Assembly (NCBI RefSeq): GCF_021184045.1 | Contig: NZ_CP073710.1 | Coordinates: 186,001-250,000 of the forward strand | Origin: Methanococcoides orientis | GTDB taxonomy: Archaea > Halobacteriota > Methanosarcinia > Methanosarcinales > Methanosarcinaceae | Direction of reading: 5' to 3' | Length of the DNA: 64,000 bases | In this document: positions 1 to 64,000 of the stretch, piece by piece | Layout of the letters: every line of letters starts with the position of its first letter | Numbering within the stretch: position 1 is the first letter of the stretch | Position numbers and translations under genes: made by a program | Notes under the pieces: generated by a model | Told to the model about the DNA's origin: nothing | Databases searched by the model: none | Seen by the model: only the letters and a program-made list of their open reading frames with translations

Positions 1-39
1 GGTGCAACACGTTCGAGTAAATTCGTACCATTGAAGTAA
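1..39 (+). CDS. rps19: Ribosomal protein uS19, 3' end only
   Basis: The first 39 bases read, in frame 1, as GATRSSKFVPLK followed by TAA. A basic tail ending in KFVPLK is what the uS19 C-terminus looks like, and rps19 is the expected gene directly before rpl22 in archaeal S10 operons. The rest lies left of the window. The rpl22 ATG follows the stop by 10 bases, with the GGTGAT ribosome binding site in between. Confidence 0.85.
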   Translation, partial: GATRSSKFVPLK

Positions 40-49
40 GGTGATGTGA

Positions 50-505
50 ATGGCAAGAATCAACTATACAACAGATCTCGATCCAGAGACCAGTTCAAAG
101 GCAATGGGTTCAGAGCTTCATATCTCACCTAAGAAATCACGTGAACTCTGCAAAGCAGTTAAAGGTATGAAAACAAAGGCAGCAAAACGCTATCTCGAAG
201 AGGTCGTCTCTTTGAAGCAGGCAGTGCCTTTTGGCAGGCACAATGACAGCCTTGGTCACAGAAAGGGTCCAATGGCAGCAGGTCGTTATCCTGTAAAGGT
301 TGCATCTGAAATGCTTAAGTTGCTCAAGAATGCAGAGAGCAATGCAGAATACAAGGGTCTGAATGCAGATCACATGTACATTGCACATGCAGCAGCAAAG
401 CGTGGACGTGTGATTCATGGTATGAGACCAAGGGCTCGCGGAAGGGCAAGTCCGAAAAACACGGAAACTGTCAATATTGAGATGATCATAAGCGAGGTGC
501 GCTAA
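50..505 (+). CDS. rpl22: 50S ribosomal protein uL22
   Basis: A 151-residue protein of normal archaeal uL22 length. It lines the peptide exit tunnel and binds 23S rRNA. The N-terminal half has the [15 protein letters not shown] segment and the C-terminus the conserved [18 protein letters not shown] hook, both diagnostic for archaeal L22. ATG follows GGTGATGTGA closely. Its TAA overlaps the rps3 ATG (TAATG), implying translational coupling. Position between rps19 and rps3 confirms the identity. Confidence 0.97.
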
Positions 506-1443
506 TGGCTGTAGAGAAAAAGTTCGTTCAGGATGGATACATTAAGGCATCCATGGATGAATATTTTGCAAAACAATTAAGCAGGGCTGGTTATGGTGGT
601 ATGGAACTCAACCGTACTCCAATGGGTACCCAGATAACAGTCTATGCTGAGAAACCAGGTATGGTTATCGGAAAGGCTGGTAAGGTTATCCGTAAACTGA
701 CCCGTGATGTAGACAGGTTATATGACCTGGACAACCCTCAGATCGATGCACAGGAAGTCAAGAAGCCTGAACTGAATGCACAGATGATGGCATCAAGACT
801 TGCTTCATCCATCGAAAGAGGATGGTATTTCAGGAAAGCCGGTCACAACACCATGCGTGCTATCATGAACGCTGGTGCGCTTGGCTGTGAGATCGTCATC
901 TCCGGAAAACTGACCGGTGCAAGGTCAAGGGTGGAGAAGATGGTCAACGGTTATATCAAGCACGCAGGAAAACCTGCTGAAGATATTGTTGACGACGGTT
1001 TCGCTGTTGCTGTCAAGAAACTCGGTACCCTCGGATGCAGGGTACGTATCATTCATCCTAATGCAGTCCTTCCGGACGCATACAGAATGAAGACTGCCGA
1101 GGAACTTGCAGCATCAGGTGTCGTTGCTCCTGCTGAAGAAGCAAAGAGTGCAGGCATTGAGGAGCTTGTAGAAGCTGAAGGTGCAGTTGCAGAGGCTGAA
1201 GAAACAGTTGTTGAAGCAGCAACAGAAGTAGAAGCTGAAACTGTAGAAGCAGCAGTTGAAGAAACATCAGAAGCAGAAGTTGTAGCAGAAGAAACTATGG
1301 CTGAATCAGCAGACGATGAATCCGAAGCTACAATTGAGATCGTTGATGGGGAAGAACGCCGTGAGGTCAACAATGTATGGCAGCACAAACATGAAGGTCA
1401 CGACTATTGGCACCCAATGGCCCGTGTCCACAGGGAGGGCTAA
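505..1443 (+). CDS. rps3: 30S ribosomal protein uS3 with long acidic tail
   Basis: uS3 shapes the mRNA entry channel of the small subunit. Residues about 1-210 are a standard archaeal S3, with a KH-type segment around [20 protein letters not shown] and then [19 protein letters not shown]. From about residue 213 the protein runs into a roughly 75-residue Glu/Ala/Val-rich stretch, then a His-rich end ([19 protein letters not shown]). At 312 residues it is much longer than the conserved S3 core. Acidic S3 tails occur in related methanogens and halophiles as far as I recall. The encoding DNA is purine-rich and repetitive (about 1150-1330). It is coupled to rpl22 by TAATG. Confidence 0.96.
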
Positions 1444-1445
1444 TC

Positions 1446-1649
1446 ATGGCAATTCTTCGTACAAAAGAAATAAGGGATATGAACCCACACGAACGTGTGG
1501 ACGAACTTGAGAAGATCCGAAGTGAGCTTATCCGTGAGCGCGCACTTGCATCAGCAGGTGGAGCTCCTGATAATCCAGGTAGGATCGGTGAGCTTAGAAG
1601 GACAGTTGCAAAGATCAAAACGATCCAGAACGAACTGAAGGAGATCTGA
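1446..1649 (+). CDS. rpl29: 50S ribosomal protein uL29
   Basis: A 67-residue protein starting [13 protein letters not shown], with [16 protein letters not shown]-like helix content ([19 protein letters not shown]), the two-helix uL29 fold. It sits on the 50S subunit beside the tunnel exit, a docking site for SRP. I use the ATG at 1446, two bases after the rps3 stop; an upstream in-frame ATG at 1407 lies inside rps3 and would add a non-L29 leader. Confidence 0.96.
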
Positions 1650-1650
1650 T

Positions 1651-1956
1651 TTGGAAGCATCGGCTTCTAATCTGATTTTCCACGAGCTTATCGGGCTTGT
1701 TACGGAAATAATCGAGTCAACAAATCCCACACTAAATAACATAAAAGGCAGAGTGGTCAACGAGACACGCAATATGCTTGTGATCGAAACGGAAGATATG
1801 GAAGAGAAAATGGTTCCTAAAGAGGGAACTGTTTTTATATTTCATATCCCATCCCATTCTGCTAATCAAGATCAACGTGTTATAACAGACGGGAAATTAT
1901 TGCTCTCACAACCCGAGAATAGAGTCAAGAATCTTAAGAAAATACGCATGAGGTAA
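1651..1956 (+). CDS. rnp1: Ribonuclease P protein component 1 (Rpp29/Pop4)
   Basis: A 101-residue Sm-like barrel protein that supports the RNase P RNA in maturing tRNA 5' ends. The segment [17 protein letters not shown] with [17 protein letters not shown] and the end [11 protein letters not shown] is typical of archaeal Rpp29. Its place between rpl29 and rps17 is the standard euryarchaeal position. The likely start is TTG at 1651, one base after the rpl29 stop, with GGAGAT upstream. This TTG start is an inference from frame and spacing. Confidence 0.94.
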
Positions 1957-1961
1957 TAATC

Positions 1962-2291
1962 ATGGCAAAAGATATTGGATTGGATGTACCAGAGCCGTCC
2001 AAGGAATGTGATGACGTAAATTGTCCATTCCACGGCAACCTCTCCGTAAGGGGACAGATCCTCGTCGGTACTGTTGTAAGCGACAAGATGGACAAGACAG
2101 TGGTCATTCAACAAAGGCGTGAAAAGCTGATAAATAAATACCAGAGATATGAGAAGAGGCAATCAAAGATCCACGCTCACAATCCACCATGCATCGATGC
2201 AAAGGTTGGAGATATTGTGACATTCGCTGAATGTCGCCCTCTCAGCAAAACCAAATCATATGTAGTCGTTAAGTCGGAGGTGCAGGCGTGA
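1962..2291 (+). CDS. rps17: 30S ribosomal protein uS17
   Basis: A 109-residue primary 16S rRNA binder. It shows the archaeal N-terminus [19 protein letters not shown], then the OB-fold core [20 protein letters not shown] and a [14 protein letters not shown] motif. The start ATG follows GAGGTAATAATC. The TGA overlaps the GTG start of rpl14. Gene order rnp1-rps17-rpl14 is the expected one. Confidence 0.97.
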
Positions 2292-2686
2292 GGGGTATTC
2301 GTTCAACGATCCCACGCGCACTGAATGCCGGCGCTAAGATCGAATGTGTTGATAACACTGGTGCACGTACTGTAGAGATCATCTCAGTCAAAAAGTACCG
2401 AGGTGTAAAGAACAGGATGCCAAAGGCAGGTATTGGCGACATGTGTGTCGTATCTGTAAAGAAGGGTACTCCTGAGATGCGCAAGCAGATCATTTACGCA
2501 GTCGTTGTACGCCAAAAGAAGGAATTCCGCCGCCCGGATGGTCTGAGAGTAAGTTTCGAAGACAACGCGGTAGTGATCGTAGATGATAAGGGTATCCCAA
2601 AGGGAACCGACATCAAAGGTCCTGTTGCAAGAGAAGCAGCAGAAAGATTCCCAAAGATCGGTACAACAGCATCCATGATCGTATGA
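2288..2686 (+). CDS. rpl14: 50S ribosomal protein uL14
   Basis: A 132-residue uL14, which sits at the subunit interface and near factor-binding sites. The core [20 protein letters not shown] and the C-terminal [16 protein letters not shown] are conserved archaeal/eukaryal L14 motifs. It starts at GTG 2288, with GGAGGTG seven bases upstream inside the rps17 end, so the two genes overlap by four bases. Confidence 0.97.
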
Positions 2687-2697
2687 GGTGTTAAATT

Positions 2698-3051
2698 ATG
2701 GTATCAAATCAGCCAAGAAAACAGAGGAAAGCACGTTACAATGCACCCCTCCACATCAGGCAGAAATATATGGCTGCACCTCTTTCAAAGGAGCTTCGCG
2801 GCAAGTATGGTCGCAGTGCAAGCGTTATTGTCGGTGACACTGTTGTGGTAATGCGTGGTGACCATGCAGGTACTAAAGGAAAGGTCGAAGCATTGTCCTT
2901 GAAGAGCGGAACCATCGTAGTCGAAGGTGTTTCTGTTAGCAAGGTAGATGGAACCGAGGTTCCAAGACCGATCTATCCTTCAAATGTGATGATAACATCA
3001 CTTGAACTGAACGATAAACGCAGAGAATCAATATTATCTAGAGGTAGGTGA
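2698..3051 (+). CDS. rpl24: 50S ribosomal protein uL24
   Basis: A 117-residue protein that starts 50S assembly at the 5' end of 23S rRNA. The N-terminus [19 protein letters not shown] and the KOW motif ([20 protein letters not shown]) are clear. The last codons overlap the ribosome binding site of rps4e, so translation of the two genes is probably coupled. Confidence 0.97.
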
Positions 3052-3056
3052 TTCTA

Positions 3057-3767
3057 GTGGGCAATCATCAAAAGAGAATATCTGTCCCAAATAGCTGGCA
3101 GATCTCAAAGAAGTCCAACAAATGGATAACATCCACAAGACCAGGTCCTCATAACAGATTACAGAGTCTTCCTCTTGCTGTTGTGCTTAGGGACATGCTT
3201 GGTGTCGTTGACAACCGGGCAGAAGCAAAGAGAATACTTTCAGAAGGCAAGGTCCTTGTTGACGGAGTCGCAAGGAAGGATCTAAGGTTCCCTGTAGGTT
3301 TGATGGATGTAATTAGCATCCCATTGAACAATACAGAATACCTTATATTGCTTGATGGTAAGGGAAGGCTTGTTCTGAACAAGCTTGAGGGTATGGGCGC
3401 AAACAAACTGTGCCGTATTGAAAATAAGACTGTCATCAAGGGCGGAAACGTACAGATGAACCTGAACGATGGTACAAACCTTAATGGTTCCAACGATTAC
3501 AATACAAAGGATTCAATCATACTTTCCCTTCCTGACAAGTCAATTGTAAAACACATCAAGTACGAAGTAGGCAATCTTGCAATGATCGTTGGTGGAAGCC
3601 ACTCTGGAGAGATCGGTACTATCAAAGAGATCAACAAGGTAAGGAGCTCTAAGTACAACACAGTGACCATCTCCGGTGAAACCGAGTTCGAGACAATCGA
3701 GAACTATGTTTTCGTAGTAGGCGAGAAGGAGCCAGAGATCAGCTTAGGTGGTGAGTCAATTGAGTAA
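3057..3767 (+). CDS. rps4e: 30S ribosomal protein eS4
   Basis: A 236-residue archaeal/eukaryal-type S4e with an S4 RNA-binding domain ([20 protein letters not shown]) and a C-terminal KOW region ([18 protein letters not shown]). I place the start at GTG 3057, giving [14 protein letters not shown], the normal eS4 N-terminus, five bases after AGGTGA. A GTG at 3048 is also in frame but would sit within that binding site. Not to be confused with uS4, encoded at 20762. Confidence 0.96.
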
Positions 3768-4269
3768 CTCAATGAGAGATCCTAAGGTCGATAAAGTGGT
3801 CGTCCACATGGGTGTTGGAGAAAGTGGTCAGCACCTTGTAGATGCAGAAGGGATCCTTGAAGCTGTTACCGGTCAGACCGTTATAAGAAGCTATGCAAAG
3901 AGAACTTTGCCTGCTTTCAGTATCAAAAAGAACGAGCCTATCGGATGCAAGGTAACTCTCCGTGGAGATGCTGCAGAAGATTTCCTGACAACATCTCTGG
4001 AAATTATCGAAAAAACACTCCGTGCATCCCAGTTCGATGACTATGGTAACGTTTCTTTTGGTGTTGAAGAACACACTGACTATCCTGGCATGAGGTACGA
4101 TCCTAACATCGGTATCTTTGGAATGGATATAAATGTGGTTGTAAACCGTCCTGGTTACAGGGTAAACAAAAGAAGGGTCATGAAGCGAAAGATACCAACT
4201 TCCCACAAAATCTCAAAAGAGGATACGATATCTTTCTTTAAAGAAAATTATGGTGTGGAGGTAGAATAA
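3760..4269 (+). CDS. rpl5: 50S ribosomal protein uL5
   Basis: About 169 residues. uL5 carries 5S rRNA into the central protuberance. Motifs [19 protein letters not shown] and [21 protein letters not shown] are typical. The start is uncertain: TTG 3760 ([10 protein letters not shown]) lies five bases after GGTGAG and overlaps the eS4 stop, while GTG 3748, GTG 3751 and ATG 3772 are in frame. I prefer TTG 3760 because the N-terminus matches what I recall for Methanosarcina L5. Confidence 0.95.
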
Positions 4270-4421
4270 TGACTCAGACAGAGAAGAACTTTGGAAGAGG
4301 CGCAAACGAGTGTAAAAGATGCGGCAGAAAGCAGGGTCTCGTACGCAAGTATGGTATCTACCTTTGCAGGCATTGTTTCAGGGAAATTGCCCATGATATG
4401 GGATTTGAAAAATATACATGA
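4269..4421 (+). CDS. rps14: 30S ribosomal protein uS14, zinc-binding type
   Basis: A 50-residue protein. Translation from ATG 4269 gives [20 protein letters not shown] and ends [14 protein letters not shown]. The pairs CKRC (Cys15, Cys18) and CRHC (Cys33, Cys36) form the zinc site of the C+ form of uS14. Its ATG overlaps the rpl5 TAA (TAATG). Position between rpl5 and rps8 is standard. Confidence 0.96.
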
Positions 4422-4432
4422 GGTGAACAGGT

Positions 4433-4825
4433 ATGGTATTATTAGATCCTCTTGCTGACGCGTTATCTATGATCAAGAACGCTGAAGCTGTTGGTAAAGA
4501 TTCCTGCACTATCAAGCCCGCATCAAAGCTCATAGGGAATGTCCTTAAGGTCATGAAGGACCGTGGATATATCGGTGAGTTTGAGTTTGTGGAAGATGGT
4601 AAGGCTGGAGTATATACAGTAGAACTTATTGGACGTATTAACAAGTGTGGAGCTATCAAGCCACGTTATTCAGTTGGAGCAACCGAGTTCGAGAAATGGG
4701 AGAAACAGTTCCTTCCTGCAAAGAACTTTGGTGTTCTGATCCTTACAACACCTCAGGGAGTAATTTCCCAGTATGAGGCTCGTGAGAATAACGTTGGTGG
4801 CCAGTTATTATCATTTGTGTACTAA
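4433..4825 (+). CDS. rps8: 30S ribosomal protein uS8
   Basis: A 130-residue 16S rRNA binder and in many organisms a translational regulator of the spc operon. The N-terminal [16 protein letters not shown] and the C-terminal [27 protein letters not shown] are standard. The ATG follows GAGGTGAACAG. It lies 11 bases after rps14. Confidence 0.97.
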
Positions 4826-4842
4826 TTTAAGGGTGAGATGAT

Positions 4843-5376
4843 ATGGCAAAAGAAATCAAAAAAATAATCTCGATTCCTGAAGGTGTGACAGTAACGTTAG
4901 AAAATAACGTTCTGTCCGCTTCAGGGCCCAAAGGTACTAACACAAGATTCGTGTGGTATCCAGGTGTAAACATTGAAGTGAACGGTTCAGAAGTGATCGT
5001 TGACTCTCCATCATCGAGGAAAAAACAGAAAGCAATGGTCGGAACGCTTTCTTCCCACATCAATAATATGATGAAGGGAGCTGTGGATGGATTTGAGTAC
5101 CACATGAAAGTGGTCTACTCTCACTTTCCAATGCAGCTTAAGGTCGAAGGAAAGCAGTTTGTCATCAGTAACTTCCTTGGTGAGAAGAAGCCAAGGGTTT
5201 CCAAGATCCTTGGTGAGACAACTGTAAAAACAAGTGGTGACGAAGTCATTGTCTCCGGTATCAACAAGGAAGATGTCGGTCAGACCGCTGCTAACATAGA
5301 GCAGAAGACAAAGATCAAACGCTTTGATCCACGTGTGTTCCAGGATGGTATATACATCGTTGAGAAGAGGGTATGA
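4843..5376 (+). CDS. rpl6: 50S ribosomal protein uL6
   Basis: A 177-residue uL6, near the sarcin-ricin loop. Motifs include [21 protein letters not shown] and the C-terminal [20 protein letters not shown], which is archaeal/eukaryal in style. The ATG follows GGTGAGATGAT. Confidence 0.97.
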
Positions 5377-5399
5377 GAGAGAAAGTGTAGGTGATCTGA

Positions 5400-5846
5400 A
5401 TGGAAGATACAGTTAATGAAACTAACATGAAAGAAGCAGTTACCACTGAACTTGCACTTGATGATGAGTCCAAGAGACTTTTTAAAGTCAGGAAAGTCCA
5501 GAAGGCTAAGAAACCTGCATTCAAGAGGACTGATTCACACAAGTACAAGCGTCTGGATTCCAACTGGAGAAGGCCAAGAGGTCTTCAGGGCAAGCAGCGC
5601 AAGCACATTGCTGCAAAAGGTGCTCTTGCACAGGTAGGATATGGCAGTCCTGCAGCAGTAAAAGGTCTTCACCCATCCGGGTATGCAGAAGTTCTTGTGA
5701 ACACCGTTAAAGACGTTGATGACGTTGATGCTTCCTTTGAAGCTATAAGGATCGCAAGGACCGTTGGTGGAAGGAAGAAAGCAATCATCGAGGCAAAAGC
5801 AACTGAAATGGGTATTAAGATATTGAACCCTACCAGGAGTGAGTAA
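5400..5846 (+). CDS. rpl32e: 50S ribosomal protein eL32
   Basis: A 148-residue protein found only in archaea and eukaryotes. The signature [16 protein letters not shown] followed by [20 protein letters not shown] is clear. The first about 40 residues are acidic and look non-conserved, a typical variable arm. The ATG follows AGGTGATCTGA. Confidence 0.96.
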
Positions 5847-5847
5847 G

Positions 5848-6294
5848 ATGACTAATCTCACAAACCAGAAAAAACTTGCAGCAAAGGTCCTGGGATGCGG
5901 AGTCCACAAGGTCTGGTTAGATCCTGAAGCTTCTGCTGAAATAGCAGTTGCTATTACAAGAGAAGATATCCGTGGTCTTATCGCAGGCGGAAGCATAAAA
6001 GCAGAGCTTGTAAAGGGTGTTAGCCGCGGACGCGCAAGAGAAAGGGATGCAAAACGTAAATACGGCCACCGCAAGGGTCATGGTTCCCGTAAAGGTAGAA
6101 AGGGTGCACGTAACCCGAGGAAAGAGCAGTGGATGAAAAAAATCCGTGCTCTCAGAAGGAGGCTTAAAGAGCTTCGTGCAGATGGTACACTCGATAAGTC
6201 CACATACTGCAAGGTCTACCGTAAAGCAAAGGGTGGCGAGTATAGGAACTTAGCTCATATGGAAGCGCATCTTAATATTAAGAAGACAGAATGA
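5848..6294 (+). CDS. rpl19e: 50S ribosomal protein eL19
   Basis: A 148-residue eL19 at the tunnel exit region of the large subunit, strongly basic in the middle ([20 protein letters not shown]). The N-terminus [20 protein letters not shown] is conserved. I use ATG 5848, one base after the eL32 stop with AGGAGTGAG upstream; a GTG at 5839 is in frame but lies inside eL32. Confidence 0.96.
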
Positions 6295-6353
6295 GCCTGA
6301 GGAATAAACAATGAAGACAAATTTACATGTTAAGTTGATGTGGAGGATCTAAT

Positions 6354-6875
6354 ATGGCTACAGGAGCCCGTTATAAAGTCCCATTCAGGCGACGAAGGGA
6401 AGGGCGTACAGATTATCACCAGAGACTCAGGTTACTTCTGTCAAAAGAGGATCGTGTGGTTGTGCGTAAGAGCACAAGGCACATGCAGTTGCAACTTGTG
6501 GCACCAGATGCAAAGGGAGATATGACATTAACGTCAGCTATCTCTACTGAGCTTGGGAAATATGGATACGAGGAAGCAACCGGTAACACAACCGCAGCAT
6601 ACCTTACAGGTTTCTTGTTCGGACACAAGGCACTTAAGGAAGGCTATGAGAGCGGTGTACTGGATATCGGAATTCAGGCATCATCACCAGGATGTCGTGT
6701 ATATGCAGCACTCAAAGGTGCTGTTGACGCAGGACTGGATGTGCCTCACAATTCCTCAGTATTCCCATCTGATGAGCGTATAAGAGGAGAACACGTTGCA
6801 GAATATATGGAAGGATCCAATCTGCCGGAAGTGTTCGAAGCAGTTAAGGAAAAGATCCTTGCAGAGTTCAGTTAA
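6354..6875 (+). CDS. rpl18: 50S ribosomal protein uL18
   Basis: A 173-residue 5S rRNA-binding protein. The start [20 protein letters not shown] and the central [14 protein letters not shown] match archaeal uL18. ATG 6354 lies behind GGAGGATCTAAT. The 59-base gap before it is slightly longer than elsewhere in the operon and contains only a 13-codon ORF that I do not regard as real. Confidence 0.97.
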
Positions 6876-6886
6876 GGTGTGGTTAT

Positions 6887-7522
6887 ATGGCATATGAATA
6901 TAATGAGGAATGGGTACCCAAGACAAGGCTTGGTACGCTTGTTTCAGAAGGACAGGTTACTTCCATGGATGAAGCCATGGATTCCGGTCTCCCTATAAGG
7001 GAATCAAAAATCGTTGATATATTATTACCTGATCTGGAGGATGAAGTTCTCGATATCAACATGGTTCAGAGGATGACTGACTCTGGAAGACGTGTCAAGT
7101 TCAGGGCAACCGTTATCGTTGGAAACGGCGATGGTTTTGTTGGACTTGGTCAGGCAAAGGATGTACAGGTAGGACCTGCTATCAGAAAGGCTATTGACAA
7201 TGCAAAGATCAACATCACACGTATCAAACGTGGATGCGGTTCATGGGAATGCGGTTGTGGACTTCCACATACCGTTCCTTCCGAGGTCACTGGAAAGGTA
7301 GGTAGTGTCACTGTAGTATTGAAGCCTGCACCACGTGGACTTGGACTTGCTGCTGGAGGCACTGCAAAGAAAGTGCTTGAAAAAGCAGGTGTCAAGGACG
7401 TATGGACCCGCACAGAAGGTCAGACAAGGACCACTCTCAACTTCGCAAAGGCAACATACATTGCTCTGATGAACACAGGCACTGTAAGAAGGCCAATTGT
7501 ATTTGATGAGACGGAGGACTGA
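6887..7522 (+). CDS. rps5: 30S ribosomal protein uS5
   Basis: A 211-residue protein important for decoding accuracy. The double-stranded RNA binding part contains [19 protein letters not shown] and the C-terminal fold [20 protein letters not shown]. The segment CGSWECGCG (about residues 114-122) is typical of archaeal/eukaryal uS5. The start follows AAGGTGTGGTTAT. Confidence 0.97.
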
Positions 7523-7524
7523 AT

Positions 7525-7986
7525 ATGTTCGCAGTAGTCAGAATGAGGGGCCAGGTAAATGTTCGCGGTGAGATCGAGGATACTCTCGGTATGCTTCGCC
7601 TTCACAAGGTCAACCATTGCGTATTCCTTGCTGACAACCCTAACAACAAGGGTATGATCCAGAAAGCAAAGGATTACATTGCATACGGTGCTATTGATGC
7701 TGATACTCTGGCAGATATAATTGCCAAGCGCGGCAGGCTCGAGGGCGATGAACGTGTGACAGATGCTTATGTGAAGGAGAATACTGATTTCGACTCCATT
7801 AAAGCATTCGCAGAAGCTCTTGTCAGCGGTAATGCAAAGATCAATGACGTTCCTGGTCTGAAGCCGGTTTTCAGGCTTCACCCACCAAGGAAAGGTCATG
7901 CTGGTATCAAGAGGACCGCTCAGCAGGGCGGTGTCCTTGGAAACCATGGTGAAGACATAAAGACACTTTTGAACAAGATGAGGTGA
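7525..7986 (+). CDS. rpl30: 50S ribosomal protein uL30, archaeal long form
   Basis: A 153-residue protein, longer than bacterial L30 (about 60) and normal for archaea. The N-terminus [20 protein letters not shown] and the C-terminus [21 protein letters not shown] are diagnostic. ATG 7525 follows the rps5 stop by two bases, so translation is probably coupled. Confidence 0.97.
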
Positions 7987-7993
7987 TGTTACT

Positions 7994-8434
7994 ATGAGCA
8001 ACAAAACCAACACAAAGAAGTTCAGGGGTTCCCGCACCTGTGGTGGCGGTACTACTAAGAATCGCCGTGGTGCAGGTAACCGTGGTGGACGTGGTAGATC
8101 AGGTGAAAATAAGCATCACTTCACAAGGGCTTTACAGGGTGGATACATCCGTGGAAGCGGTCGTGGTTTCTCCCGTCCTTTGAAGATGATCCGCGATGTT
8201 TCAGTTGTGAACGTCGGTGAACTTGACGAACTTGCAGATCAGCTTGTTGAAGATGGTTTTGCACAGCTTGAAGCTGGTGCATATTCTATCAATCTTGCAG
8301 ATCTCGAAATTGAAAAAGTTCTTGGTACCGGAAAAGTAACAAAGAATATGGTTGTTACAGCAAGCAGCTTCTCAGGAGTTGCACGGAACAAGATCGAAAA
8401 TGCAGGTGGATCCTGCGTAGAAACCGAAGAGTAA
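7994..8434 (+). CDS. rpl15: 50S ribosomal protein uL15
   Basis: A 146-residue protein. The glycine- and arginine-rich N-terminus ([20 protein letters not shown]) threads into 23S rRNA. It is the last ribosomal gene of this block. Its stop codon lies inside the left arm of the hairpin at 8431-8452, which suggests the ribosomal transcript partly ends here before secY. Confidence 0.97.
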
Positions 8435-8452
8435 TGTCTTTTCAGACATTAC
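8431..8452 (+). terminator. Hairpin after rpl15, terminator-like
   Basis: A perfect 9-bp inverted repeat GTAATGTCT / AGACATTAC with a four-base TTTC loop includes the rpl15 stop codon and is followed by TTTTATATTTGTTG and more T-runs. This would uncouple secY from the ribosomal genes at least partly. Termination in archaea depends mostly on the T-run, so the hairpin could instead stabilise the 3' end. Confidence 0.6.
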
Positions 8453-8539
8453 TTTTATATTTGTTGCGTTTTTATTACTGCTGATTAATTTGATTAAAGA
8501 GAGTCTAATGGACTTTCAATCCGAATAAAGGTGTAGTTA

Positions 8540-10018
8540 ATGAGTCTCAGGGAGAGTTTGGAACCGTTTTTTAACAGATTGCCCGCCGTTGCAAGTCCAG
8601 AGGGGCATGTGCATTTTAAAAACAAGTTAATGTGGACTCTTGGAATACTGGTACTTTACTTTGCTCTTGCAAATGTACCACTGTTTGGTCTTTCAAGTGA
8701 TTCCATTGATTTGTTCGAACAATATAGAGCGTTCTTTGCTGGAGCATCAGGATCACTAATGCTTCTTGGTATAGGTCCTATTGTTACCGCATCTATTGTC
8801 CTTCAGCTTCTTGTGGGAGCTGACGTTATCAAGCTCAACATGTCCGATCCTGCAGACCAGGCGTTCTTCCAGGGTGCACAGAAATTTATGGTCTTTGTAA
8901 TGATCGTTCTTGAAGCTCTTCCACAGATCGTAGGAGGCTATATCCAGCCGGATGCCGGAGTAGCATCTGCTCTTGGAGTTGGTCTTGGAGTTGTTACGTT
9001 CATTATATTCATCCAGATCTGTATCGGCGGTATGCTTATCCTGTTCATGGATGAGATCGTGTCAAAATGGGGAATTGGTTCCGGTGTGGGACTGTTCATC
9101 GTTGCTGGTGTTTCGCAGCAGATCGTAACTGGATTGTTCAACTGGGAACTCGACACCGGAGGTCTTCCTATCGGAATTCTTCCAAAGTGGATATATATAG
9201 CTCAGAATGTGGGACTAGATTACATTTTCACAGGCGATGGGGCCATGTTCCTGCTTATCAGAGGTGGAATCCTGGCACTTGTGAGTACAGTTGCGATCTT
9301 CCTGCTGGTAGTATATGTAGAAAGTACCCGCATTGAGATCCCATTAGCACACAGCGCTGTAAGAGGTGCAAGGGGTAGGTTCCCTGTAAAGCTTATCTAT
9401 GCATCCGTTCTTCCGATGATCCTTGTAAGGGCTCTCCAGGCGAACATACAGATGATAGGTCTGCTACTTTCAGGACGTGGTATTACTCTGTTTGGTGAAT
9501 ACTATGGTTCCACTCCTATTAACGGTGTGATGTATTATCTTTCACCTATAAACAGTCCATATGACTGGATACCTTCACTTGTACGGGAAACATTTACAGG
9601 ATATGGTGCTCCGGTGCCTTCAATGTGGCAGGTAGGACTGCATGTTCTCGTTGATGCAACGTTCCTTATCGTTGGTGGTATCATATTCGCTCTGTTCTGG
9701 ATCGAAACTACTGGCATGGGTGCCAAACCTACTGCACAGAAAGTGTTCAATTCAGGAATGCAGATCCCTGGTTTCAGGCGTAATGTTGGAAGTATTGAGA
9801 AGGTCATGGTCAGGTACATCCCGAAGGTAACCATTATTGGTGGTGCTTTCATTGGCGGACTTACACTTCTGGCAAGTTTGCTGGGTACCATTGGTGGTGC
9901 CGGAGGTACAGGGTTACTGCTTACAGTAAGTATTGTATATCGTTTGTATGAGGATATTGCATCTGAACAGATGATGGAAATGCATCCAATGGTCAGATCT
10001 TTCTTCGGACAAGAATAA
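8540..10018 (+). CDS. secY: Preprotein translocase subunit SecY
   Basis: A 492-residue channel subunit of the Sec translocon in the cytoplasmic membrane, with about ten hydrophobic segments. The plug-region start ESLEPFFNRLPAVASPEGHV, the loop VESTRIEIPLAHSAVRGARG (cytosolic ribosome-binding loop) and the C-terminal YRLYEDIASEQMMEMHPMVR are archaeal Sec61-alpha-like. ATG 8540 lies behind AAAGGTGTAGTTA. It heads a run secY-adk-DUF106-cmk-truB with short gaps, probably one transcript. Confidence 0.97.
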   Translation: MSLRESLEPFFNRLPAVASPEGHVHFKNKLMWTLGILVLYFALANVPLFGLSSDSIDLFEQYRAFFAGASGSLMLLGIGPIVTASIVLQLLVGADVIKLNMSDPADQAFFQGAQKFMVFVMIVLEALPQIVGGYIQPDAGVASALGVGLGVVTFIIFIQICIGGMLILFMDEIVSKWGIGSGVGLFIVAGVSQQIVTGLFNWELDTGGLPIGILPKWIYIAQNVGLDYIFTGDGAMFLLIRGGILALVSTVAIFLLVVYVESTRIEIPLAHSAVRGARGRFPVKLIYASVLPMILVRALQANIQMIGLLLSGRGITLFGEYYGSTPINGVMYYLSPINSPYDWIPSLVRETFTGYGAPVPSMWQVGLHVLVDATFLIVGGIIFALFWIETTGMGAKPTAQKVFNSGMQIPGFRRNVGSIEKVMVRYIPKVTIIGGAFIGGLTLLASLLGTIGGAGGTGLLLTVSIVYRLYEDIASEQMMEMHPMVRSFFGQE

Positions 10019-10040
10019 ACGAAAAAATGGAGATATTTAA

Positions 10041-10688
10041 ATGAATGTTGTGTTATTTGGTCCACCGGGTGCAGGAAAAGGCACCCAGGCCAAGGAACTG
10101 GCTAAGCATTATCAGATCCCTCACATATCTACCGGTGATATTTTGAGGGCTAACGTGCGTGATGGTACCGAACTTGGACGTGAAGCCAAGGGATACATGG
10201 ATAAAGGCGAACTTGTGCCTGATGAAGTGTTGATTGGCATTATCAAGAACCGTCTCACAGAGTCTGACTGCAAGACCGGTTATCTTCTTGATGGATATCC
10301 AAGGACAACTCCTCAGGCAGACGCTCTGTCAGGCATCCTCGATGATATTGGTATGCCTCTTGAAGTCGTCCTTAATATTGATGTTGCCGATGAGGAACTT
10401 GTAACCCGTCTTTGTGGAAGGTACATGTGTAATTGTGGTGAGAGTTATCACATCAAGTTCAACCCTCCAAAAGAAGAGGGTGTCTGTAACGCGTGTGGTG
10501 CACAGCTCTACCAGCGCGATGATGATAAAGAGGATGTCATCAGGCAAAGACTCGATTCCTATAAAGAGAAGACTCAGCCTCTTATCGATTATTACAAGGA
10601 GAAAGGTATCCTTGTTAATATTGATGGGGCTGGTGAGATCAGCAGGGTATTTTCAGATATCTGCGAAGTACTTGACCAGTACAAGTAA
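10041..10688 (+). CDS. adk: Adenylate kinase, long zinc-lid form
   Basis: A 215-residue kinase converting AMP and ATP to two ADP. The P-loop GPPGAGKGTQ (7-16), the AMP-site TGDILR (31-36) and DGYPRT (84-89) are present. The lid carries Cys130, Cys132, Cys149 and Cys152, a four-cysteine zinc site as in many Gram-positive enzymes. This is the bacterial-type long Adk, usual in Methanosarcinales but unlike the AdkA of Methanococcus. Confidence 0.97.
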   Translation: MNVVLFGPPGAGKGTQAKELAKHYQIPHISTGDILRANVRDGTELGREAKGYMDKGELVPDEVLIGIIKNRLTESDCKTGYLLDGYPRTTPQADALSGILDDIGMPLEVVLNIDVADEELVTRLCGRYMCNCGESYHIKFNPPKEEGVCNACGAQLYQRDDDKEDVIRQRLDSYKEKTQPLIDYYKEKGILVNIDGAGEISRVFSDICEVLDQYK

Positions 10689-10709
10689 ACTAATAGAAGG
10701 TGATGATGC

Positions 10710-11330
10710 ATGGCAGATTCAAATTTCAAGAAAACAGCAGAAAGGTTTGTACTGGCGGTCGGTATCTCTTTAATGATAGGGATTCTTGTTCTCGGTGAGG
10801 AGGGCAGGGAGGGTATCGGAGCTATTGTTGGCATCCTGATGGATCCTATAAGTGCTATGGTCGGTGATGGCAACTTCCATATAATGTTGTTCATCATGGC
10901 AGCGATCACTGCTTTGTATGCATCACTTATTCAGAAATATACCATTAACTGGCAACTTATGCGCAACACACAGGAGCGCATGAAGTCCTTCCAGAAGGAA
11001 TTCCGTGAGGCACAGCTCTCACAGAATACCTATATGGTCAAGAAATTGGAGGAACAGCGTGCTGATATGATGTCTGACCAGATGGAAATGTCAAAGCAGC
11101 AGTTCAAACCGATGGCATATATCAGTATTATCTCTTTGCCTCTTTTCATGTGGGCATATCATTACATTAGCCTGCATCCGGGTGCTTCACTGGTATTCCC
11201 ATTTTGGGGAGAACAAGAGCTTGTGACTACTGTTCTGGGTCCGATCCAGTATTGGATATTCTGGTACTTCATTACATCACTGGCTATCAGTCAGGTAGTG
11301 CGTAAAGCACTGGACATTGGTGGCGTCTAA
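10710..11330 (+). CDS. DUF106 membrane protein, EMC3/Oxa1-like insertase
   Basis: A 206-residue protein with about four hydrophobic segments (roughly 8-28, 47-67, 130-150, 170-195) and a polar helical stretch from about 75 to 125 with coiled-coil character. It belongs to the archaeal DUF106 family, which is related to EMC3/TMCO1 and YidC/Oxa1 insertases by published structural work. Location right after secY and adk is conserved in euryarchaea and supports a role in membrane protein insertion next to SecY. Insertase function here is by family relation only. Confidence 0.88.
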   Translation: MADSNFKKTAERFVLAVGISLMIGILVLGEEGREGIGAIVGILMDPISAMVGDGNFHIMLFIMAAITALYASLIQKYTINWQLMRNTQERMKSFQKEFREAQLSQNTYMVKKLEEQRADMMSDQMEMSKQQFKPMAYISIISLPLFMWAYHYISLHPGASLVFPFWGEQELVTTVLGPIQYWIFWYFITSLAISQVVRKALDIGGV

Positions 11331-11332
11331 GC

Positions 11333-11860
11333 ATGCTTTTAACTATTAGTGGGCTGCCGGGCAGCGGAACCACGACTGTGGGGAAACTACTGGCAGAACA
11401 TTATGGTGTGGAGATTATCTCTGCGGGTGATGTTTTCAGAGGTCTTGCAAAAGAACGTGGAATGACACTTGCAGAGTTTGGTGCTCTTGCAGAGTCTGAT
11501 CCTTCTATTGATATCGAGATCGATAAAAGGCAGAGCAAGATCGCGAATAGTTCTGATTGTCTTATTCTTGAAGGTCGCCTTGCAGGTCATATGGCTGAAA
11601 CTGCTCTGAAGTTGTGGGTAAAAGCTCCAATGGAAGTCCGTGTAAGGAGGATAGTTGAAAGAGAAGGCTCTTCCTTTGATATACGCCTGAGGGAGACTGT
11701 GGAACGTGAAGCTTCAGAAGCATTACGTTACAAAGAGATACATTCAATTGACATTAACGATCTTTCTATTTATGATATGGTTATTGATTCCAGCCGCTGG
11801 GACCAATTTGTGATCACAGACATTCTCATAAAGGCCATCGATGGCTGTGGCGGATTTTAA
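11333..11860 (+). CDS. cmk: Cytidylate kinase, archaeal type
   Basis: A 175-residue kinase phosphorylating CMP/dCMP. The N-terminal GLPGSGTTT (7-15) is a P-loop in which the usual Lys is Thr, a feature I recall in archaeal Cmk. EIISAGDVFR follows as in other members. ATG 11333 starts two bases after the DUF106 stop. eL34, often encoded between DUF106 and cmk in other euryarchaea, is absent here, and so is eL14 after cmk. Confidence 0.93.
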   Translation: MLLTISGLPGSGTTTVGKLLAEHYGVEIISAGDVFRGLAKERGMTLAEFGALAESDPSIDIEIDKRQSKIANSSDCLILEGRLAGHMAETALKLWVKAPMEVRVRRIVEREGSSFDIRLRETVEREASEALRYKEIHSIDINDLSIYDMVIDSSRWDQFVITDILIKAIDGCGGF

Positions 11861-11879
11861 TAAATAACTTGTAGGTACT

Positions 11880-12872
11880 ATGGTTTCATCACGAATTTCT
11901 AAAGACGTGGACATGATGGTCGTAAAGGCACATGCCACTACGAATGCCGCATACGGTTGCAAGCCTGAAGATCGTCCTATTCTTGATTATATTAATCTGG
12001 GTGTCGTGAACATCGACAAACCTGTTGGTCCAACCAGCCATGAGGTAACAGCATGGATAAGGGATATGCTGGGTGTAAGCAAAGCCGGTCATTCAGGTTC
12101 ACTTGATCCTGGTGTAACAGGTGTGCTTCCAGTGATGCTTGGAAAAGCTACTAAAGCAGTCTCAGCCCTGCGCCTTTCAGGCAAAGAGTACATCTGCCTC
12201 ATGCACCTTCACAATGACGTTCCTGAAATAAAGATCAAGCGTGTATGTAAGGACTTCAACGGTCCCATTTACCAGACCCCGCCTATTATCTCTGCTGTCA
12301 AGAGGCAGTTGCGGATCAGGAATATCTATTATCTTGATGTTCTGGAGATCGAAGGTAGGGAAGTGCTCATGAGGGTGGGCTGTGAGGCAGGGACATATCT
12401 GCGCAAGCTTTGTCATGATATTGGTCTCATACTGGGTTGTGGTGGCCACATGAAGCAGCTACGCAGGACAGGTACAGGTCCATTCAGGGAAGACACTCTG
12501 GTGACTCTCTACGATCTTAAGGATGCCTGTGTTTTCTGGCAAGAGGACAACGATGAGACCGAGCTTCGGAAGCTTATACTCCCAATGGAGGCTGGTTTGT
12601 CTCATCTGCCCCGCATTGTTATACGCGATACTGCCGTAGATGCGATATGCAGGGGTGCATACCTTGCAGTTTCAGGTATCGTTTCTTTTAGCAAGAGCAT
12701 AAAAAAGGACGACAAGATCGCGTTATTTACCTTAAAAGGAGAAGCTGTGGCACTATGCAAGGCATCTATGGATTCCGATGAACTACTGAACAATGATCAC
12801 GGAATAGCCTGTATCACCGAAAGAGTAATAATGGATGCCGCTATTTATCCAAGTTGCTGGACGACAAAATAA
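11880..12872 (+). CDS. truB: TruB/Cbf5 tRNA/rRNA pseudouridine synthase
   Basis: A 330-residue archaeal Cbf5-type enzyme, the catalytic part of box H/ACA particles and able to make pseudouridine 55 in tRNA. The motif GHSGSLDPGVTGVLP holds the catalytic Asp (Asp76). The C-terminal part from about 250 (RIVIRDTAVDAICRGAYLAV) is a PUA domain. It is the last gene of the secY run. ATG 11880 follows GTAGGTACT. Confidence 0.95.
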   Translation: MVSSRISKDVDMMVVKAHATTNAAYGCKPEDRPILDYINLGVVNIDKPVGPTSHEVTAWIRDMLGVSKAGHSGSLDPGVTGVLPVMLGKATKAVSALRLSGKEYICLMHLHNDVPEIKIKRVCKDFNGPIYQTPPIISAVKRQLRIRNIYYLDVLEIEGREVLMRVGCEAGTYLRKLCHDIGLILGCGGHMKQLRRTGTGPFREDTLVTLYDLKDACVFWQEDNDETELRKLILPMEAGLSHLPRIVIRDTAVDAICRGAYLAVSGIVSFSKSIKKDDKIALFTLKGEAVALCKASMDSDELLNNDHGIACITERVIMDAAIYPSCWTTK

Positions 12873-12901
12873 ACGCCAGTCAGCACGAATAAGGCTTTTT
12901 T

Positions 12902-12984
12902 GCCGAGGTAGTCTAGTGGTAGGGCGCAAGCCTGGAAAGCTTGTGGGGCCTGTCCCCTCGGGAGTTCGAATCTCCCCCTCGGCG
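12902..12984 (+). tRNA. tRNA-Ser (GGA)
   Basis: An 83-base class II tRNA. The acceptor stem pairs GCCGAGG with CCTCGGC, the anticodon stem CAAGC/GCTTG encloses the loop CTGGAAA (anticodon GGA, reading UCC/UCU), and there is a long variable arm and TTCGAAT T-loop. The 3' CCA is not encoded, unlike the tRNA-Leu and tRNA-Arg genes in this window. No intron is visible. Confidence 0.95.
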
Positions 12985-13060
12985 CTTTAATATTTTTCTG
13001 AAATTAATATTAAGCTCTTGATTACTATTTTTCTTCAATTATCCAAATATTCTTTGGTAA

Positions 13061-13069
13061 TTTATATAT
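13061..13069 (+). promoter_or_regulatory. TATA box of the multihaem cytochrome gene
   Basis: TTTATATAT lies 33 bases before the ATG at 13102. A start about 25 bases downstream would leave a leader of only about ten bases, containing GTGATAGGT. This is an inference from sequence and spacing only. Confidence 0.5.
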
Positions 13070-13101
13070 CCCGAAAACTCACATTATTCTATGTGATAGG
13101 T

Positions 13102-14280
13102 ATGTTGGGGGAAATAACAAAAACCATAGTAATAGTTTCAACAGTTTTAATTTTATTTACGACTGTGTGTATAGCGGTAGATTTTGATGATTGTACGGAC
13201 TGTCATCAGGAATCTTATGATCAGTGGAGTTCTTCTGCTCATGGTACTGCAGATTGTGAGATATGTCATACTCCTGCTGAAGGAGGATTTGATGGTCATG
13301 TCGTGGATCCTTCTGGTTCAGTTCCAACTGCAGATCTGTCTTCAGAGGTTTGTGGGGATTGCCATGCTGCTATCTTTGATGAGTGGAATGAGTTTGCAGG
13401 CGAGGAGTTCGATATGGAAGCAATGGCAAGCCATTCCGAGCCGACGGAGGTCGCAGAACCATACGTATTGCATTCGGATGTCTCCTGCGTAGTGTGCAAG
13501 AGTACTGATGGTGCAATACTGAACCTTGAAGAGGCTGAGGTATATATGCTAAATGAGGAAGCTGCTCACGACCTTGAAGTGACCGAATGGGCAATAGCAT
13601 GTGTTGCCTGCCATGATCCTCATGAAGGTGGCCTCTGGTTGGAGGAAAGCACACTTCTGTGTGGCAATTGTCATAATACGGAGGGAGTGGTTGCAGATGG
13701 TAAAACTCCTGTCGTCAGGCACGCTCAGTGGGATATGGTAAGTACTTCAGTATATGTTGACGGAACTCACCCTACGGGGATAGGTTGTGTTGACTGTCAT
13801 ATGTCAATGGTCCCATTGGATGGTGAAGTTACTACCGGTCATGACTTTGATTTTGATGCAGTGGCGCTTTCCGATCCTGATTCATCTAATGAATGTTATT
13901 CCTGCCATCTTGACTCATTATCATCATCTGTCGAGGTCAAACAGGAAACAGTTTCCCAGAGGCTCTCTTATCTTAATTCATTAAAAGAAGAATCAAATGT
14001 TGTCCTTGAAAGTTTCAATGGAACAGATGTCTATGGACCACAACTTGCCAACTATAACAACGGGCTTTTCTATCTTACAGAAGTTGAAAATGATGGGAGC
14101 CTTGGAATCCATAATATGTTCCGAACTGAGGACGATCTTGACATGGCAGAAAGGTACTTCAATTTGGTTATTGGGGAAAGTTTAGGGGTTGATGAACCTG
14201 TAGGCCAGGTTCCTGCACCAGGCGGAATTGTTGTGGTAATGATATTTGCTACAGTTGCCTTTTTAATAAAGAGGGATTGA
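13102..14280 (+). CDS. Multihaem c-type cytochrome, 7 CxxCH plus 1 CxxCK
   Basis: A 392-residue exported cytochrome. Residues 1-26 form a signal peptide or anchor (MLGEITKTIVIVSTVLILF). Haem motifs in order: CTDCH (31), CEICH (52), CGDCH (84), CVVCK (129), CVACH (167), CGNCH (187), CVDCH (229) and CYSCH (265). The C-terminal about 20 residues are hydrophobic and end in KKRD-like charges (FLIKRD), so it is probably anchored on the outer face. It may relate to MmcA, the seven-haem cytochrome for extracellular electron transfer in Methanosarcina acetivorans; rnf genes are not in this window. The CxxCK in fourth place recalls the lysine-ligated catalytic haem of octahaem and pentahaem nitrite reductases. 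A longer frame from 13018 is rejected as it lacks a binding site. Confidence 0.88.
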   Translation: MLGEITKTIVIVSTVLILFTTVCIAVDFDDCTDCHQESYDQWSSSAHGTADCEICHTPAEGGFDGHVVDPSGSVPTADLSSEVCGDCHAAIFDEWNEFAGEEFDMEAMASHSEPTEVAEPYVLHSDVSCVVCKSTDGAILNLEEAEVYMLNEEAAHDLEVTEWAIACVACHDPHEGGLWLEESTLLCGNCHNTEGVVADGKTPVVRHAQWDMVSTSVYVDGTHPTGIGCVDCHMSMVPLDGEVTTGHDFDFDAVALSDPDSSNECYSCHLDSLSSSVEVKQETVSQRLSYLNSLKEESNVVLESFNGTDVYGPQLANYNNGLFYLTEVENDGSLGIHNMFRTEDDLDMAERYFNLVIGESLGVDEPVGQVPAPGGIVVVMIFATVAFLIKRD

Positions 14281-14294
14281 TGGCCATCCCTCTT
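14269..14294 (+). terminator. Hairpin at end of cytochrome gene
   Basis: AAGAGGGAT / ATCCCTCTT pair over 9 bp with an eight-base loop that contains the stop codon, followed by a T-rich run (ATTTTATCTTTTTT). The opposing DJ-1 gene ends at 14315, so the T-run serves the plus-strand transcript. Confidence 0.6.
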
Positions 14295-14314
14295 ACCTAT
14301 CTATTTTATCTTTT

Positions 14315-14839
14315 TTAATTGAACGCTTTAAGGACTGCTTTTCCATACTCCTTAGCGCTTTTTGGATCTCTGCCGGTAACGATCTTTCCATCTGAGATTA
14401 CACCTTTATCTTTGTGCTTGGCCCCTTTGTCCTTAAGTATGCTGACGGTCTCATCATTCTTGAAAACTGTACTTTTCTTTCCTTCAAGAACGCCTGCATT
14501 TGCTAGTACGACAGGTGAGATGCATATTGCAGCGACGACCTTACCCTTCTCATATGCTTTTTTGACGATATCCTGCAGTTCATTGTTGTTCCACAGGTAT
14601 TGTCTGGAACCTCCACCACCGGTGATGGATATGGCATCATATTCATCAATGTTCACATCAGAGATGCTAAGGTCAGGTTTAACTTCGCCTCCGAGTATTC
14701 CCTTTGCCTTTTTTGTGGTATTACTGGCAACGGTGACCTTTGCACCACTTTTCTCAAACACTTCCTTTGGTTCAAAGAATTCCTCGTCCCTGAAGTTTTC
14801 CTGTGCAACTATCATGAGTATTTTCTTCTGCTCTGTCAT
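14315..14839 (-). CDS. DJ-1/PfpI family protein
   Basis: A 174-residue flavodoxin-like protein. The nucleophile elbow AAICISPVVLANAG places a cysteine at position 106, and Glu15 lies where the family's supporting acid is expected. The residue after Cys is Ile, not the His of PfpI-type proteases, so protease activity is unlikely. Family members act as chaperones, glyoxalases/deglycases or redox sensors; I cannot choose among them. It stands alone, converging on the cytochrome gene and divergent from the M1 peptidase gene. Confidence 0.87.
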   Translation of the reverse strand: MTEQKKILMIVAQENFRDEEFFEPKEVFEKSGAKVTVASNTTKKAKGILGGEVKPDLSISDVNIDEYDAISITGGGGSRQYLWNNNELQDIVKKAYEKGKVVAAICISPVVLANAGVLEGKKSTVFKNDETVSILKDKGAKHKDKGVISDGKIVTGRDPKSAKEYGKAVLKAFN

Positions 14840-15084
14840 TTGATCACCTTTAGATATTGTTTATGTTATCATTTTGAGAAATGTTTCTATTGATTCAATG
14901 TTCTTGCACCATCTTATAAATCAATGGCGAATTTTAATTCATTTTTTCTTCAATTCCTTTCTTCTTTTTTTTGTTCCTTTTTATTCTCTTCAGCTTAATT
15001 CTATCTTGTCTTTTTTCCTTCTCCTTGTCTACATTTAGAAAACTGTTTAAGCTAACAATACTTTAGAAAACTAGGTGTGAAAGA

Positions 15085-17907
15085 ATGGAACGTATCTACA
15101 AGTATTATCCAGAGGATTTTGGAGAACTGACAGTAAAGGTCATTCATATGGACCTTTTGTTCGATGTTTATGATGATCACACTTATGTGAGTTCGGATCT
15201 CAATGTCAGGACCCTTGGAAAGCCGATAACATCACTTGATCTTAACTGCCGTGATCTCGATATCAAAAAAATTAGCTGCAAAGAATATGATGTTTCTTAC
15301 GATTACAAGGCAGATGAATACATTCTCTCAATTGAATTTGGTTGCCAGGTCCCGGCAAACACAGAAATTGTGATCCACACGGAAACAATATGCAAGCCAA
15401 CCTGGAACATTCTTGAAGGCCTTTATTATGACGAGACTCCTGCAGGGGCACCGCCACAACAGATAACACAGTGCCAGCAGTGGGGATTCCAGCGTATCGT
15501 TCCATGCATCGATGACATGACCGCTAAATGTACTTACACTACCACCATCATCGCAGACGAGCGTTATACCAATCTCATAACCAACGGTGATGTTGTGGAG
15601 GAAAAACATTCTATTGGTAATGGCAGGGCCAGGATCGTCTATGACAATTCCGTTACACCAATGGCAACTTACCTTTTCTTCCTCGGGGTTGGAACTTACC
15701 GGACATTTACAAGGGAGTTCGAGTATCCTGATGGACATACTTTCGATCTTGAGTTGCTGGTACCGCCGGAATCTGATGTTTATCCAGCAGAAAAGGCACT
15801 GGATGTACTTTATGATTCAGTGATGTGGACTTACCTTTTCACAGGTCCTGAGCAGTACACTGACATTGATAAAAGGAAGGAGATATATGATCTGATCCGG
15901 GTACGCGATGCTCTCAAGGCTGAAGGGAAGTCCGATGATCTGGTATTCTTACGGGATGAGCTCAAAAAACTCGACAGCTCGCTTACGATGGGGTACAAAT
16001 ATACAGGTACTGTCTATCGTGAGATCGGTATGCAAAACTCTGATTTTGGCGGCATGGAGAATGTTGGCAACACCACGATCACGACCAATCGTATCATGCC
16101 ATATCCGGAAACTACGGATCCATCGTTTGAGTACATGGTACGTGTCAAGGTCCATGAATATTATCATAACATAAATGGTTCGGAGGTCACAGGCTGGAGC
16201 CCGTTCGAAATATGGCTAAATGAGGCAGTGACCGTTCACATCGAGCATCAGTTCCATGCATTTGTCTTCGGAGAGAACTACAGTCGTTTGTCCAACGTTC
16301 TTGATCTTCTGGCACCCGGGGTCGGTACCTTTGCACTGGACAGTGGTGCAGCTTCCATGTCCATTGTTCCTGAAGGCTTCAATGATCCCAATGATCTGAT
16401 CACAGCGGTAACGTATGTAAAAGCTCCTGAATTCGTGAGAATGCTGGAAACCCTTATGGGCAAGGAAAATTTTGCCCGTGCTCTTGATATCTATCATACC
16501 AAGTTCAGCCATTCTAATGCAAAAGGTTCTGATTGGTTGAAGACCATGGAAGAGATTTCCGGAATGGACTTTTCCGAAATGTCGGAAACGTGGCTGACAC
16601 AGACAAAATTCCCAATGGTTCAAATTGATACTTCTTATGATGCGGAAAGTATGTTCTTTACACTAGATATCCATCAGGAAGTTCCGGAGGGTGGTAAGCA
16701 TTGGGAGTTCCCCTTTGTCGCAGCTCTGGTGGATGGGGATGGAAATGACATTGTGGAAATTAATGAATGGATATCTTCCGAGGATGCTAATATTGCCATA
16801 GAGAACGTTGAAACGCCTGCATTTGTATCTATAAATCGTGGCTATTCCTTCTATGGAAAGGTCGTTCGTGAGGTTTCTGATGAAGAACTTCTTCTGCAGG
16901 TAAGGAAGGACAGCGATATGATCAACCGTTTCATTGCCTACTATACACTTGTGGACAGGGAGAAAATGAGATTGCTGGCTGATCCTCAGGCAAAAGTATC
17001 TGAAATGTTCATCGAACTGTTCAATGGCCTCATTAGTGATGATGTCTTGATGGAAGAGGTGGGTGGTCAGTTCCTTGCCATCTTTGAATCAGTTGAAGAT
17101 GAAAGATTAGCACATCGTTATCAGATGCTCTATGATGTGAAAAAACGTATCCTTGAAGGCATTGCAAGAAATAACACAGTGTCTCTCCTGAATCTTTACC
17201 ACAAGTACCTGAAGGTGTCGATACCGCAGGATGATACGCTTGAAGAGCATGCTCGTGTTATTAAGGCACGTCAGGTGAAGAACACTGTATTACGAATCCT
17301 TGCTACCCTTGACACTCCATTTGTACATCAGTTATGCAATAAGCAGTTTGTTGAAGCATCATGTGCAAGTGACCGGCTTGTAGCATTTGACTGCTACATT
17401 AACAGCTCTGCTGAGGATAAGATCGAATTTTTGGAGAATTTCATGGAAGAATCCAGGAAGAACCTTGTTGCATGGGAAGCTTTCCTTTCAATAGTTGCAG
17501 GAAATAGTAGTTCCGATGCTGTTTCTCTTGTGAAGAACATTGAGGCTTCAGAGTCCTTCCGCATTGAACAGGCCAATGATCAGCGCGCTCTATATGGTGG
17601 TTTTGGAAGGAATCGGAAGATATCCCTGCAGACGGGAGCTGGACGTGAACTTCTTCGGTCCATTCTGCTCAAACTTGCAGCGGTTAATGAGTATAGCACT
17701 ACAAATCTTCTCAATGTCTTTGCTAACATCGACCTCATGGAAGATGAATATCATGTGCCTTTGGTCTCAATACTTGCAGAGATGCTTGACAGCCTTGACG
17801 CAGAGAAAGTTCCAAGCGTTTACAACAGGATCAGAAAGCTGTTACAAGGTGCTCCAAATGCAGTGGAAGTTTATGAAGCACAGTTTGGAAAGATCAAAGC
17901 TATTTGA
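15085..17907 (+). CDS. M1 family zinc aminopeptidase
   Basis: A 940-residue metallopeptidase related to aminopeptidase N and tricorn-interacting factors. Zinc ligands are visible as HEYYH (His357, His361) and Glu380, 18 residues later (WLNEA); GGMEN at 322-326 is the family's N-terminal amine-binding motif. The order is an N-terminal beta domain (1-200), the catalytic domain (to about 500) and a long helical C-terminal domain. No signal peptide is seen, so it is cytosolic and probably trims peptides downstream of the proteasome. The start follows AGGTGTGAAAGA. Confidence 0.93.
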   Translation: MERIYKYYPEDFGELTVKVIHMDLLFDVYDDHTYVSSDLNVRTLGKPITSLDLNCRDLDIKKISCKEYDVSYDYKADEYILSIEFGCQVPANTEIVIHTETICKPTWNILEGLYYDETPAGAPPQQITQCQQWGFQRIVPCIDDMTAKCTYTTTIIADERYTNLITNGDVVEEKHSIGNGRARIVYDNSVTPMATYLFFLGVGTYRTFTREFEYPDGHTFDLELLVPPESDVYPAEKALDVLYDSVMWTYLFTGPEQYTDIDKRKEIYDLIRVRDALKAEGKSDDLVFLRDELKKLDSSLTMGYKYTGTVYREIGMQNSDFGGMENVGNTTITTNRIMPYPETTDPSFEYMVRVKVHEYYHNINGSEVTGWSPFEIWLNEAVTVHIEHQFHAFVFGENYSRLSNVLDLLAPGVGTFALDSGAASMSIVPEGFNDPNDLITAVTYVKAPEFVRMLETLMGKENFARALDIYHTKFSHSNAKGSDWLKTMEEISGMDFSEMSETWLTQTKFPMVQIDTSYDAESMFFTLDIHQEVPEGGKHWEFPFVAALVDGDGNDIVEINEWISSEDANIAIENVETPAFVSINRGYSFYGKVVREVSDEELLLQVRKDSDMINRFIAYYTLVDREKMRLLADPQAKVSEMFIELFNGLISDDVLMEEVGGQFLAIFESVEDERLAHRYQMLYDVKKRILEGIARNNTVSLLNLYHKYLKVSIPQDDTLEEHARVIKARQVKNTVLRILATLDTPFVHQLCNKQFVEASCASDRLVAFDCYINSSAEDKIEFLENFMEESRKNLVAWEAFLSIVAGNSSSDAVSLVKNIEASESFRIEQANDQRALYGGFGRNRKISLQTGAGRELLRSILLKLAAVNEYSTTNLLNVFANIDLMEDEYHVPLVSILAEMLDSLDAEKVPSVYNRIRKLLQGAPNAVEVYEAQFGKIKAI

Positions 17908-17919
17908 TATCGAAATTGA

Positions 17920-17944
17920 AAGGAGAATCAAAGATATTCTCCTT
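17920..17944. terminator. Bidirectional hairpin between converging genes
   Basis: AAGGAGAAT / ATTCTCCTT with a seven-base loop lies between the end of the M1 peptidase gene (17907) and the end of the HAD gene (17951). T-rich sequence follows on the plus side (GCTCTTTTAATTT). Confidence 0.55.
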
Positions 17945-17950
17945 GCTCTT

Positions 17951-18616
17951 TTAATTTATGAGGATAAAGTCCAGAACATCCGTAATGCCTGATAGTATTA
18001 TATCTGCTTCAACCTCTTCTGAATAGTGCCGTCGATCTCCATAAGCAGCGTAAGCTGTTCTCATTCCTATTTGTTTTGCAGGTTCGATGTCTCTTCTGGG
18101 GCTATCTCCTACAAAAACTGCCTGTGATGGTTTTACTTCCAGAAGATCAAGTGCAAAATGGAATACTTTATGATCGGGTTTTTTAGCGCCTGTCATGTCG
18201 TTGGTCACAATGAAATCAAAATATTCTATTATTTGCATTCTTTCCAGTCTTTTGGTGGCATTGTGGGAATGGGCATCGGTGACAAGTGCCAGAGAAATTC
18301 GTTCTTCTTTCAGGACTTTTAGTGTATGCTTCACTCCGGGATACAGCACAAGGGCTTCTATTTTAATGGTTTCGTAGATAGTGCAACAGCTCTCATAATT
18401 ATCTTTGGAGTAAAGGTCATTGTCCTGGAGGTAGTCCTTAATGTTCTCGAGATCTTCAAAACCGGGGTTGCCTCGCAGGAAATATCTGAGCATGGCTTCC
18501 GGATCTCCTGCACCGAGGTGCTTTACCATTTTTTTACATGCAGTAAGTTTAGCTTCAAGAAAATCAAATAGGGTGTTGTCCATATCAAAAAGGACAGCCT
18601 TTATGTTCCTTTCCAT
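17951..18616 (-). CDS. HAD superfamily hydrolase
   Basis: A 221-residue haloacid-dehalogenase-type phosphatase. Motif I is DMDNT (Asp11, Asp13), motif II sits near SLALVTDAHS, motif III at Lys in GAKKPDHKVF, and motif IV is FVGDSPRRDIEPAKQIGM. The cap is helical and inserted after motif I, typical of phosphoglycolate phosphatase or nucleotidase relatives. The substrate is unknown. Confidence 0.88.
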   Translation of the reverse strand: MERNIKAVLFDMDNTLFDFLEAKLTACKKMVKHLGAGDPEAMLRYFLRGNPGFEDLENIKDYLQDNDLYSKDNYESCCTIYETIKIEALVLYPGVKHTLKVLKEERISLALVTDAHSHNATKRLERMQIIEYFDFIVTNDMTGAKKPDHKVFHFALDLLEVKPSQAVFVGDSPRRDIEPAKQIGMRTAYAAYGDRRHYSEEVEADIILSGITDVLDFILIN

Positions 18617-18636
18617 GGGGCAGGATTTCCTCCACT

Positions 18637-18990
18637 TTAATACTCGAAAAAGGCAAGATATCCGGGTAACCCCAAGTTAAGGATTGGTACTAATATGACA
18701 AGTCCCAACCATCGTGACTTGTTGACGGCATATGCTATTTCTCCCCAGATGTAGGCAGCATAAATGATGTTTATAAAAGGTATGAAAAATGGTATCAATG
18801 CTATGCCTGATAGTCTGCATATTCGTACCATCAGTAGAAGGTTCAGTATCGGTATCCATGCCATCCATACATTTACTGTCTGTGTCTTTGTAGCAATTAC
18901 CTGTAATGAATAGGCGAAGTATATGTAGAAAAATAAAGCTGCGAACAAATGTGAGATTCCAAATCCCGGGAATAGTAGTCCTGTATCCAT
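18637..18990 (-). CDS. Small membrane protein, unknown function
   Basis: A 117-residue protein with about four hydrophobic segments and conserved-looking WIPILNLLLMV and VILVPILNLGLPGYLAF repeats. I recall such proline-asparagine membrane repeats from DUF5684-like proteins but cannot confirm. ATG 18990 is chosen because AGGTGA lies five bases ahead; a GTG three codons upstream overlaps that site. It is 20 bases downstream of nothing on its strand but directly upstream of the HAD gene, so the two may be cotranscribed. Confidence 0.7.
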   Translation of the reverse strand: MDTGLLFPGFGISHLFAALFFYIYFAYSLQVIATKTQTVNVWMAWIPILNLLLMVRICRLSGIALIPFFIPFINIIYAAYIWGEIAYAVNKSRWLGLVILVPILNLGLPGYLAFFEY

Positions 18991-19046
18991 TTTATTCACC
19001 TATATTCAATAAGTTGTCAGATGTTGTATTTATCCATACTGGTGAT

Positions 19047-19067
19047 ACTAGCAATACTAGCAATACT
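19047..19067. repeat. Short 9-bp tandem repeat
   Basis: The unit ACTAGCAAT occurs twice, then ACT, between two divergent genes. It is too short to assign a role. Confidence 0.5.
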
Positions 19068-19106
19068 GGAGATGTTCTATATAGTGTGTATTCCATATGA
19101 TCGATC

Positions 19107-20009
19107 ATGGGTTCAGCACCGATAAGGGGCTATCTGGAGATCACTTCCGGGTGTATAATATATGGTATGGTGGGAGTATTTCTCGCTTTCATACATGATA
19201 TGGGCACTCTGCCGATCATATTTTACAAACTTTTGATAGGTATAGTGTTCATGCTGGTCTATCTCTACTTTACCGGAAAGGCAGGGATCCTGAGATTGAG
19301 TGGGAAAAAGCGCCATCTTCTGCTTCTTGGTGTTTTTAAGCTTATGACCATATCTTTCTATTTTACATGCATCATTTATTCAGGGCTTTCAATAGCAATA
19401 CTCTTACTATATACTGCACCTATGTATGTGACCTTATTGTCTCCGATCGTACTCAAGGAGAAGCTGACGCGGTCTGGTCTTGCCGGACTGGTCCTGTCCA
19501 TGATCGGGATATTCCTTATTGTGGATCCTGCAACGTTTATTCGCTCTGGTATCGGGGATATTCATTTTATCGGGATTTTGGCTGGTATTCTGTCGGGAAT
19601 CTCTTTTAGTTGCATTATCATGACCGCCCGTTATGTCAGGGATGAGTATTCCGGCTTTTCACAGTTTTTCTGGGCAACTGCCTTCTGTGTTGTTGTGCTT
19701 GCGCCATTTGCCCCCACTGTGTCCATTCCAGTACTAAGGGAGAACTTCCTGATGCTCCTGCTTTTCGGGTTGGTGAATACAAGCATCAGTGGTGTTCTGT
19801 ATTTCAACGGGCTTTCAAGGGTTCGGACCCAGGCTGCCAGCATACTAGCAATGCTGGAACCGGTTAGTGGTATCTTTTTTGATTATACTATTCTTCATAA
19901 TGCGATCTTTGCCGAAACGATAGTTGGGTGTATGTTCATCATTACAGGTGCTCTCCTTGCCGTTACTGAACATATTTCCTTTGGAAAATATCTTGAATTT
20001 GGGACTTGA
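19107..20009 (+). CDS. EamA (DMT superfamily) transporter
   Basis: A 300-residue membrane protein with ten predicted hydrophobic segments arranged as two EamA halves. The first half ends around SPIVLKEKLTRSGLAGLVLS, which is the classical end-of-EamA motif, and the second half ends near HNAIFAETIVGCMFIITGALL. Members export or import small metabolites; the substrate cannot be read from sequence. No binding site is obvious before the ATG at 19107. Confidence 0.87.
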   Translation: MGSAPIRGYLEITSGCIIYGMVGVFLAFIHDMGTLPIIFYKLLIGIVFMLVYLYFTGKAGILRLSGKKRHLLLLGVFKLMTISFYFTCIIYSGLSIAILLLYTAPMYVTLLSPIVLKEKLTRSGLAGLVLSMIGIFLIVDPATFIRSGIGDIHFIGILAGILSGISFSCIIMTARYVRDEYSGFSQFFWATAFCVVVLAPFAPTVSIPVLRENFLMLLLFGLVNTSISGVLYFNGLSRVRTQAASILAMLEPVSGIFFDYTILHNAIFAETIVGCMFIITGALLAVTEHISFGKYLEFGT

Positions 20010-20205
20010 ACTTCTGGTTATATGGTTTTCGATATTGGAATTTTTATTTGATTCTGTGCTGGGATTCGACATGGCTATATATGATATTGCTATTTGTAAG
20101 TCATATTCTGGTATTATTTGGTATGGGATGCTCTTATTGAACATGCCAAAGAATTGCAATAAATAATGTTATATACCAGAAATTGTATATTCAGCGGAGT
20201 CGCTT

Positions 20206-20300
20206 TTGAATTTATAAAAATTTAAAAAGCCACATGGCTGTGTCGGAACCAATGTGTTCCGAGGCTACGGGGTGTTGTTTACACCCTTAAGGAGGATATT
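20206..20300 (+). promoter_or_regulatory. Structured leader of the rps13-rps4-rps11-rpoD operon
   Basis: An A/T-rich TATA-like stretch (about 20206-20225) is followed by three small hairpins: AGCC/GGCT (20228-20239), CGGAAC/GTTCCG with a six-base loop (20244-20261) and GGGTGT/ACACCC with a five-base loop (20270-20286). A strong GGAGGAT (20291) precedes ATG 20303. Such structured leaders can be targets for autoregulation by a ribosomal protein (S4 in bacteria). Whether all three are in the RNA depends on the start site. Confidence 0.5.
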
Positions 20301-20302
20301 AT

Positions 20303-20749
20303 ATGGCAGACGAAGAAATTAGACATCTGGTTCGTATAATGAATACTGACCTGCAGGGAAGCCAGCGGGTTAAGTACGCATTGACCGGTATCCGTGGTAT
20401 CGGGTTAAGAGCCTCTCGTGTTATTGTAGATAGTACTGGTGTCGATCCAAATGCAGTGATCGGTTACCTACCTGATGAGGACGTTGAAAAACTTGATACT
20501 GCAATTGCGCAGTTCGAGCAGCACCTTCCTGTATGGATGCTCAACAGGCAGCGAGACCCAACAACCGGGGACAACAAGCATCTTCTTGGTCAGGATATCA
20601 TTATGACCCTGAAGGAAGACCTTAACGATCTTAAGAAGGCACGCGCATACCGTGGTCTCAGACATGAGAGAGGTCTTAAGGTCAGAGGACAGAGAACCAA
20701 GTCCACTGGAAGACGTGGTAGCACCATTGGTGTAAGGAAGAAGAAATAA
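20303..20749 (+). CDS. rps13: 30S ribosomal protein uS13
   Basis: A 148-residue protein at the head of the small subunit. [19 protein letters not shown] and the C-terminal [20 protein letters not shown] are diagnostic. It opens an operon with rps4, rps11 and rpoD, the standard archaeal order. Confidence 0.97.
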
Positions 20750-20761
20750 AGGTGATGCAAT

Positions 20762-21316
20762 ATGGTATATCCTGGTAAAAGCACAAAATCTTATGATACA
20801 CCAAAGCACCCCTGGCAGGCTGCTAGGATGGCAAGCGAGGTTGAGCTCGTCAAAAAGTATGGTCTCCGTAACAAGAGGGAACTTTGGAAATCACACAGTG
20901 TACTGAGAAGGTTCAGGGCAGACGCAAGACGTCTTCTTGCTGAATCCGCAGAAGCTGATCTTTCCGGTCATGCAAAGACCGAAGCAGATCAGATCCTTGC
21001 AAAACTCATCAGATACTCAATTCTGAAATCTGATTCCAGCATTGATGATATTCTTGGTCTTCAGACCGAGGCTATTCTGGAGCGCAGACTTCAGACACAG
21101 GTTCACAGGCTTGGACTTGCCCGCACTGCACGTCAGGCAAGGCAGTTCATCACCCACGGTCACATCTCCATAGATGGAAAGAGGGTAACTGTGCCTGGTA
21201 TGATGGTCACAAAGGAGCAGGAAATGGCAATCGACTACTATGGTAGGTCACCTATTTCCAAAGAAGCTCATCCTGAAAGACCTGCACAGATCGCATCATC
21301 ACTCGTTGAGGAATAA
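20762..21316 (+). CDS. rps4: 30S ribosomal protein uS4
   Basis: A 184-residue archaeal/eukaryal uS4 (S9-type). The N-terminal [20 protein letters not shown] and the S4 RNA-binding core [17 protein letters not shown] are visible. It is distinct from eS4 at 3057. The start follows AAAGGTGATGCAAT. Confidence 0.97.
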
Positions 21317-21329
21317 GGAGGAGTAAAAT

Positions 21330-21710
21330 ATGGCAAACGGAATCTGGGGTGTTGCAAACATCAAATGTTCATTTAACAACACGATCATCACCGTGACAGA
21401 TCTCACCGGTGCAGAAACCATCGCAAAATCCTCTGGTGGAATGGTTGTAAAGGCAGCAAGGGACGAAAGCTCCCCATACACTGCTATGCAGATGGCAAGC
21501 CAGCTTGCAGATACTCTTAAAGACAAGGGTATCGAGGGTGTTCACATCAAAGTAAGGGCACCTGGAGGAAACAAGCAGAGAAGTCCGGGTCCAGGCGCAC
21601 AGGCCGCGATCAGGGCATTTGCAAGAGCAGGCGTCAGGATCGGAAGGATCGAAGACGTTACACCAGTACCCCATGATGGAACTCGTCCAAAAGGCGGAAG
21701 GCGTGTATAA
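21330..21710 (+). CDS. rps11: 30S ribosomal protein uS11
   Basis: A 126-residue platform protein. [20 protein letters not shown], the [20 protein letters not shown] segment and the C-terminal [17 protein letters not shown] are typical of archaeal uS11. The start follows AAGGAGGAGTAAAAT. Confidence 0.97.
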
Positions 21711-21733
21711 TCACAAAGAACAGAGGTTTTCCA

Positions 21734-22537
21734 ATGGAAATAGATATACTTGAGTTATCCGATAGGTCAGCAAAGTTCATTTTATCAGGCACAACTGCAG
21801 CTTTTGCAAATGGTGTCCGTAGGGCAATGCTTGCCGATGTACCGACGCTAGCGATCGATGACGTGAATATCTATAATAATACTTCTGTTCTGTATGACGA
21901 GCAGCTGGCATTGAGGTTGGGTTTGATCCCCCTCACTTCCAGTCTTGAGGACTTTGTGCCGCAGGATAAGTGTACCTGTGAAGGTAGTGGCTGTCCTGCA
22001 TGTACTGTCTCTCTGACTCTCAGCGCCGAAGCAGGTGAAGAGGAGCAGGTCATCGTTCATTCCGGTGACATTGTTTCATCTGACCCTAACGTACAACCAG
22101 CAGACAAGAACATCCCTATAATTGATCTCAGGACCGGCCAGAAGGTTGTGCTTGAGGCAATTGCTCACATGGGTTATGGAAACGAGCATGCAAAATGGCA
22201 GGCAGGCGTTGCTTGCGGCTATAAGAACATGCCAGTTATAACCTTTGAGGGGTGTGACAGGTGCGGCATATGCGTCAACGCATGCCCAAGAAACATAATT
22301 CAGCTAGGTGAAGAGACTGCTGAGATCTCCAAAGATGATCTTCTCAAGTGCTCATTATGCAGATTATGTCAGGATTCATGTGATATAGATGCTATTACCG
22401 TTGGTGTAGATGAAAGATCTTTCATTTTCACGATGGAATCCGATGGTTCCTACACTGCTCAACAGTTAATCTTAAATGCAGTGAATACGATTAAGGGAAA
22501 AGCCTCTGAGATGCAGGGCATCTTAGATACACTGTAA
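21734..22537 (+). CDS. rpoD: RNA polymerase subunit D (Rpo3) with two [4Fe-4S] motifs
   Basis: A 267-residue homologue of the alpha subunit/Rpb3 that starts RNA polymerase assembly with subunit L. Besides the dimerisation domain there is an inserted ferredoxin-like domain with CxxCxxCxxxC sets at Cys174/177/180/184 and Cys206/209/212/216. Both sets are complete, so two [4Fe-4S] clusters are predicted, as reported for Methanosarcina acetivorans RpoD. Another cysteine-rich stretch (CTCEGSGCPAC, 80-90) precedes it. Cluster loss could lower polymerase assembly under oxidative stress. Confidence 0.96.
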   Translation: MEIDILELSDRSAKFILSGTTAAFANGVRRAMLADVPTLAIDDVNIYNNTSVLYDEQLALRLGLIPLTSSLEDFVPQDKCTCEGSGCPACTVSLTLSAEAGEEEQVIVHSGDIVSSDPNVQPADKNIPIIDLRTGQKVVLEAIAHMGYGNEHAKWQAGVACGYKNMPVITFEGCDRCGICVNACPRNIIQLGEETAEISKDDLLKCSLCRLCQDSCDIDAITVGVDERSFIFTMESDGSYTAQQLILNAVNTIKGKASEMQGILDTL

Positions 22538-22540
22538 ATC

Positions 22541-22560
22541 GGAAATACCAATTTCCTTTT
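22541..22560 (+). terminator. Terminator after rpoD
   Basis: GGAAAT / ATTTCC with a four-base loop, followed directly by TTTTTACTTTATTT, lies four bases after the rpoD stop codon. Confidence 0.6.
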
Positions 22561-22591
22561 TACTTTATTTAATTTCATAAGCATCCCGCGT

Positions 22592-22679
22592 GCGGGGGTT
22601 GCCCAGCCAGGCCAAAGGCGCTAGGTTGAGGGCCTAGTCTCGTAGGAGTTCGTGTGTTCGAATCACACCTCCCGCACCA
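22592..22679 (+). tRNA. tRNA-Leu (GAG), copy 1
   Basis: A class II tRNA: acceptor GCGGGGG/CTCCCGC, anticodon stem CTAGG/CCTAG around TTGAGGG (anticodon GAG, reading CUC/CUU), a long variable arm and TTCGAAT T-loop. CCA is encoded at 22677-22679. It is the first of three identical copies. Confidence 0.96.
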
Positions 22680-22735
22680 TACCACTTTCCGGTAAAGACC
22701 GGAACAATACGGTCCTGAGATCTTTCAGGATGGTA
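22680..22735 (+). ncRNA. Structured spacer element, copy 1
   Basis: TACCA (22680-22684) can pair with TGGTA (22731-22735) and encloses two hairpins: TTCCGGT/ACCGGAA with an AAAG loop (22687-22704) and TCCTGA/TCAGGA with a GATCTT loop (22713-22730). It lies between tRNA copies, so it is a processing by-product or a small RNA. Function unknown. Confidence 0.45.
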
Positions 22736-22762
22736 ACTCGATAACTTAACAACAACCACTTT

Positions 22763-22850
22763 GCGGGGGTTGCCCAGCCAGGCCAAAGGCGCTAGGTTGA
22801 GGGCCTAGTCTCGTAGGAGTTCGTGTGTTCGAATCACACCTCCCGCACCA
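22763..22850 (+). tRNA. tRNA-Leu (GAG), copy 2
   Basis: Identical over its full length to the copy at 22592, including the encoded CCA (22848-22850). Confidence 0.96.
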
Positions 22851-22906
22851 TACCACTTTTCGGTAAAGACCGGAACAATGCGGTCCTGAGATCTTTCAGG
22901 ATGGTA
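22851..22906 (+). ncRNA. Structured spacer element, copy 2
   Basis: Same fold as the element at 22680. The first hairpin carries a C-to-T change (TTTCGGT against ACCGGAA) that turns a C-G pair into a U-G pair, so the stem is kept. The other changes lie outside the stems. Confidence 0.45.
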
Positions 22907-22933
22907 ACTTGATAACTTAACAACAACCACTTT

Positions 22934-23021
22934 GCGGGGGTTGCCCAGCCAGGCCAAAGGCGCTAGGTTGAGGGCCTAGTCTCGTAGGAGTTCGTGTGTT
23001 CGAATCACACCTCCCGCACCA
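22934..23021 (+). tRNA. tRNA-Leu (GAG), copy 3
   Basis: Identical to the two preceding copies with encoded CCA (23019-23021). It is followed by TTTTCTTATTCTATTATTC, a T-rich end, and not by the structured spacer. Confidence 0.96.
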
Positions 23022-23184
23022 TTTTCTTATTCTATTATTCTACTTTTGTTTCACTCTGATACTTTTGCTTAGTGATTCTATATTGTCGATAACATATGCT
23101 ATGTGACAGTAACTGAAAAATCTAAAAAAGAGGGGAGGATGCAAAAGAATCTCTCTGAATATAATTTCGTGAATAGTTTCTCTT

Positions 23185-25113
23185 TTATTCGTCTTCTTCG
23201 ATGTGCTCAGCAACACCCAGTACAACGATCTTTGCTTCTATCAGTGTATCAAGCCCTTCAAGAAGCACTTCATCCTTTTTGATGTCTATCTTAACTGAAT
23301 CCGGATCAAGATCAGCTTCTTTCATGTATTTGTAGATTGTATCTTTGCCAAGACTTATTGCATGTTCTACTGCATCTTCATATTCGTAGAAGTTCTCTCT
23401 TCCCTTTTCTGAATAGACATAGAACTCCCATTCCGGTGCGGCCATGGAAGCGGGGCGTATCAATATCTCTACCCTCCTTATTCCTTTTGCAGCTAATGCT
23501 CCCGCAGCATTACCCACATTTGCAAATTCCGGCAGGATGATTTCTGCATCTATCAGTTTCTTCATCTCTTCAAGATATGCTACCACAGGGCCGCCGATCA
23601 GCACTACCGGCACATGCACTTTGAACTGGATTGGTGATTCTACATCGAATATATTACGAATTTCCTCTCTTGATATCTTTTCGAGGAAGAATGAAACAAG
23701 GTCTGCTGCCATGTTCTTGGCAAATTCTCTCTTTACATAGGCAGCGAACTCATCTCCTTCCATCTTATAAAGGGGAGCCAGGTGCTCTGCACCGATGCGT
23801 GAAGCCTCAGCATTATATTCCGTATACTCTCCTAGCACATGCAGGGCGTCCGTGGGTGTGAAGCTGATGGGTTGTATCAGCCTTTTCTGCATGAGGTTAT
23901 CCAGATGTTTTGATGCCGGATATTTGTTGATACGCGAACGTATCTCCTTGAGTGATGTTGGTTCAGCAGGAATGGCATTGAGGATTTCTGTTTCCAGTTC
24001 GGTCAGCTCGAGTGGTTCATAGTCTGTCCTTATGTAGAACTTGGCGGGCTGGAAGTTCCTTCCCAGTAAAGCTTTTGAAGGCATTGGGTTGGTCGCGATC
24101 TGCTCGAGGAATTTTGGGAACTGTGCTGCTGCCCTGCATAGTGGTATGACCCTTCGCGGTCCGAAGTTTACCTTTCCTGAACCGATCCAGATATCACTAT
24201 CACCTCCGAGTGCAGAGGTTTCCATCCTTATGGCCTTGACTCTGGTCTTCCATCCACCCACTACAGCACCGGATTCACTCATTTCCGGGACACCGCTTCT
24301 TATAACGGACACGTCAGTACTTGTTCCGCCTACATCTATAACTGCACAAGTATCCCTTTTTGAAAGGAATGATGCGCCTACCAGACTCCCTGCAGGGCCT
24401 GAGAAGATGGACTCGATCGGCTTTTCCACTGCACTCTTTATCCCGGTTACTGACCCGTCACATTTGAGCATGAATATCTTGGCTTTCATACCTCTGTTCC
24501 TGATCTCAGTTTCCACACTGGACATGAACTTCTCTGTTATGGGCAACAACTGGGCGTTAAAGAATGCTGTGACAGCTCTCTCAAATGCTCCCAGATCCTG
24601 TGATAGTTCATGTGCACATACTACAGGCATGCCAGTGATATTCCTGATGATCTCCTTGACTCTCAGCTCATGTTCGTTGTTACGAATACTGAAATACGAG
24701 GAAACTGCAAAGGCTGAAACATTCTCTTTTGCCTTCCGGGCAAATTCTTTCACTGCATTCTCATCAAGGGGTTCTGCTTCACCACCTCTGTGGTTGTGTC
24801 CGCCTTTGACCTGCACAAAGTGTTCTGTGGGAAGGTCATTGCTGATAAAAAAGTCCCCTACGAGGATGAGTCCAACCGGGAATCCTGTTCCTTCCAGGAT
24901 GGTGTTGGTGGAAAGTGTTGTGGATACCGATACAACATCCACTTGTGAAAGTATGTCCTGATCAACTCCGTCGAGTGCTTCCCTGATGCCCTCCAGTGGA
25001 TCTGGATATGTTGTCAAGGCCTTATAGGATGCAATTATGGCATCATCTGAGCTTCTTACAACTATGGCATCTGTATATGTGCCACCTGCATCAATTCCAA
25101 GATTTAATTTCAT
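23185..25113 (-). CDS. Hydantoinase/oxoprolinase-type (HyuA-like) ATPase
   Basis: A 642-residue protein of the HyuA/acetone carboxylase beta/5-oxoprolinase family in the actin-like ASKHA ATPase fold. The phosphate-1 motif GIDAGGTYTDAIVV (6-19), SVSTTLSTNTILEG, IFSGPAGSLVGA and the phosphate-2 motif IDVGGTSTDVSVI are present. Family enzymes use ATP to open or carboxylate small amides, ketones or N-methylhydantoin; no HyuB-type partner is nearby. Unlike RamA-type corrinoid activases it has no ferredoxin cysteine motif. It lies 41 bases after the AAA+ gene, as the third gene of an operon with an MtmB homologue, so a role with that methyltransferase is inferred. Confidence 0.85.
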   Translation of the reverse strand: MKLNLGIDAGGTYTDAIVVRSSDDAIIASYKALTTYPDPLEGIREALDGVDQDILSQVDVVSVSTTLSTNTILEGTGFPVGLILVGDFFISNDLPTEHFVQVKGGHNHRGGEAEPLDENAVKEFARKAKENVSAFAVSSYFSIRNNEHELRVKEIIRNITGMPVVCAHELSQDLGAFERAVTAFFNAQLLPITEKFMSSVETEIRNRGMKAKIFMLKCDGSVTGIKSAVEKPIESIFSGPAGSLVGASFLSKRDTCAVIDVGGTSTDVSVIRSGVPEMSESGAVVGGWKTRVKAIRMETSALGGDSDIWIGSGKVNFGPRRVIPLCRAAAQFPKFLEQIATNPMPSKALLGRNFQPAKFYIRTDYEPLELTELETEILNAIPAEPTSLKEIRSRINKYPASKHLDNLMQKRLIQPISFTPTDALHVLGEYTEYNAEASRIGAEHLAPLYKMEGDEFAAYVKREFAKNMAADLVSFFLEKISREEIRNIFDVESPIQFKVHVPVVLIGGPVVAYLEEMKKLIDAEIILPEFANVGNAAGALAAKGIRRVEILIRPASMAAPEWEFYVYSEKGRENFYEYEDAVEHAISLGKDTIYKYMKEADLDPDSVKIDIKKDEVLLEGLDTLIEAKIVVLGVAEHIEEDE

Positions 25114-25154
25114 ATTTATCTCCGTTATTTAAGTTACGCGAAATTATGCTGGCA

Positions 25155-26366
25155 TCACAATTCTTTAAGCCTGTAGTCCATATAGAGTATGTCTTCTATC
25201 TTCTTTGGATTTTTCCTGATTGATACCAGACGTGTCTTTCCATACCTTCCTCTGCTACGCACAGGTGCTGAGATAATTCCTCTCATATCGAATTCTGAGA
25301 CAATTCCTGAAACGCTTGTGCGTCCCAGGGGGTTAGTGCCTATACGATCACAAAACTTCCTGTATAGTGTATCTATCTGGCCTGTTGTGATCTTATCATT
25401 CAGCTCCTCGCTAAGTCTAATGATGCTGAGCAGTACAAGCTTTGAATTGATTGGCAGATTTTCCAGTGAGGTGAATAGGTCCTTTTCTCCCATCACTTCA
25501 TTTGCGAGCAGAACATGTTTTTCAGTCACTCTTTCCTCATTCGAGATATCTGCGATAGCACCCGCCCTTTCAAGCAAAGTCAGGGCTTTTCCGCAATCAT
25601 GTTCAGCTCCTGATATCTCTGCACATAGTGGTACTACTCCCCCATCCACAACATCTTCCACAAATGCAATTCTACAGCGGTCATTCAGTATCTGCTCAAC
25701 CTCTTCCTCGTTGTAAGGTGGGAATACTATGTTCCTATACTGGAGTGCCGAAAGAATAGTATTCTCGGCCTTCCCGTAAAAGAAGATGTCATTACTAATT
25801 CCAATGATGCCTATGAATATGTCTTCTTCGATGCTCATATTCTCACCGGCATGGCTGAGTTCATTGAGTATATTTTTGTCTTTCAGAGTCTCGATCTCAT
25901 CAAGGACCACAATTATTGTAGTCCTCTTTTCGTTCAGCGCTTTCCATAATGCTCTATAGTATTTTCCCATTGAGAGTCCCGTTCTTGGAACTTCTATTTC
26001 GGGTGATATCTTGCTCAGTATCTCAAGTATGATCTTACTGGTTGTGCTGATCTTCCGACAATTTATGAAGACCGGGACAACGCTAAGGCCTTTCATCTCA
26101 ATGTTAGCGCTCAGTTTTTTCAGGACAAATTTCACAATAGTTGTCTTACCTGTCCCTTTAATTCCGGATATCAGTACATTAGCAGGCTCCCCTCGGTGGA
26201 GAACAGGTCTCATCAGTGAAGCAAGTTCTGTTACCTGCTTTTCTCTTCCAACAAGCCTGTCCGGAAGATGCCTTGGAGAAAGCGCTGCTCTGTTCCTGAA
26301 TATCTGGATCCCATCTGTTCCGAAAATATCATTCATGTTGAGTCCACAGTTATCATTCGATTCCAC
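25155..26366 (-). CDS. Orc1/Cdc6-type AAA+ ATPase
   Basis: A 403-residue protein resembling archaeal Orc1/Cdc6 initiators. Walker A is GIKGTGKTT (68-76), Walker B is VVLDEIE, sensor-1 is near IGIIGISND, and the C-terminal about 100 residues look like a winged helix (TSVSGIVSEFDMRGIISAPV). GTG 26366 overlaps the end of the MtmB-like gene by 14 bases; ATG 26336 is an alternative. In archaea such paralogues initiate replication or act as regulators. Here it lies inside a methyltransferase operon, so a regulatory job is as likely as an origin function. Confidence 0.85.
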   Translation of the reverse strand: MESNDNCGLNMNDIFGTDGIQIFRNRAALSPRHLPDRLVGREKQVTELASLMRPVLHRGEPANVLISGIKGTGKTTIVKFVLKKLSANIEMKGLSVVPVFINCRKISTTSKIILEILSKISPEIEVPRTGLSMGKYYRALWKALNEKRTTIIVVLDEIETLKDKNILNELSHAGENMSIEEDIFIGIIGISNDIFFYGKAENTILSALQYRNIVFPPYNEEEVEQILNDRCRIAFVEDVVDGGVVPLCAEISGAEHDCGKALTLLERAGAIADISNEERVTEKHVLLANEVMGEKDLFTSLENLPINSKLVLLSIIRLSEELNDKITTGQIDTLYRKFCDRIGTNPLGRTSVSGIVSEFDMRGIISAPVRSRGRYGKTRLVSIRKNPKKIEDILYMDYRLKEL

Positions 26367-27723
26367 AGTATTTTCTAACTTCAGCGAATACTTCCTTGTA
26401 GAGTTTCATATATTCATCTGTAGGCTTCATTTCATACTCTGATTTCACTTTATAGCATTCGTTGAAAGGTTTGCCTTCGGGAGCATGTACCAACAGATTC
26501 TCATATTTCCTATAGATGTTACGGGCAGCCTCATCTGCTTCTAAAAGTGACAGATCGGTTGCCATGTGTGCAACTTCTCCCATAAACCTGGATTCAAGTC
26601 CTGTGGAGTGATCGGTACCTGCTCCGCGGGCACCTACCGGTCCGATCAGCATGTCCCTTCCACAAACCGTATCTCCTATGGCCTGTGCAGCGGTCTCATA
26701 GAACATCATGTCAGTGCAGCATCCTGCAAGGTTCCAGTAATATCTTCCTATGTGATGGTGCATGTTGCGTGAAATGGCAAGGGATGACAGGTTAGAACCC
26801 CACATGATCTCTTTTGTTGAGGATGAATTGGTATTCACATGGACTGCACCGGAAACGTGTAAACTAGCACCTGTGATTATCTTTGACTGGATGGTCTCTG
26901 CAACATCAACGATAGCAAGTCCTTCGGGTGAGCCGATACCTGTTCCTCCAAAGACCGGACACTGGCCGCTCAGAAAATGGTTTCCGTGCTCAAGGTGGAA
27001 TATGGATTTGTAGAATGTCTCATAGTCGGTCTTAAGCTCATCCAGCTGGTAGGCCTCCTGGACATCTGCACTGGAGTACAGTTCATCGGAAGAAACCAGC
27101 ATGTATGCCTGTGAGACGGTTGGTGTGCCCGGTCCCATCAATGCAAGACCTTCACGTCCTGCAAGTTTTGTTGCGAGCCTTTCCTCTCTTGCTTCCTTCA
27201 GTGCAGCAAGCATCTCAAAGGGTGTTTTCCCGCGGATTCCTTTACCTCCCATCTTTTCAAGTGCGCCTGCATATATGCCCTGCACAATAGGCTCCATGGC
27301 AGAACTCAAATGAACCTCAAGGAAGTTTTCCTCGGAAACCGTACCTCCCATAGGACCTCCGATTATGACCGGTGGCTCAGAGTCCATAATGTACCTTAAT
27401 GGAACTGTTACCTTTTCGTTCTTCCTTCCGATCTCAAGCGTTTCGGAAGTGTTCAGGGACTTTACAATATCCTCTTCTTCGATCTGTATCGCTCTCTTTG
27501 TGTCAATACAGTATATGCCCACAGATGTCAATAGCTGAACTGCAGCTTCAAATACGGAGTCTGCAAGGCTCGTATCTATTGGTACAATACTTTCTCCGTC
27601 ATATTTGATATCGAATTCTTCCGCCAGTTCCTGTGACTTCATGAAGACTTCCATATCATGTTCATTTTCTGACTTCTCTTCGCCTGTGGTGGCAGATCTG
27701 AGATATTTGTAGATGTTGTTCAT
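26353..27723 (-). CDS. MtmB-family methyltransferase lacking pyrrolysine
   Basis: A 456-residue homologue of monomethylamine:corrinoid methyltransferase (458 residues in Methanosarcina barkeri). Matching segments include GIYCIDTKRAI, GGPMGGTVSEENF, AGREG...GPGT, CPVFGG and IVDVAETI. In MtmB the Pyl codon (UAG, residue 202) lies in the AGRPGMGV-Pyl-GPET context; here the equivalent is AGREGLAL-Met-GPGT with ATG at 27136-27138 (Met196), and the frame has no amber codon. No corrinoid protein gene is adjacent. The substrate is unknown; methylamine itself seems unlikely without Pyl. I use ATG 27723 with AAAGGAGTC upstream; a longer TTG start at 27783 lacks a site. Confidence 0.9.
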   Translation of the reverse strand: MNNIYKYLRSATTGEEKSENEHDMEVFMKSQELAEEFDIKYDGESIVPIDTSLADSVFEAAVQLLTSVGIYCIDTKRAIQIEEEDIVKSLNTSETLEIGRKNEKVTVPLRYIMDSEPPVIIGGPMGGTVSEENFLEVHLSSAMEPIVQGIYAGALEKMGGKGIRGKTPFEMLAALKEAREERLATKLAGREGLALMGPGTPTVSQAYMLVSSDELYSSADVQEAYQLDELKTDYETFYKSIFHLEHGNHFLSGQCPVFGGTGIGSPEGLAIVDVAETIQSKIITGASLHVSGAVHVNTNSSSTKEIMWGSNLSSLAISRNMHHHIGRYYWNLAGCCTDMMFYETAAQAIGDTVCGRDMLIGPVGARGAGTDHSTGLESRFMGEVAHMATDLSLLEADEAARNIYRKYENLLVHAPEGKPFNECYKVKSEYEMKPTDEYMKLYKEVFAEVRKYCGIE

Positions 27724-27773
27724 TGTATTGACTCCTTTGTTTTTCACTCGTGGATCTGGTCTATTTGTAGAAT

Positions 27774-27864
27774 TTCCATGCAAATGCTTTCTATACCTAT
27801 ATTGACATGGAACTTTATATATAGTTTTCCATGTTTCTGAATTCTAACCATTATTGACATGGAA
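27774..27864 (-). promoter_or_regulatory. Promoter of the MtmB-like operon with four half-sites
   Basis: On the minus strand GGAAAA (BRE, 27825-27830) and TATATATAAAG (27812-27822) form a strong archaeal promoter about 90 bases before the ATG at 27723. Around it lie four copies of TTCCATG or its complement CATGGAA at 27774, 27806, 27827 and 27858, alternating in direction. Copies 2 and 3 touch the TATA and BRE, as expected for a repressor or autoregulator. The ends of some copies (TGGAAAC) resemble part of the Orc1/Cdc6 origin-recognition box. Confidence 0.55.
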
Positions 27865-27924
27865 ACCTCTAATGATTGAATACGATAATCTGTGGTTTTT
27901 AAAATATAACTGGTAAAATCAGAA

Positions 27925-27957
27925 TACTTTCACCCCGCTTGGCAGTCCTTAATATAT
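27925..27957 (+). promoter_or_regulatory. Promoter of the 26-codon ORF, with 13-bp upstream box
   Basis: ACTTTCACCCCGC (27925-27937), nine bases, then CTTAATATATT (27947-27957). The same 13-mer with the same spacing to a TATA-like CTTAAATAT occurs before recQ (46269). A start about 25 bases past the TATA would fall just before the ribosome binding site at 27979. Confidence 0.5.
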
Positions 27958-27990
27958 TCAGAAGTAATACTAGTAATTGAGGTGAAATAT

Positions 27991-28071
27991 ATGGATGATT
28001 TCTTTACAGAATTAGTAAACAGGGCAAGATACTATGAACAATTCGAAGAATTCGTAAGAGCACACAAATGA
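27991..28071 (+). CDS. Small protein of 26 residues, hypothetical
   Basis: ATG 27991 to TGA 28071 reads MDDFFTELVNRARYYEQFEE then FVRAHK. GAGGTGAA lies six bases ahead and a promoter-like region ahead of that, and a structured T-rich end follows, so the signals of a real small gene are complete. The peptide is charged and could form one amphipathic helix. It is divergent from the MtmB-like operon. Small proteins of this size are known in Methanosarcina, but I recognise no family. Confidence 0.55.
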   Translation: MDDFFTELVNRARYYEQFEEFVRAHK

Positions 28072-28086
28072 GCTCGCTTAAGCACT

Positions 28087-28144
28087 GGCCGTAGTTCCTC
28101 CATCCCGTCAGGATCGTTTGCTTTCGCTGCGGCCCATCTTTTTT
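28087..28144 (+). terminator. Structured 3' end after the 26-codon ORF
   Basis: GGCCGTAG (28087-28094) pairs with CTGCGGCC (28127-28134) over 8 bp with one U-G, enclosing a 32-base loop that has its own small hairpin ATCC/GGAT (28102-28114). CATCTTTTTT follows. This fits a terminator, or the end of a small RNA that covers the ORF. Confidence 0.5.
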
Positions 28145-28210
28145 AAATTGTTTTTCTGTTAAATAATTCTTGTTTACTTCTGCTTTGATGTATCCGAATG
28201 TGTTCGGTGA

Positions 28211-29059
28211 TCAATATTGACTTTTACTCGTTTTCCGAACCTTATTAAGAAAACGTGTTGTACGATGTTTTTCCTTCATTTTTTGTTCAGCCAGACGTGC
28301 CTGGTATGTGCGAATTGAGCGTAAAAAGTCTATCTTGCGGAACTCCGGCCAGAATGGTGCACAGAAGTATGCGGCACATTCGTTCCCATTGGCCTGCCAC
28401 GGAAGGAAATTCGAGATCCTTTCATTTCCTCCTGTGCGTATTATAAGGTCAACGTTAGATACCGCTGCTCCTTCTGCAGGATAGAAATGATCGCCAATTG
28501 TGTTCTCGTCAATATCTTCCAGTGATAATTGGTTTTTTAGTACCTTATCTGCCATTTTCCTGACAGCCTGTACGATATCCTGCCTTCCGCCATAAGCGAG
28601 TGCAACGTTCAGGTTGAATTTGTCATAATCCTTTGTCGCCTTTTCTATTCTTTCAGCTGATTCCTGAAGGTCCTCTGGTAGGAGGGTGCGGTCTCCTATC
28701 ACTCGCACTCTGATCTTTTTTTGATGTGTACGTTCGCTCTCTCGCATATGATCGAACTTCTTTCCAATAAGCTCAAAGAGTTGCACAGTTTCATCGGTGG
28801 AGCGATTGAAGTTCTCCGTAGAAAATGCATATATAGTAAGTTCCTTAACACCGATCTCGTATGACCATTCTATGACCTGCTCGGTTATATCGGCTCCTCT
28901 TGTGTGCCCATAATTTGTCTTTTTCCCAAGTTTGTTGGCAAACCTGCGATTTCCGTCCATAATTATGGCTATATGTTCGGGAACATGTCCACTCTTGACG
29001 TCTTTTGAGAGGGACTTTTCATAAGTACTATAGAAAAGGTTCAGTATGGATCTCATCAT
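28211..29059 (-). CDS. uppS: Polyprenyl diphosphate synthase, UppS/cis-prenyltransferase
   Basis: A 282-residue cis-prenyltransferase adding isopentenyl units to make the long lipid carrier for glycan assembly. [14 protein letters not shown] holds the catalytic Asp35; the C-terminal [18 protein letters not shown] is the second family signature. Start choice: ATG 29059 lies seven bases after GGTGG; an upstream TTG lacks a site. Membrane-associated by family. Confidence 0.94.
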
Positions 29060-29113
29060 GAAGATTCCACCCAATGAACTAGTAAAAAAGATTGGTTAAC
29101 ATCCTGTAGATGT

Positions 29114-29419
29114 TTAATAGTTGTCAAGAACCGCTTTAACTATAGGTTTATAGTCTTCTTTCAGCAGGTATATATTATGATCACCGGTAACGTCTATACT
29201 GAGTATACCAAGTCTTGTGTTCATGAGACCAACCATTGCTGAAACGCCTCTGTAACTTACATCAAATTCTTTCTCATTAAGATGTTTGTAGACATCGCCT
29301 GTAGTGAAGGTTCCTCCTTCCAGGAAGAGTTTCAAAACATCTTCACGTATACCTGTATCGTCGCGGCCTAAATATTTAATAAGCCTTGCTTTAACCCGGT
29401 CTTCAATAGTCTCCAGCAC
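29114..29419 (-). CDS. DUF2551-like protein, probable winged helix
   Basis: A protein of 101-103 residues I believe belongs to DUF2551, a methanogen family. The helical pattern REDVLKLFLEGGTFTTGDVY followed by VSYRGVSAMVGLMNTRLGIL looks like a winged-helix DNA-binding fold. GTG 29419 is the probable start, five bases after GAGG; GTG 29425 is also in frame. It lies between uppS and a radical-SAM gene on the same strand. Confidence 0.75.
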   Translation of the reverse strand: MLETIEDRVKARLIKYLGRDDTGIREDVLKLFLEGGTFTTGDVYKHLNEKEFDVSYRGVSAMVGLMNTRLGILSIDVTGDHNIYLLKEDYKPIVKAVLDNY

Positions 29420-29531
29420 AAACACCTCATTTACATCTATGTAATTTCTATTTATAAACTTATGCTAATTTATTTGTTTTATGATACAGAACGCGTTTCC
29501 ACTACAACATTAATCCTTATAAATGTTGGTA

Positions 29532-30590
29532 TCAGAGTGGGATCACCTCAACGACCAGTCCCTTCTCAAAAGGGTATCTCTCAATGATCGATGGAACTAA
29601 TCCTTCATCCTTTAATTCTTCTGCCATGTCCTCGATGAGCCACCAGGGCAACTCTATGGTTTTATCCTTTACTTCGAACATGTCATCAGATAGTTCGAAC
29701 TGATGTAATACCTCGATAATCTTGTCAGTATCAGCACCTTCAATGGATCCATAAACAATGGTTCCTTCTTCTGTTATCTCATCGATATGGCGTGCTGTCT
29801 TTCTGGCTATCCTGAGCAGACGCTCACGCAGCTGCCCTGCATCCTTGTATCTTGACGAACAAAAATGTATCTTTGGAAGATTGTCTGCAAGTTCGATCGC
29901 ATATGCTTCCGATCCTTCCACGGCGTTGCTCATATCGTTCTTAAGCAGGAATTTCCTCTCTTTCATAGCAATTGCATTCGTATCTGCGAATTCGAGTTCA
30001 TTGAGGTTCAGGAAACAACCTGTATCTATGACAACATCCCTTACATCGCTCACTCCTTCTATAGAGGGAATTTCCATGCCTGCTTCCATGCCAAGTTCAA
30101 TGGAATCTTTTATTGCACGTTCAAATTCAGACCCTTTGAGCTTCTTCCATAATTGTTGTGGGGGATGGAACCTGATCTCATCGAGTCCTGCTTCGGCGAG
30201 GGCTTTCAGTAGATCTCTCTCAGGGGCGATCGAAGTGTACAGATGTATATGATGTTCTTTACCAAACTGTTCTTTCAGAAGTTTGATGTAATGCAGGACA
30301 ACGTCCGACCTTATAAGTGGCTCTCCACCTGTAATGCCTGTTCCCAAAGCATCCATCTGGAGCACTTCATTGATAACATCCTCATCACTTTTAACCAGAC
30401 GTTCATTGGCATATGTCACATCCTTCTTTCGTTCCTCTGAAAGCGGACAATAGAAACAGCCCCTGCCGCATATGCCTGTGATGAAAAGCACCATCTTGGC
30501 ACCTTGCTGGCATAGCTTGCAGCCTTCTGTGAGATAATTGTAGAAAGACCCTTTATCCGTATGGATGATCTCTTTCATATTGTCGTTCAT
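29532..30590 (-). CDS. Radical SAM protein, unknown reaction
   Basis: A 352-residue radical SAM enzyme with the cluster motif CGRGCFYC (Cys41, Cys45, Cys48) and an extra CKLC pair at 24-27. The segment GTGITGGEPLIRSDVV is the glycine-rich SAM-binding motif. It resembles pyruvate formate-lyase activase-type and MoaA-like proteins of methanogens; the substrate is not known. The ATG follows AGAGGAAAT. Confidence 0.85.
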   Translation of the reverse strand: MNDNMKEIIHTDKGSFYNYLTEGCKLCQQGAKMVLFITGICGRGCFYCPLSEERKKDVTYANERLVKSDEDVINEVLQMDALGTGITGGEPLIRSDVVLHYIKLLKEQFGKEHHIHLYTSIAPERDLLKALAEAGLDEIRFHPPQQLWKKLKGSEFERAIKDSIELGMEAGMEIPSIEGVSDVRDVVIDTGCFLNLNELEFADTNAIAMKERKFLLKNDMSNAVEGSEAYAIELADNLPKIHFCSSRYKDAGQLRERLLRIARKTARHIDEITEEGTIVYGSIEGADTDKIIEVLHQFELSDDMFEVKDKTIELPWWLIEDMAEELKDEGLVPSIIERYPFEKGLVVEVIPL

Positions 30591-30658
30591 ATTTCCTCTT
30601 TGTATAAGTCTGATTTAGATGCAAAAGTGTATCTATTTTGTGATATTATTGTTTGAAG

Positions 30659-30844
30659 ATGAGTCAGACAGAAGACTGTATAGCTGTCATCGGATGCAAT
30701 AATTGTGGCAAATGTGATAACATTTGTCCCTACGGGGCTTTACAACGCAGGGACGGAAAGGTAAGCATCGATTATAGCAGATGCACGGTTTGTATGAAGT
30801 GCATCAACGTCTGTCCTGTGAAAGCTCTTGTATATGTGGATTGA
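30659..30844 (+). CDS. Small ferredoxin, two [4Fe-4S] clusters
   Basis: A 61-residue ferredoxin with CNNCGKCDNICP and CTVCMKCINVCP, eight cysteines for two [4Fe-4S] clusters. It is a low-potential electron carrier, divergent from the radical SAM gene, which would need such an electron donor. ATG 30659 or TTG 30653 could be the start; neither has a strong site. Confidence 0.9.
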   Translation: MSQTEDCIAVIGCNNCGKCDNICPYGALQRRDGKVSIDYSRCTVCMKCINVCPVKALVYVD

Positions 30845-30995
30845 TCTCTTTTGAATTTTGTTTTTGATCATTCTCTTTTGAATATCAATCCCTTATTATT
30901 GCTTTTTGAATATCGGATTTTGGAGATTTTTTTTGAAATGGTCTTTTTGTTTGTCGTTTTTATCTTTAGCTTGAAGGATTCCTTTTCGGATATCA

Positions 30996-32942
30996 TCATA
31001 TAAGTCCTCTGAAGAATATCCTTGAGACTATTGCAGTGACAGTAAACACGATTATGGAGATCGGCAGTGATTGCCCGAGATCGTACATGAATTGTGTTCT
31101 TTCTCCTCCATTTTCGATCGTGCTTGAAAATCTCACAAGAATTGCTGTAATTAATATGAGGTATATCCCAATTGACAGCATGAACAGGTCCGGTGATATT
31201 GTCTGGTCAAGATTTTCCGGAGATATCTGTGCAGGTCCCGGGACGATGTTCTGAGGAAGTCTTGAAATCCCTTCTGCGACGTTCTGGAGGATCCTGGAGA
31301 TAACTTCCGAGAGCGCTATGGTCACACCTGCGATGAGTGGTGCAAATATACAAGCGGTCGTTCTCATTGTTGATGTCATATCATACAATGAGTGCTTGAT
31401 GTTCTTCTCCACGGCCTGCAACTCTTTCAGGTGATCAGCAAGTTTGATGATCGCAATACCTGCTGACAGATGACTTTTGTGCACACTTTCTGTGAACATG
31501 ATCATTGTAGTCTGGATCCTGTCCGAATATATGTCCTTGAAAGCCCCGAACTCCTCATCGAATATTGCTGAACGTATGTTCGTTCGCATGGTTATCAGGT
31601 TGATGGAGATCCTTTCGAACACTTTTCCGATATGTGACCCCTTCATGGTCTTAGAGGTGTGTGCAAATGATTCTTCCGCAGAACGCCCTTCTGATATCCT
31701 TCTGCCAAGTATGAACAATGCATCTGCAAATTCACTTTCCATCTTGTGGATATCGTCGCGTATCTTCTTGTATGGTGAATATACCGCATTCATGTAGATG
31801 GAAAAAGCAATGACTATTCCCCATATGATGAGCAATGTTGGGGGCATTATTCCTTCAAGGGTCGCTGTTGAAATTATGTTCAGGGGATTTCCAAGATATA
31901 TGTAAATGTAGCCTGAAAAACTGACGAATGCCCCGATCATAATTGCCATGGTAGTTGCAACTTTTCTCTTTTTCCTTATGTCCTTTAGTTGGGGGTGGCT
32001 TTCCGGAATGGCCTGAGGGAGAAATGTTGCCGGTCGCTGCATCAGGATATATTCAGCGTACACAAAAGTCGCAAGCGGCAATATCACATTGTAGAGTACT
32101 ACAAGGGTCAAAGCATCGAACCTTATTCCTACAACTGTAATTGCAGGAAGTAATGCCACAAGTGCCAGGGGAATGAGTATAAAGATCGAATACAGGACGT
32201 ATGTTGGGGTCTTCAGGCGTGCCGCATACTGTTCCATCATTTCCTTTGTACCATCCAGTACGATGTCAAGGGCACGGTTTAGTGTAATAACTCTCTGGGC
32301 TTCATCAGGTTCGCTGGTTGAACTTTTGATCAGGTGAAGGGAACGTTTGAAATGTTCGCTGTTCTTTCCCCACATCTCTGCAAAATCCAGCAATGCATCA
32401 TCCATGCTTGAATACATGCGCACCTGAAGGTTCCAGAGCATCTTCCTGAGATCATTTGCAAGTGGCCGGTTTGAGTTCAGTGCAGCAAAATGGATTGCCT
32501 TCTCCATGTTCGAGACCAACCTCATGGACATTACCACATAGCTCAGGACCTCGGGTATATCTCCTATGGATCGTATTTTCATGTACTTCGCATGTATCTT
32601 CACATACTCGCTCAGGTAGAGCAGTATTCCTAAGGGTACAAGTAATGTCATCAAAGCTACGAATATCAGTACAGTTGGGTTGAACGTGGTGATCTGGAAC
32701 AGTACTGCATCCATGATGAGAAAAAATATAAGAGCGATCAACGAACCTGCGTAAGAGAAAAGCACGGTTTCGAATGGCTCTATCACACATCCTGTAAAGA
32801 TGATCGCATCCCGGTATTCCTGACTGACCGATCCTTCGGCTTTTTTAGAAAAAGCATCAATGTCTTTTATGAATCTGGAAAAGTGAAGTGATGTGAACTT
32901 GCAGCCACTCACATACCAGTTCTCTGACATTCCTGTTCCCAT
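30996..32942 (-). CDS. Type IV pilus/archaellum-like membrane protein (TadC/FlaJ)
   Basis: A 648-residue membrane platform protein with two T2SF-type halves separated by hydrophobic segments, the architecture of archaeal pilus assembly proteins rather than of FlaJ, which is shorter. ATG 32942 has GAGGAG seven bases upstream, overlapping the ATPase gene end (stop at 32944). A longer frame from 33029 lies in the ATPase gene and has no site. Partner of the ATPase gene immediately upstream. Confidence 0.87.
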   Translation of the reverse strand: MGTGMSENWYVSGCKFTSLHFSRFIKDIDAFSKKAEGSVSQEYRDAIIFTGCVIEPFETVLFSYAGSLIALIFFLIMDAVLFQITTFNPTVLIFVALMTLLVPLGILLYLSEYVKIHAKYMKIRSIGDIPEVLSYVVMSMRLVSNMEKAIHFAALNSNRPLANDLRKMLWNLQVRMYSSMDDALLDFAEMWGKNSEHFKRSLHLIKSSTSEPDEAQRVITLNRALDIVLDGTKEMMEQYAARLKTPTYVLYSIFILIPLALVALLPAITVVGIRFDALTLVVLYNVILPLATFVYAEYILMQRPATFLPQAIPESHPQLKDIRKKRKVATTMAIMIGAFVSFSGYIYIYLGNPLNIISTATLEGIMPPTLLIIWGIVIAFSIYMNAVYSPYKKIRDDIHKMESEFADALFILGRRISEGRSAEESFAHTSKTMKGSHIGKVFERISINLITMRTNIRSAIFDEEFGAFKDIYSDRIQTTMIMFTESVHKSHLSAGIAIIKLADHLKELQAVEKNIKHSLYDMTSTMRTTACIFAPLIAGVTIALSEVISRILQNVAEGISRLPQNIVPGPAQISPENLDQTISPDLFMLSIGIYLILITAILVRFSSTIENGGERTQFMYDLGQSLPISIIVFTVTAIVSRIFFRGLI

Positions 32943-32943
32943 T

Positions 32944-35313
32944 TTACCACTCCTCTCGTATGTGGGTGGAGGTGAAATTATCAAACCAACTGTTCCATTT
33001 CTCATAGACATTTTCATAGTCTGGTCCATGGGTGCTGTTCTTTTCCATATCCATGTACAGCCAGAAAATATTGTTTGCTTTACTCACCATATCTGCTTCC
33101 ACAAGCCTGGCATCCAGTGAACCTGCATGGGCAATTTTCTGTTTTATTCTTGCTCTTATACGTATGTTGAGCGATGCATCATCGATGGAGATGCCCCATT
33201 TGCGTGCGATCTTCTCAATGAGCTGGGATTGTCCCCTGTCCAGTATGTCTGTGGGGATCAATGAGTCATCAGCAGCACTGTATCGCATGATCTCTGTAAA
33301 TATCTCCTCCGGGTCAGCATCGTCATCCCATCCAGTGGTAACCTCTGAGATCTGTGTGAGCCTGCGTTTCTTACTCATACCTCCTCCGACTCGTGTGTTG
33401 GTACAGACCACCACTGCATCAGTTGACTTGAAAGATGCAGGTGGCACTCCAAGGGTGTGTACTATCCGCTCATAGACCGTTCTTGTGGATGCTCCGTGTA
33501 TGGTTCCCAGAACAGAATTGCCTGCAGTGCCTACCTGCATTGCTTCATAAAGCACTTTGACCTCAGGTCCTCTGACCTCTCCAATAACAAGCGAGGAATT
33601 CCCAAGACGCAGGGCTGCTCGTAATGCAACATCAGGGCTTACTTCGATACTGGTATTCAGTATCGATGAGCGTGAGCTCATGCCCTGTATCTTCCATCCC
33701 AGCTGCTGCAGTTCCTCAATGGGGATCTCTCTTGTATCTTCTATTGTCAGGATGCGGTATTTCTGAGGGATCTCCATCATCATTGCAGATAGCAGTGAGG
33801 TCTTGCCTGCTCCAACATCTCCTGCTACAAGGATCGATGCTTCCCCATCCATGAGGAAGCTCAGGAGGCCGGCTGTAAGCGGTGAGATCGATCCGGTATT
33901 GATGAGCTTTGGCAATGTCCATGGCGTTCTTGCATGTTTCCTGAATGCATAAGCAAGTCCATTGGCACTTAGGGGATCGCCGATAACGGATACACGCACT
34001 CCAAATTCCGGAAGCTCCATCTCCAGTACGGGTGTTGCTTCTCCGAAAGGTCTGCCGCTAATGGCTCGGAATCTTGAGACCATGGAGTCCAGATCGTCCT
34101 GTGAAAGAAAAATGTTGGTGATACATTCATCTCCATCCACTACCACATGGACCGGGTTGATGTCTGCAGGTGCGTTCACATAGACATCCGTGATCTTCGG
34201 GTCTGAAAGCACATCTTCCAGTATTCCCAGTCCGGTGGTGTATTTTGCAAGAATGTCAGAATATGTCCTCATTTCAAGTGGGTTAAGCGTTATCCCATGA
34301 ACATTTGAATCCTCTTCAAGCATCTGTTTCCCGATCCTGCGAATATATTTTCTTGAGTTCACAGGATCTGCGAAGTTCATGTTGTCAGGGCGGAACCTTA
34401 TCAGTTTTTTCCTGACCCTTTCGATAAGTCCGAGGTCTTCATGCTTCAGGTTGTATTCAAGGGGAATTGCCATGTACAGCTTTTCAGGTCGATCCGTCAT
34501 TTCATATATGGATATCTGAAGCATTCTTCCATCATTGTTCCTGACGTCATAGCATTCCATGAATTGGGTATTCTCGGGTGGTTCCGTATATATGCGGGAC
34601 GATGAAAAGGCGGGTCTTACGTGAGGCTTGATCTGTTTATCATAGTCATACTCAATTCGATCACTATCATTGTTCTCATTGCTACCAATGCTACCAATGC
34701 TACCAATGCTATCATCGTTGTCAGGATCGATGTCATTGTCGCAGACAATTTCACAGGTAATGTCGATGTTAAGTTCAGAAGCTATATCCTGCATTTCCCT
34801 GATAATTGAATGGTAGTTTGCAATACATCCGGGGCATTCCTGGCGGTCAGGAATCTTCATCATTTCAATGTCGCTCTTTTTTAGGAGCTTGTATGATGAT
34901 GCAGGTTCACTCTTTGAGCAACTGATGATGTTATTTACCAGTTCTTTTCTATGGGACAGGCAGTCGGCATGTTCTCTGTGTGAACAATTGCATGTGACTC
35001 GAACATTATTGTAATTTGCAAGAGTATCTCCCAGCTTTGCAAGTTCATAAAGGGTCGAAAGTTCCTTTCCTTCATAATCTCGCTCGTAAAGGTGAGAAAG
35101 AATTAGCCTGTTGGATATGGGTTCTGTAAGAATTATGTTGAATATCATCTCACGGCAGACTGGATCATTAAGAGTAGAAGTGTGACTGCATTGAGAACAA
35201 TTTATCTCTATGGTCCTTTGGTTCTTCGTCTGGCGGACCTTGTACTGACAGATATTTTCAGATTCGGTTTTCCTTTTTCGGATCGGATTGTGCAAATAAC
35301 TTAGGAGTTTCAC
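32944..35313 (-). CDS. Type IV pilus/secretion ATPase with Cys-rich N-terminus
   Basis: A 789-residue ATPase of the GspE/TadA/FlaI family. Walker A GDVGAGKTS lies near residue 500, Walker B and the family motif VIGEVRGPE further on. The N-terminal about 170 residues hold pairs of cysteines (Cys39/42, Cys108/110, Cys160/163 and others), suggesting one or more zinc sites absent from archaellum FlaI. An acidic, repetitive linker (about 195-225) with SIGSIGSIGS follows. It powers pilin polymerisation or retraction with the membrane protein encoded next. No pilin gene is adjacent. Starts GTG 35313. Confidence 0.87.
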   Translation of the reverse strand: MKLLSYLHNPIRKRKTESENICQYKVRQTKNQRTIEINCSQCSHTSTLNDPVCREMIFNIILTEPISNRLILSHLYERDYEGKELSTLYELAKLGDTLANYNNVRVTCNCSHREHADCLSHRKELVNNIISCSKSEPASSYKLLKKSDIEMMKIPDRQECPGCIANYHSIIREMQDIASELNIDITCEIVCDNDIDPDNDDSIGSIGSIGSNENNDSDRIEYDYDKQIKPHVRPAFSSSRIYTEPPENTQFMECYDVRNNDGRMLQISIYEMTDRPEKLYMAIPLEYNLKHEDLGLIERVRKKLIRFRPDNMNFADPVNSRKYIRRIGKQMLEEDSNVHGITLNPLEMRTYSDILAKYTTGLGILEDVLSDPKITDVYVNAPADINPVHVVVDGDECITNIFLSQDDLDSMVSRFRAISGRPFGEATPVLEMELPEFGVRVSVIGDPLSANGLAYAFRKHARTPWTLPKLINTGSISPLTAGLLSFLMDGEASILVAGDVGAGKTSLLSAMMMEIPQKYRILTIEDTREIPIEELQQLGWKIQGMSSRSSILNTSIEVSPDVALRAALRLGNSSLVIGEVRGPEVKVLYEAMQVGTAGNSVLGTIHGASTRTVYERIVHTLGVPPASFKSTDAVVVCTNTRVGGGMSKKRRLTQISEVTTGWDDDADPEEIFTEIMRYSAADDSLIPTDILDRGQSQLIEKIARKWGISIDDASLNIRIRARIKQKIAHAGSLDARLVEADMVSKANNIFWLYMDMEKNSTHGPDYENVYEKWNSWFDNFTSTHIREEW
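34675..34711. repeat. 9-bp tandem repeat inside the ATPase gene
   Basis: The plus-strand unit GCTACCAAT is repeated about four times, encoding the SIG repeats of the linker between the Cys-rich N-terminus and the ATPase core. Confidence 0.7.
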
Positions 35314-35559
35314 GTTTTTTATCCTTGGATGATTTGCACAAGCATATTGTCAGCAATTATTAAAATATTCCTAGATTCTTTAGTCTTCATATAAATTTAA
35401 TATTGGTTCTATAATGTAAGGTAGATTCAGTTGCTAAAAATAGGTGAAGAAAGGCTGGAATTCTGATTATTCTGTTTTCTTTTCTTTTCCTTTCTTCTTT
35501 TGTCGGCTCAGCTCAGAGTACTGCTGATCAGGACTGAAGTGCCCTTGTGTTCAGATTGG

Positions 35560-36990
35560 TCAAACGATCGCATGATCGTTCTTGTCTCCCCTTCCAATTC
35601 CCTTGTACACAAAACCATTATTGATGTACGTGTCCGGATCCACAACATTCCTTCCATCGACAATTACTGTATTTTCCTTTCCGGTCAACTGTTTTAGTTG
35701 TTCTGGTCCAAGTTCAAAGTAACCTGAATGCCCTGTCATTATTGCAATAACATCTGCATCTTTTACAACTTTATCAAGGTCCTTTATGATCTCAACGTTC
35801 GGGTAACTCAGAACATGTGGGTCGTGTACCAAAACCTCTGCTCCTCCCTCTAACAGAAGGTCTCTGTAAGGCTCTGAAGGTGGGTTACGTGCATCATCTG
35901 AATCATTGATAAATGCCCATCCAAGAATAGCTACCTTTGAACCTTTCAGTTTCTTATCGATCCGTTCTAAGGCTGCGTTTGTAAGGTGATGCATGTGTTT
36001 TGGCATGAAGTCATTTACCTTTCTTGCAAGTACAAAAATGGAATCCAGATCCTCTGGGTAATCCAGTGTTCCTTCGCTGGTTGTAACTCCTCTTTCGAGG
36101 TGGTATGTATCCTTGGTCAGGCAATGCCCTCCCACTCCTGCGCCGGGGTAAAGTATTGCACGTGTGATTCCTTCACCCTTGAGGCTATCGATCCCTGCTC
36201 TCACATCGTAAACATTGATCCCCATGGCTTCACAGTATAATGCCAGCTGGTTAATGGCTGCTATCTGCAGGTCCCTGAAAGTGTTCTCCGCGGTTTTGGT
36301 AACCTCTGCAGCTCTTGCTGTCATTGGTATGATCCTGCCTTTTGTGAGTACCGGGCTGTAAAGTTCCACGGCGCGCTTTGTGCTGGCTTCATCGATACCA
36401 CCTACAATGCGGTCGTGTTCCTGTATGTTCTTCAGCAGGCGGCCGACCATGACTCTTTCCGGTGCATGTGCAAGTGCAAAGTCCTCGCCGGCTTTAAGTC
36501 CGGACTCCTCTTCAAGTATCTGCCTGGCAAGTGTATCTGTGGTTCCGGGGGTGATGGTAGATTCCAGTACTACGAGCATACCTTCTTTCAGGTATTTTCC
36601 TACATTTCTTATGCCGTCAGTAAGTGCACTAAAATCTGGCTGGAGGCTTGCAGGGTCTGAGAATGGTGTTTGTATAGCAAGGGTAATCGCATCGAGTTCG
36701 GATATTCTTGAAAAGTCCGGTGTGCATTCGAACTTGCCTTCGTCCACTACGTTCTTTAGTAGCTCTTCAAGGCCTGGTTCCTCTCCTTTTAACGGGCTCT
36801 CTCCATTGTTGAGCATCCCGATCTTGTAACCGGAACTCTTGGAGTCCCTCTGGAATCCCAGAACATGGTAAAATTTATCGGAGTTGGCAAAAAGAACAGC
36901 TGCAGGGATTCCCACGTATCCCATTCCAAGCACTCCTATCTTTTTGATAGGACCTCTGTTTTCAAGGATCGAACCTAATTTGTTTGTCAT
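35560..36990 (-). CDS. Nucleotide-sugar dehydrogenase (WecC/UDP-ManNAc type)
   Basis: A 476-residue NAD-dependent enzyme oxidising the 6-OH of a UDP sugar to a uronate, for surface glycans. GVLGMGYVGIP (about 19-29) is the NAD site and GAGVGGHCLTKDTYH holds the catalytic Cys. The LGWAFINDSDDARNPPS segment is typical of the family. The start is uncertain between ATG 36990 and ATG 37008. Which UDP sugar is used cannot be told. Confidence 0.88.
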   Translation of the reverse strand: MTNKLGSILENRGPIKKIGVLGMGYVGIPAAVLFANSDKFYHVLGFQRDSKSSGYKIGMLNNGESPLKGEEPGLEELLKNVVDEGKFECTPDFSRISELDAITLAIQTPFSDPASLQPDFSALTDGIRNVGKYLKEGMLVVLESTITPGTTDTLARQILEEESGLKAGEDFALAHAPERVMVGRLLKNIQEHDRIVGGIDEASTKRAVELYSPVLTKGRIIPMTARAAEVTKTAENTFRDLQIAAINQLALYCEAMGINVYDVRAGIDSLKGEGITRAILYPGAGVGGHCLTKDTYHLERGVTTSEGTLDYPEDLDSIFVLARKVNDFMPKHMHHLTNAALERIDKKLKGSKVAILGWAFINDSDDARNPPSEPYRDLLLEGGAEVLVHDPHVLSYPNVEIIKDLDKVVKDADVIAIMTGHSGYFELGPEQLKQLTGKENTVIVDGRNVVDPDTYINNGFVYKGIGRGDKNDHAIV

Positions 36991-37084
36991 GGCTACCACT
37001 ATCTCCATTTTATATTGATGTATCTGCAAGTACCATAATATATATTCATTAAATAGTATTTAGTCTTTTCAAGTGACCGATCTA

Positions 37085-37972
37085 TCACTTGATGAGGCCT
37101 TTGGATAATAGGGCAGAATTAACAGCATCAACCAGCTCTGTTCTTCTCTCAAATGTTGACATGATCGTTTCCGGTAATCTAATGATCGTTACCCTGTACC
37201 TTGTTGCGATGAAATAACTTACCATGGCTAGAATGAAACCTCCGATCATGTCAGTTATCCAGTGTATTCCAAGATAGAGTATCGTAAATTGAATCGCAAT
37301 TGTAGTTGCCAGTGAAAAGATCTTAAACCTCGTAAGGTCGGTCCTGAATATCATCAACATGGCCATGATGGATAATGCTGCATGAAGGCTGGGGAAGCAA
37401 TTGTCAAGGAAAGGGTCTACAATTGTAACTCCTTGCAGGATTATGGGACTCAGGTCATACAGCAGGGGGGCAACGGTTGGTAATGTAAAACCTGTTACTG
37501 ATACAGGTACATAAATGTAAAATGGTAGTGCCACCAGATAGATCGCGACGAAAGCTATGGTATATTCCTGCAATACCTCAAGTTTCTGTGTGTGCATGAG
37601 CAACAGGAATGTGAAGATCAACAGGAAAGAAAATCCGATCAAATAAACGGCTGCACTGATATATGTCAACATTGGGCTTGCAAAATTCTGGAAATAAGAG
37701 ACTGCATCTCCTTCGATGAGCATCATATATCCGGCATAGTTGGTGTATGTTCCTTTATCAAGAAAATTTGCAATTGCAAGCTGGGATTTCACAAGCATGT
37801 AGACAAAACATGCCGATAAAAAATATGGCAATGTATCCAGAGAATACATCCATCTGTAGTTCTTTTTATTATTATTCTTGAACTCTTCCGGCACAAAAAT
37901 ATAATACGCCAAAGCTATCATGCAGATAAGTATTGGCGTCATTATTAGAGACATTAAATATGAAGCTGTCAT
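37085..37972 (-). CDS. PAP2-family membrane phosphatase
   Basis: A 295-residue integral membrane protein with about six hydrophobic segments. The family motifs are PSLHAALS (His) and LYLGIHWITDMIGG (His and Asp) typical of lipid phosphate phosphatases and Aur1-like enzymes. It may act on polyprenyl diphosphate or phospholipid. Same strand as the dehydrogenase gene, 94 bases apart. Confidence 0.85.
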   Translation of the reverse strand: MTASYLMSLIMTPILICMIALAYYIFVPEEFKNNNKKNYRWMYSLDTLPYFLSACFVYMLVKSQLAIANFLDKGTYTNYAGYMMLIEGDAVSYFQNFASPMLTYISAAVYLIGFSFLLIFTFLLLMHTQKLEVLQEYTIAFVAIYLVALPFYIYVPVSVTGFTLPTVAPLLYDLSPIILQGVTIVDPFLDNCFPSLHAALSIMAMLMIFRTDLTRFKIFSLATTIAIQFTILYLGIHWITDMIGGFILAMVSYFIATRYRVTIIRLPETIMSTFERRTELVDAVNSALLSKGLIK

Positions 37973-38144
37973 TCCCTATCAATCCATTTGGTTCAAATTA
38001 ATCGATCAGACAGGCTCTTATTAAGCATATTTCGGGTATAAATGGTTTATGTACACTTGATCAAAATTATGCTTACAAATAAAATAATTACGATAAAATA
38101 AGTTATGCTATATAGGGCACGATTTAGGGTCCTATGTAAAGGTA

Positions 38145-38183
38145 TGTTACATGAGCTGCTAAACACAGCATATTCATGTAACA
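38145..38183. repeat. Strong inverted repeat downstream of the 38206 gene
   Basis: TGTTACATGA (38145-38154) and TCATGTAACA (38174-38183) pair over ten bases, with GCTG/CAGC (38155-38169) stacking inside. It would form a 14-bp stem. No T-run follows on the minus strand, so it is not a clear terminator. Confidence 0.6.
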
Positions 38184-38205
38184 AATAAGTCTTATGAAGG
38201 CCAGA

Positions 38206-38409
38206 TCAGTTCTTTCTTTCTTTCTTTTTCTGAACGATCTTTTCCATCTTTTTAGCCCACATGTCTTCGTTCATATCAGTGTACTCACATTCAAGATAGT
38301 GTTCAACAGCGATGGTTAGTGCTTCCTTTGTAGATGAGCTGTTGCATTTTTTCTTTAATTCCTGTAGTTGCTCTTCTGCAAGGACTGTTTGTGCGTGTAC
38401 TATCTTCAT
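38206..38409 (-). CDS. Small protein, DUF5371-like
   Basis: A 67-residue basic protein (MKIVHAQTVLAEEQLQELKK, then SSSTKEALTIAVEHYLECEY). The pattern is like a ribbon-helix-helix or similar small regulator; I think it is DUF5371 of methanogens. ATG 38409 is chosen because GAGGAG lies nine bases ahead; a longer frame from 38445 lacks a site. Confidence 0.7.
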   Translation of the reverse strand: MKIVHAQTVLAEEQLQELKKKCNSSSTKEALTIAVEHYLECEYTDMNEDMWAKKMEKIVQKKKERKN

Positions 38410-38591
38410 ATGTTTATTCTCCTCTTTTGAAGTGGTTAACCCCAATGCCCCCTCATAATTATAATAATATATAATCTTGTCGAATTCTAATTATGGGAAG
38501 TTTCAGCTTTCAAATTATCAATGAAGTTCCTTTGCCCAGCATTTTAACCAATAAGTTTAAAAGAGTGATCGACATTACAGGAGTATCGCGA

Positions 38592-38669
38592 GGGCGTGTG
38601 GCCTAGCCAGGATATGGCGGCAGCCTCCTAAGCTGTAAACCAGGGGTTCAAATCCCTTCACGCCCGCCA
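38592..38669 (+). tRNA. tRNA-Arg (CCT)
   Basis: Acceptor GGGCGTG/CACGCCC, anticodon stem GCAGC/GCTGT with loop CTCCTAA (anticodon CCT, reading AGG), T-loop TTCAAAT and encoded CCA (38667-38669). TTTAAAAGAG upstream (about 38555) may be its TATA region. Confidence 0.95.
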
Positions 38670-38709
38670 TTATTCTTCTATCATTTTTACAAACACAGGA
38701 GCTTGCATA

Positions 38710-39162
38710 TTGATCAGAAAAGCTGAGTTAAGGGATGTTGATGCTATCAAAAAGATCATCAATTATTATGCAAGCCAGGATCAGATGCTACCTCGATCGG
38801 TCAGTGAACTCTATGAGGCGATCCGCAATTTTTATGTTTATGAAGTAGAAGAGGAAGTCGTTGGTTGTTGTGGACTTCAGGTCCTGTGGGTGGATCTTGC
38901 CGAGGTCCTGTCCTTTGCGATACTTCCGGAATATCGGGGAAAAGGGATCGGCACTCAACTTCTGGATGCATGTCTTAATGATGCCCGGGAACTTGGTGTT
39001 ACAAAAGTATTCACATTAACCTATGCACCTGTCTTTTTTGAGAAGAATGGGTTCAAACGTGTGGACAAATCGTCCCTTCCCCATAAGATCTGGAGCGGCT
39101 GTATCAAATGCCATAAGTTCCCGGATTGTGATGAGATAGCGCTTTCCATGGATATTTCCTGA
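38710..39162 (+). CDS. N-acetyltransferase (GNAT), ArgA-like
   Basis: A 150-residue GNAT protein. RKAELRDVDAIKKIINYYAS, AILPEYRGKGIGTQLLDACL and the C-terminal HKIWSGCIKCHKFPDCDEIA match archaeal short N-acetylglutamate synthase-like enzymes. It would supply acetylglutamate to ArgB (42406) for arginine synthesis. TTG 38710 is the apparent start, with GGAG nine bases ahead. Confidence 0.85.
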   Translation: MIRKAELRDVDAIKKIINYYASQDQMLPRSVSELYEAIRNFYVYEVEEEVVGCCGLQVLWVDLAEVLSFAILPEYRGKGIGTQLLDACLNDARELGVTKVFTLTYAPVFFEKNGFKRVDKSSLPHKIWSGCIKCHKFPDCDEIALSMDIS

Positions 39163-39232
39163 TCTAATAGGCGATGTATGGTATTTATAAATCGTAAGAT
39201 ATATCTGTTGAGCTAGTTTCAGTAACTACGGG

Positions 39233-40177
39233 ATGATCACAATGATAAAGACACGTATCAGAGATTTCATTATTACAAAAGATGACTGGATATTTGCAGT
39301 GGCTGACTACTTTCATCCTGATGGGGTGAGGTGTATATTAAGGTACGTTCCGGATGAATCTGGTGACCGTCAGCTAAACGGTATGAGCTATCGAAAATAC
39401 GATTTCGATGTTTCTTTCGATTTTATGCGTGAGAACAAGCCTGAGTGGGTACAGGATGTTCACATCGTCCCTGAAGATCAGGTGAAGCAAGTTCTTTATC
39501 CCTCAGATCCTGTCCCTGAACTCATAAATCAGGATGGGAGGGTGAAGGCTGTTGCAGATGTGCTACTCAGTGCTGGCATTCCTCTTGAAAAAATGGGCGT
39601 TACCGGATCATTCCTTCCTGGATTGCAAAATGAACAGTCTGATGTTGATTTTGTTGTCTATGGCAATGATTGGTTCAGGGCAAGAGATGCAATTTCAGCT
39701 GCAAAGGAGAAGGGCGGTTTTATTGAAGATATCGATGAGGATATGTGGCATCGAATATACAACAAGCGCATCCCTGAGATCTCCTATGAGGAATTCATCC
39801 TTCATGAAAAGCGCAAGGGTAACAGGGGCATGGTTGGAGGTACCTATTTCGATCTGCTGTTCGTGCGTGACTGGGATCAGATAAATGAGCCACTTTCACG
39901 AGGCACAGACGTTGGTACTATGAGGATCGAAGCAACAGTTACTGATGATGGACTTGCTTTTGATAATCCTTCTGTTTACAAGGTTGACCACGATGAGATC
40001 GATCATGTGTTGTCATACACTCATACCTATGCAGGGCAGGCTCTGGAAGGAGAGGTCATTGATGCACAGGGTGTCGTCGAACAGGTGGGTGACATCAAGA
40101 GACTTGTAGTGGGCACTTCCAGAGAGCCAAAGGGTGAGTGGATAAGATCCCTGACATTGCTTGAGAAGAACAGTTAA
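39233..40177 (+). CDS. Nucleotidyltransferase-domain protein
   Basis: A 314-residue protein. The pol-beta-like motif GVTGSFLPGLQNEQSDVDFVV is present, with the GS and two Asp residues of the catalytic triad. The N-terminal 60 residues and the C-terminal part are unassigned. It may be a tRNA or small-molecule nucleotidyltransferase. ATG 39242 is a second possible start. Confidence 0.7.
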   Translation: MITMIKTRIRDFIITKDDWIFAVADYFHPDGVRCILRYVPDESGDRQLNGMSYRKYDFDVSFDFMRENKPEWVQDVHIVPEDQVKQVLYPSDPVPELINQDGRVKAVADVLLSAGIPLEKMGVTGSFLPGLQNEQSDVDFVVYGNDWFRARDAISAAKEKGGFIEDIDEDMWHRIYNKRIPEISYEEFILHEKRKGNRGMVGGTYFDLLFVRDWDQINEPLSRGTDVGTMRIEATVTDDGLAFDNPSVYKVDHDEIDHVLSYTHTYAGQALEGEVIDAQGVVEQVGDIKRLVVGTSREPKGEWIRSLTLLEKNS

Positions 40178-40302
40178 TAATGGGACGCCAGTGTTCCAAA
40201 ATTCATATGTATGTTGTCTTTATCAGAAAGGGATAATATTAGGTAATAAACACTTGGAAGATAAACAATTACAAAAAAAGGTTAACAACGGAGGCAGGAA
40301 AA

Positions 40303-40629
40303 TTAACCTCCTCCTGTTGCCTGGAATACTTCTTCCAATGTGCTTGATTGTGCATCTTCGGCTTGCCTTTTGATACGTTCTTTCATCTCTTCTTCTGAAA
40401 TTGCGTATTCTTTGCCTGCACTTGCTTTTTTATCTGTGATCTGTAGAGTGTCCACCCTGTAATAAAGCTCGGTTGTATCGAGAAGTGCCCATGTGCCTTC
40501 ATCATCTGTTTTGATTTCGACAATTTCTCCAATGGTATCTGTATTGATATACCTGACATTGCTGCCAATAGTTATTGGGGCACCGTTTACATCAACAACT
40601 ACATCGACAACTGAAGCCTCTTCATCCAA
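40303..40629 (-). CDS. DUF2098-like protein
   Basis: A 108-residue protein with a small beta-rich core (GAPITIGSNVRYINTDTIGE, then EGTWALLDTTELYYRVDTLQ) that I believe is DUF2098, found in methanogens. It is 14 bases downstream of mptA on the same strand, so probably cotranscribed. Function unknown. Confidence 0.75.
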   Translation of the reverse strand: MDEEASVVDVVVDVNGAPITIGSNVRYINTDTIGEIVEIKTDDEGTWALLDTTELYYRVDTLQITDKKASAGKEYAISEEEMKERIKRQAEDAQSSTLEEVFQATGGG

Positions 40630-40643
40630 GATGTGATCTCTCC

Positions 40644-41597
40644 TTAATTGTTCTCTATCTCGTCTCTTAGTTTACCGAGAAGTGCAACCCTTTCTGCAAA
40701 TGCATTATGCCTGTGTATGCTCTCTTCGTTGATCTGCTTGATCGTAACAATAGCCTCGTCAGGGACATGTGTGAACTCGCTGACAATTTTCTTTGCCATT
40801 GTCCTGACACAATCTTCAACGAACTTAGGGTTCTTGTGAGCTCTTTCTACAACAAGTGCCTCGTCTGAACGTTTGAGAAGCTCGACAATACTGGAGCTCA
40901 TTGAATTTTCAATGATCTCAATGATCGTATCCAGTGAGATCACTACGTCACCGCTGACCTCAAGTGAGATTATGCCACGTCCTCTCTGGTTGTGAGTTGC
41001 CATTGGGACCTTGTTCAGGAAATTAATGACGGTTTCGAGGTCAACACCAAGTTCGCGCAGTGCTGCCTTTGCATTGTCTCTCATAATTTCCTGGGCACAT
41101 GGGCAGGCGGTCATGCCGACAACTTCTGCACCGATGAGCTTTTTGACATCAATATCTTCTTCGTTTGGTCTTGTGGCAATGGCCTCTGCAAATATATCCA
41201 CAACTTCCTGACATTGCATTTTGGTGGATGGTGATTCTCTTTTGACCACGTATTCACTTTTCATGCGTACTTCGGAGCGTGTGGCATACTCGTGCCTGCC
41301 CAGAAGGTTCCTTGCAACATCGCTGCAGAGTTCCTCTATCTCATAAACAGGCATATTGATGGCCTTTTCAAGAACCTCATCGATTGCCTCAAAATTACGA
41401 GAGAGATTTGCACCTTTACGATCTGAAGGTAGGTCCACGAAGATTTCAAAAGTTGAAATAAGTACGATCGGACGCTTGTCTTTTCGTTTGATCTCAACAA
41501 GTTTTTTTACTTCGGTCACACCTACGCGTGTAAGGTTTATAGGTATTTGTGGTTTATTTGCTTGTACGTCAGGGAATTGCGCAACTGGAAGCTCCAT
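40644..41597 (-). CDS. mptA: GTP cyclohydrolase MptA (FolE2-like)
   Basis: A 317-residue Fe(II)-dependent GTP cyclohydrolase that makes 7,8-dihydroneopterin 2',3'-cyclic phosphate, the first step to tetrahydromethanopterin, the one-carbon carrier of methanogenesis. [15 protein letters not shown] holds the conserved Cys region; [20 protein letters not shown] is family-like. ATG 41597 has AGAGGTCA five bases ahead; a longer frame from 41663 is not supported. Confidence 0.93.
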
Positions 41598-41919
41598 TTT
41601 TATGACCTCTAATAAGAAATTAAAATAAATTACGTTTAAGTTATGCTTTTGGATTAATAACAATCACAAACATAGTCATTACATGTAAATGTTTTGTTGT
41701 GATGCATCATTTTAGCACCGGGTGCTGGGTGGCATACTTATATATTTTTGGGTATTGGGCAAATATATAAATCTTTTTTCATTATTTTTCCGAAGCAGTC
41801 CGTATGACAAATTAACTTGATTTGCAGAAACATGATCGAAAGGCAACATTAAAAGAAAACTATTTATACCTCGTAAGTACAAGTACATATAACCGATAAC
41901 GGGTAAGTAAGGTGATAAA
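41598..41919. promoter_or_regulatory. mptA/MC1 intergenic region with divergent promoters
   Basis: These 322 bases hold no gene. A minus-strand TATA (CAAAAATATATAA, 41738-41750) would start mptA transcription near 41718, within a perfect palindrome AGCACCGGGTGCT (41714-41726). A plus-strand BRE/TATA (GAAAACTATTTATA, about 41855-41868) fits MC1 with a start near 41893. AATATATAAAT at about 41763 is another weak TATA. Confidence 0.5.
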
Positions 41920-42216
41920 ATGTCTGAAACAAGAAACTTTGTGTTACGAGACAGTAAGGGTAAAGAACATGGCGTATTCACCGGTAAACAGCCACGTCAG
42001 GCAGCTCTTAAAGTTGCTAACCGGGGCAAGGGTACCAAATCCAAGCCAGAAAAGATCATGCTTCGTGAGCGTGGCACTAAGAAAGTACATGTGTTCCTTG
42101 GATGGAAGCAAATGGTCGCTGCACCAAAGAACAAACCTGACTGGATGCCTGACAAGATCAACAAGCCATTCGTCAAGAAACAGAAGCCAGGTATTATCAA
42201 ACTGGACAAGATCTAA
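41920..42216 (+). CDS. Chromosomal protein MC1
   Basis: A 98-residue basic DNA-bending protein found in Methanosarcinales and halophiles, which packs the chromosome without histones or with them. SETRNFVLRDSKGKEHGVFT and LRERGTKKVHVFLGWKQMV are the MC1 signatures. The ATG follows AAGGTGATAAA. Confidence 0.95.
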   Translation: MSETRNFVLRDSKGKEHGVFTGKQPRQAALKVANRGKGTKSKPEKIMLRERGTKKVHVFLGWKQMVAAPKNKPDWMPDKINKPFVKKQKPGIIKLDKI

Positions 42217-42228
42217 TCTTCTTACATT

Positions 42229-42263
42229 AATTTGTGAGGGTCTGCTTAAGGGCCCTGCAAATT
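42229..42263 (+). terminator. Terminator after MC1
   Basis: AATTTG pairs with CAAATT, then AGGG with CCCT, around a 13-base loop; CTACTTTTTG follows. Confidence 0.6.
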
Positions 42264-42405
42264 CTACTTTTTGAGATATTTGTTCTGGTTCTTTTTTGTT
42301 TTTCTTTTCGTCCTTTCGTTTATCTATAAACTGGTGTTATTCTGTGAGCCAAGGCTATTCCTATATCAAAAAGCTTTATAAACTGGACTCCGCTATTGTA
42401 TTCAT

Positions 42406-43296
42406 ATGACAGGAAAAAGAGAGAACGTTCTGATCGAAGCTCTTCCTTATATCCGGGATTTCCATGACTCTGTAATGGTGATCAAGGTCGGAGGGCATGC
42501 TATGGTCAATCCTTCTGTTATGAACGACATCATGCAGGATGTTGTCCTTTTACGTTTTGTAGGGATCCATCCGGTCATTGTTCATGGCGGTGGGCCTGAG
42601 ATCACTGAAAAAATGGAGCGTATGGGGAAGAAACCTGAGTTCGTAGGTGGATTAAGGATAACCGATGATGAGACCATGGAGATCGCACGCATGGTTCTTG
42701 TGGGCAACATCAATACGAAGATCGTATCCCTGATAGGAAAACATGGTGGAAAGGGTGTAGGTCTTTCAGGAAAAGATGGGAAAATGATAATGGCCAGGAA
42801 AAAGGCCACTCAGCGGATTATGATCGAGGACGTCGAGCATGATGTGGACCTTGGCTGGGTCGGAGAGACCGAGATCATCAATCCGGAACTCATTAACATC
42901 GTCACAGCTAATGATTATATTCCTGTTATCTCGCCGATCGCAATGGATGTGGAAGGTAATGCATTGAACATCAATGCTGACACTGTCGCCGGTGATCTTG
43001 CAGATGCTTTGCACGCAAAGAAATTGATATTGATGACGGATGTTCCGGGAGTTCTCAGGGACCAGTCGGACAGGTCCAGCCGTATCTCCCGTATAAGGGT
43101 GGATGAAGTGGAGTCACTGATAGAAGAAGGCATTATAAGCGGCGGAATGATCCCAAAAATGAGAAGTGCCGGGGCAAGTGTACTTGGTGGCGTGGAGCGC
43201 GTCCACATAATAGATGGTAGTGTATCCCATTCTGTCCTGCTCGAGCTTTTCACCGATCAGGGAATTGGTACGATGGTATATCAGGACACGGAATAA
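42406..43296 (+). CDS. argB: Acetylglutamate kinase
   Basis: A 296-residue kinase making N-acetylglutamyl phosphate, the second step of arginine synthesis. VIKVGGHAMVNPSV and VHGGGPEITEKMERMG are the phosphate and substrate motifs, SGGMIPKMRSA the C-terminal one. It is alone on its strand with a hairpin at the end. A TATA-like AAGCTTTATAAAC lies about 40 bases before the ATG. Confidence 0.96.
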   Translation: MTGKRENVLIEALPYIRDFHDSVMVIKVGGHAMVNPSVMNDIMQDVVLLRFVGIHPVIVHGGGPEITEKMERMGKKPEFVGGLRITDDETMEIARMVLVGNINTKIVSLIGKHGGKGVGLSGKDGKMIMARKKATQRIMIEDVEHDVDLGWVGETEIINPELINIVTANDYIPVISPIAMDVEGNALNINADTVAGDLADALHAKKLILMTDVPGVLRDQSDRSSRISRIRVDEVESLIEEGIISGGMIPKMRSAGASVLGGVERVHIIDGSVSHSVLLELFTDQGIGTMVYQDTE

Positions 43297-43304
43297 ACGT
43301 GTCC
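43284..43304 (+). terminator. Terminator after argB
   Basis: GGACACG/CGTGTCC, with the stop codon in the seven-base loop, followed by T-rich sequence (CTTTTCTTTTTTATTTT). Confidence 0.65.
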
Positions 43305-43344
43305 TTATCCATTCTTTTCTTTTTTATTTTAAAGTGCTGATATC

Positions 43345-44385
43345 TTAATCCAGTATGGGGCTTCCATAGGTAAGATCGTCCAGCTCAAGAACTTTCTTCC
43401 ATAGATCCTTGCATTCGCAGTTAAGCTCTTCAAGTACCCTCAGGTCCTGAGTTCTGGAATAAAGATGTACGGCATCCGATACATCCCTGCTGCATTTCTT
43501 ACAGTTATGCGGGCCACGTTTTGAGCCTGCACCTACCGGATCTGAAGTGATGACAAGTTCCGGATGCTTCTGTTTCGCTCGCTGAAGTATCTCAACAATA
43601 CTCCATAACCATGGTGGCCTGTATTGACCTCTTTGCCACAGGTGTTCCACATAGGTACCGTTCTGCACATTGCACAGGTTGATTGAAATGGTCTGTGCAT
43701 GTTCAGCAACGTCATCAATGGTCTTGACAATGTCTTCCAATGCTTCCTTTTCCGAGAGGAAAAGTGGTTTTAACAACAGGTAAGCTTTCATGGTTACCCC
43801 ATTGTTTCTGGCCACTGTTGCCGCATTAGTATAATCAGTGAACTTGAATCCTTTGTTTATGGAATTCTTGCGAATATTATCTGAACTTGTTTCAAGACCG
43901 ATGGCGACCTCAAATGGTGTATCTCCAAGAGCATCAATGCAGGACTTCAGGATCTCGTCGGTGACAAATTCTGGTCTGCTTTCAACGATAACTTTGAACA
44001 CACGCTCATCCGCTGCCAGCTTTCCCAGTATGTTCTTCCTTGTCTCAACAGGTATCTCTTTTTCATCGAGGAAGCTGCCTGAGGTAAATATCTTGACCAT
44101 GAATCGCTCAAGTCTTTCACCTTTGTGCATGGCATTCTCAAGCTGCTTCTCAAGTTCTTCAGGTGTTGGGGGAACCTTTGCACTATCATAGACAAAGCCA
44201 CACATAGTGCAGCCGCCCGCCTTTCCCCACCAGCATCCTGATGTCTTGAAGATGATCGTCAGTGTATCTGCTGTTTCTCCGTTGAAGTGATCAGTACTCC
44301 TCCAGACAGCAGCAGGATAGTCATTAGATGATGGCTTTATACGCTGGCGGTTGCGTATGTCCAGTACGGCTTTGTTGAGTGACAT
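43345..44385 (-). CDS. Archaeosine radical SAM enzyme RaSEA
   Basis: A 346-residue radical SAM enzyme, the second partner (with ArcS) in making archaeosine at tRNA position 15, by release of glycine from the lysine adduct. The cluster motif has the spacing C-x7-C-x2-C (GCWWGKAGGCTMCGF), typical of this family. HNCKKCSRDV and CECKD are further Cys pairs. Its ATG overlaps the guaAB stop by one base pair (TAATG). Confidence 0.9.
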   Translation of the reverse strand: MSLNKAVLDIRNRQRIKPSSNDYPAAVWRSTDHFNGETADTLTIIFKTSGCWWGKAGGCTMCGFVYDSAKVPPTPEELEKQLENAMHKGERLERFMVKIFTSGSFLDEKEIPVETRKNILGKLAADERVFKVIVESRPEFVTDEILKSCIDALGDTPFEVAIGLETSSDNIRKNSINKGFKFTDYTNAATVARNNGVTMKAYLLLKPLFLSEKEALEDIVKTIDDVAEHAQTISINLCNVQNGTYVEHLWQRGQYRPPWLWSIVEILQRAKQKHPELVITSDPVGAGSKRGPHNCKKCSRDVSDAVHLYSRTQDLRVLEELNCECKDLWKKVLELDDLTYGSPILD

Positions 44386-45299
44386 TATTCGAACTCGATT
44401 GTTGCAGGTGGTTTTGGTGACAGGTCGTAGAGTACTCTGGCAACAGATGGTATCTCGCCGGAGATCCTTGTCTCGATCTTTTTAAGAGTTTCCCATGGAA
44501 GCTCAAGTGCTTCTGCGGTCATGCCATCTCTTGAGCCTACTGCACGAACTGCGACTATCCAGCCGTGTACCCTGACATCACCTTTGACACCGGTTCCCTT
44601 GCCGATAACTGCGGCGAAGGTCTGCCATGGCTTGAACTGCTCAAGCAGTTCTTCCTCAACGATAGCATTTGCCTCACGAACCACATCCACTTTCTCCTCG
44701 GTAACCTCTCCGATTATCCTTACAGAAAGTCCCGGTCCGGGGAATGGCATTCTCTCGCAGATCTCTTCAGGCAATCCAAGTTCCCATGCAACCTCGCGTA
44801 CTTCATCCTTATACAGGTCATCTATAGGTTCGATTATCTCCTTGAAATCGATACGATCGGGCAGTCCTCCTACGTTGTGGTGGGATTTGATACCGCCTTC
44901 TGATTCGATCTTGTCCGGATAGATGGTTCCCTGAATAAGATATTCTGCTTCGAGCTCACGTGCTTCTTCTTCAAAAATACGGATGAATGTCTCACCGACG
45001 ATCTTCCTTTTTTCCTCAGGGTCCTTTACTCCAACCAGTGCTTCGAGGAAACGGTCCTTGGCATGTATCACCTGAAGGTTCATGTCTGAAAATATCTTCT
45101 CGATGACTTCGGTCTCACCTTTTCTCATAAGTCCTGTGTCAATGTAGATCGGGAAGAACATGTCCCCAAGGGCACGGTTTGCAAGAACCGCACAGACCGA
45201 GCTGTCGACTCCGCCGGAAAGGCCTACGATAGTTTTTCCTTTGGCTTTTTCTTTTATCCTGTCTATGGCTTTAGGTATGAATTTTTCGACTTTTACCAT
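44385..45299 (-). CDS. guaAB: GMP synthase, ATP-pyrophosphatase subunit
   Basis: A 304-residue protein carrying the synthetase half of GMP synthase, turning XMP and ammonia to GMP. The PP-loop [10 protein letters not shown] (26-35) and the C-terminal [15 protein letters not shown] are diagnostic. Archaea split GuaA in two proteins; the glutaminase subunit is not in this window. ATG 45299 has no strong binding site visible. Confidence 0.93.
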
Positions 45300-45596
45300 G
45301 AAAATGAACTCCGGTTATGATGTGATGATAATCAATTAGTTAATATTGGTGGATTTCTTAAATAATGCTGTGCTTAATATGTTTGTTGGTTTTAATAGTA
45401 TCGATGTTAGATTAGAATCTATTCAATATTTTGTTTTTGTAGAAATCCCCTATATTTAAGAGACAAATCTGATTGTGATTCTTTTAAACTTGTCCATCGA
45501 TATTGACATAAAATTACTTTTTTTGGTAGGGAAATTGATTTTAATAGTTTTCTACAAACCAAAACGTATATTGCTAAATCATGTCTCGGAGCTACA

Positions 45597-46148
45597 ATGA
45601 TTCAAGATATATTGATTCCTTTCCTGCTGGTCGGGCTTGCTGAACTCGGCGATAAGACACAGCTTGCAGTGCTGCTTCTTTCTACAAAAACAAAAAAATA
45701 TACATCACTGCTTTTGGGCATTATGCTGGCATTCTTCTTTACTACCGGGATTGCCATACTTTTTGGAAATTATATTGCCCAGAAAATTCCTGTGGATTAT
45801 GTACGCATAGGCGCCGGATCATTGTTCATTTTGTTTGGTCTGCTTACCCTCTACAAAAGGGGCCAAACTGAAGAAGGGGATTCCAATGAACTTAAAGGTC
45901 CTTTCCTGTCAGGATTCTGGTTAATCCTCATTGCAGAGATGGGGGATAAAACACAGCTTGCTGCAGCCCTTTTTGCCACCCAGTACAACCCTTATCTGGT
46001 ATTTGTCGGGGTGATGCTGGCTTTGTTCACAATGTCTGTTATGGCTGTGTATCTTGGGAAGATCATAATGGAAAGAGTGGATAAAAATATCATATCCACG
46101 ATTGCAGGAATCCTGTTCATTGTGATAGGCGGTTCATTCTTCCTTTAA
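45597..46148 (+). CDS. TMEM165/GDT1 family cation transporter
   Basis: A 183-residue membrane protein of UPF0016. Two copies of E-x-G-D-K-T/S-Q are seen, ELGDKTQ at 16-22 and EMGDKTQ at 114-120, each in its own half with three hydrophobic segments. The family exchanges Mn or Ca ions. Start: GGAG five bases before ATG 45597. Confidence 0.92.
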   Translation: MIQDILIPFLLVGLAELGDKTQLAVLLLSTKTKKYTSLLLGIMLAFFFTTGIAILFGNYIAQKIPVDYVRIGAGSLFILFGLLTLYKRGQTEEGDSNELKGPFLSGFWLILIAEMGDKTQLAAALFATQYNPYLVFVGVMLALFTMSVMAVYLGKIIMERVDKNIISTIAGILFIVIGGSFFL

Positions 46149-46268
46149 ATTTGGGCTTTGCCTGAATCAGTTATGTAGAAAGTAGGTTTTCGACAGAGCT
46201 AATATTTTAGCCTTATGTAAACTCCTGGATCGGCATTTTATAATTTTTACTGTTGTGGTATGTGCATC

Positions 46269-46300
46269 ACTTTCACCCCGCATGGTCTGCTCTTAAATAT
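46269..46300 (+). promoter_or_regulatory. recQ promoter with the 13-bp box
   Basis: ACTTTCACCCCGC (46269-46281), ten bases, then CTTAAATAT (46292-46300). Same order and almost same spacing as at 27925. A start near 46325 leaves a leader of a few bases before ATG 46331 or 46349. Confidence 0.5.
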
Positions 46301-46330
46301 CTGTAGCCTCTTTAGTAGAATAAACATTAG

Positions 46331-48277
46331 ATGATCATCGGTATTCACATGCACAGGACACTCCAGAAATATTTCGGTTATAGCGAATTCCGCCCCCTGC
46401 AGGAGGATATCATCAGTGATGTCCTTAACAAAAAGGACACATTCGTACTGATGCCCACCGGGGGCGGGAAGTCTATTTGTTATCAGATCCCGGCGCTGAT
46501 GATGGATGGTCTTGCGATCGTAGTTTCTCCTTTGATATCCCTCATGAAGGATCAGGTAGATGGTCTGGTCAGCAACGGTATATCTGCAGCTTATCTTAAC
46601 AGCACATTGAGCCATCGCGAGGTTCAGGAGACCACACGTGCTATTCTGGATGGCAACCTGAAGATCCTTTATGTTGCACCTGAAAGACTTTGCATGAAGA
46701 GTACACTGGACCTTCTCAGCTATGTCAATGTCAGTTTGTTCGCTATTGATGAGGCACATTGCATTTCTCAATGGGGTCACGACTTCAGACCCGAATACCA
46801 CCGTCTGGGATTCCTGAAAGAGAAATTCCCTGATGTTCCTGTCATCGGGTTGACAGCTACTGCCACTCCAAAGGTCAAAGATGATACTATCAAGCTTCTG
46901 AAATTAAAGTCTCCTTCTGTTTATGTGGCGAGTTTCAACCGAAGTAATCTTACCTATGATATAAGGCCGAAAAAGGATTCATACGGCGATCTGGTTAAAT
47001 ATATTCAGGGGCAGGCCGGTAATTCCGGTATCATATACTGCAACAGCCGAAAGAGTGTGGAATCCATCTCCAAAAAGCTCAACAATAAAGGTTTTCACAC
47101 GTTGCCCTATCATGCAGGTCTGTCTGATTCAAAAAGACATGAACATCAGGAACGTTTCATAAGGGATGATGTTGACATCATTGTGGCAACAGTTGCATTT
47201 GGAATGGGTATTGACAAACCGAATGTGAGATTTGTTATTCATTATGATCTTCCCAAGAACATTGAAGGCTATTATCAGGAAACTGGCAGGGGGGGCCGTG
47301 ATGGTCTTGAATGTGAGTGCATCCTGTATTTCAGCCGTGGGGATTGGTACAAGATTAAGTACTTCATCGATCAGATGTCAAAAAAGTCAGAACGTGATAT
47401 TGCAACTGTAAAGCTTCGGGACATGATCGATTATTGTGAAAGTACGACATGCCGCAGGAAGGTGCTACTGAGCTATTTCGGGGAGGAACTGGAGTCTGAT
47501 TATTGTGGCGGATGCGATGTCTGCCTTAAGCCTCGTGATACTTTTGATGCTTCGGATGCTGCAAGAACACTGTTATCCTGTGTGGATGAGGTCAATGAAC
47601 GTTTCGGGATGACTCACATAGTGGACATTATATCTGGTTCCATGGCAAAAAAGATCAAAAGTTACAAGCATGACAGGCTTAAAAGTCATGGCACTGGTGA
47701 CGGGTACAGCAAATCTGAGTGGCTTGATATGGCAAGAGAGATGGTTCGTCTTGGTTATCTTGACGTGAAAGGTGCACGATACCCTCTCTTAAGCCTGAAC
47801 AAAAAAAGCCGGGAAATACTTGCAGGAGGTGAGGTTTACCTGACGCGTTCCTCTGGTGCGGTTAGTGTGAAGTCCAGTAGATCTAAAAGCACTACTCCAA
47901 AGGTTTCTGTCTCAAAGAACGTTACTCCAAAGACCCCTGCTTCAAAGACTACTGCCTCGAAGACAACGAATTCAAAGGGTGCTACCTCAAAGAGATCTCC
48001 TGCTCCTAAAAAACCAAAGAGGGTTCCAACGCCGATATCCCGGCCTGACAAAAAACTGTTTGATAGGCTTAAGATATTACGGAAAAAACTGGCAGTGGAT
48101 GAAGATGTTCCGCCTTACATCATCTTTGCGGATACCAGCCTTCGGCAGATGGCGGTAAAATATCCTATAAGGAATGAGGAATTCCTGGACATTACTGGTG
48201 TGGGTGAGTTCAAATTGAAAAAGTACGGGCCTGTCTTCATGGAAGAGATTGCCCGATACTTAAAAGGATCTAAGTGA
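46331..48277 (+). CDS. recQ: RecQ-family DNA helicase
   Basis: A 648-residue 3'-5' helicase. Walker A PTGGGKS (42-48), FAIDEAHCISQWGHDFRPEY (Walker B and aromatic loop), the GRGGRDG motif VI, four zinc cysteines (CESTTC...CGGCDVC) and a C-terminal HRDC domain from about 573. A Thr/Ser/Lys-rich linker (about 515-570) joins the RQC and HRDC parts. ATG 46331 or 46349 may be the start. It has a role in repair and recombination. Confidence 0.92.
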   Translation: MIIGIHMHRTLQKYFGYSEFRPLQEDIISDVLNKKDTFVLMPTGGGKSICYQIPALMMDGLAIVVSPLISLMKDQVDGLVSNGISAAYLNSTLSHREVQETTRAILDGNLKILYVAPERLCMKSTLDLLSYVNVSLFAIDEAHCISQWGHDFRPEYHRLGFLKEKFPDVPVIGLTATATPKVKDDTIKLLKLKSPSVYVASFNRSNLTYDIRPKKDSYGDLVKYIQGQAGNSGIIYCNSRKSVESISKKLNNKGFHTLPYHAGLSDSKRHEHQERFIRDDVDIIVATVAFGMGIDKPNVRFVIHYDLPKNIEGYYQETGRGGRDGLECECILYFSRGDWYKIKYFIDQMSKKSERDIATVKLRDMIDYCESTTCRRKVLLSYFGEELESDYCGGCDVCLKPRDTFDASDAARTLLSCVDEVNERFGMTHIVDIISGSMAKKIKSYKHDRLKSHGTGDGYSKSEWLDMAREMVRLGYLDVKGARYPLLSLNKKSREILAGGEVYLTRSSGAVSVKSSRSKSTTPKVSVSKNVTPKTPASKTTASKTTNSKGATSKRSPAPKKPKRVPTPISRPDKKLFDRLKILRKKLAVDEDVPPYIIFADTSLRQMAVKYPIRNEEFLDITGVGEFKLKKYGPVFMEEIARYLKGSK

Positions 48278-48284
48278 CCATTTC

Positions 48285-49043
48285 TCAAAAAAAGAAACTT
48301 AACGTTAGCTGGAATATAAGGTCTCCGTATATCACCGCCGCTATGAATCCTGCAGTTATGGGTATCATGAATGGTAGGCCGGGTGTGACCCATACTCTCT
48401 CACCAATAAGACCTTTTTCTGCATACATTTCCATTTTTGATATCGTATCCTCATCAAGTTTTGTACCATATTTGGTAAATTTATTCTTTATCTCATCATT
48501 GCCTTCTTCAAAGGTTTCCATCAGTCTTATATGAGGTTTATCAAGTTTTGATACCGGACATCTGTATCCGACGAACATGTAATGTGGTTTCTTCAGTGTC
48601 TCTTTCAATGAAGGCTGACTAAGATTGTAAAGGAACAATCCGATTGGTACTATTATTGTCAGTATGACTGAATTGCCAAAGACACTAAATGTGAAAAGGT
48701 TAAGCGGTGGAATCCCGTAAATTGGCAATTGTCTGCCGAATAGTTCCATTGCGGGATATATTGGCAATATAAGGGAAATAACCATCAGGACCTTTGCATC
48801 TGCGCCTCCAAAGGCATTCATGTAGAATAATATATAGACGAATGTAAAGATCAGTATGAATGAAATGGCTGTCCATTTTATGTAAGGTATGCCGTATCTG
48901 AAAGCATCATATGCCATGAAGATGGCACCTGCTCCTAGCATCTTGGGCCAGAGGCTGTTTGTCACTCTTCGTGTCTTGATGTCGGAGTAGCAGGCATATA
49001 TAAGGAAGGGAGTGCAGACAAGCACCTTAAGTAGTTCGATCAT
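48285..49043 (-). CDS. Archaeal prepilin peptidase (A24 family)
   Basis: A 252-residue membrane protease cleaving prepilin or preflagellin signal peptides. The two catalytic Asp are Asp21 (CYSDIKTRR) and Asp82 (FGGADAK), in place of the usual GxGD. Several hydrophobic segments follow. Together with the ATPase and membrane protein at 30996-35313 it could serve a pilus; its stop is separated from the RraA-fusion gene by no bases at all. Confidence 0.88.
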   Translation of the reverse strand: MIELLKVLVCTPFLIYACYSDIKTRRVTNSLWPKMLGAGAIFMAYDAFRYGIPYIKWTAISFILIFTFVYILFYMNAFGGADAKVLMVISLILPIYPAMELFGRQLPIYGIPPLNLFTFSVFGNSVILTIIVPIGLFLYNLSQPSLKETLKKPHYMFVGYRCPVSKLDKPHIRLMETFEEGNDEIKNKFTKYGTKLDEDTISKMEMYAEKGLIGERVWVTPGLPFMIPITAGFIAAVIYGDLIFQLTLSFFF

Positions 49044-50336
49044 TCACATTTTCTCCCATTTCTTAAGTTTAAGAACTTCGGAAAGCGTGCTTCCACGTTT
49101 TATCTCCTCGTACAGACGTTTCTCGTTCTTCTCAACCTCTTTTGCACGCCTTGCTATTTCATAAGCGCGTTCCTTTTCGATCACAACAACTCCGTTGTCA
49201 TCACCTACGATGTAATCTCCGGGGTTGACAACCTGTGATCCGCAATTGATGGTGGCATTGATCTCGCCGAAACCTTTCGGATCACCTGCATTGGGGACGT
49301 TGGCGGTTGCAAATACGGGCAGTCCTATCCTTCTTATCTCATCAATATCCCTTACAGCACCATCAATGACTATGCCTGCAATTCCCTTGTTCAGGCAACT
49401 GAGTGTGGCAAGCCCGCCCCATGGTGCAATGTGTGGACTTCCGTTGTAGATCACAATGACATCTCCCTCTCCGGCGACTTCGATGGCCTCAACACTTTTT
49501 GCCCAGTCCCCTTCAAAGGTCTGTACTGTGACAGCTGTGCCGACCATCTTTTTGTCGGTTACCATGGAATGGATGTTCTTCATCGCACCTTTTCGATGCA
49601 TGGCATCTGAGATATTTGGTGTGGAAACCTCTGATAGTAACTTTCTGGTCTCCTGTTCCAACGTCTGGCGTTCAAATTCAGGGATCTCAATGGCATCAAC
49701 ACTTTCACGTATCTTTTTTGCAGACGCTGTCACATCATCTGATTGTGTGATGTTCCCTCCGACAATGACAATACTGGCACCTGCTTTGACTGCCTGTGCA
49801 GATGTGTTGGCATCAAGTCCGCCTGCAGCTGCGACTGGTATGTTCACTCCCTGTATGATCCTTTCGAGCAAGGGGGTGGGGTCCTTTCCGGTCATCTGCT
49901 GGTCTATCCCTGCATGCATGTTGATATAGTCAATTCCCATCTTTTCCAGCTCTTGCGCCCTGGTGACCGGGTCTTCTACGATGATCAGGTCAGCCATAAG
50001 CTTGACACCGTATTTTCGTGCAGATCTGACTGCATCCTTTACCGTGGAATCATCTGCATTGCCGAGCAACATTACAATGTCGGCACCGGCTTTGGCAGCC
50101 ATCTCCACTTCAAATGCACCTGTATCTGCAATTTTCATATCCGCAAGGATGGCGTGATCAGGGAATTCCTTCTTGAGCTGCCGGACAGCATTCATCCCTT
50201 CGCTTTTGATAAGTGGAGTTCCTGCTTCGATCCAGTTCGCGCCTCCCTGGATCGCTTCTCTTGCGATCTGTATGGCCCGGTCGATCTCCAGCAGGTCAAG
50301 TGCTACCTGAATTATTGTATTAATATGATCACCCAT
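49044..50336 (-). CDS. 3-Hexulose-6-phosphate synthase/RraA-like fusion
   Basis: A 430-residue fusion. Residues 1-210 are a 3-hexulose-6-phosphate synthase ([35 protein letters not shown]), which in methanogens runs backwards to supply ribulose 5-phosphate and releases formaldehyde. Residues about 225-430 are an RraA-like domain ([34 protein letters not shown]). Such fusions are known in archaea. ATG 50336 has no binding site; TATA-like TTTATACTT about 33 bases ahead suggests a leaderless mRNA. Confidence 0.88.
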
Positions 50337-50446
50337 TTGGAGTTTAATAACGTAGTATACCTGAATAAGTATAAATCTAACCGGGTATATGGTTATAATA
50401 CTTAAAAATTGATGGTATTTTTTCCTCAATTGTGGGTCTGTTGAGT

Positions 50447-50893
50447 ATGGTGGATGATCAGCTAATAACCAAAAATCAGCGTGCAAAGCTTTTAGCCCGA
50501 CTTCACAGGCACTTGTTCTGGTGTGGTGAGCGAATACCTGATGAGGTTGAGATCGAAGGTAAAATGATACCACTACATGAGATCATATGGAAGCTTATCA
50601 ATAAACCGAAGCTGACCGGGGAAGATAGGGTGTACATTGATCACTTTATCGTTGCTCTCAGGAAAAAAGCAAGGTCTTGTGAAAATTATCTTGAGAAAAC
50701 TGATCTGACCCTTGAACAGGCCAAAGACGTTTTTGACAAGACTGCCGGACTTCTGCGTGCCATAATGGACCTTAAGGATATTGAAGAGCTTTCCGGTCCT
50801 GAACGCATGAAAAAGTATCAGGAAGAAGCTGAAAAGTGTAAACTTAAGGATGCAAAGAGCTGGATGAACTTCATAGCTGAACTTGAAGGCTGA
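50447..50893 (+). CDS. DUF5788-like protein, unknown
   Basis: A 148-residue polar, mostly helical protein ([37 protein letters not shown]). I think it is DUF5788 of Methanosarcinales but cannot confirm. No domain function is known to me. ATG 50447 and GTG 50432 are both possible starts; neither has a clear binding site. It is divergent from the HPS/RraA fusion. Confidence 0.65.
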
Positions 50894-50985
50894 TCCTTCA
50901 GCGTTCTCTTGTATTTTTCATATCTTTTTATATTCTCTTTTTTCATAGGCAAATATTATATTTCATGCAATTCTTTTCTCTACGA

Positions 50986-51912
50986 ATGACATTCAAAGAC
51001 CTTCATATCATTTCGATGAAATCCTTTTCCCGGGATATGATCGATCATATACTTGATACTGCTGAAAAGCTTGAACCAATAGCAAGCAGCAAATCGAAGT
51101 CCGATCTGCTGAAAGGTAAAGTGTTGGCTGTCATGTTCTTTGAACCCAGTACCAGGACACGCATGTCCTTTGAGACCGCAATGATGCGTCTTGGGGGGGA
51201 TGTTCTAAGCCTTGGTTCTGTTGATGCAAGTTCTATTGCAAAAGGGGAGACACTTGCTGATACCATTCGTGTTGTTGAAGGTTATTCCAATGCAATTGTG
51301 TTGCGTCATAACAAAGAGGGTGCTGCCCAGCTTGCTTCGGAGTTCTCTTCGGTTCCTATTATCAATGCAGGCGATGGGGCAGGTCATCATCCTACGCAGA
51401 CATTCCTTGATCTTTACACCATAAGGCGGGAAAGTCATCTTGATGGGCTTAAGATAGCTCTTGCAGGTGATCTGAAATATGGCCGGACAGTGCATTCGTT
51501 ATGTTATGCTCTTTCTCTTTATGGGGCCGAGATCACACTTGTATCTCCGAAAGAGTTGCGTATGCCTGCTGAGATAATAGATGACCTTAAAAGTCACAAC
51601 ATAAAGGTCAGGGAAACCGATTCTATCGAAGAGGCCATCAGTGATGTAGACGTACTTTATGCTACAAGAATACAGAAGGAACGTTTCCCTGATCCTGCTG
51701 AGTATCGTAAAGTTGCTAATAGTCTTCAGATAACTCCTGAGCTTCTGGAAAAAGCAAAACCGGAGCTTAAGGTCATGCATCCTCTGCCAAGGACAAATGA
51801 GATCGATCCGAGGGTTGATGGTACGCCCCATGCCTGCTACTTCAGGCAGTCTTTCTACGGTGTCCCGGTAAGGATGGCATTACTTGCACTTGTCATGGGG
51901 GCATTGAAATGA
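50986..51912 (+). CDS. pyrB: Aspartate carbamoyltransferase, catalytic subunit
   Basis: A 308-residue enzyme making carbamoyl aspartate in pyrimidine synthesis. FEPSTRTRMSFETAM and HHPTQTFLDLYTI are carbamoyl-phosphate and substrate motifs; HPLPRTNEID is at the C-terminus. A TATA-like AAATATTATATTT at about 50949 lies 25-37 bases before ATG 50986, which lacks a binding site, so it may be leaderless. ATG 50965 is in frame but too close to the TATA. It overlaps pyrI by four bases. Confidence 0.95.
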   Translation: MTFKDLHIISMKSFSRDMIDHILDTAEKLEPIASSKSKSDLLKGKVLAVMFFEPSTRTRMSFETAMMRLGGDVLSLGSVDASSIAKGETLADTIRVVEGYSNAIVLRHNKEGAAQLASEFSSVPIINAGDGAGHHPTQTFLDLYTIRRESHLDGLKIALAGDLKYGRTVHSLCYALSLYGAEITLVSPKELRMPAEIIDDLKSHNIKVRETDSIEEAISDVDVLYATRIQKERFPDPAEYRKVANSLQITPELLEKAKPELKVMHPLPRTNEIDPRVDGTPHACYFRQSFYGVPVRMALLALVMGALK

Positions 51913-52388
51913 GTATGGAAGAAACTCCCATCCCGGAGATCCGGGTACATCCGATAAGAAATGGAACTGTCATCGATCACATTACTGCAGGGCAGGCACT
52001 GAATGTTCTGAACATCCTTAATATTCCCAACCCCTCTTCAGGTGTTGTAAGCATAATTATCAATGCTCCGAGTGTTCATGGGATCAAAGATGTTGTTAAG
52101 ATCGAAGGCAGAGAGCTGAATGTAGAAGAGGTTGACAGGATATCCCTGATCGCACCGAAAGCTACGATCAATATTATCAGGAATTTTGAAGTATCAGGGA
52201 AAACACATGTGCACATTCCGGAAAAGGTGAGTGGTGTGGTAAAATGCATAAATCCAAATTGTATTTCCAACAGTAACGAACCTGTCACATCTAGGTTTAC
52301 TGTTAAGCCGGATGGACGAAAGATAACTCTCCGTTGTTCTTATTGTGAAAGAACAATTTCAGAAGATATCGGGAATCACCTTCTCTGA
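51909..52388 (+). CDS. pyrI: Aspartate carbamoyltransferase, regulatory subunit
   Basis: A 159-residue partner of PyrB binding allosteric nucleotides. The N-terminal part (IDHITAGQALNVLNIL) is the effector domain; the C-terminal zinc site uses Cys113, Cys118, Cys143 and Cys146. The ATG overlaps the pyrB stop (ATGA). Confidence 0.96.
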   Translation: MSMEETPIPEIRVHPIRNGTVIDHITAGQALNVLNILNIPNPSSGVVSIIINAPSVHGIKDVVKIEGRELNVEEVDRISLIAPKATINIIRNFEVSGKTHVHIPEKVSGVVKCINPNCISNSNEPVTSRFTVKPDGRKITLRCSYCERTISEDIGNHLL

Positions 52389-52511
52389 TCCTTCCCGAAT
52401 TCTTTTCATTCAAACCTTTGTATTATTTTTAAAAATTAGAGCTCATATAGAATTCTCTATTAAATTATCAATGAGTTCTATATGAAAAATTAATTAAGCT
52501 TAAAAAAAGAG

Positions 52512-53303
52512 TTAGATGCCCAGGATATCATCCATTGTATAGATGCCTGGTTCTGCGTTTGCTATCCAGATAGCTGACTTCACAGCTCCTGATGCAAATG
52601 CATTTCTTGAGTGAGCCTGGTGTTTGATCTCTATGCGCTCACTACCACCGGCGAAGAGGACTGTGTGATCGCCTACGATATCTCCACCGCGTACTGCGTG
52701 GATGCCGATTTCTTTCTCCCTTGGGGCGAGACCTTCTCTTCCGTATACGAAGTCCTTTCCGCCCAGTGTTTCACTGATCACTTCAGCAGCTCTCATTGCG
52801 GTGCCGCTGGGTGCATCCTTTTTCTGGTTGTGGTGAGCTTCGATGACCTCTATGTCATAATCGGAAAGGTATTTTGCAGTTTCCTGTAGTATCTTGAAAA
52901 AGACATTAACGCCCATGGAGTAATTTGGCGAGATTATGCCTGTAGTATTGTTCCTGTTAATTGCGTCCTCGATAATTGAACGCTGCTCCGGGCTGAAACC
53001 GGTAGTTCCAATTACAAGGTCAACGCCTGCATCTGCTACAATTGGTGCGTTCACAACTGTTGCAGCTGCAATTGTAAAGTCTATTACTACATCCGTTTTT
53101 GACTCTTTGAGAACGATTGCCATATCAGCAACATCGGAGACCTCAACATCAAGCTTTCCTAACTGTGCAACCTCTCCTACATCCTTGCCAATGTTCACAA
53201 GGTCGAAGGCAGCAGAAAGCTGGATCCCATCCATCTCGATTATGTTCTCGATAAGGAGTTTCCCCATTCTTCCTGAAGCGCCGGTAACTGCTGCGTTGAT
53301 CAT
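52512..53303 (-). CDS. dapB: 4-Hydroxy-tetrahydrodipicolinate reductase
   Basis: A 263-residue reductase of the lysine/diaminopimelate route. VTGASGRMGKLL (NAD-binding) and EAHHNQKKDAPSGTA (catalytic His and Lys) are present. ATG 53303 overlaps the dapA stop (TGATG) and has GGGTG six bases ahead; a longer frame from 53330 lies in dapA. Confidence 0.95.
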   Translation of the reverse strand: MINAAVTGASGRMGKLLIENIIEMDGIQLSAAFDLVNIGKDVGEVAQLGKLDVEVSDVADMAIVLKESKTDVVIDFTIAAATVVNAPIVADAGVDLVIGTTGFSPEQRSIIEDAINRNNTTGIISPNYSMGVNVFFKILQETAKYLSDYDIEVIEAHHNQKKDAPSGTAMRAAEVISETLGGKDFVYGREGLAPREKEIGIHAVRGGDIVGDHTVLFAGGSERIEIKHQAHSRNAFASGAVKSAIWIANAEPGIYTMDDILGI

Positions 53304-54175
53304 CAGATACACCCAAGTCCTTTCAGGCAACTGATCAGGGTCTGTTCATTCTCACTGCTGATAGGTGCAAGAGGCAATCTCAGATGACCTGCATTAAGTC
53401 CTATTAGCTCCACTGCACGCTTGACAGGGACTGGATTTGTTTCCGTGAACAATGCACGGATAAGTGGTGCTATCTCGTAGTGGATCTGTCTTGCTGTTCT
53501 CATGTCACCTTCATTGGTGGCATTTACCAGCTTGACCATCTTTTCCGGTACAACGTTTGCGACCACGGAGATAACTCCGCTTCCACCAAGGCACGTTATG
53601 GGCATGGTCAGTCCATCATCGCCGGATATGACATTAAAGTCCTCATCCATCGTATTTTCGATGATCTGTGAAACCTTGTCCAGATCGCCACTTGCTTCCT
53701 TGATGGCAACGATGTTATCAACTTTTGCAAGTTCGATGATGGCATCAAGTGGCATGTCCTGGCTTGTACGTGATGGTACGTTGTAAAGGACGATGGGCAT
53801 TTCCACAGCGTCTGCGATAGCCTTAAAATGAGCAATAAGTCCTGCTTTGTTCGGTTTATTATAGTAAGGAGATATTACAAGAGCGCCAGCTGCCCCTGCA
53901 TCTTCTGCATGCTTTGTCAGCTCTATTGCCTCTGCCGTATTGTTAGAACCGGTTCCGGCAAGAATAGGCACCTTTGCACAATCAACTGCGATATCAATAA
54001 GCTCCATGTGTTCCGCAGTGGACAATGTGGCTGATTCGCCAGTTGTCCCGCAAGCGGTAATTCCGGAAACTCCACCATTTTCGACAAATTCGATATTCTG
54101 CTGAAGACCTGTCTTGTCTATGGTGTCAGCTTTTGTGAAAGGAGTTATGATGGCAGGTAATACTCCTTCGAACAT
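53303..54175 (-). CDS. dapA: 4-Hydroxy-tetrahydrodipicolinate synthase
   Basis: A 290-residue aldolase condensing pyruvate with aspartate semialdehyde. ACGTTGESATLST, the Tyr in YNVPSRTSQD and the Schiff-base Lys in IVAIKEASGDLD are conserved. ATG 54175 is chosen; the longer frame to 54307 runs through the eS17 gene. Confidence 0.96.
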   Translation of the reverse strand: MFEGVLPAIITPFTKADTIDKTGLQQNIEFVENGGVSGITACGTTGESATLSTAEHMELIDIAVDCAKVPILAGTGSNNTAEAIELTKHAEDAGAAGALVISPYYNKPNKAGLIAHFKAIADAVEMPIVLYNVPSRTSQDMPLDAIIELAKVDNIVAIKEASGDLDKVSQIIENTMDEDFNVISGDDGLTMPITCLGGSGVISVVANVVPEKMVKLVNATNEGDMRTARQIHYEIAPLIRALFTETNPVPVKRAVELIGLNAGHLRLPLAPISSENEQTLISCLKGLGCI

Positions 54176-54194
54176 AAAGATCCACTTCCCGAAA

Positions 54195-54389
54195 TTAGAT
54201 CTTCTTTGGGTGTGTGATCTTACGTGTAACGTAGCCTGCGACACGGTTTCTGATGACCTTGCTCTCGATAGTTGTGTATTGTGAAACGAGAAGCTTGTTC
54301 TGGTCAAAGTCTGTTGTGAATACGTCTCCGTGGTTGTCGATCAGGCGAAATGCAATGTTCTTGATGTTTGTCTGTCTAATATTTCCCAT
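54195..54389 (-). CDS. rps17e: 30S ribosomal protein eS17
   Basis: A 64-residue archaeal/eukaryal S17e ([39 protein letters not shown]). GGAGAT lies six bases before ATG. It is 19 bases before dapA on the same strand, the usual arrangement in related methanogens as I recall. Confidence 0.94.
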
Positions 54390-54532
54390 TATATATCTCC
54401 AGTATAATTTAGATAGATATGATTAAGATTATCGCCATAATAGAAAACCTTTACATTTATATCTTTTGGATTGAGGGCACATCTTTCAGCTCTTCATTTG
54501 CTTGCATGTGGCCTATAGTGGCTTGCATGTAC

Positions 54533-54823
54533 TTACTCTATGTCTGTTTTTCCCCAAAGTCGCTCCTGGGTGGTTGCATCATTGAAAACATTTTCGCGCA
54601 CACCTTTGCGATTTATATAAAGGCCTATGAACACAATTACCAGTCCAAGTTCGGCATTAATGCCTACCAAGATGATGCCTGCAAGTATCACGGTAGATGC
54701 CACGAGTCCTTTAAGTGCGCCTTTCCTGTATGATGCCAGTCGTGTACGACGGAATATCCTGATGTCTCTCAGGGTCAGGAAAAGGACTACGCAATATGCT
54801 GCAATGGCTATGTATTGGTACAT
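54533..54823 (-). CDS. Small membrane protein, unknown
   Basis: A 96-residue protein with about three hydrophobic segments (roughly 3-18, 37-56, 57-72) and a charged end. No family recognised. It is divergent from dinB. ATG 54823. Confidence 0.6.
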   Translation of the reverse strand: MYQYIAIAAYCVVLFLTLRDIRIFRRTRLASYRKGALKGLVASTVILAGIILVGINAELGLVIVFIGLYINRKGVRENVFNDATTQERLWGKTDIE

Positions 54824-55006
54824 TTTTACCTTCCGTGTATTTTTGATATTTATGTCGATATCTTACTCATCTTCATACATTCCATGCATAAAATCCTTTG
54901 CCAGGCTGCATGCTATCTTATCAGCAATTGTATTTGGACAGCTAATAAGTGTGTTCCTTGTAATGTCCATAAACATTTTTAATAATGCCACTCATGAGCT
55001 TGACCG

Positions 55007-56086
55007 GTGAAAAACATTAAGATAATATTCCATGTGGATATGGACAGCTTCTATTCATCAGTAGAGGTTGCAGTAGACACGAATCTAAAAGGTCTGCCTG
55101 TAGTTGTCGGCTCTGATCCAATGAATGGTGAGGGCAGGGGTGTCGTCAGCACCTGTTCCTATGAGGCACGTGAATATGGTATACATTCGGCCATGCCTAT
55201 CTCAAAGGCCTATCGTCTTTGTCCAAATGCTGTCTATCTCCGTGTAAATATGCCCCTTTACAAAAAGGTCTCCGCAAATATCATGGATATTCTAAGGAGT
55301 TACTCTTCTAAGTTCCAGCAAGTAAGTGTGGATGAAGCTTATCTTGATGTAACTGACCTTGTATCTGATTTTGATGCAGCGGCTGATCTTGCATTGAAGA
55401 TAAAGGAGGAGGTCCATCTCAAAGAAGGGATCACCTGCTCTATAGGAGTAGCTCCTAACAAGTCCATTGCAAAGATAGCTTCTGATTACCAGAAACCCGA
55501 TGGATTGACTGTGGTAAGGCCGGATGATGTGGGAAGTTTCCTGTTTCCACTGGATGTCTCCAGGATATCCGGCGTAGGCAAAAAGACCTCTTCCTTGCTT
55601 AACGGTATCGGCATCCGGACCATTGGTGATCTGGCAGGATATGATGTGCAGGCTCTGCGTGAACGTTTCGGTAAGTTTGGTCTTGTGATGCACCAGCTTG
55701 CAAATGGGTTGGATGATCGAAGTGTTATGGAAAGGGGGGATGTAAAATCGATCAGCAAGGAAGATACGTTTGACCGTGACACTTCTGATATGGATCTTGT
55801 GGAAAATGTGATCGATACTCTTTCAGAGAATGTACATACTTCCCTTTTGAAAAAGAAATACCTGTTCAAGACAGTTACCATAAAAGTGAGACTTGAAGAC
55901 TTCACAACATACACAAGGGCAAAGACATTGGGCGCTTATTCAAATGATCTTTCTGCCATCAAAAGGACTTCAAAGGTGCTTCTTCAGGAATTCAGGGGCA
56001 GGGGCAAGCTCCGACTGGTGGGTGTTGGGGTTACTAAGCTTGATAAAATGGATGAAAAGCAAACGCGACTGACTGATTTTGTTTGA
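55007..56086 (+). CDS. dinB: DNA polymerase IV, Y family
   Basis: A 359-residue translesion polymerase. FHVDMDSFYSSVEVA and SVDEAYLDVTD hold the metal-binding acidic residues; the thumb has helix-hairpin-helix features (ISGVGKKTSSLLNGIGIRTI) and the end QTRLTDFV is a PCNA-interacting box. Starts GTG 55007 with no strong site. Confidence 0.94.
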   Translation: MKNIKIIFHVDMDSFYSSVEVAVDTNLKGLPVVVGSDPMNGEGRGVVSTCSYEAREYGIHSAMPISKAYRLCPNAVYLRVNMPLYKKVSANIMDILRSYSSKFQQVSVDEAYLDVTDLVSDFDAAADLALKIKEEVHLKEGITCSIGVAPNKSIAKIASDYQKPDGLTVVRPDDVGSFLFPLDVSRISGVGKKTSSLLNGIGIRTIGDLAGYDVQALRERFGKFGLVMHQLANGLDDRSVMERGDVKSISKEDTFDRDTSDMDLVENVIDTLSENVHTSLLKKKYLFKTVTIKVRLEDFTTYTRAKTLGAYSNDLSAIKRTSKVLLQEFRGRGKLRLVGVGVTKLDKMDEKQTRLTDFV

Positions 56087-56087
56087 T

Positions 56088-56858
56088 TTATGGGTAAAGC
56101 TGACTCAAATCTGCAATGCCTGTGGCGTATAATAATATCACGAGTACCGGTTGATGGAACAAATAGATCATCAATGATCTCTCTCCCATGTAACAGAGAG
56201 TTTTTACAGGCAAAAGGTCTGAAATATTCGGCATCCTGGATATCGGGGATGTCCTGTTGTAGTCTGGATATAATGAATTTCCCAGAAAGATTCCAAGGAG
56301 CAAAATTCCGAACCACGGGAAAAGTGGGAAGTAATCATATGAATGAAACCCGTCCGATCGAAGTCCAAGCCAGAAAAGCCATGTACTTCCTATGGCAAAG
56401 GTCTGCATCCACGATCCGATGACAATAACGGGTATGGCAAGCATGAGGTTTGCTACCTTATATCTTAGGAATGGGTATGCAAGGATGATGGCAACTCCGA
56501 TGAAATGGAGTATGCCAAACACGATCACACCGTCCCTGAGGAAAATGTAGCTGCCAGCAGTTATGATCATTCCCCAGAGGAAAATCTTAACCCCCCTTTT
56601 TGTGTATTTCATGAGTCCGTTTTCTGGATCATGTATTCTCTTTTTTCTGGAATTACTAAGGGATAGTGAGATCCCGACGATTATTATGAACAGTATTGCA
56701 CTGAGCCTTCCGAAAATGAATCCTGCTCCTGATGCGAGGTTGATATCATAGGCGCCCATGTGGTTGATATCGTATAGTAGATGAAATCCAACCATCATTA
56801 TGATAGCTATGCCTCTTAGAAGGTCTATTTCCCAGAATCGTTCATGAAGTTCTGTCAT
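56088..56858 (-). CDS. DUF1624-like acyltransferase-type membrane protein
   Basis: A 256-residue membrane protein with about seven hydrophobic segments. The start WEIDLLRGIAIIMMVGFHLL is the DUF1624/heparan-glucosaminide acetyltransferase-like signature. The substrate is unknown. It ends two bases from the dinB stop, tail to tail. Confidence 0.83.
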   Translation of the reverse strand: MTELHERFWEIDLLRGIAIIMMVGFHLLYDINHMGAYDINLASGAGFIFGRLSAILFIIIVGISLSLSNSRKKRIHDPENGLMKYTKRGVKIFLWGMIITAGSYIFLRDGVIVFGILHFIGVAIILAYPFLRYKVANLMLAIPVIVIGSWMQTFAIGSTWLFWLGLRSDGFHSYDYFPLFPWFGILLLGIFLGNSLYPDYNRTSPISRMPNISDLLPVKTLCYMGERSLMIYLFHQPVLVILLYATGIADLSQLYP

Positions 56859-56948
56859 CCGTTCCCCGGCTTATCAGAATTAAGTTATAATATCTAAAAA
56901 ATGTATGTCAGAATAAATGCTAAAGTAAAAAAATATGGGTGCAAGTTA

Positions 56949-57374
56949 TCACTCAGGTTTCTTTCTTTTCTTGCGGAATGCAGATGAGAGATCAACTGCG
57001 TATGTTCCGTCCTGTTTTATTGCCATCACAATTTCGTCACGCTCAAGAAGTGAGTTAAGGTTCAGTTCATAGGATCCAGGTCCGAGTATCCTTACGGATT
57101 CCACTCTTTCTCCTTCTTCCTCAACTACCTCTCTTTCCTGGTGCTCAATGCCAATGATGTCATCTATTTCCTTGATGAACTGGTCTGCGGGATCGGTTAC
57201 TTCTGTCTCTTCTTTTTCAGGCAGCTCTTCAGCAACAGCATCTTCGATATCTGTTTCTGGTTCCATGTCCTTGACGTAGAGGAACTTGTTCCATCCACAG
57301 TTCGGACAGCCGCTTAGAATTACCTCGGCCCCGTCTTCAAATATTTTTTCGCATCGGGTACATTTGTGTGGCAT
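56949..57374 (-). CDS. Zinc-ribbon protein, OapC/DUF2072-like
   Basis: A 141-residue protein. Cys5, Cys8, Cys23 and Cys26 form a zinc ribbon; residues about 35-85 are acidic and the C-terminal part (GPGSYELNLNSLLERDEIVM) is a conserved module. I recall it as DUF2072/OapC-type. No function known in archaea. Confidence 0.75.
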   Translation of the reverse strand: MPHKCTRCEKIFEDGAEVILSGCPNCGWNKFLYVKDMEPETDIEDAVAEELPEKEETEVTDPADQFIKEIDDIIGIEHQEREVVEEEGERVESVRILGPGSYELNLNSLLERDEIVMAIKQDGTYAVDLSSAFRKKRKKPE

Positions 57375-57494
57375 CTATTCACCGATTCTCCTATTGGTTG
57401 TGATATATTTAAAGATTTATGGCACGAACTTGTTGGAAGATGGTCATATCTCTGGTAAATATTGCCAAAATCTAAATGCGGAAGCGTGATATGC

Positions 57495-57628
57495 GCAACC
57501 TTTATCTACCATCAAATCGTTGGGAGGGCTGCAAGCGTGAATACTCACTCTGAAGCGGGGTGGGGTAGCCAGGAGATCCCGACGGGCTCATAACCCGTAG
57601 ACCGATGGTTCGAATCCATCCCCCGCTA
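57495..57628 (+). repeat. Initiator tRNA unit, copy 1
   Basis: Bases 57495-57628 recur at 57760-57893, offset 265. The unit covers 59 bases upstream (GCAACCTTTATCTACC, then CGTGAATACTCACTCTGA) and the tRNA. Only about two positions differ in the upstream part. Confidence 0.9.
57554..57628 (+). tRNA. tRNA-iMet (CAT), copy 1
   Basis: Acceptor AGCGGGG/CCCCGCT (A1-U72), anticodon stem ACGGG/CCCGT around CTCATAA (anticodon CAT) with three GC pairs: features of an initiator. T-loop TTCGAAT. CCA not encoded. Confidence 0.95.
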
Positions 57629-57724
57629 TAAACTTTCTTTCTGAGATTGTTTTGCTAAGAGATAACTTATTTCTCTTCGAGTTTTTTGTATTGTCGCTTT
57701 ACTTCAATATCTTTGACATCCGGT

Positions 57725-57740
57725 CGTTCATCGTTGAACG
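57725..57740. repeat. Small hairpin between the initiator tRNA copies
   Basis: CGTTCA/TGAACG with a TCGT loop in the spacer after copy 1. Role unknown. Confidence 0.4.
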
Positions 57741-57759
57741 GTTCGTTGTTATTGCGTTG

Positions 57760-57893
57760 GCAACCTTTATCTACCATCAAATCGTTAGAAGGGCTGCAAG
57801 CGTGAATACTCACTCTGAAGCGGGGTGGGGTAGCCAGGAGATCCCGACGGGCTCATAACCCGTAGACCGATGGTTCGAATCCATCCCCCGCTA
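57760..57893 (+). repeat. Initiator tRNA unit, copy 2
   Basis: Second copy of the unit described at 57495, again with its own upstream TTTATC element. Confidence 0.9.
57819..57893 (+). tRNA. tRNA-iMet (CAT), copy 2
   Basis: Identical to the copy at 57554 over all 75 bases. Confidence 0.95.
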
Positions 57894-58054
57894 TATTCTT
57901 TCCTTTTGATATAAATCTGATAAGAGCTTTCTATGTGTTTTTCTTGTTCTTAGAGGCCTTTTTTCAAAAGGTTATTAAATAAAGATGGCATTTTTGTGTC
58001 AGGTCAATTTAATATTGCTACTTTCATATGAAAATTATACAGGATGATTCTTAA

Positions 58055-59374
58055 ATGGTAATGGACAAACTCGGCAGCTCCCTGCAGGATGCACTAAAAA
58101 AACTGGTTGGCGCCGGCCGTATAGATGAGAAAACGGTCAATGAGGTTGTAAAAGATATACAGAGGGCATTACTTCAGGCAGATGTCAATGTCAAGCTTGT
58201 TATGAAGATGTCCAGTCACATAAAGGAGCGTGCATTGAAGGAGGAAGTCCCTTCAGGCATGAATCCCCGTGAACATGTTATCAGGATCGTCTATCAGGAA
58301 CTTATCAATATTGTAGGCAAGAGTGCAGACATTCCTCTAAAGCCGCAGAAGATCATGATGATCGGTCTGCAGGGCAGTGGTAAGACAACTACTACCTCAA
58401 AGCTTTCACGCTATTTCCAGAGGAAAGGTTTGAAACCAGCTGTCGTTTGTGCTGACACCTTCCGTCCGGGAGCATTCCAGCAGCTAAGCACTCTCTGTAC
58501 TAAACTGAACGTGCCGTTCTACGGTGAAGAGGGCAATCCTGATGCAGTTGGCATTGTGGAAAGGGGTCTGAAAGAGCTCGAAAAGAACGATGTCCTTATT
58601 GTGGATACAGCTGGCAGACACTCGCTGGAAGCTGATCTTATCGATGAGATGGAGCAGATCCACAAGGTCGCACAGCCTGATTATAAATTGCTTGTACTTG
58701 ACGGTGCTATTGGTCAGCAGGCAAGTGAACAGGCAAAGGCATTCAATGATTCGGTTGGCATTTCCGGTGTTGTTATCTCCAAACTGGATGGTACTGCCAA
58801 GGGTGGTGGCGCACTATCTGCTGTTTCTGAAACGAATTCATCCATTGCATTTATTGGGGTGGGTGAGACTCCGGATGATCTTGAGAAATTCGAGCCGGAC
58901 AGGTTCATCTCCAGGCTTCTGGGAATGGGCGACATTAAATCACTTATTGAAAAAGCAGAGGAGACATTTTCTGAAGAAGACATTGACATGGAAGCCATGA
59001 TGAAGGGTCGTTTCACTCTCAAGGATATGTACTCTCAGCTTGAAGCCATGAACAAGATGGGTCCAATGAAGCAGATCATGCAGATGCTGCCTATGGGTGG
59101 TATGGGTATGAAACTTTCAGACGATGCATACAAGGTCACCGAGGATAAAATGGGACGTTATCGTATCCTGATGGATTCCATGACTGAGGAAGAATTGCTT
59201 AACCCAAGGCTTATCGGCAGTTCCAGGATCAAAAGGATCTCAATGGGTTCAGGAAGCAATCCTGAGGATGTGCGTGAACTTTTGAAGTATCATAAGATGA
59301 TGCAAAACGCAATGAAAGGACTTCGTGGCGGCAAGTTCAATATGCAGAAAATGATGAAAAAGTTCGGTATGTGA
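58055..59374 (+). CDS. srp54: Signal recognition particle GTPase SRP54
   Basis: A 439-residue GTPase delivering ribosome-nascent chains to the membrane. NG domain with GLQGSGKTT (104-112) and DTAGRH; the M domain is methionine-rich ([32 protein letters not shown]). Starts ATG 58055 or 58061. It is close to the initiator tRNA genes. Confidence 0.96.
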
Positions 59375-59429
59375 ATAGACATGGAGGTTTATCCTCTCTC
59401 TATCCTTTTTTATATTACAAAATAAGGTC

Positions 59430-59453
59430 ACTGGCAGACCACGATCTGCCAGT
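59430..59453. terminator. Bidirectional terminator after srp54
   Basis: ACTGGCAGA/TCTGCCAGT over 9 bp with a six-base loop, followed by ATTTTTC on the plus side. It lies between converging transcripts. Confidence 0.65.
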
Positions 59454-59479
59454 ATTTTTCATTATCTCTTTTTTAGTTA

Positions 59480-59737
59480 TTAAGGCTGGGATTTACTCAG
59501 TTCTGATTTAGCCATCATGTTGGAACCGAATACGTATACTATAATAATGAAGCCAAGCCACATGAAATGTTTTCCGATTTCAGCTCCTCCAGCATATATG
59601 CCAGCTTGGTCCGCATATTTGAGCAAAAGACCAGTACCAAGAATCAGCATGTCGATTTTAGCGATCTTCCTGTTTCGTCTTGTGATCTCCAGATATTCCT
59701 GCCTTGCGACATTATACTCTTTTTTCTCTGCTTTCAA
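59480..59737 (-). CDS. Small membrane protein, unknown
   Basis: An 85-residue protein with a charged N-terminus (about 1-27) and two hydrophobic segments (about 28-40 and 57-75). No family recognised. It starts TTG 59737 with AAGGGATC ahead, 14 bases after sua5, so it is probably in the sua5 operon. Confidence 0.6.
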   Translation of the reverse strand: MKAEKKEYNVARQEYLEITRRNRKIAKIDMLILGTGLLLKYADQAGIYAGGAEIGKHFMWLGFIIIVYVFGSNMMAKSELSKSQP

Positions 59738-59751
59738 TTGATCCCTTCCGT

Positions 59752-60810
59752 TTATGCATTGATTATCCTGTCAGCTGCTTTCCTCAATCGATTAAAGACC
59801 GCTGCTCCAATACCTTCCTTATTCAGTGTCCCATCGACTATGATGAGATCAATATTTGTACTATCAAGATGTCGCAGACCCATAAATATACTACGGGCAG
59901 CCTGTGATGGTGTATTCCTTTTCCCGAGGGAGTATATTTCATCGGCATTAACGACTTTTGCAGTTTCCTCGGTAACAAAAAGACCTACTCTTTCTCCTTC
60001 CCGATGGCAGTCCAACACAATCTCGGTCATTGCTTTGTGGACATCTTTAATGTTGCCTTCGATAAGAATTACCTTCGTCTTTGGTGAGTAGTGAGTATAT
60101 TTCATGCCTGGTGAGCGTGCGACCTCACTCTCTTCAAGTGTTCTGTCTGCATATCCGATCCGTACATCACCAACACATTTCCTGATGTCTTCTGCGGTGA
60201 TATGTCCAGGGCGCAATATGGTAGGTATGTCGCCTGTCATATCAACAACAGTGGATTCAAGTCCTATGTCTGTAGGGCCACCATCCAGAATGGCATCGAT
60301 CTTACCATCCAGGTCGTTAAAAACATGCTCAGCAGTTGTGGGGCTTGGACTTCCGGATGTATTGGCGCTGGGCGCAGCTAATGTTTTATCTGATCTTTGG
60401 ATAAGCTCAAGGGCTACGGGGTTGTCTGGCACCCTCAGGCCTACGGTGTTAAGCCCGCCGGTGGTTACATCGGGAACAACGTCCTTTGCCTTTAGAATGA
60501 GGGTAAGGGGCCCTGGCCAGAATTGTTCCATAAGTTTGAAAGCGTTTGCAGGTATCTCTTCTGCAAGTTCAGAACACTGGTCTATATTTGCTATATGAAC
60601 TATGAGGGGATTGTCGGCAGGCCTGCCTTTTGCCTTGAATATCTTATGTACTGCATCGGCGTTCAGTGCATCGGCACCGAGGCCATACACGGTCTCGGTC
60701 GGAAAGGCAACTGTTCCTCCTTCCCTGATTATGCCGGCAGCTTGTTTAAGTCCTGCTTCAAAGTCTTTATCATCACTTTTAAAGACCAATGTCCTGCTTT
60801 TCATGTTCAT
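59752..60810 (-). CDS. sua5: Threonylcarbamoyl-AMP synthase (Sua5/YrdC)
   Basis: A 352-residue enzyme activating threonine with bicarbonate and ATP for t6A at tRNA position 37. GTVAFPTETVYGLGADALN and APSANTSGSPSPTTAEHV are the YrdC motifs; the C-terminal about 130 residues are the Sua5 domain (SPGMKYTHYSPKTKVILIEG). It starts 13 bases after mrpG, so it is the downstream part of the mrp operon. ATG 60804 is a second possible start. Confidence 0.94.
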   Translation of the reverse strand: MNMKSRTLVFKSDDKDFEAGLKQAAGIIREGGTVAFPTETVYGLGADALNADAVHKIFKAKGRPADNPLIVHIANIDQCSELAEEIPANAFKLMEQFWPGPLTLILKAKDVVPDVTTGGLNTVGLRVPDNPVALELIQRSDKTLAAPSANTSGSPSPTTAEHVFNDLDGKIDAILDGGPTDIGLESTVVDMTGDIPTILRPGHITAEDIRKCVGDVRIGYADRTLEESEVARSPGMKYTHYSPKTKVILIEGNIKDVHKAMTEIVLDCHREGERVGLFVTEETAKVVNADEIYSLGKRNTPSQAARSIFMGLRHLDSTNIDLIIVDGTLNKEGIGAAVFNRLRKAADRIINA

Positions 60811-60823
60811 CTTGCGGGATACT

Positions 60824-61201
60824 TTATTCAGACTTTGCTTTTAATTTGCCTATGGGGCAAGATTCTTTTTGGCAGTCTTTGCCATACTCGTCGATGACTG
60901 ATCCCTTGCATAGGCCAACGCCATGCCTGTGAGCTGCTCTTCCGATCATATGGGCTGCAATAGGTGCGGTCAGGAACAGGAACAGTCCAACTGTTATGGC
61001 CTTTACTCCTATAGGGCTGAACCCTACCTTTGCAAGGATGCTCATCATCACTCCGAAGGTGCCCAGGGTGCCGATCTTTGTGGTTGCATGGAGTCTGTTA
61101 TAGACATCCGGCAGGCGCAGTAGTCCGACCATGCCCAGGAACACGAAGAATACTCCGATCAGGAGCAGTATGGTACTTGCTACGTCCAGTGCAATATCCA
61201 T
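60824..61201 (-). CDS. mrpG: Mrp antiporter subunit G
   Basis: A 125-residue membrane subunit with three hydrophobic segments (about 6-27, 40-60, 67-90). The family pattern FLGMVGLLRLPDVYNRLHAT is clear. The C-terminal about 35 residues add a tail with three cysteines (CKGS, CQKESC), which I do not recall in MrpG. Confidence 0.92.
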   Translation of the reverse strand: MDIALDVASTILLLIGVFFVFLGMVGLLRLPDVYNRLHATTKIGTLGTFGVMMSILAKVGFSPIGVKAITVGLFLFLTAPIAAHMIGRAAHRHGVGLCKGSVIDEYGKDCQKESCPIGKLKAKSE

Positions 61202-61206
61202 TGTTG

Positions 61207-61473
61207 TCAGAATACCGCCCCCTCATCAAGGTATTTTGATATTGTAACGGTGCCGACAAATGATATTATCGCAAGTACAAGGGCAACATCCATGAAGAAT
61301 ACTGATCCCTGCACGTATGAGTAGATACCAAGTATTGCAACAATGACCGTTGTCATGGCATCCACGGCTATCACACGATCGGGTATTGTAGGTCCTTTAA
61401 TGACCCTGTATATGCATGGTATGATTGCGATGACCATGAATGTCAGTGATATGTCAAGTAGTAATGAGTTCAT
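61207..61473 (-). CDS. mrpF: Mrp antiporter subunit F
   Basis: An 88-residue subunit with three hydrophobic segments. YRVIKGPTIPDRVIAVDAMT is the family motif. It overlaps mrpE by four bases (ATGA). Confidence 0.92.
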   Translation of the reverse strand: MNSLLLDISLTFMVIAIIPCIYRVIKGPTIPDRVIAVDAMTTVIVAILGIYSYVQGSVFFMDVALVLAIISFVGTVTISKYLDEGAVF

Positions 61474-61964
61474 TCGAATGCCTCCAGTACATATTTTTCA
61501 AGATCATCCCTGATGGACTCACGCAATCCTTCTGGATCGGATGCATCGATGGCATGCACATAAAGCACTTTCCTGTCATCTGACACATCGATTGTAAGTG
61601 TTCCAGGGGTCAAGGTGATCGTATTGGCAATAGCAGTTATGCCTATATCGGTCTCTGTGCGTATTGGAACTGCAACAATTCCCGGTTTTATGTCCAGCTT
61701 AGGACTGAGGACGATCTTTGCGACTATGATGTTCGCTTTTATGATCTCGATCAGAAGGACTGCCAGGAACTTCAGCTGTTTTGGTATCTTCATTATTGTA
61801 TTGGCGTATGACTTTTTCCTTGTGAAATCGTACAGTTCCCGGAATGGGTATATCACTATAGGTCCGAGTATCAGTCCCACCAGGAAGTTTGTAGCACTTA
61901 TTGTACCGTGTACAAAGCACCATACAAGTCCAAGAGCTACTGAGTATATGAAATATCGTTTCAT
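61470..61964 (-). CDS. mrpE: Mrp antiporter subunit E
   Basis: A 164-residue subunit: two hydrophobic segments and a cytosolic part with ITAIANTITLTPGTLTIDVS, the MrpE signature. It overlaps mrpD by four bases. Confidence 0.93.
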   Translation of the reverse strand: MKRYFIYSVALGLVWCFVHGTISATNFLVGLILGPIVIYPFRELYDFTRKKSYANTIMKIPKQLKFLAVLLIEIIKANIIVAKIVLSPKLDIKPGIVAVPIRTETDIGITAIANTITLTPGTLTIDVSDDRKVLYVHAIDASDPEGLRESIRDDLEKYVLEAFE

Positions 61965-63502
61965 CTTACCACCCTCGTCATCACTGCATCAATATAGGGT
62001 TGTGGATCGATCAGTTGTTCCGCTATTGCCTGTGACAGGGCTATCAGCGGTTCAGCATAGATTCCAAAGACGAATGCCAGTGCTGCAAGTGTTATTATGG
62101 GTATTACTATCATGTAGGAAGGTTTGTGTGAGGAGTATTCTCCGTATTTTTCGACGTCCCTTATTTCTCCCCAGAACATCAGGAGCCATGCCCTGAACAT
62201 GTAGAACAGGGTGAAGACTGCAAAGAAAAGGGCTATGGCAATGGGTATGTAATACTCTGCAAGAAGTCCTGCGTCAAAGAGCACGAACTTTGCAATGAAA
62301 CCACCCATTGGTGGTAATCCTGCAATGGACATGGCACCTATCAGGAAAGCCACGCTCATTACCGGGCTTGTCTTCATCATTCCTCCCATTTTGGTCATGT
62401 CCCTTGTTCCTGCATGGTGGATGATCCCTCCTGAGGTCAGGAACAACATGGACTTTGCAATCGCATGGTTCACCAGGAACACAAGAGCTGCTGCGAGTGC
62501 ATAGACAGTTCCGAAACCAATTCCCAGGAATACATATCCTATCTGGCTAACACTGGAATATGCTAACAGTCTCTTGACATCCTTTTGTCCGACCGCGGAT
62601 ACTGCTCCGATGATGATCGTTGCGAGAGCCAGGAATATTATGATGGGTTGGAATATGTATGTTGCATCCCTGAATATCAGGAAGAAAACCCTGAGCATGC
62701 CGTAAGCACCGACCTTTATCATCACTCCGCTAAGCATTGCGCTGATGGGTGATGGTGCAGTGGGGTGCACATCCGGAAGCCAGTAGTGCATCGGGAATAT
62801 TGCTGCTTTGTTCCCGAATACAACGATGAAGAGCAATGCAATAGCGAATATGTGCCATGGTAGGGTTCCGGCAGCGCTCATTGCGCTGATCTTGACAGAG
62901 AGGTCTGCCATGTTGAGAGTTCCTACGGTGGCGTAAAGGGAAGCTACTGCTATAAGCATTACAATGGAGCCTATCATGTTCAGTACAAGGTACTTGAATG
63001 TGGCTTCCATCTTGTCGGAACTTTTTGTGACTCCTCCTTTCTCGTTTGCGACTACGAGTGCGCAGGAGGACAACAGGAGTATCTCAAAGAATACGAACAT
63101 ATTGAATATGTCTCCTGTCAGGAAAGTTCCGTTAAGTCCTGCTACAAGCAGGTTGAAGAGTGAATGGTAACTGGAGCTTAATGACTTGCCTTCTATGTAG
63201 TCCAGTGAGTAGAGGAGTGCGAGGAAGGATACAAGTGAGCTTAGTACTACCATTCCTGAACTTAGCAGGTCGGCTACAAGTATGATGCCGTATTTGCCCC
63301 ATTCTCCTACTTCATATACCTGGATTCCTCCGTTCCAGACCTGCCAGAGGAGCACGAAGCTCAATGCCATCATAATGAATGATACTGTAATGTTCACTCC
63401 TTTCTGCAACCCTGCGTTGGAGCGCAAAAAGAGCATGATGGCAGCCATGAGTATTGGCACGGCTATCAGTAGTATTGGTAGGTGTGATATTTCTGCGATC
63501 AT
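61961..63502 (-). CDS. mrpD: Mrp antiporter subunit D
   Basis: A 513-residue subunit homologous to complex I antiporter-like subunits. About 14 hydrophobic segments; MHYWLPDVHPTAPSPISAML and KRLLAYSSVSQIGYVFLGIG are conserved. ATG 63502 follows AGGAGG by eight bases; GTG 63508 is too close to it. Confidence 0.95.
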   Translation of the reverse strand: MIAEISHLPILLIAVPILMAAIMLFLRSNAGLQKGVNITVSFIMMALSFVLLWQVWNGGIQVYEVGEWGKYGIILVADLLSSGMVVLSSLVSFLALLYSLDYIEGKSLSSSYHSLFNLLVAGLNGTFLTGDIFNMFVFFEILLLSSCALVVANEKGGVTKSSDKMEATFKYLVLNMIGSIVMLIAVASLYATVGTLNMADLSVKISAMSAAGTLPWHIFAIALLFIVVFGNKAAIFPMHYWLPDVHPTAPSPISAMLSGVMIKVGAYGMLRVFFLIFRDATYIFQPIIIFLALATIIIGAVSAVGQKDVKRLLAYSSVSQIGYVFLGIGFGTVYALAAALVFLVNHAIAKSMLFLTSGGIIHHAGTRDMTKMGGMMKTSPVMSVAFLIGAMSIAGLPPMGGFIAKFVLFDAGLLAEYYIPIAIALFFAVFTLFYMFRAWLLMFWGEIRDVEKYGEYSSHKPSYMIVIPIITLAALAFVFGIYAEPLIALSQAIAEQLIDPQPYIDAVMTRVVR

Positions 63503-63921
63503 CCCCACAGCCTCCTGAGCTCGCGTATGTCAGTAGTCCCATATTCTTCATATATCCTGTAAGCAAGGATCAGTATGAATGCTGTTGTTGCGAGACTGAT
63601 CACAATTGCAGTTAGTACAAGTGCCTGAACAAGCGGGTCAACGAAGTCCACATGCGTTGAGGCAGAGACTACAGGTGCCAGCACACCATCTGCAAGATTA
63701 TCGTTGAATATTATGCCGGATGCTTCTCCTTCGTGCCCGGAGCCTGTGATGATGGGTACTTTTGTGCCATCAAATATTCCTGTAGAGACGATAAGCAGGT
63801 TCACCGCATGGGATAAAACTGACAGTCCGATTATGACCTTTATGATGTCCCTTCTTAGCATAAGGAATGTGCCTATGCCGAAGAGTAGTGAGATCGTAAT
63901 TGTAAGTAATGTATTATTCAT
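63499..63921 (-). CDS. mrpC: Mrp antiporter subunit C
   Basis: A 140-residue NuoK-like subunit with three hydrophobic segments. LRRDIIKVIIGLSVLSHAVN is the motif; DPLVQALVLTAIVISLATTA is the NuoK pattern. ATG 63921 has GGTGAT four bases ahead and overlaps the mrpB end; GTG 63930 and ATG 63927 are less likely. Confidence 0.93.
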   Translation of the reverse strand: MNNTLLTITISLLFGIGTFLMLRRDIIKVIIGLSVLSHAVNLLIVSTGIFDGTKVPIITGSGHEGEASGIIFNDNLADGVLAPVVSASTHVDFVDPLVQALVLTAIVISLATTAFILILAYRIYEEYGTTDIRELRRLWG

Positions 63922-64000
63922 TGTCATCACCTACGTTCTTGAAGATGAATAGTAGTGATCCTATCACTACGAAATAAACGCCGATATCAAAGAGTCCGGC
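63914..64000 (-). CDS. mrpB: Mrp antiporter subunit B, C-terminal end only
   Basis: The minus strand from the right edge reads AGLFDIGVYFVVIGSLLFIF then KNVGDDNE and TAA at 63914-63916. It is the end of MrpB-type proteins (DIGVYFVVIG) and directly before mrpC. The rest, and probably mrpA, lie right of the window. Confidence 0.85.
   Translation of the reverse strand, partial: AGLFDIGVYFVVIGSLLFIFKNVGDDNE

Follow-up and report, generated by a model that had tools for sequence, protein, structure and literature searches.

A conserved operon of a non-pyrrolysine MtmB homologue, a Cdc6-like protein and a HyuA-like ATPase in Methanococcoides, a candidate self-regulated methyltransferase cassette

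Why should a methyltransferase be encoded together with a relative of archaeal replication initiators and a hydantoinase-type ATPase? The question is raised by three intact open reading frames, mtmB, cdc6-like and hyuA, which lie head to tail in that order on the minus strand of a Methanococcoides-like genome of 2.49 Mb, within the 64,000-nucleotide stretch analysed here (the window, C1:186001-250000). On somewhat better than even confidence, we regard the operon as a self-regulated corrinoid methyltransferase cassette with an initiator-derived, Cdc6-like switch. The MtmB-like protein would move a methyl group from a small N-methylated or betaine-like compound onto a corrinoid protein encoded elsewhere, and MtbA would then feed methanogenesis by transferring it to coenzyme M. 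The Cdc6-like protein, which is related to replication initiators and probably came from a plasmid, would have been turned into a dedicated transcription switch. It would bind paired TTCCATGT sites on either side of the TATA box of mtmB, most likely holding off the transcription machinery until it is released by a signal. The HyuA-like protein would service or activate the methyl-transfer machinery, rather than hydrolyse cyclic amides. The narrower proposition, that a plasmid-type initiator was domesticated as the switch of a single promoter, recognises origin-like repeats around the TATA box and moves together with the rest of the operon as one cassette, seems to us evenly balanced between true and false.

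Gene order and conservation of the operon

The family identities that an earlier note on this DNA had assigned to the three reading frames were confirmed by Pfam and NCBIfam profile matches. The first gene (26353..27723, minus strand) encodes a 456-residue MtmB-family methyltransferase that matches PF05369 over its full length (positions 2-448 of 450; 538 bits against a gathering threshold of 25; E=1.9e-161). The second (25155..26366, minus strand, as listed from a GTG) encodes an Orc1/Cdc6-family protein, with its AAA+, lid and C-terminal winged-helix regions above the family cut-offs (PF22703, PF09079 and TIGR02928, the last, NCBIfam orc1/cdc6, at 332 bits against 181). The third (23185..25113, minus strand) encodes a 642-residue HyuA-type ASKHA ATPase, and is indeed preceded by a gap of 41 bases. 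The 14-base overlap between mtmB and cdc6-like, however, hinges on a GTG start that lacks conservation: because the homologues begin at MNDIF, and a stop precedes MNDIF in genome G092, both start and overlap are probably spurious. Translation probably begins at an ATG at about 26336, 30 nt downstream of the GTG and approximately 16 nt past the mtmB stop, giving a protein of 393 residues. Purifying selection acts strongly on each of the three genes, with dN/dS of about 0.03-0.15 in comparisons between species, and they are presumably cotranscribed.

The earlier note had tied its reading to the recurrence of this triple in other genomes. When 186 Methanosarcinales genomes were searched, it turned up with unchanged gene order in 10 genomes of two genera: 9 of the 11 from Methanococcoides, and Methanohalophilus G106. 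One genome, G097, has two copies of the triple, one of them with a frameshifted cdc6. Members of the close MtmB clade, which show 59-100% identity and lack a TAG, were found in 47 of the 186 genomes, from Methanococcoides, Methanolobus, Methanohalophilus, Methanosalsum, Methanohalobium and relatives (genus names being partly inferred from named loci), and in none of the Methanosarcina among them. The Cdc6-like protein occurs at an identity of at least 48% in 12 or so of the genomes searched, all of which also carry the MtmB clade, with one more distant copy on a plasmid.

Other arrangements also link the genes. The metagenome-assembled genome EBM-47 (G140) has clustered mtmB and cdc6 without hyuA; G077, from a third genus, carries mtmB, a gene for an MttC-type corrinoid protein, a scrap of hyuA, cdc6 and hyuA, reconstructed from two apparently overlapping contigs; and in Methanolobus bombayensis a corrinoid gene followed by mtmB runs divergently from cdc6. 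In the tree, 13 of 14 cdc6-linked mtmB genes fall in one supported clade, with that of M. bombayensis branching apart. The operon moves as a unit, because its genomic position differs among some genomes. M. burtonii (G091) has, in the corresponding interval from tRNA-Leu to uppS, nothing but a decayed hyuA, and has lost mtmB, cdc6 and the promoter motif.

The HyuA-like ATPase

The combination of genes was one that the earlier note did not know, and this puzzle is partly answered by the relatives of the third gene. The source genome encodes five full-length HyuA-family members, the focal protein and four paralogues (52-69%). Elsewhere in the Methanosarcinales, close paralogues have pyrrolysine mttB as a divergent neighbour (G131, G119, G018 and G184) or lie near a non-pyrrolysine mtmB (Methanosarcina G170). 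The focal protein has Hydant_A_N and Hydantoinase_A Pfam domains and a small helical, winged-helix-like insertion at about residues 372-417. Its AlphaFold model (pLDDT 83.7) matches N-methylhydantoinase, acetone carboxylase beta, acetophenone carboxylase and caprolactamase in Foldseek, in agreement with sequence matches to PDB entries. No HyuB partner, as would accompany HyuA in a hydantoinase or 5-oxoprolinase, is present in the operon of any genome. From the mttB and mtmB neighbourhoods, we infer that the protein is most likely an accessory ASKHA ATPase of methyl transfer, servicing or activating its machinery.

A different role in the same process, as a corrinoid reactivase replacing RamA for the MtmB-like system, had also been raised by the earlier note. 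Such a role would fit the weak matches to RACo, GlmL and MutL, which have the same ASKHA fold, and the repeated adjacency of HyuA-like genes to those of corrinoid methyltransferases. Yet mttB has beside it the gene of a canonical RamA, complete with ferredoxin-type 4Fe-4S domains; RACo is only a generic ASKHA match to the model (rank 29, TM 0.19 in Foldseek); and the HyuA-like protein has no Pfam match to PF14574 or Fer4 that would place it with the RamA/RACo activases, bearing out the absence of an Fe-S motif that the note itself had remarked. We consequently set this candidate aside as unlikely.

The Cdc6-like protein and the promoter motif

If the HyuA-like protein is an accessory of methyl transfer, the Cdc6-like protein is best read as the regulator of the operon. 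Its alignment with canonical Cdc6-1, Cdc6-2 and a plasmid homologue showed that the operon clade has kept Walker A, most of Walker B and the winged helix, but has lost the sensor-2 arginine (GDARRA of Cdc6-1 being replaced by HDCGKA, HDSGKS, GNASKV or GYAYKA) and the arginine of DPRV, with the sensor-1 asparagine changed to aspartate in several members. We take these two arginines to be ATP switch residues of the Orc1/Cdc6 family, both of which an active initiator should retain. Both are intact in Cdc6-1, in the M. bombayensis homologue and in the initiator of a Methanohalobium evestigatum plasmid, the best plasmid match of the focal protein (41%). Because the arginines have been lost in the operon clade and kept in its M. 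bombayensis and plasmid relatives, the operon Cdc6 looks like a former initiator, in which the ATP switch has decayed and the DNA-binding part has been kept.

A plausible target for this DNA-binding part lies upstream of mtmB, where a repeated site, TCCATGTSAAnAnnGGT, usually occurs as two copies approximately 52 nt apart with a TATA box between them. In the source genome, operator-like site 1, TCCATGTCAATAATGGT (27847..27863, minus strand), is conserved in 12 of the 13 Cdc6-linked promoters, and operator-like site 2, TCCATGTCAATATAGGT (27795..27811, minus strand), which is likewise an exact and conserved match, follows 52 nt downstream. The TATA box, TATATATA (27816..27823, minus strand), holds a conserved position about 12 nt upstream of site 2. 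Promoter comparison and alignment additionally identified two inverted half-sites, ACATGGAAA (27826..27834, minus strand) and GCATGGAAA (27773..27781, minus strand). Across an alignment of 10 promoters, hardly any change is seen in the TCCATGTCA and CATGGA blocks, and their flanks have diverged. The two sites stand 52-53 nt apart in Methanococcoides, against 49-50 nt in the remaining two genera, and the promoter of G093 retains a single site.

With up to three mismatches, the motif was found in 13 of 13 promoters of cdc6-linked mtmB genes, totalling 26 sites against 0.24 expected across all shuffled promoters, and in none of the 19 promoters of mtmB orthologues without cdc6, although 11 of the 13 promoters come from Methanococcoides-like genomes (10 Methanococcoides copies and EBM-47), a kinship that limits these statistics. 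Only three exact matches exist in the source genome, the two promoter sites and one inside metK, and there are none in M. burtonii or G090, both of which are without the operon. The motif was not found upstream of cdc6 and mtmC in M. bombayensis, despite a related cdc6 adjoining mtmC-mtmB there, and a single loosely similar site flanking cdc6 on the M. evestigatum plasmid was left out of the counts. The suggestion of the earlier note that the AAA+ protein regulates its operon thereby gains strong, if indirect, support from comparative sequence analysis, both from the restriction of the motif to Cdc6-linked mtmB promoters, and from the loss of the ATPase residues.

The same gene and repeats might instead constitute a secondary replication origin of an integrated plasmid, to which the operon neighbours are incidental. 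Orc1/Cdc6 genes normally adjoin origin repeats, the nearest plasmid relative of the protein is a replication initiator, and the locus adjoins a tandem tRNA-Leu array. Furthermore, the motif loosely resembles repeats near the chromosomal cdc6-1 (TTTCCAAACGAAATAGAGGGGT and TGGAATGGAAATAGAGGGGT); this likeness is suggestive only, because shuffling gave fractions of 0.005-0.3, and we did not retain the operator as a canonical origin recognition box. Five observations make this explanation distinctly improbable. Firstly, the ORB-like repeats at this locus frame a TATA box upstream of mtmB, usually as two sites at near-fixed spacing. Secondly, the ATPase residues that initiators keep are those that the operon Cdc6 has lost. 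Thirdly, the locus is dispensable, having decayed in M. burtonii. Fourthly, GC skew makes no lasting switch in the window: it flips sign near 22-26 kb, tracking gene orientation, and then returns. Fifthly, in two genera the unit has stayed together with mtmB and hyuA.

The methyltransferase and its relation to known systems

In the reading we prefer, that of a Cdc6-controlled methyltransferase cassette, the enzyme itself has departed from the canonical monomethylamine methyltransferase. As the earlier note had stated, it is a non-pyrrolysine protein: there is no in-frame TAG, and methionine occupies the position of Pyl202. Of the residues that we take, from published MtmB structures, to handle the Pyl-amine adduct, Glu229 is kept, and Glu259 and Gln333 are replaced by glycine and tyrosine respectively. 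A corrinoid partner would have to be supplied from elsewhere in the genome, which has 11 corrinoid-domain genes. The best candidate is an orphan at C1:1084627, whose predicted product is 71% identical to the corrinoid protein encoded beside mtmB in M. bombayensis; the mtmB-adjacent corrinoid protein of G077 is, as noted above, of MttC type.

As to the substrate, a clue comes from a sister clade, in which five loci have a gene for a BCCT betaine-type transporter divergent from the adjoining mtmB, and Methanosalsum has one for an MFS-type transporter. The Methanococcoides operon itself contains no transporter or corrinoid gene, and the BCCT link is one drawn from relatives, because no BCCT gene was found in the source genome, where this clue was consequently dropped. 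Our guess from the sister-clade neighbourhood is a small, probably charged, betaine-like or other N- or S-methyl compound.

The earlier note had looked in another direction, proposing that the HyuA-like protein opens an N-methylated cyclic compound. Here an N-methylated amide, urea or cyclic substrate would be activated by ATP-dependent phosphorylation, and the product demethylated by the MtmB-like protein, a scheme in keeping with the retained ATPase domains and with the structural similarity to N-methylhydantoinase and caprolactamase subunit A. ATP-dependent hydantoinases, however, need a HyuB subunit, and beyond the lack of this partner in any operon, the sole HyuB of the source genome is part of a separate, fused oxoprolinase-like reading frame of 1208 residues; M. 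burtonii, from which the operon has disappeared, likewise gives a HyuB match. In addition, several HyuA paralogues lie beside pyrrolysine mttB, the substrate of which is a simple methylamine. We have rejected hydantoinase-type chemistry for want of HyuB, and consider the scheme as a whole very unlikely.

The MtqB/MtqC system of Methanococcoides methylutens Q3c was reported in 2026 as a tetramethylammonium and choline methyltransferase, with a corrinoid gene adjacent in mtqCB, and MtqB was the only one of the non-pyrrolysine methyltransferases that the study found on tetramethylammonium, choline or TMA (PMC13044021). The source genome has a probable MtqBC of its own at C1:302596, with the corrinoid gene directly upstream, and its MtqB-like protein (P0005) represented MtqB in our alignment and tree. 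That the focal protein is another MtqB is highly improbable, even though both are non-pyrrolysine MtmB homologues in Methanococcoides (PMC13044021), because it is only 30% identical to this probable MtqB, lies in a separate, well-supported clade, and has Gly-Gln-Cys in place of the pocket residues Cys-Met-Cys, with glutamine for the conserved methionine of MtqB. Hence we exclude the focal gene as mtqB, and its product, judged by sequence comparison, belongs to a different, uncharacterised clade.

If the cassette functions as we propose, it would be an instance of a replication initiator turned to the control of metabolism, with an operator defined well enough to be tested, and would explain how this methyltransferase is regulated. 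A second, widespread non-pyrrolysine MtmB clade, set apart from MtqB, points to an unrecognised methane precursor, and a role for the HyuA-like ATPases of methylotrophic methanogens becomes testable.

Each component resembles a known system and also differs from it. The methyltransferase shares a full-length Pfam family with pyrrolysine MtmB, but not its pyrrolysine, nor the glutamate and glutamine at positions 259 and 333. Corrinoid-dependent methyl transfer is expected of it, as of MtqB of the same genus (PMC13044021), although the two differ in clade and pocket when P0005 stands in for MtqB, and the Methanococcoides gene is linked to cdc6 and hyuA rather than to an adjacent corrinoid gene. 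The HyuA-like protein has the N-terminal and ATPase domains, and the overall fold, of the family of HyuA, acetone carboxylase beta and caprolactamase alpha, from which it is distinguished by its missing HyuB partner, its winged-helix-like insertion and its linkage to methyltransferase genes. Finally, a precedent for a non-initiator Orc1 exists in Orc1-2 of Saccharolobus islandicus, a regulator of the DNA-damage response (PMC9738581). Orc1-2 puts the Orc1/Cdc6 architecture to use in transcription control, as we predict for the Cdc6-like protein from the co-occurrence of motif and gene. Orc1-2, however, is a global regulator that needs ATP hydrolysis (PMC9738581), whereas the Cdc6-like protein, with its degraded ATPase residues, would serve one promoter, that of its own operon.

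Surroundings of the operon

A 26-codon ORF on the forward strand (MDDFFTELVNRARYYEQFEEFVRAHK; window 27991-28071) is conserved beside the operon in most of the Methanococcoides loci, and goes along with the cassette where this is sited elsewhere in the genome (loci L038 and L039). It is still kept at the locus in M. burtonii, where the operon has decayed, and a diverged version adjoins uppS in Methanohalophilus. Three tandem tRNA-Leu(GAG) genes, with a repeat unit of 171 nt, lie at window 22592-23021 on the forward strand; the equivalent place in M. burtonii has two.

Corrinoid proteins of the same genome

A candidate partner of the focal MtmB-family methyltransferase is the corrinoid protein encoded by an orphan gene in the G000:C1:1084627 region of the M. 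orientis genome (locus L182, 5193-5852), which adjoins genes for an SSF symporter and Fae, and which has no methyltransferase gene of its own. The genes at G000:C1:302596-304600 (locus L005) are probably the MtqBC of this genome, acting on tetramethylammonium or choline; a gene for an EamA-type permease is divergent from them.

HyuA genes in other contexts

In Methanococcoides and Methanohalophilus, the HyuA paralogue with 63-69% identity sits in a conserved gene neighbourhood that includes genes for BioY/ECF transporters and one resembling fructose-bisphosphate aldolase (loci L133, L144, L145 and L138). A Methanosarcina cluster (locus L141, genome G170) combines one gene each for a corrinoid protein, HyuA and a permease with two different non-pyrrolysine MtmB genes, one of which represents a third, very divergent type.
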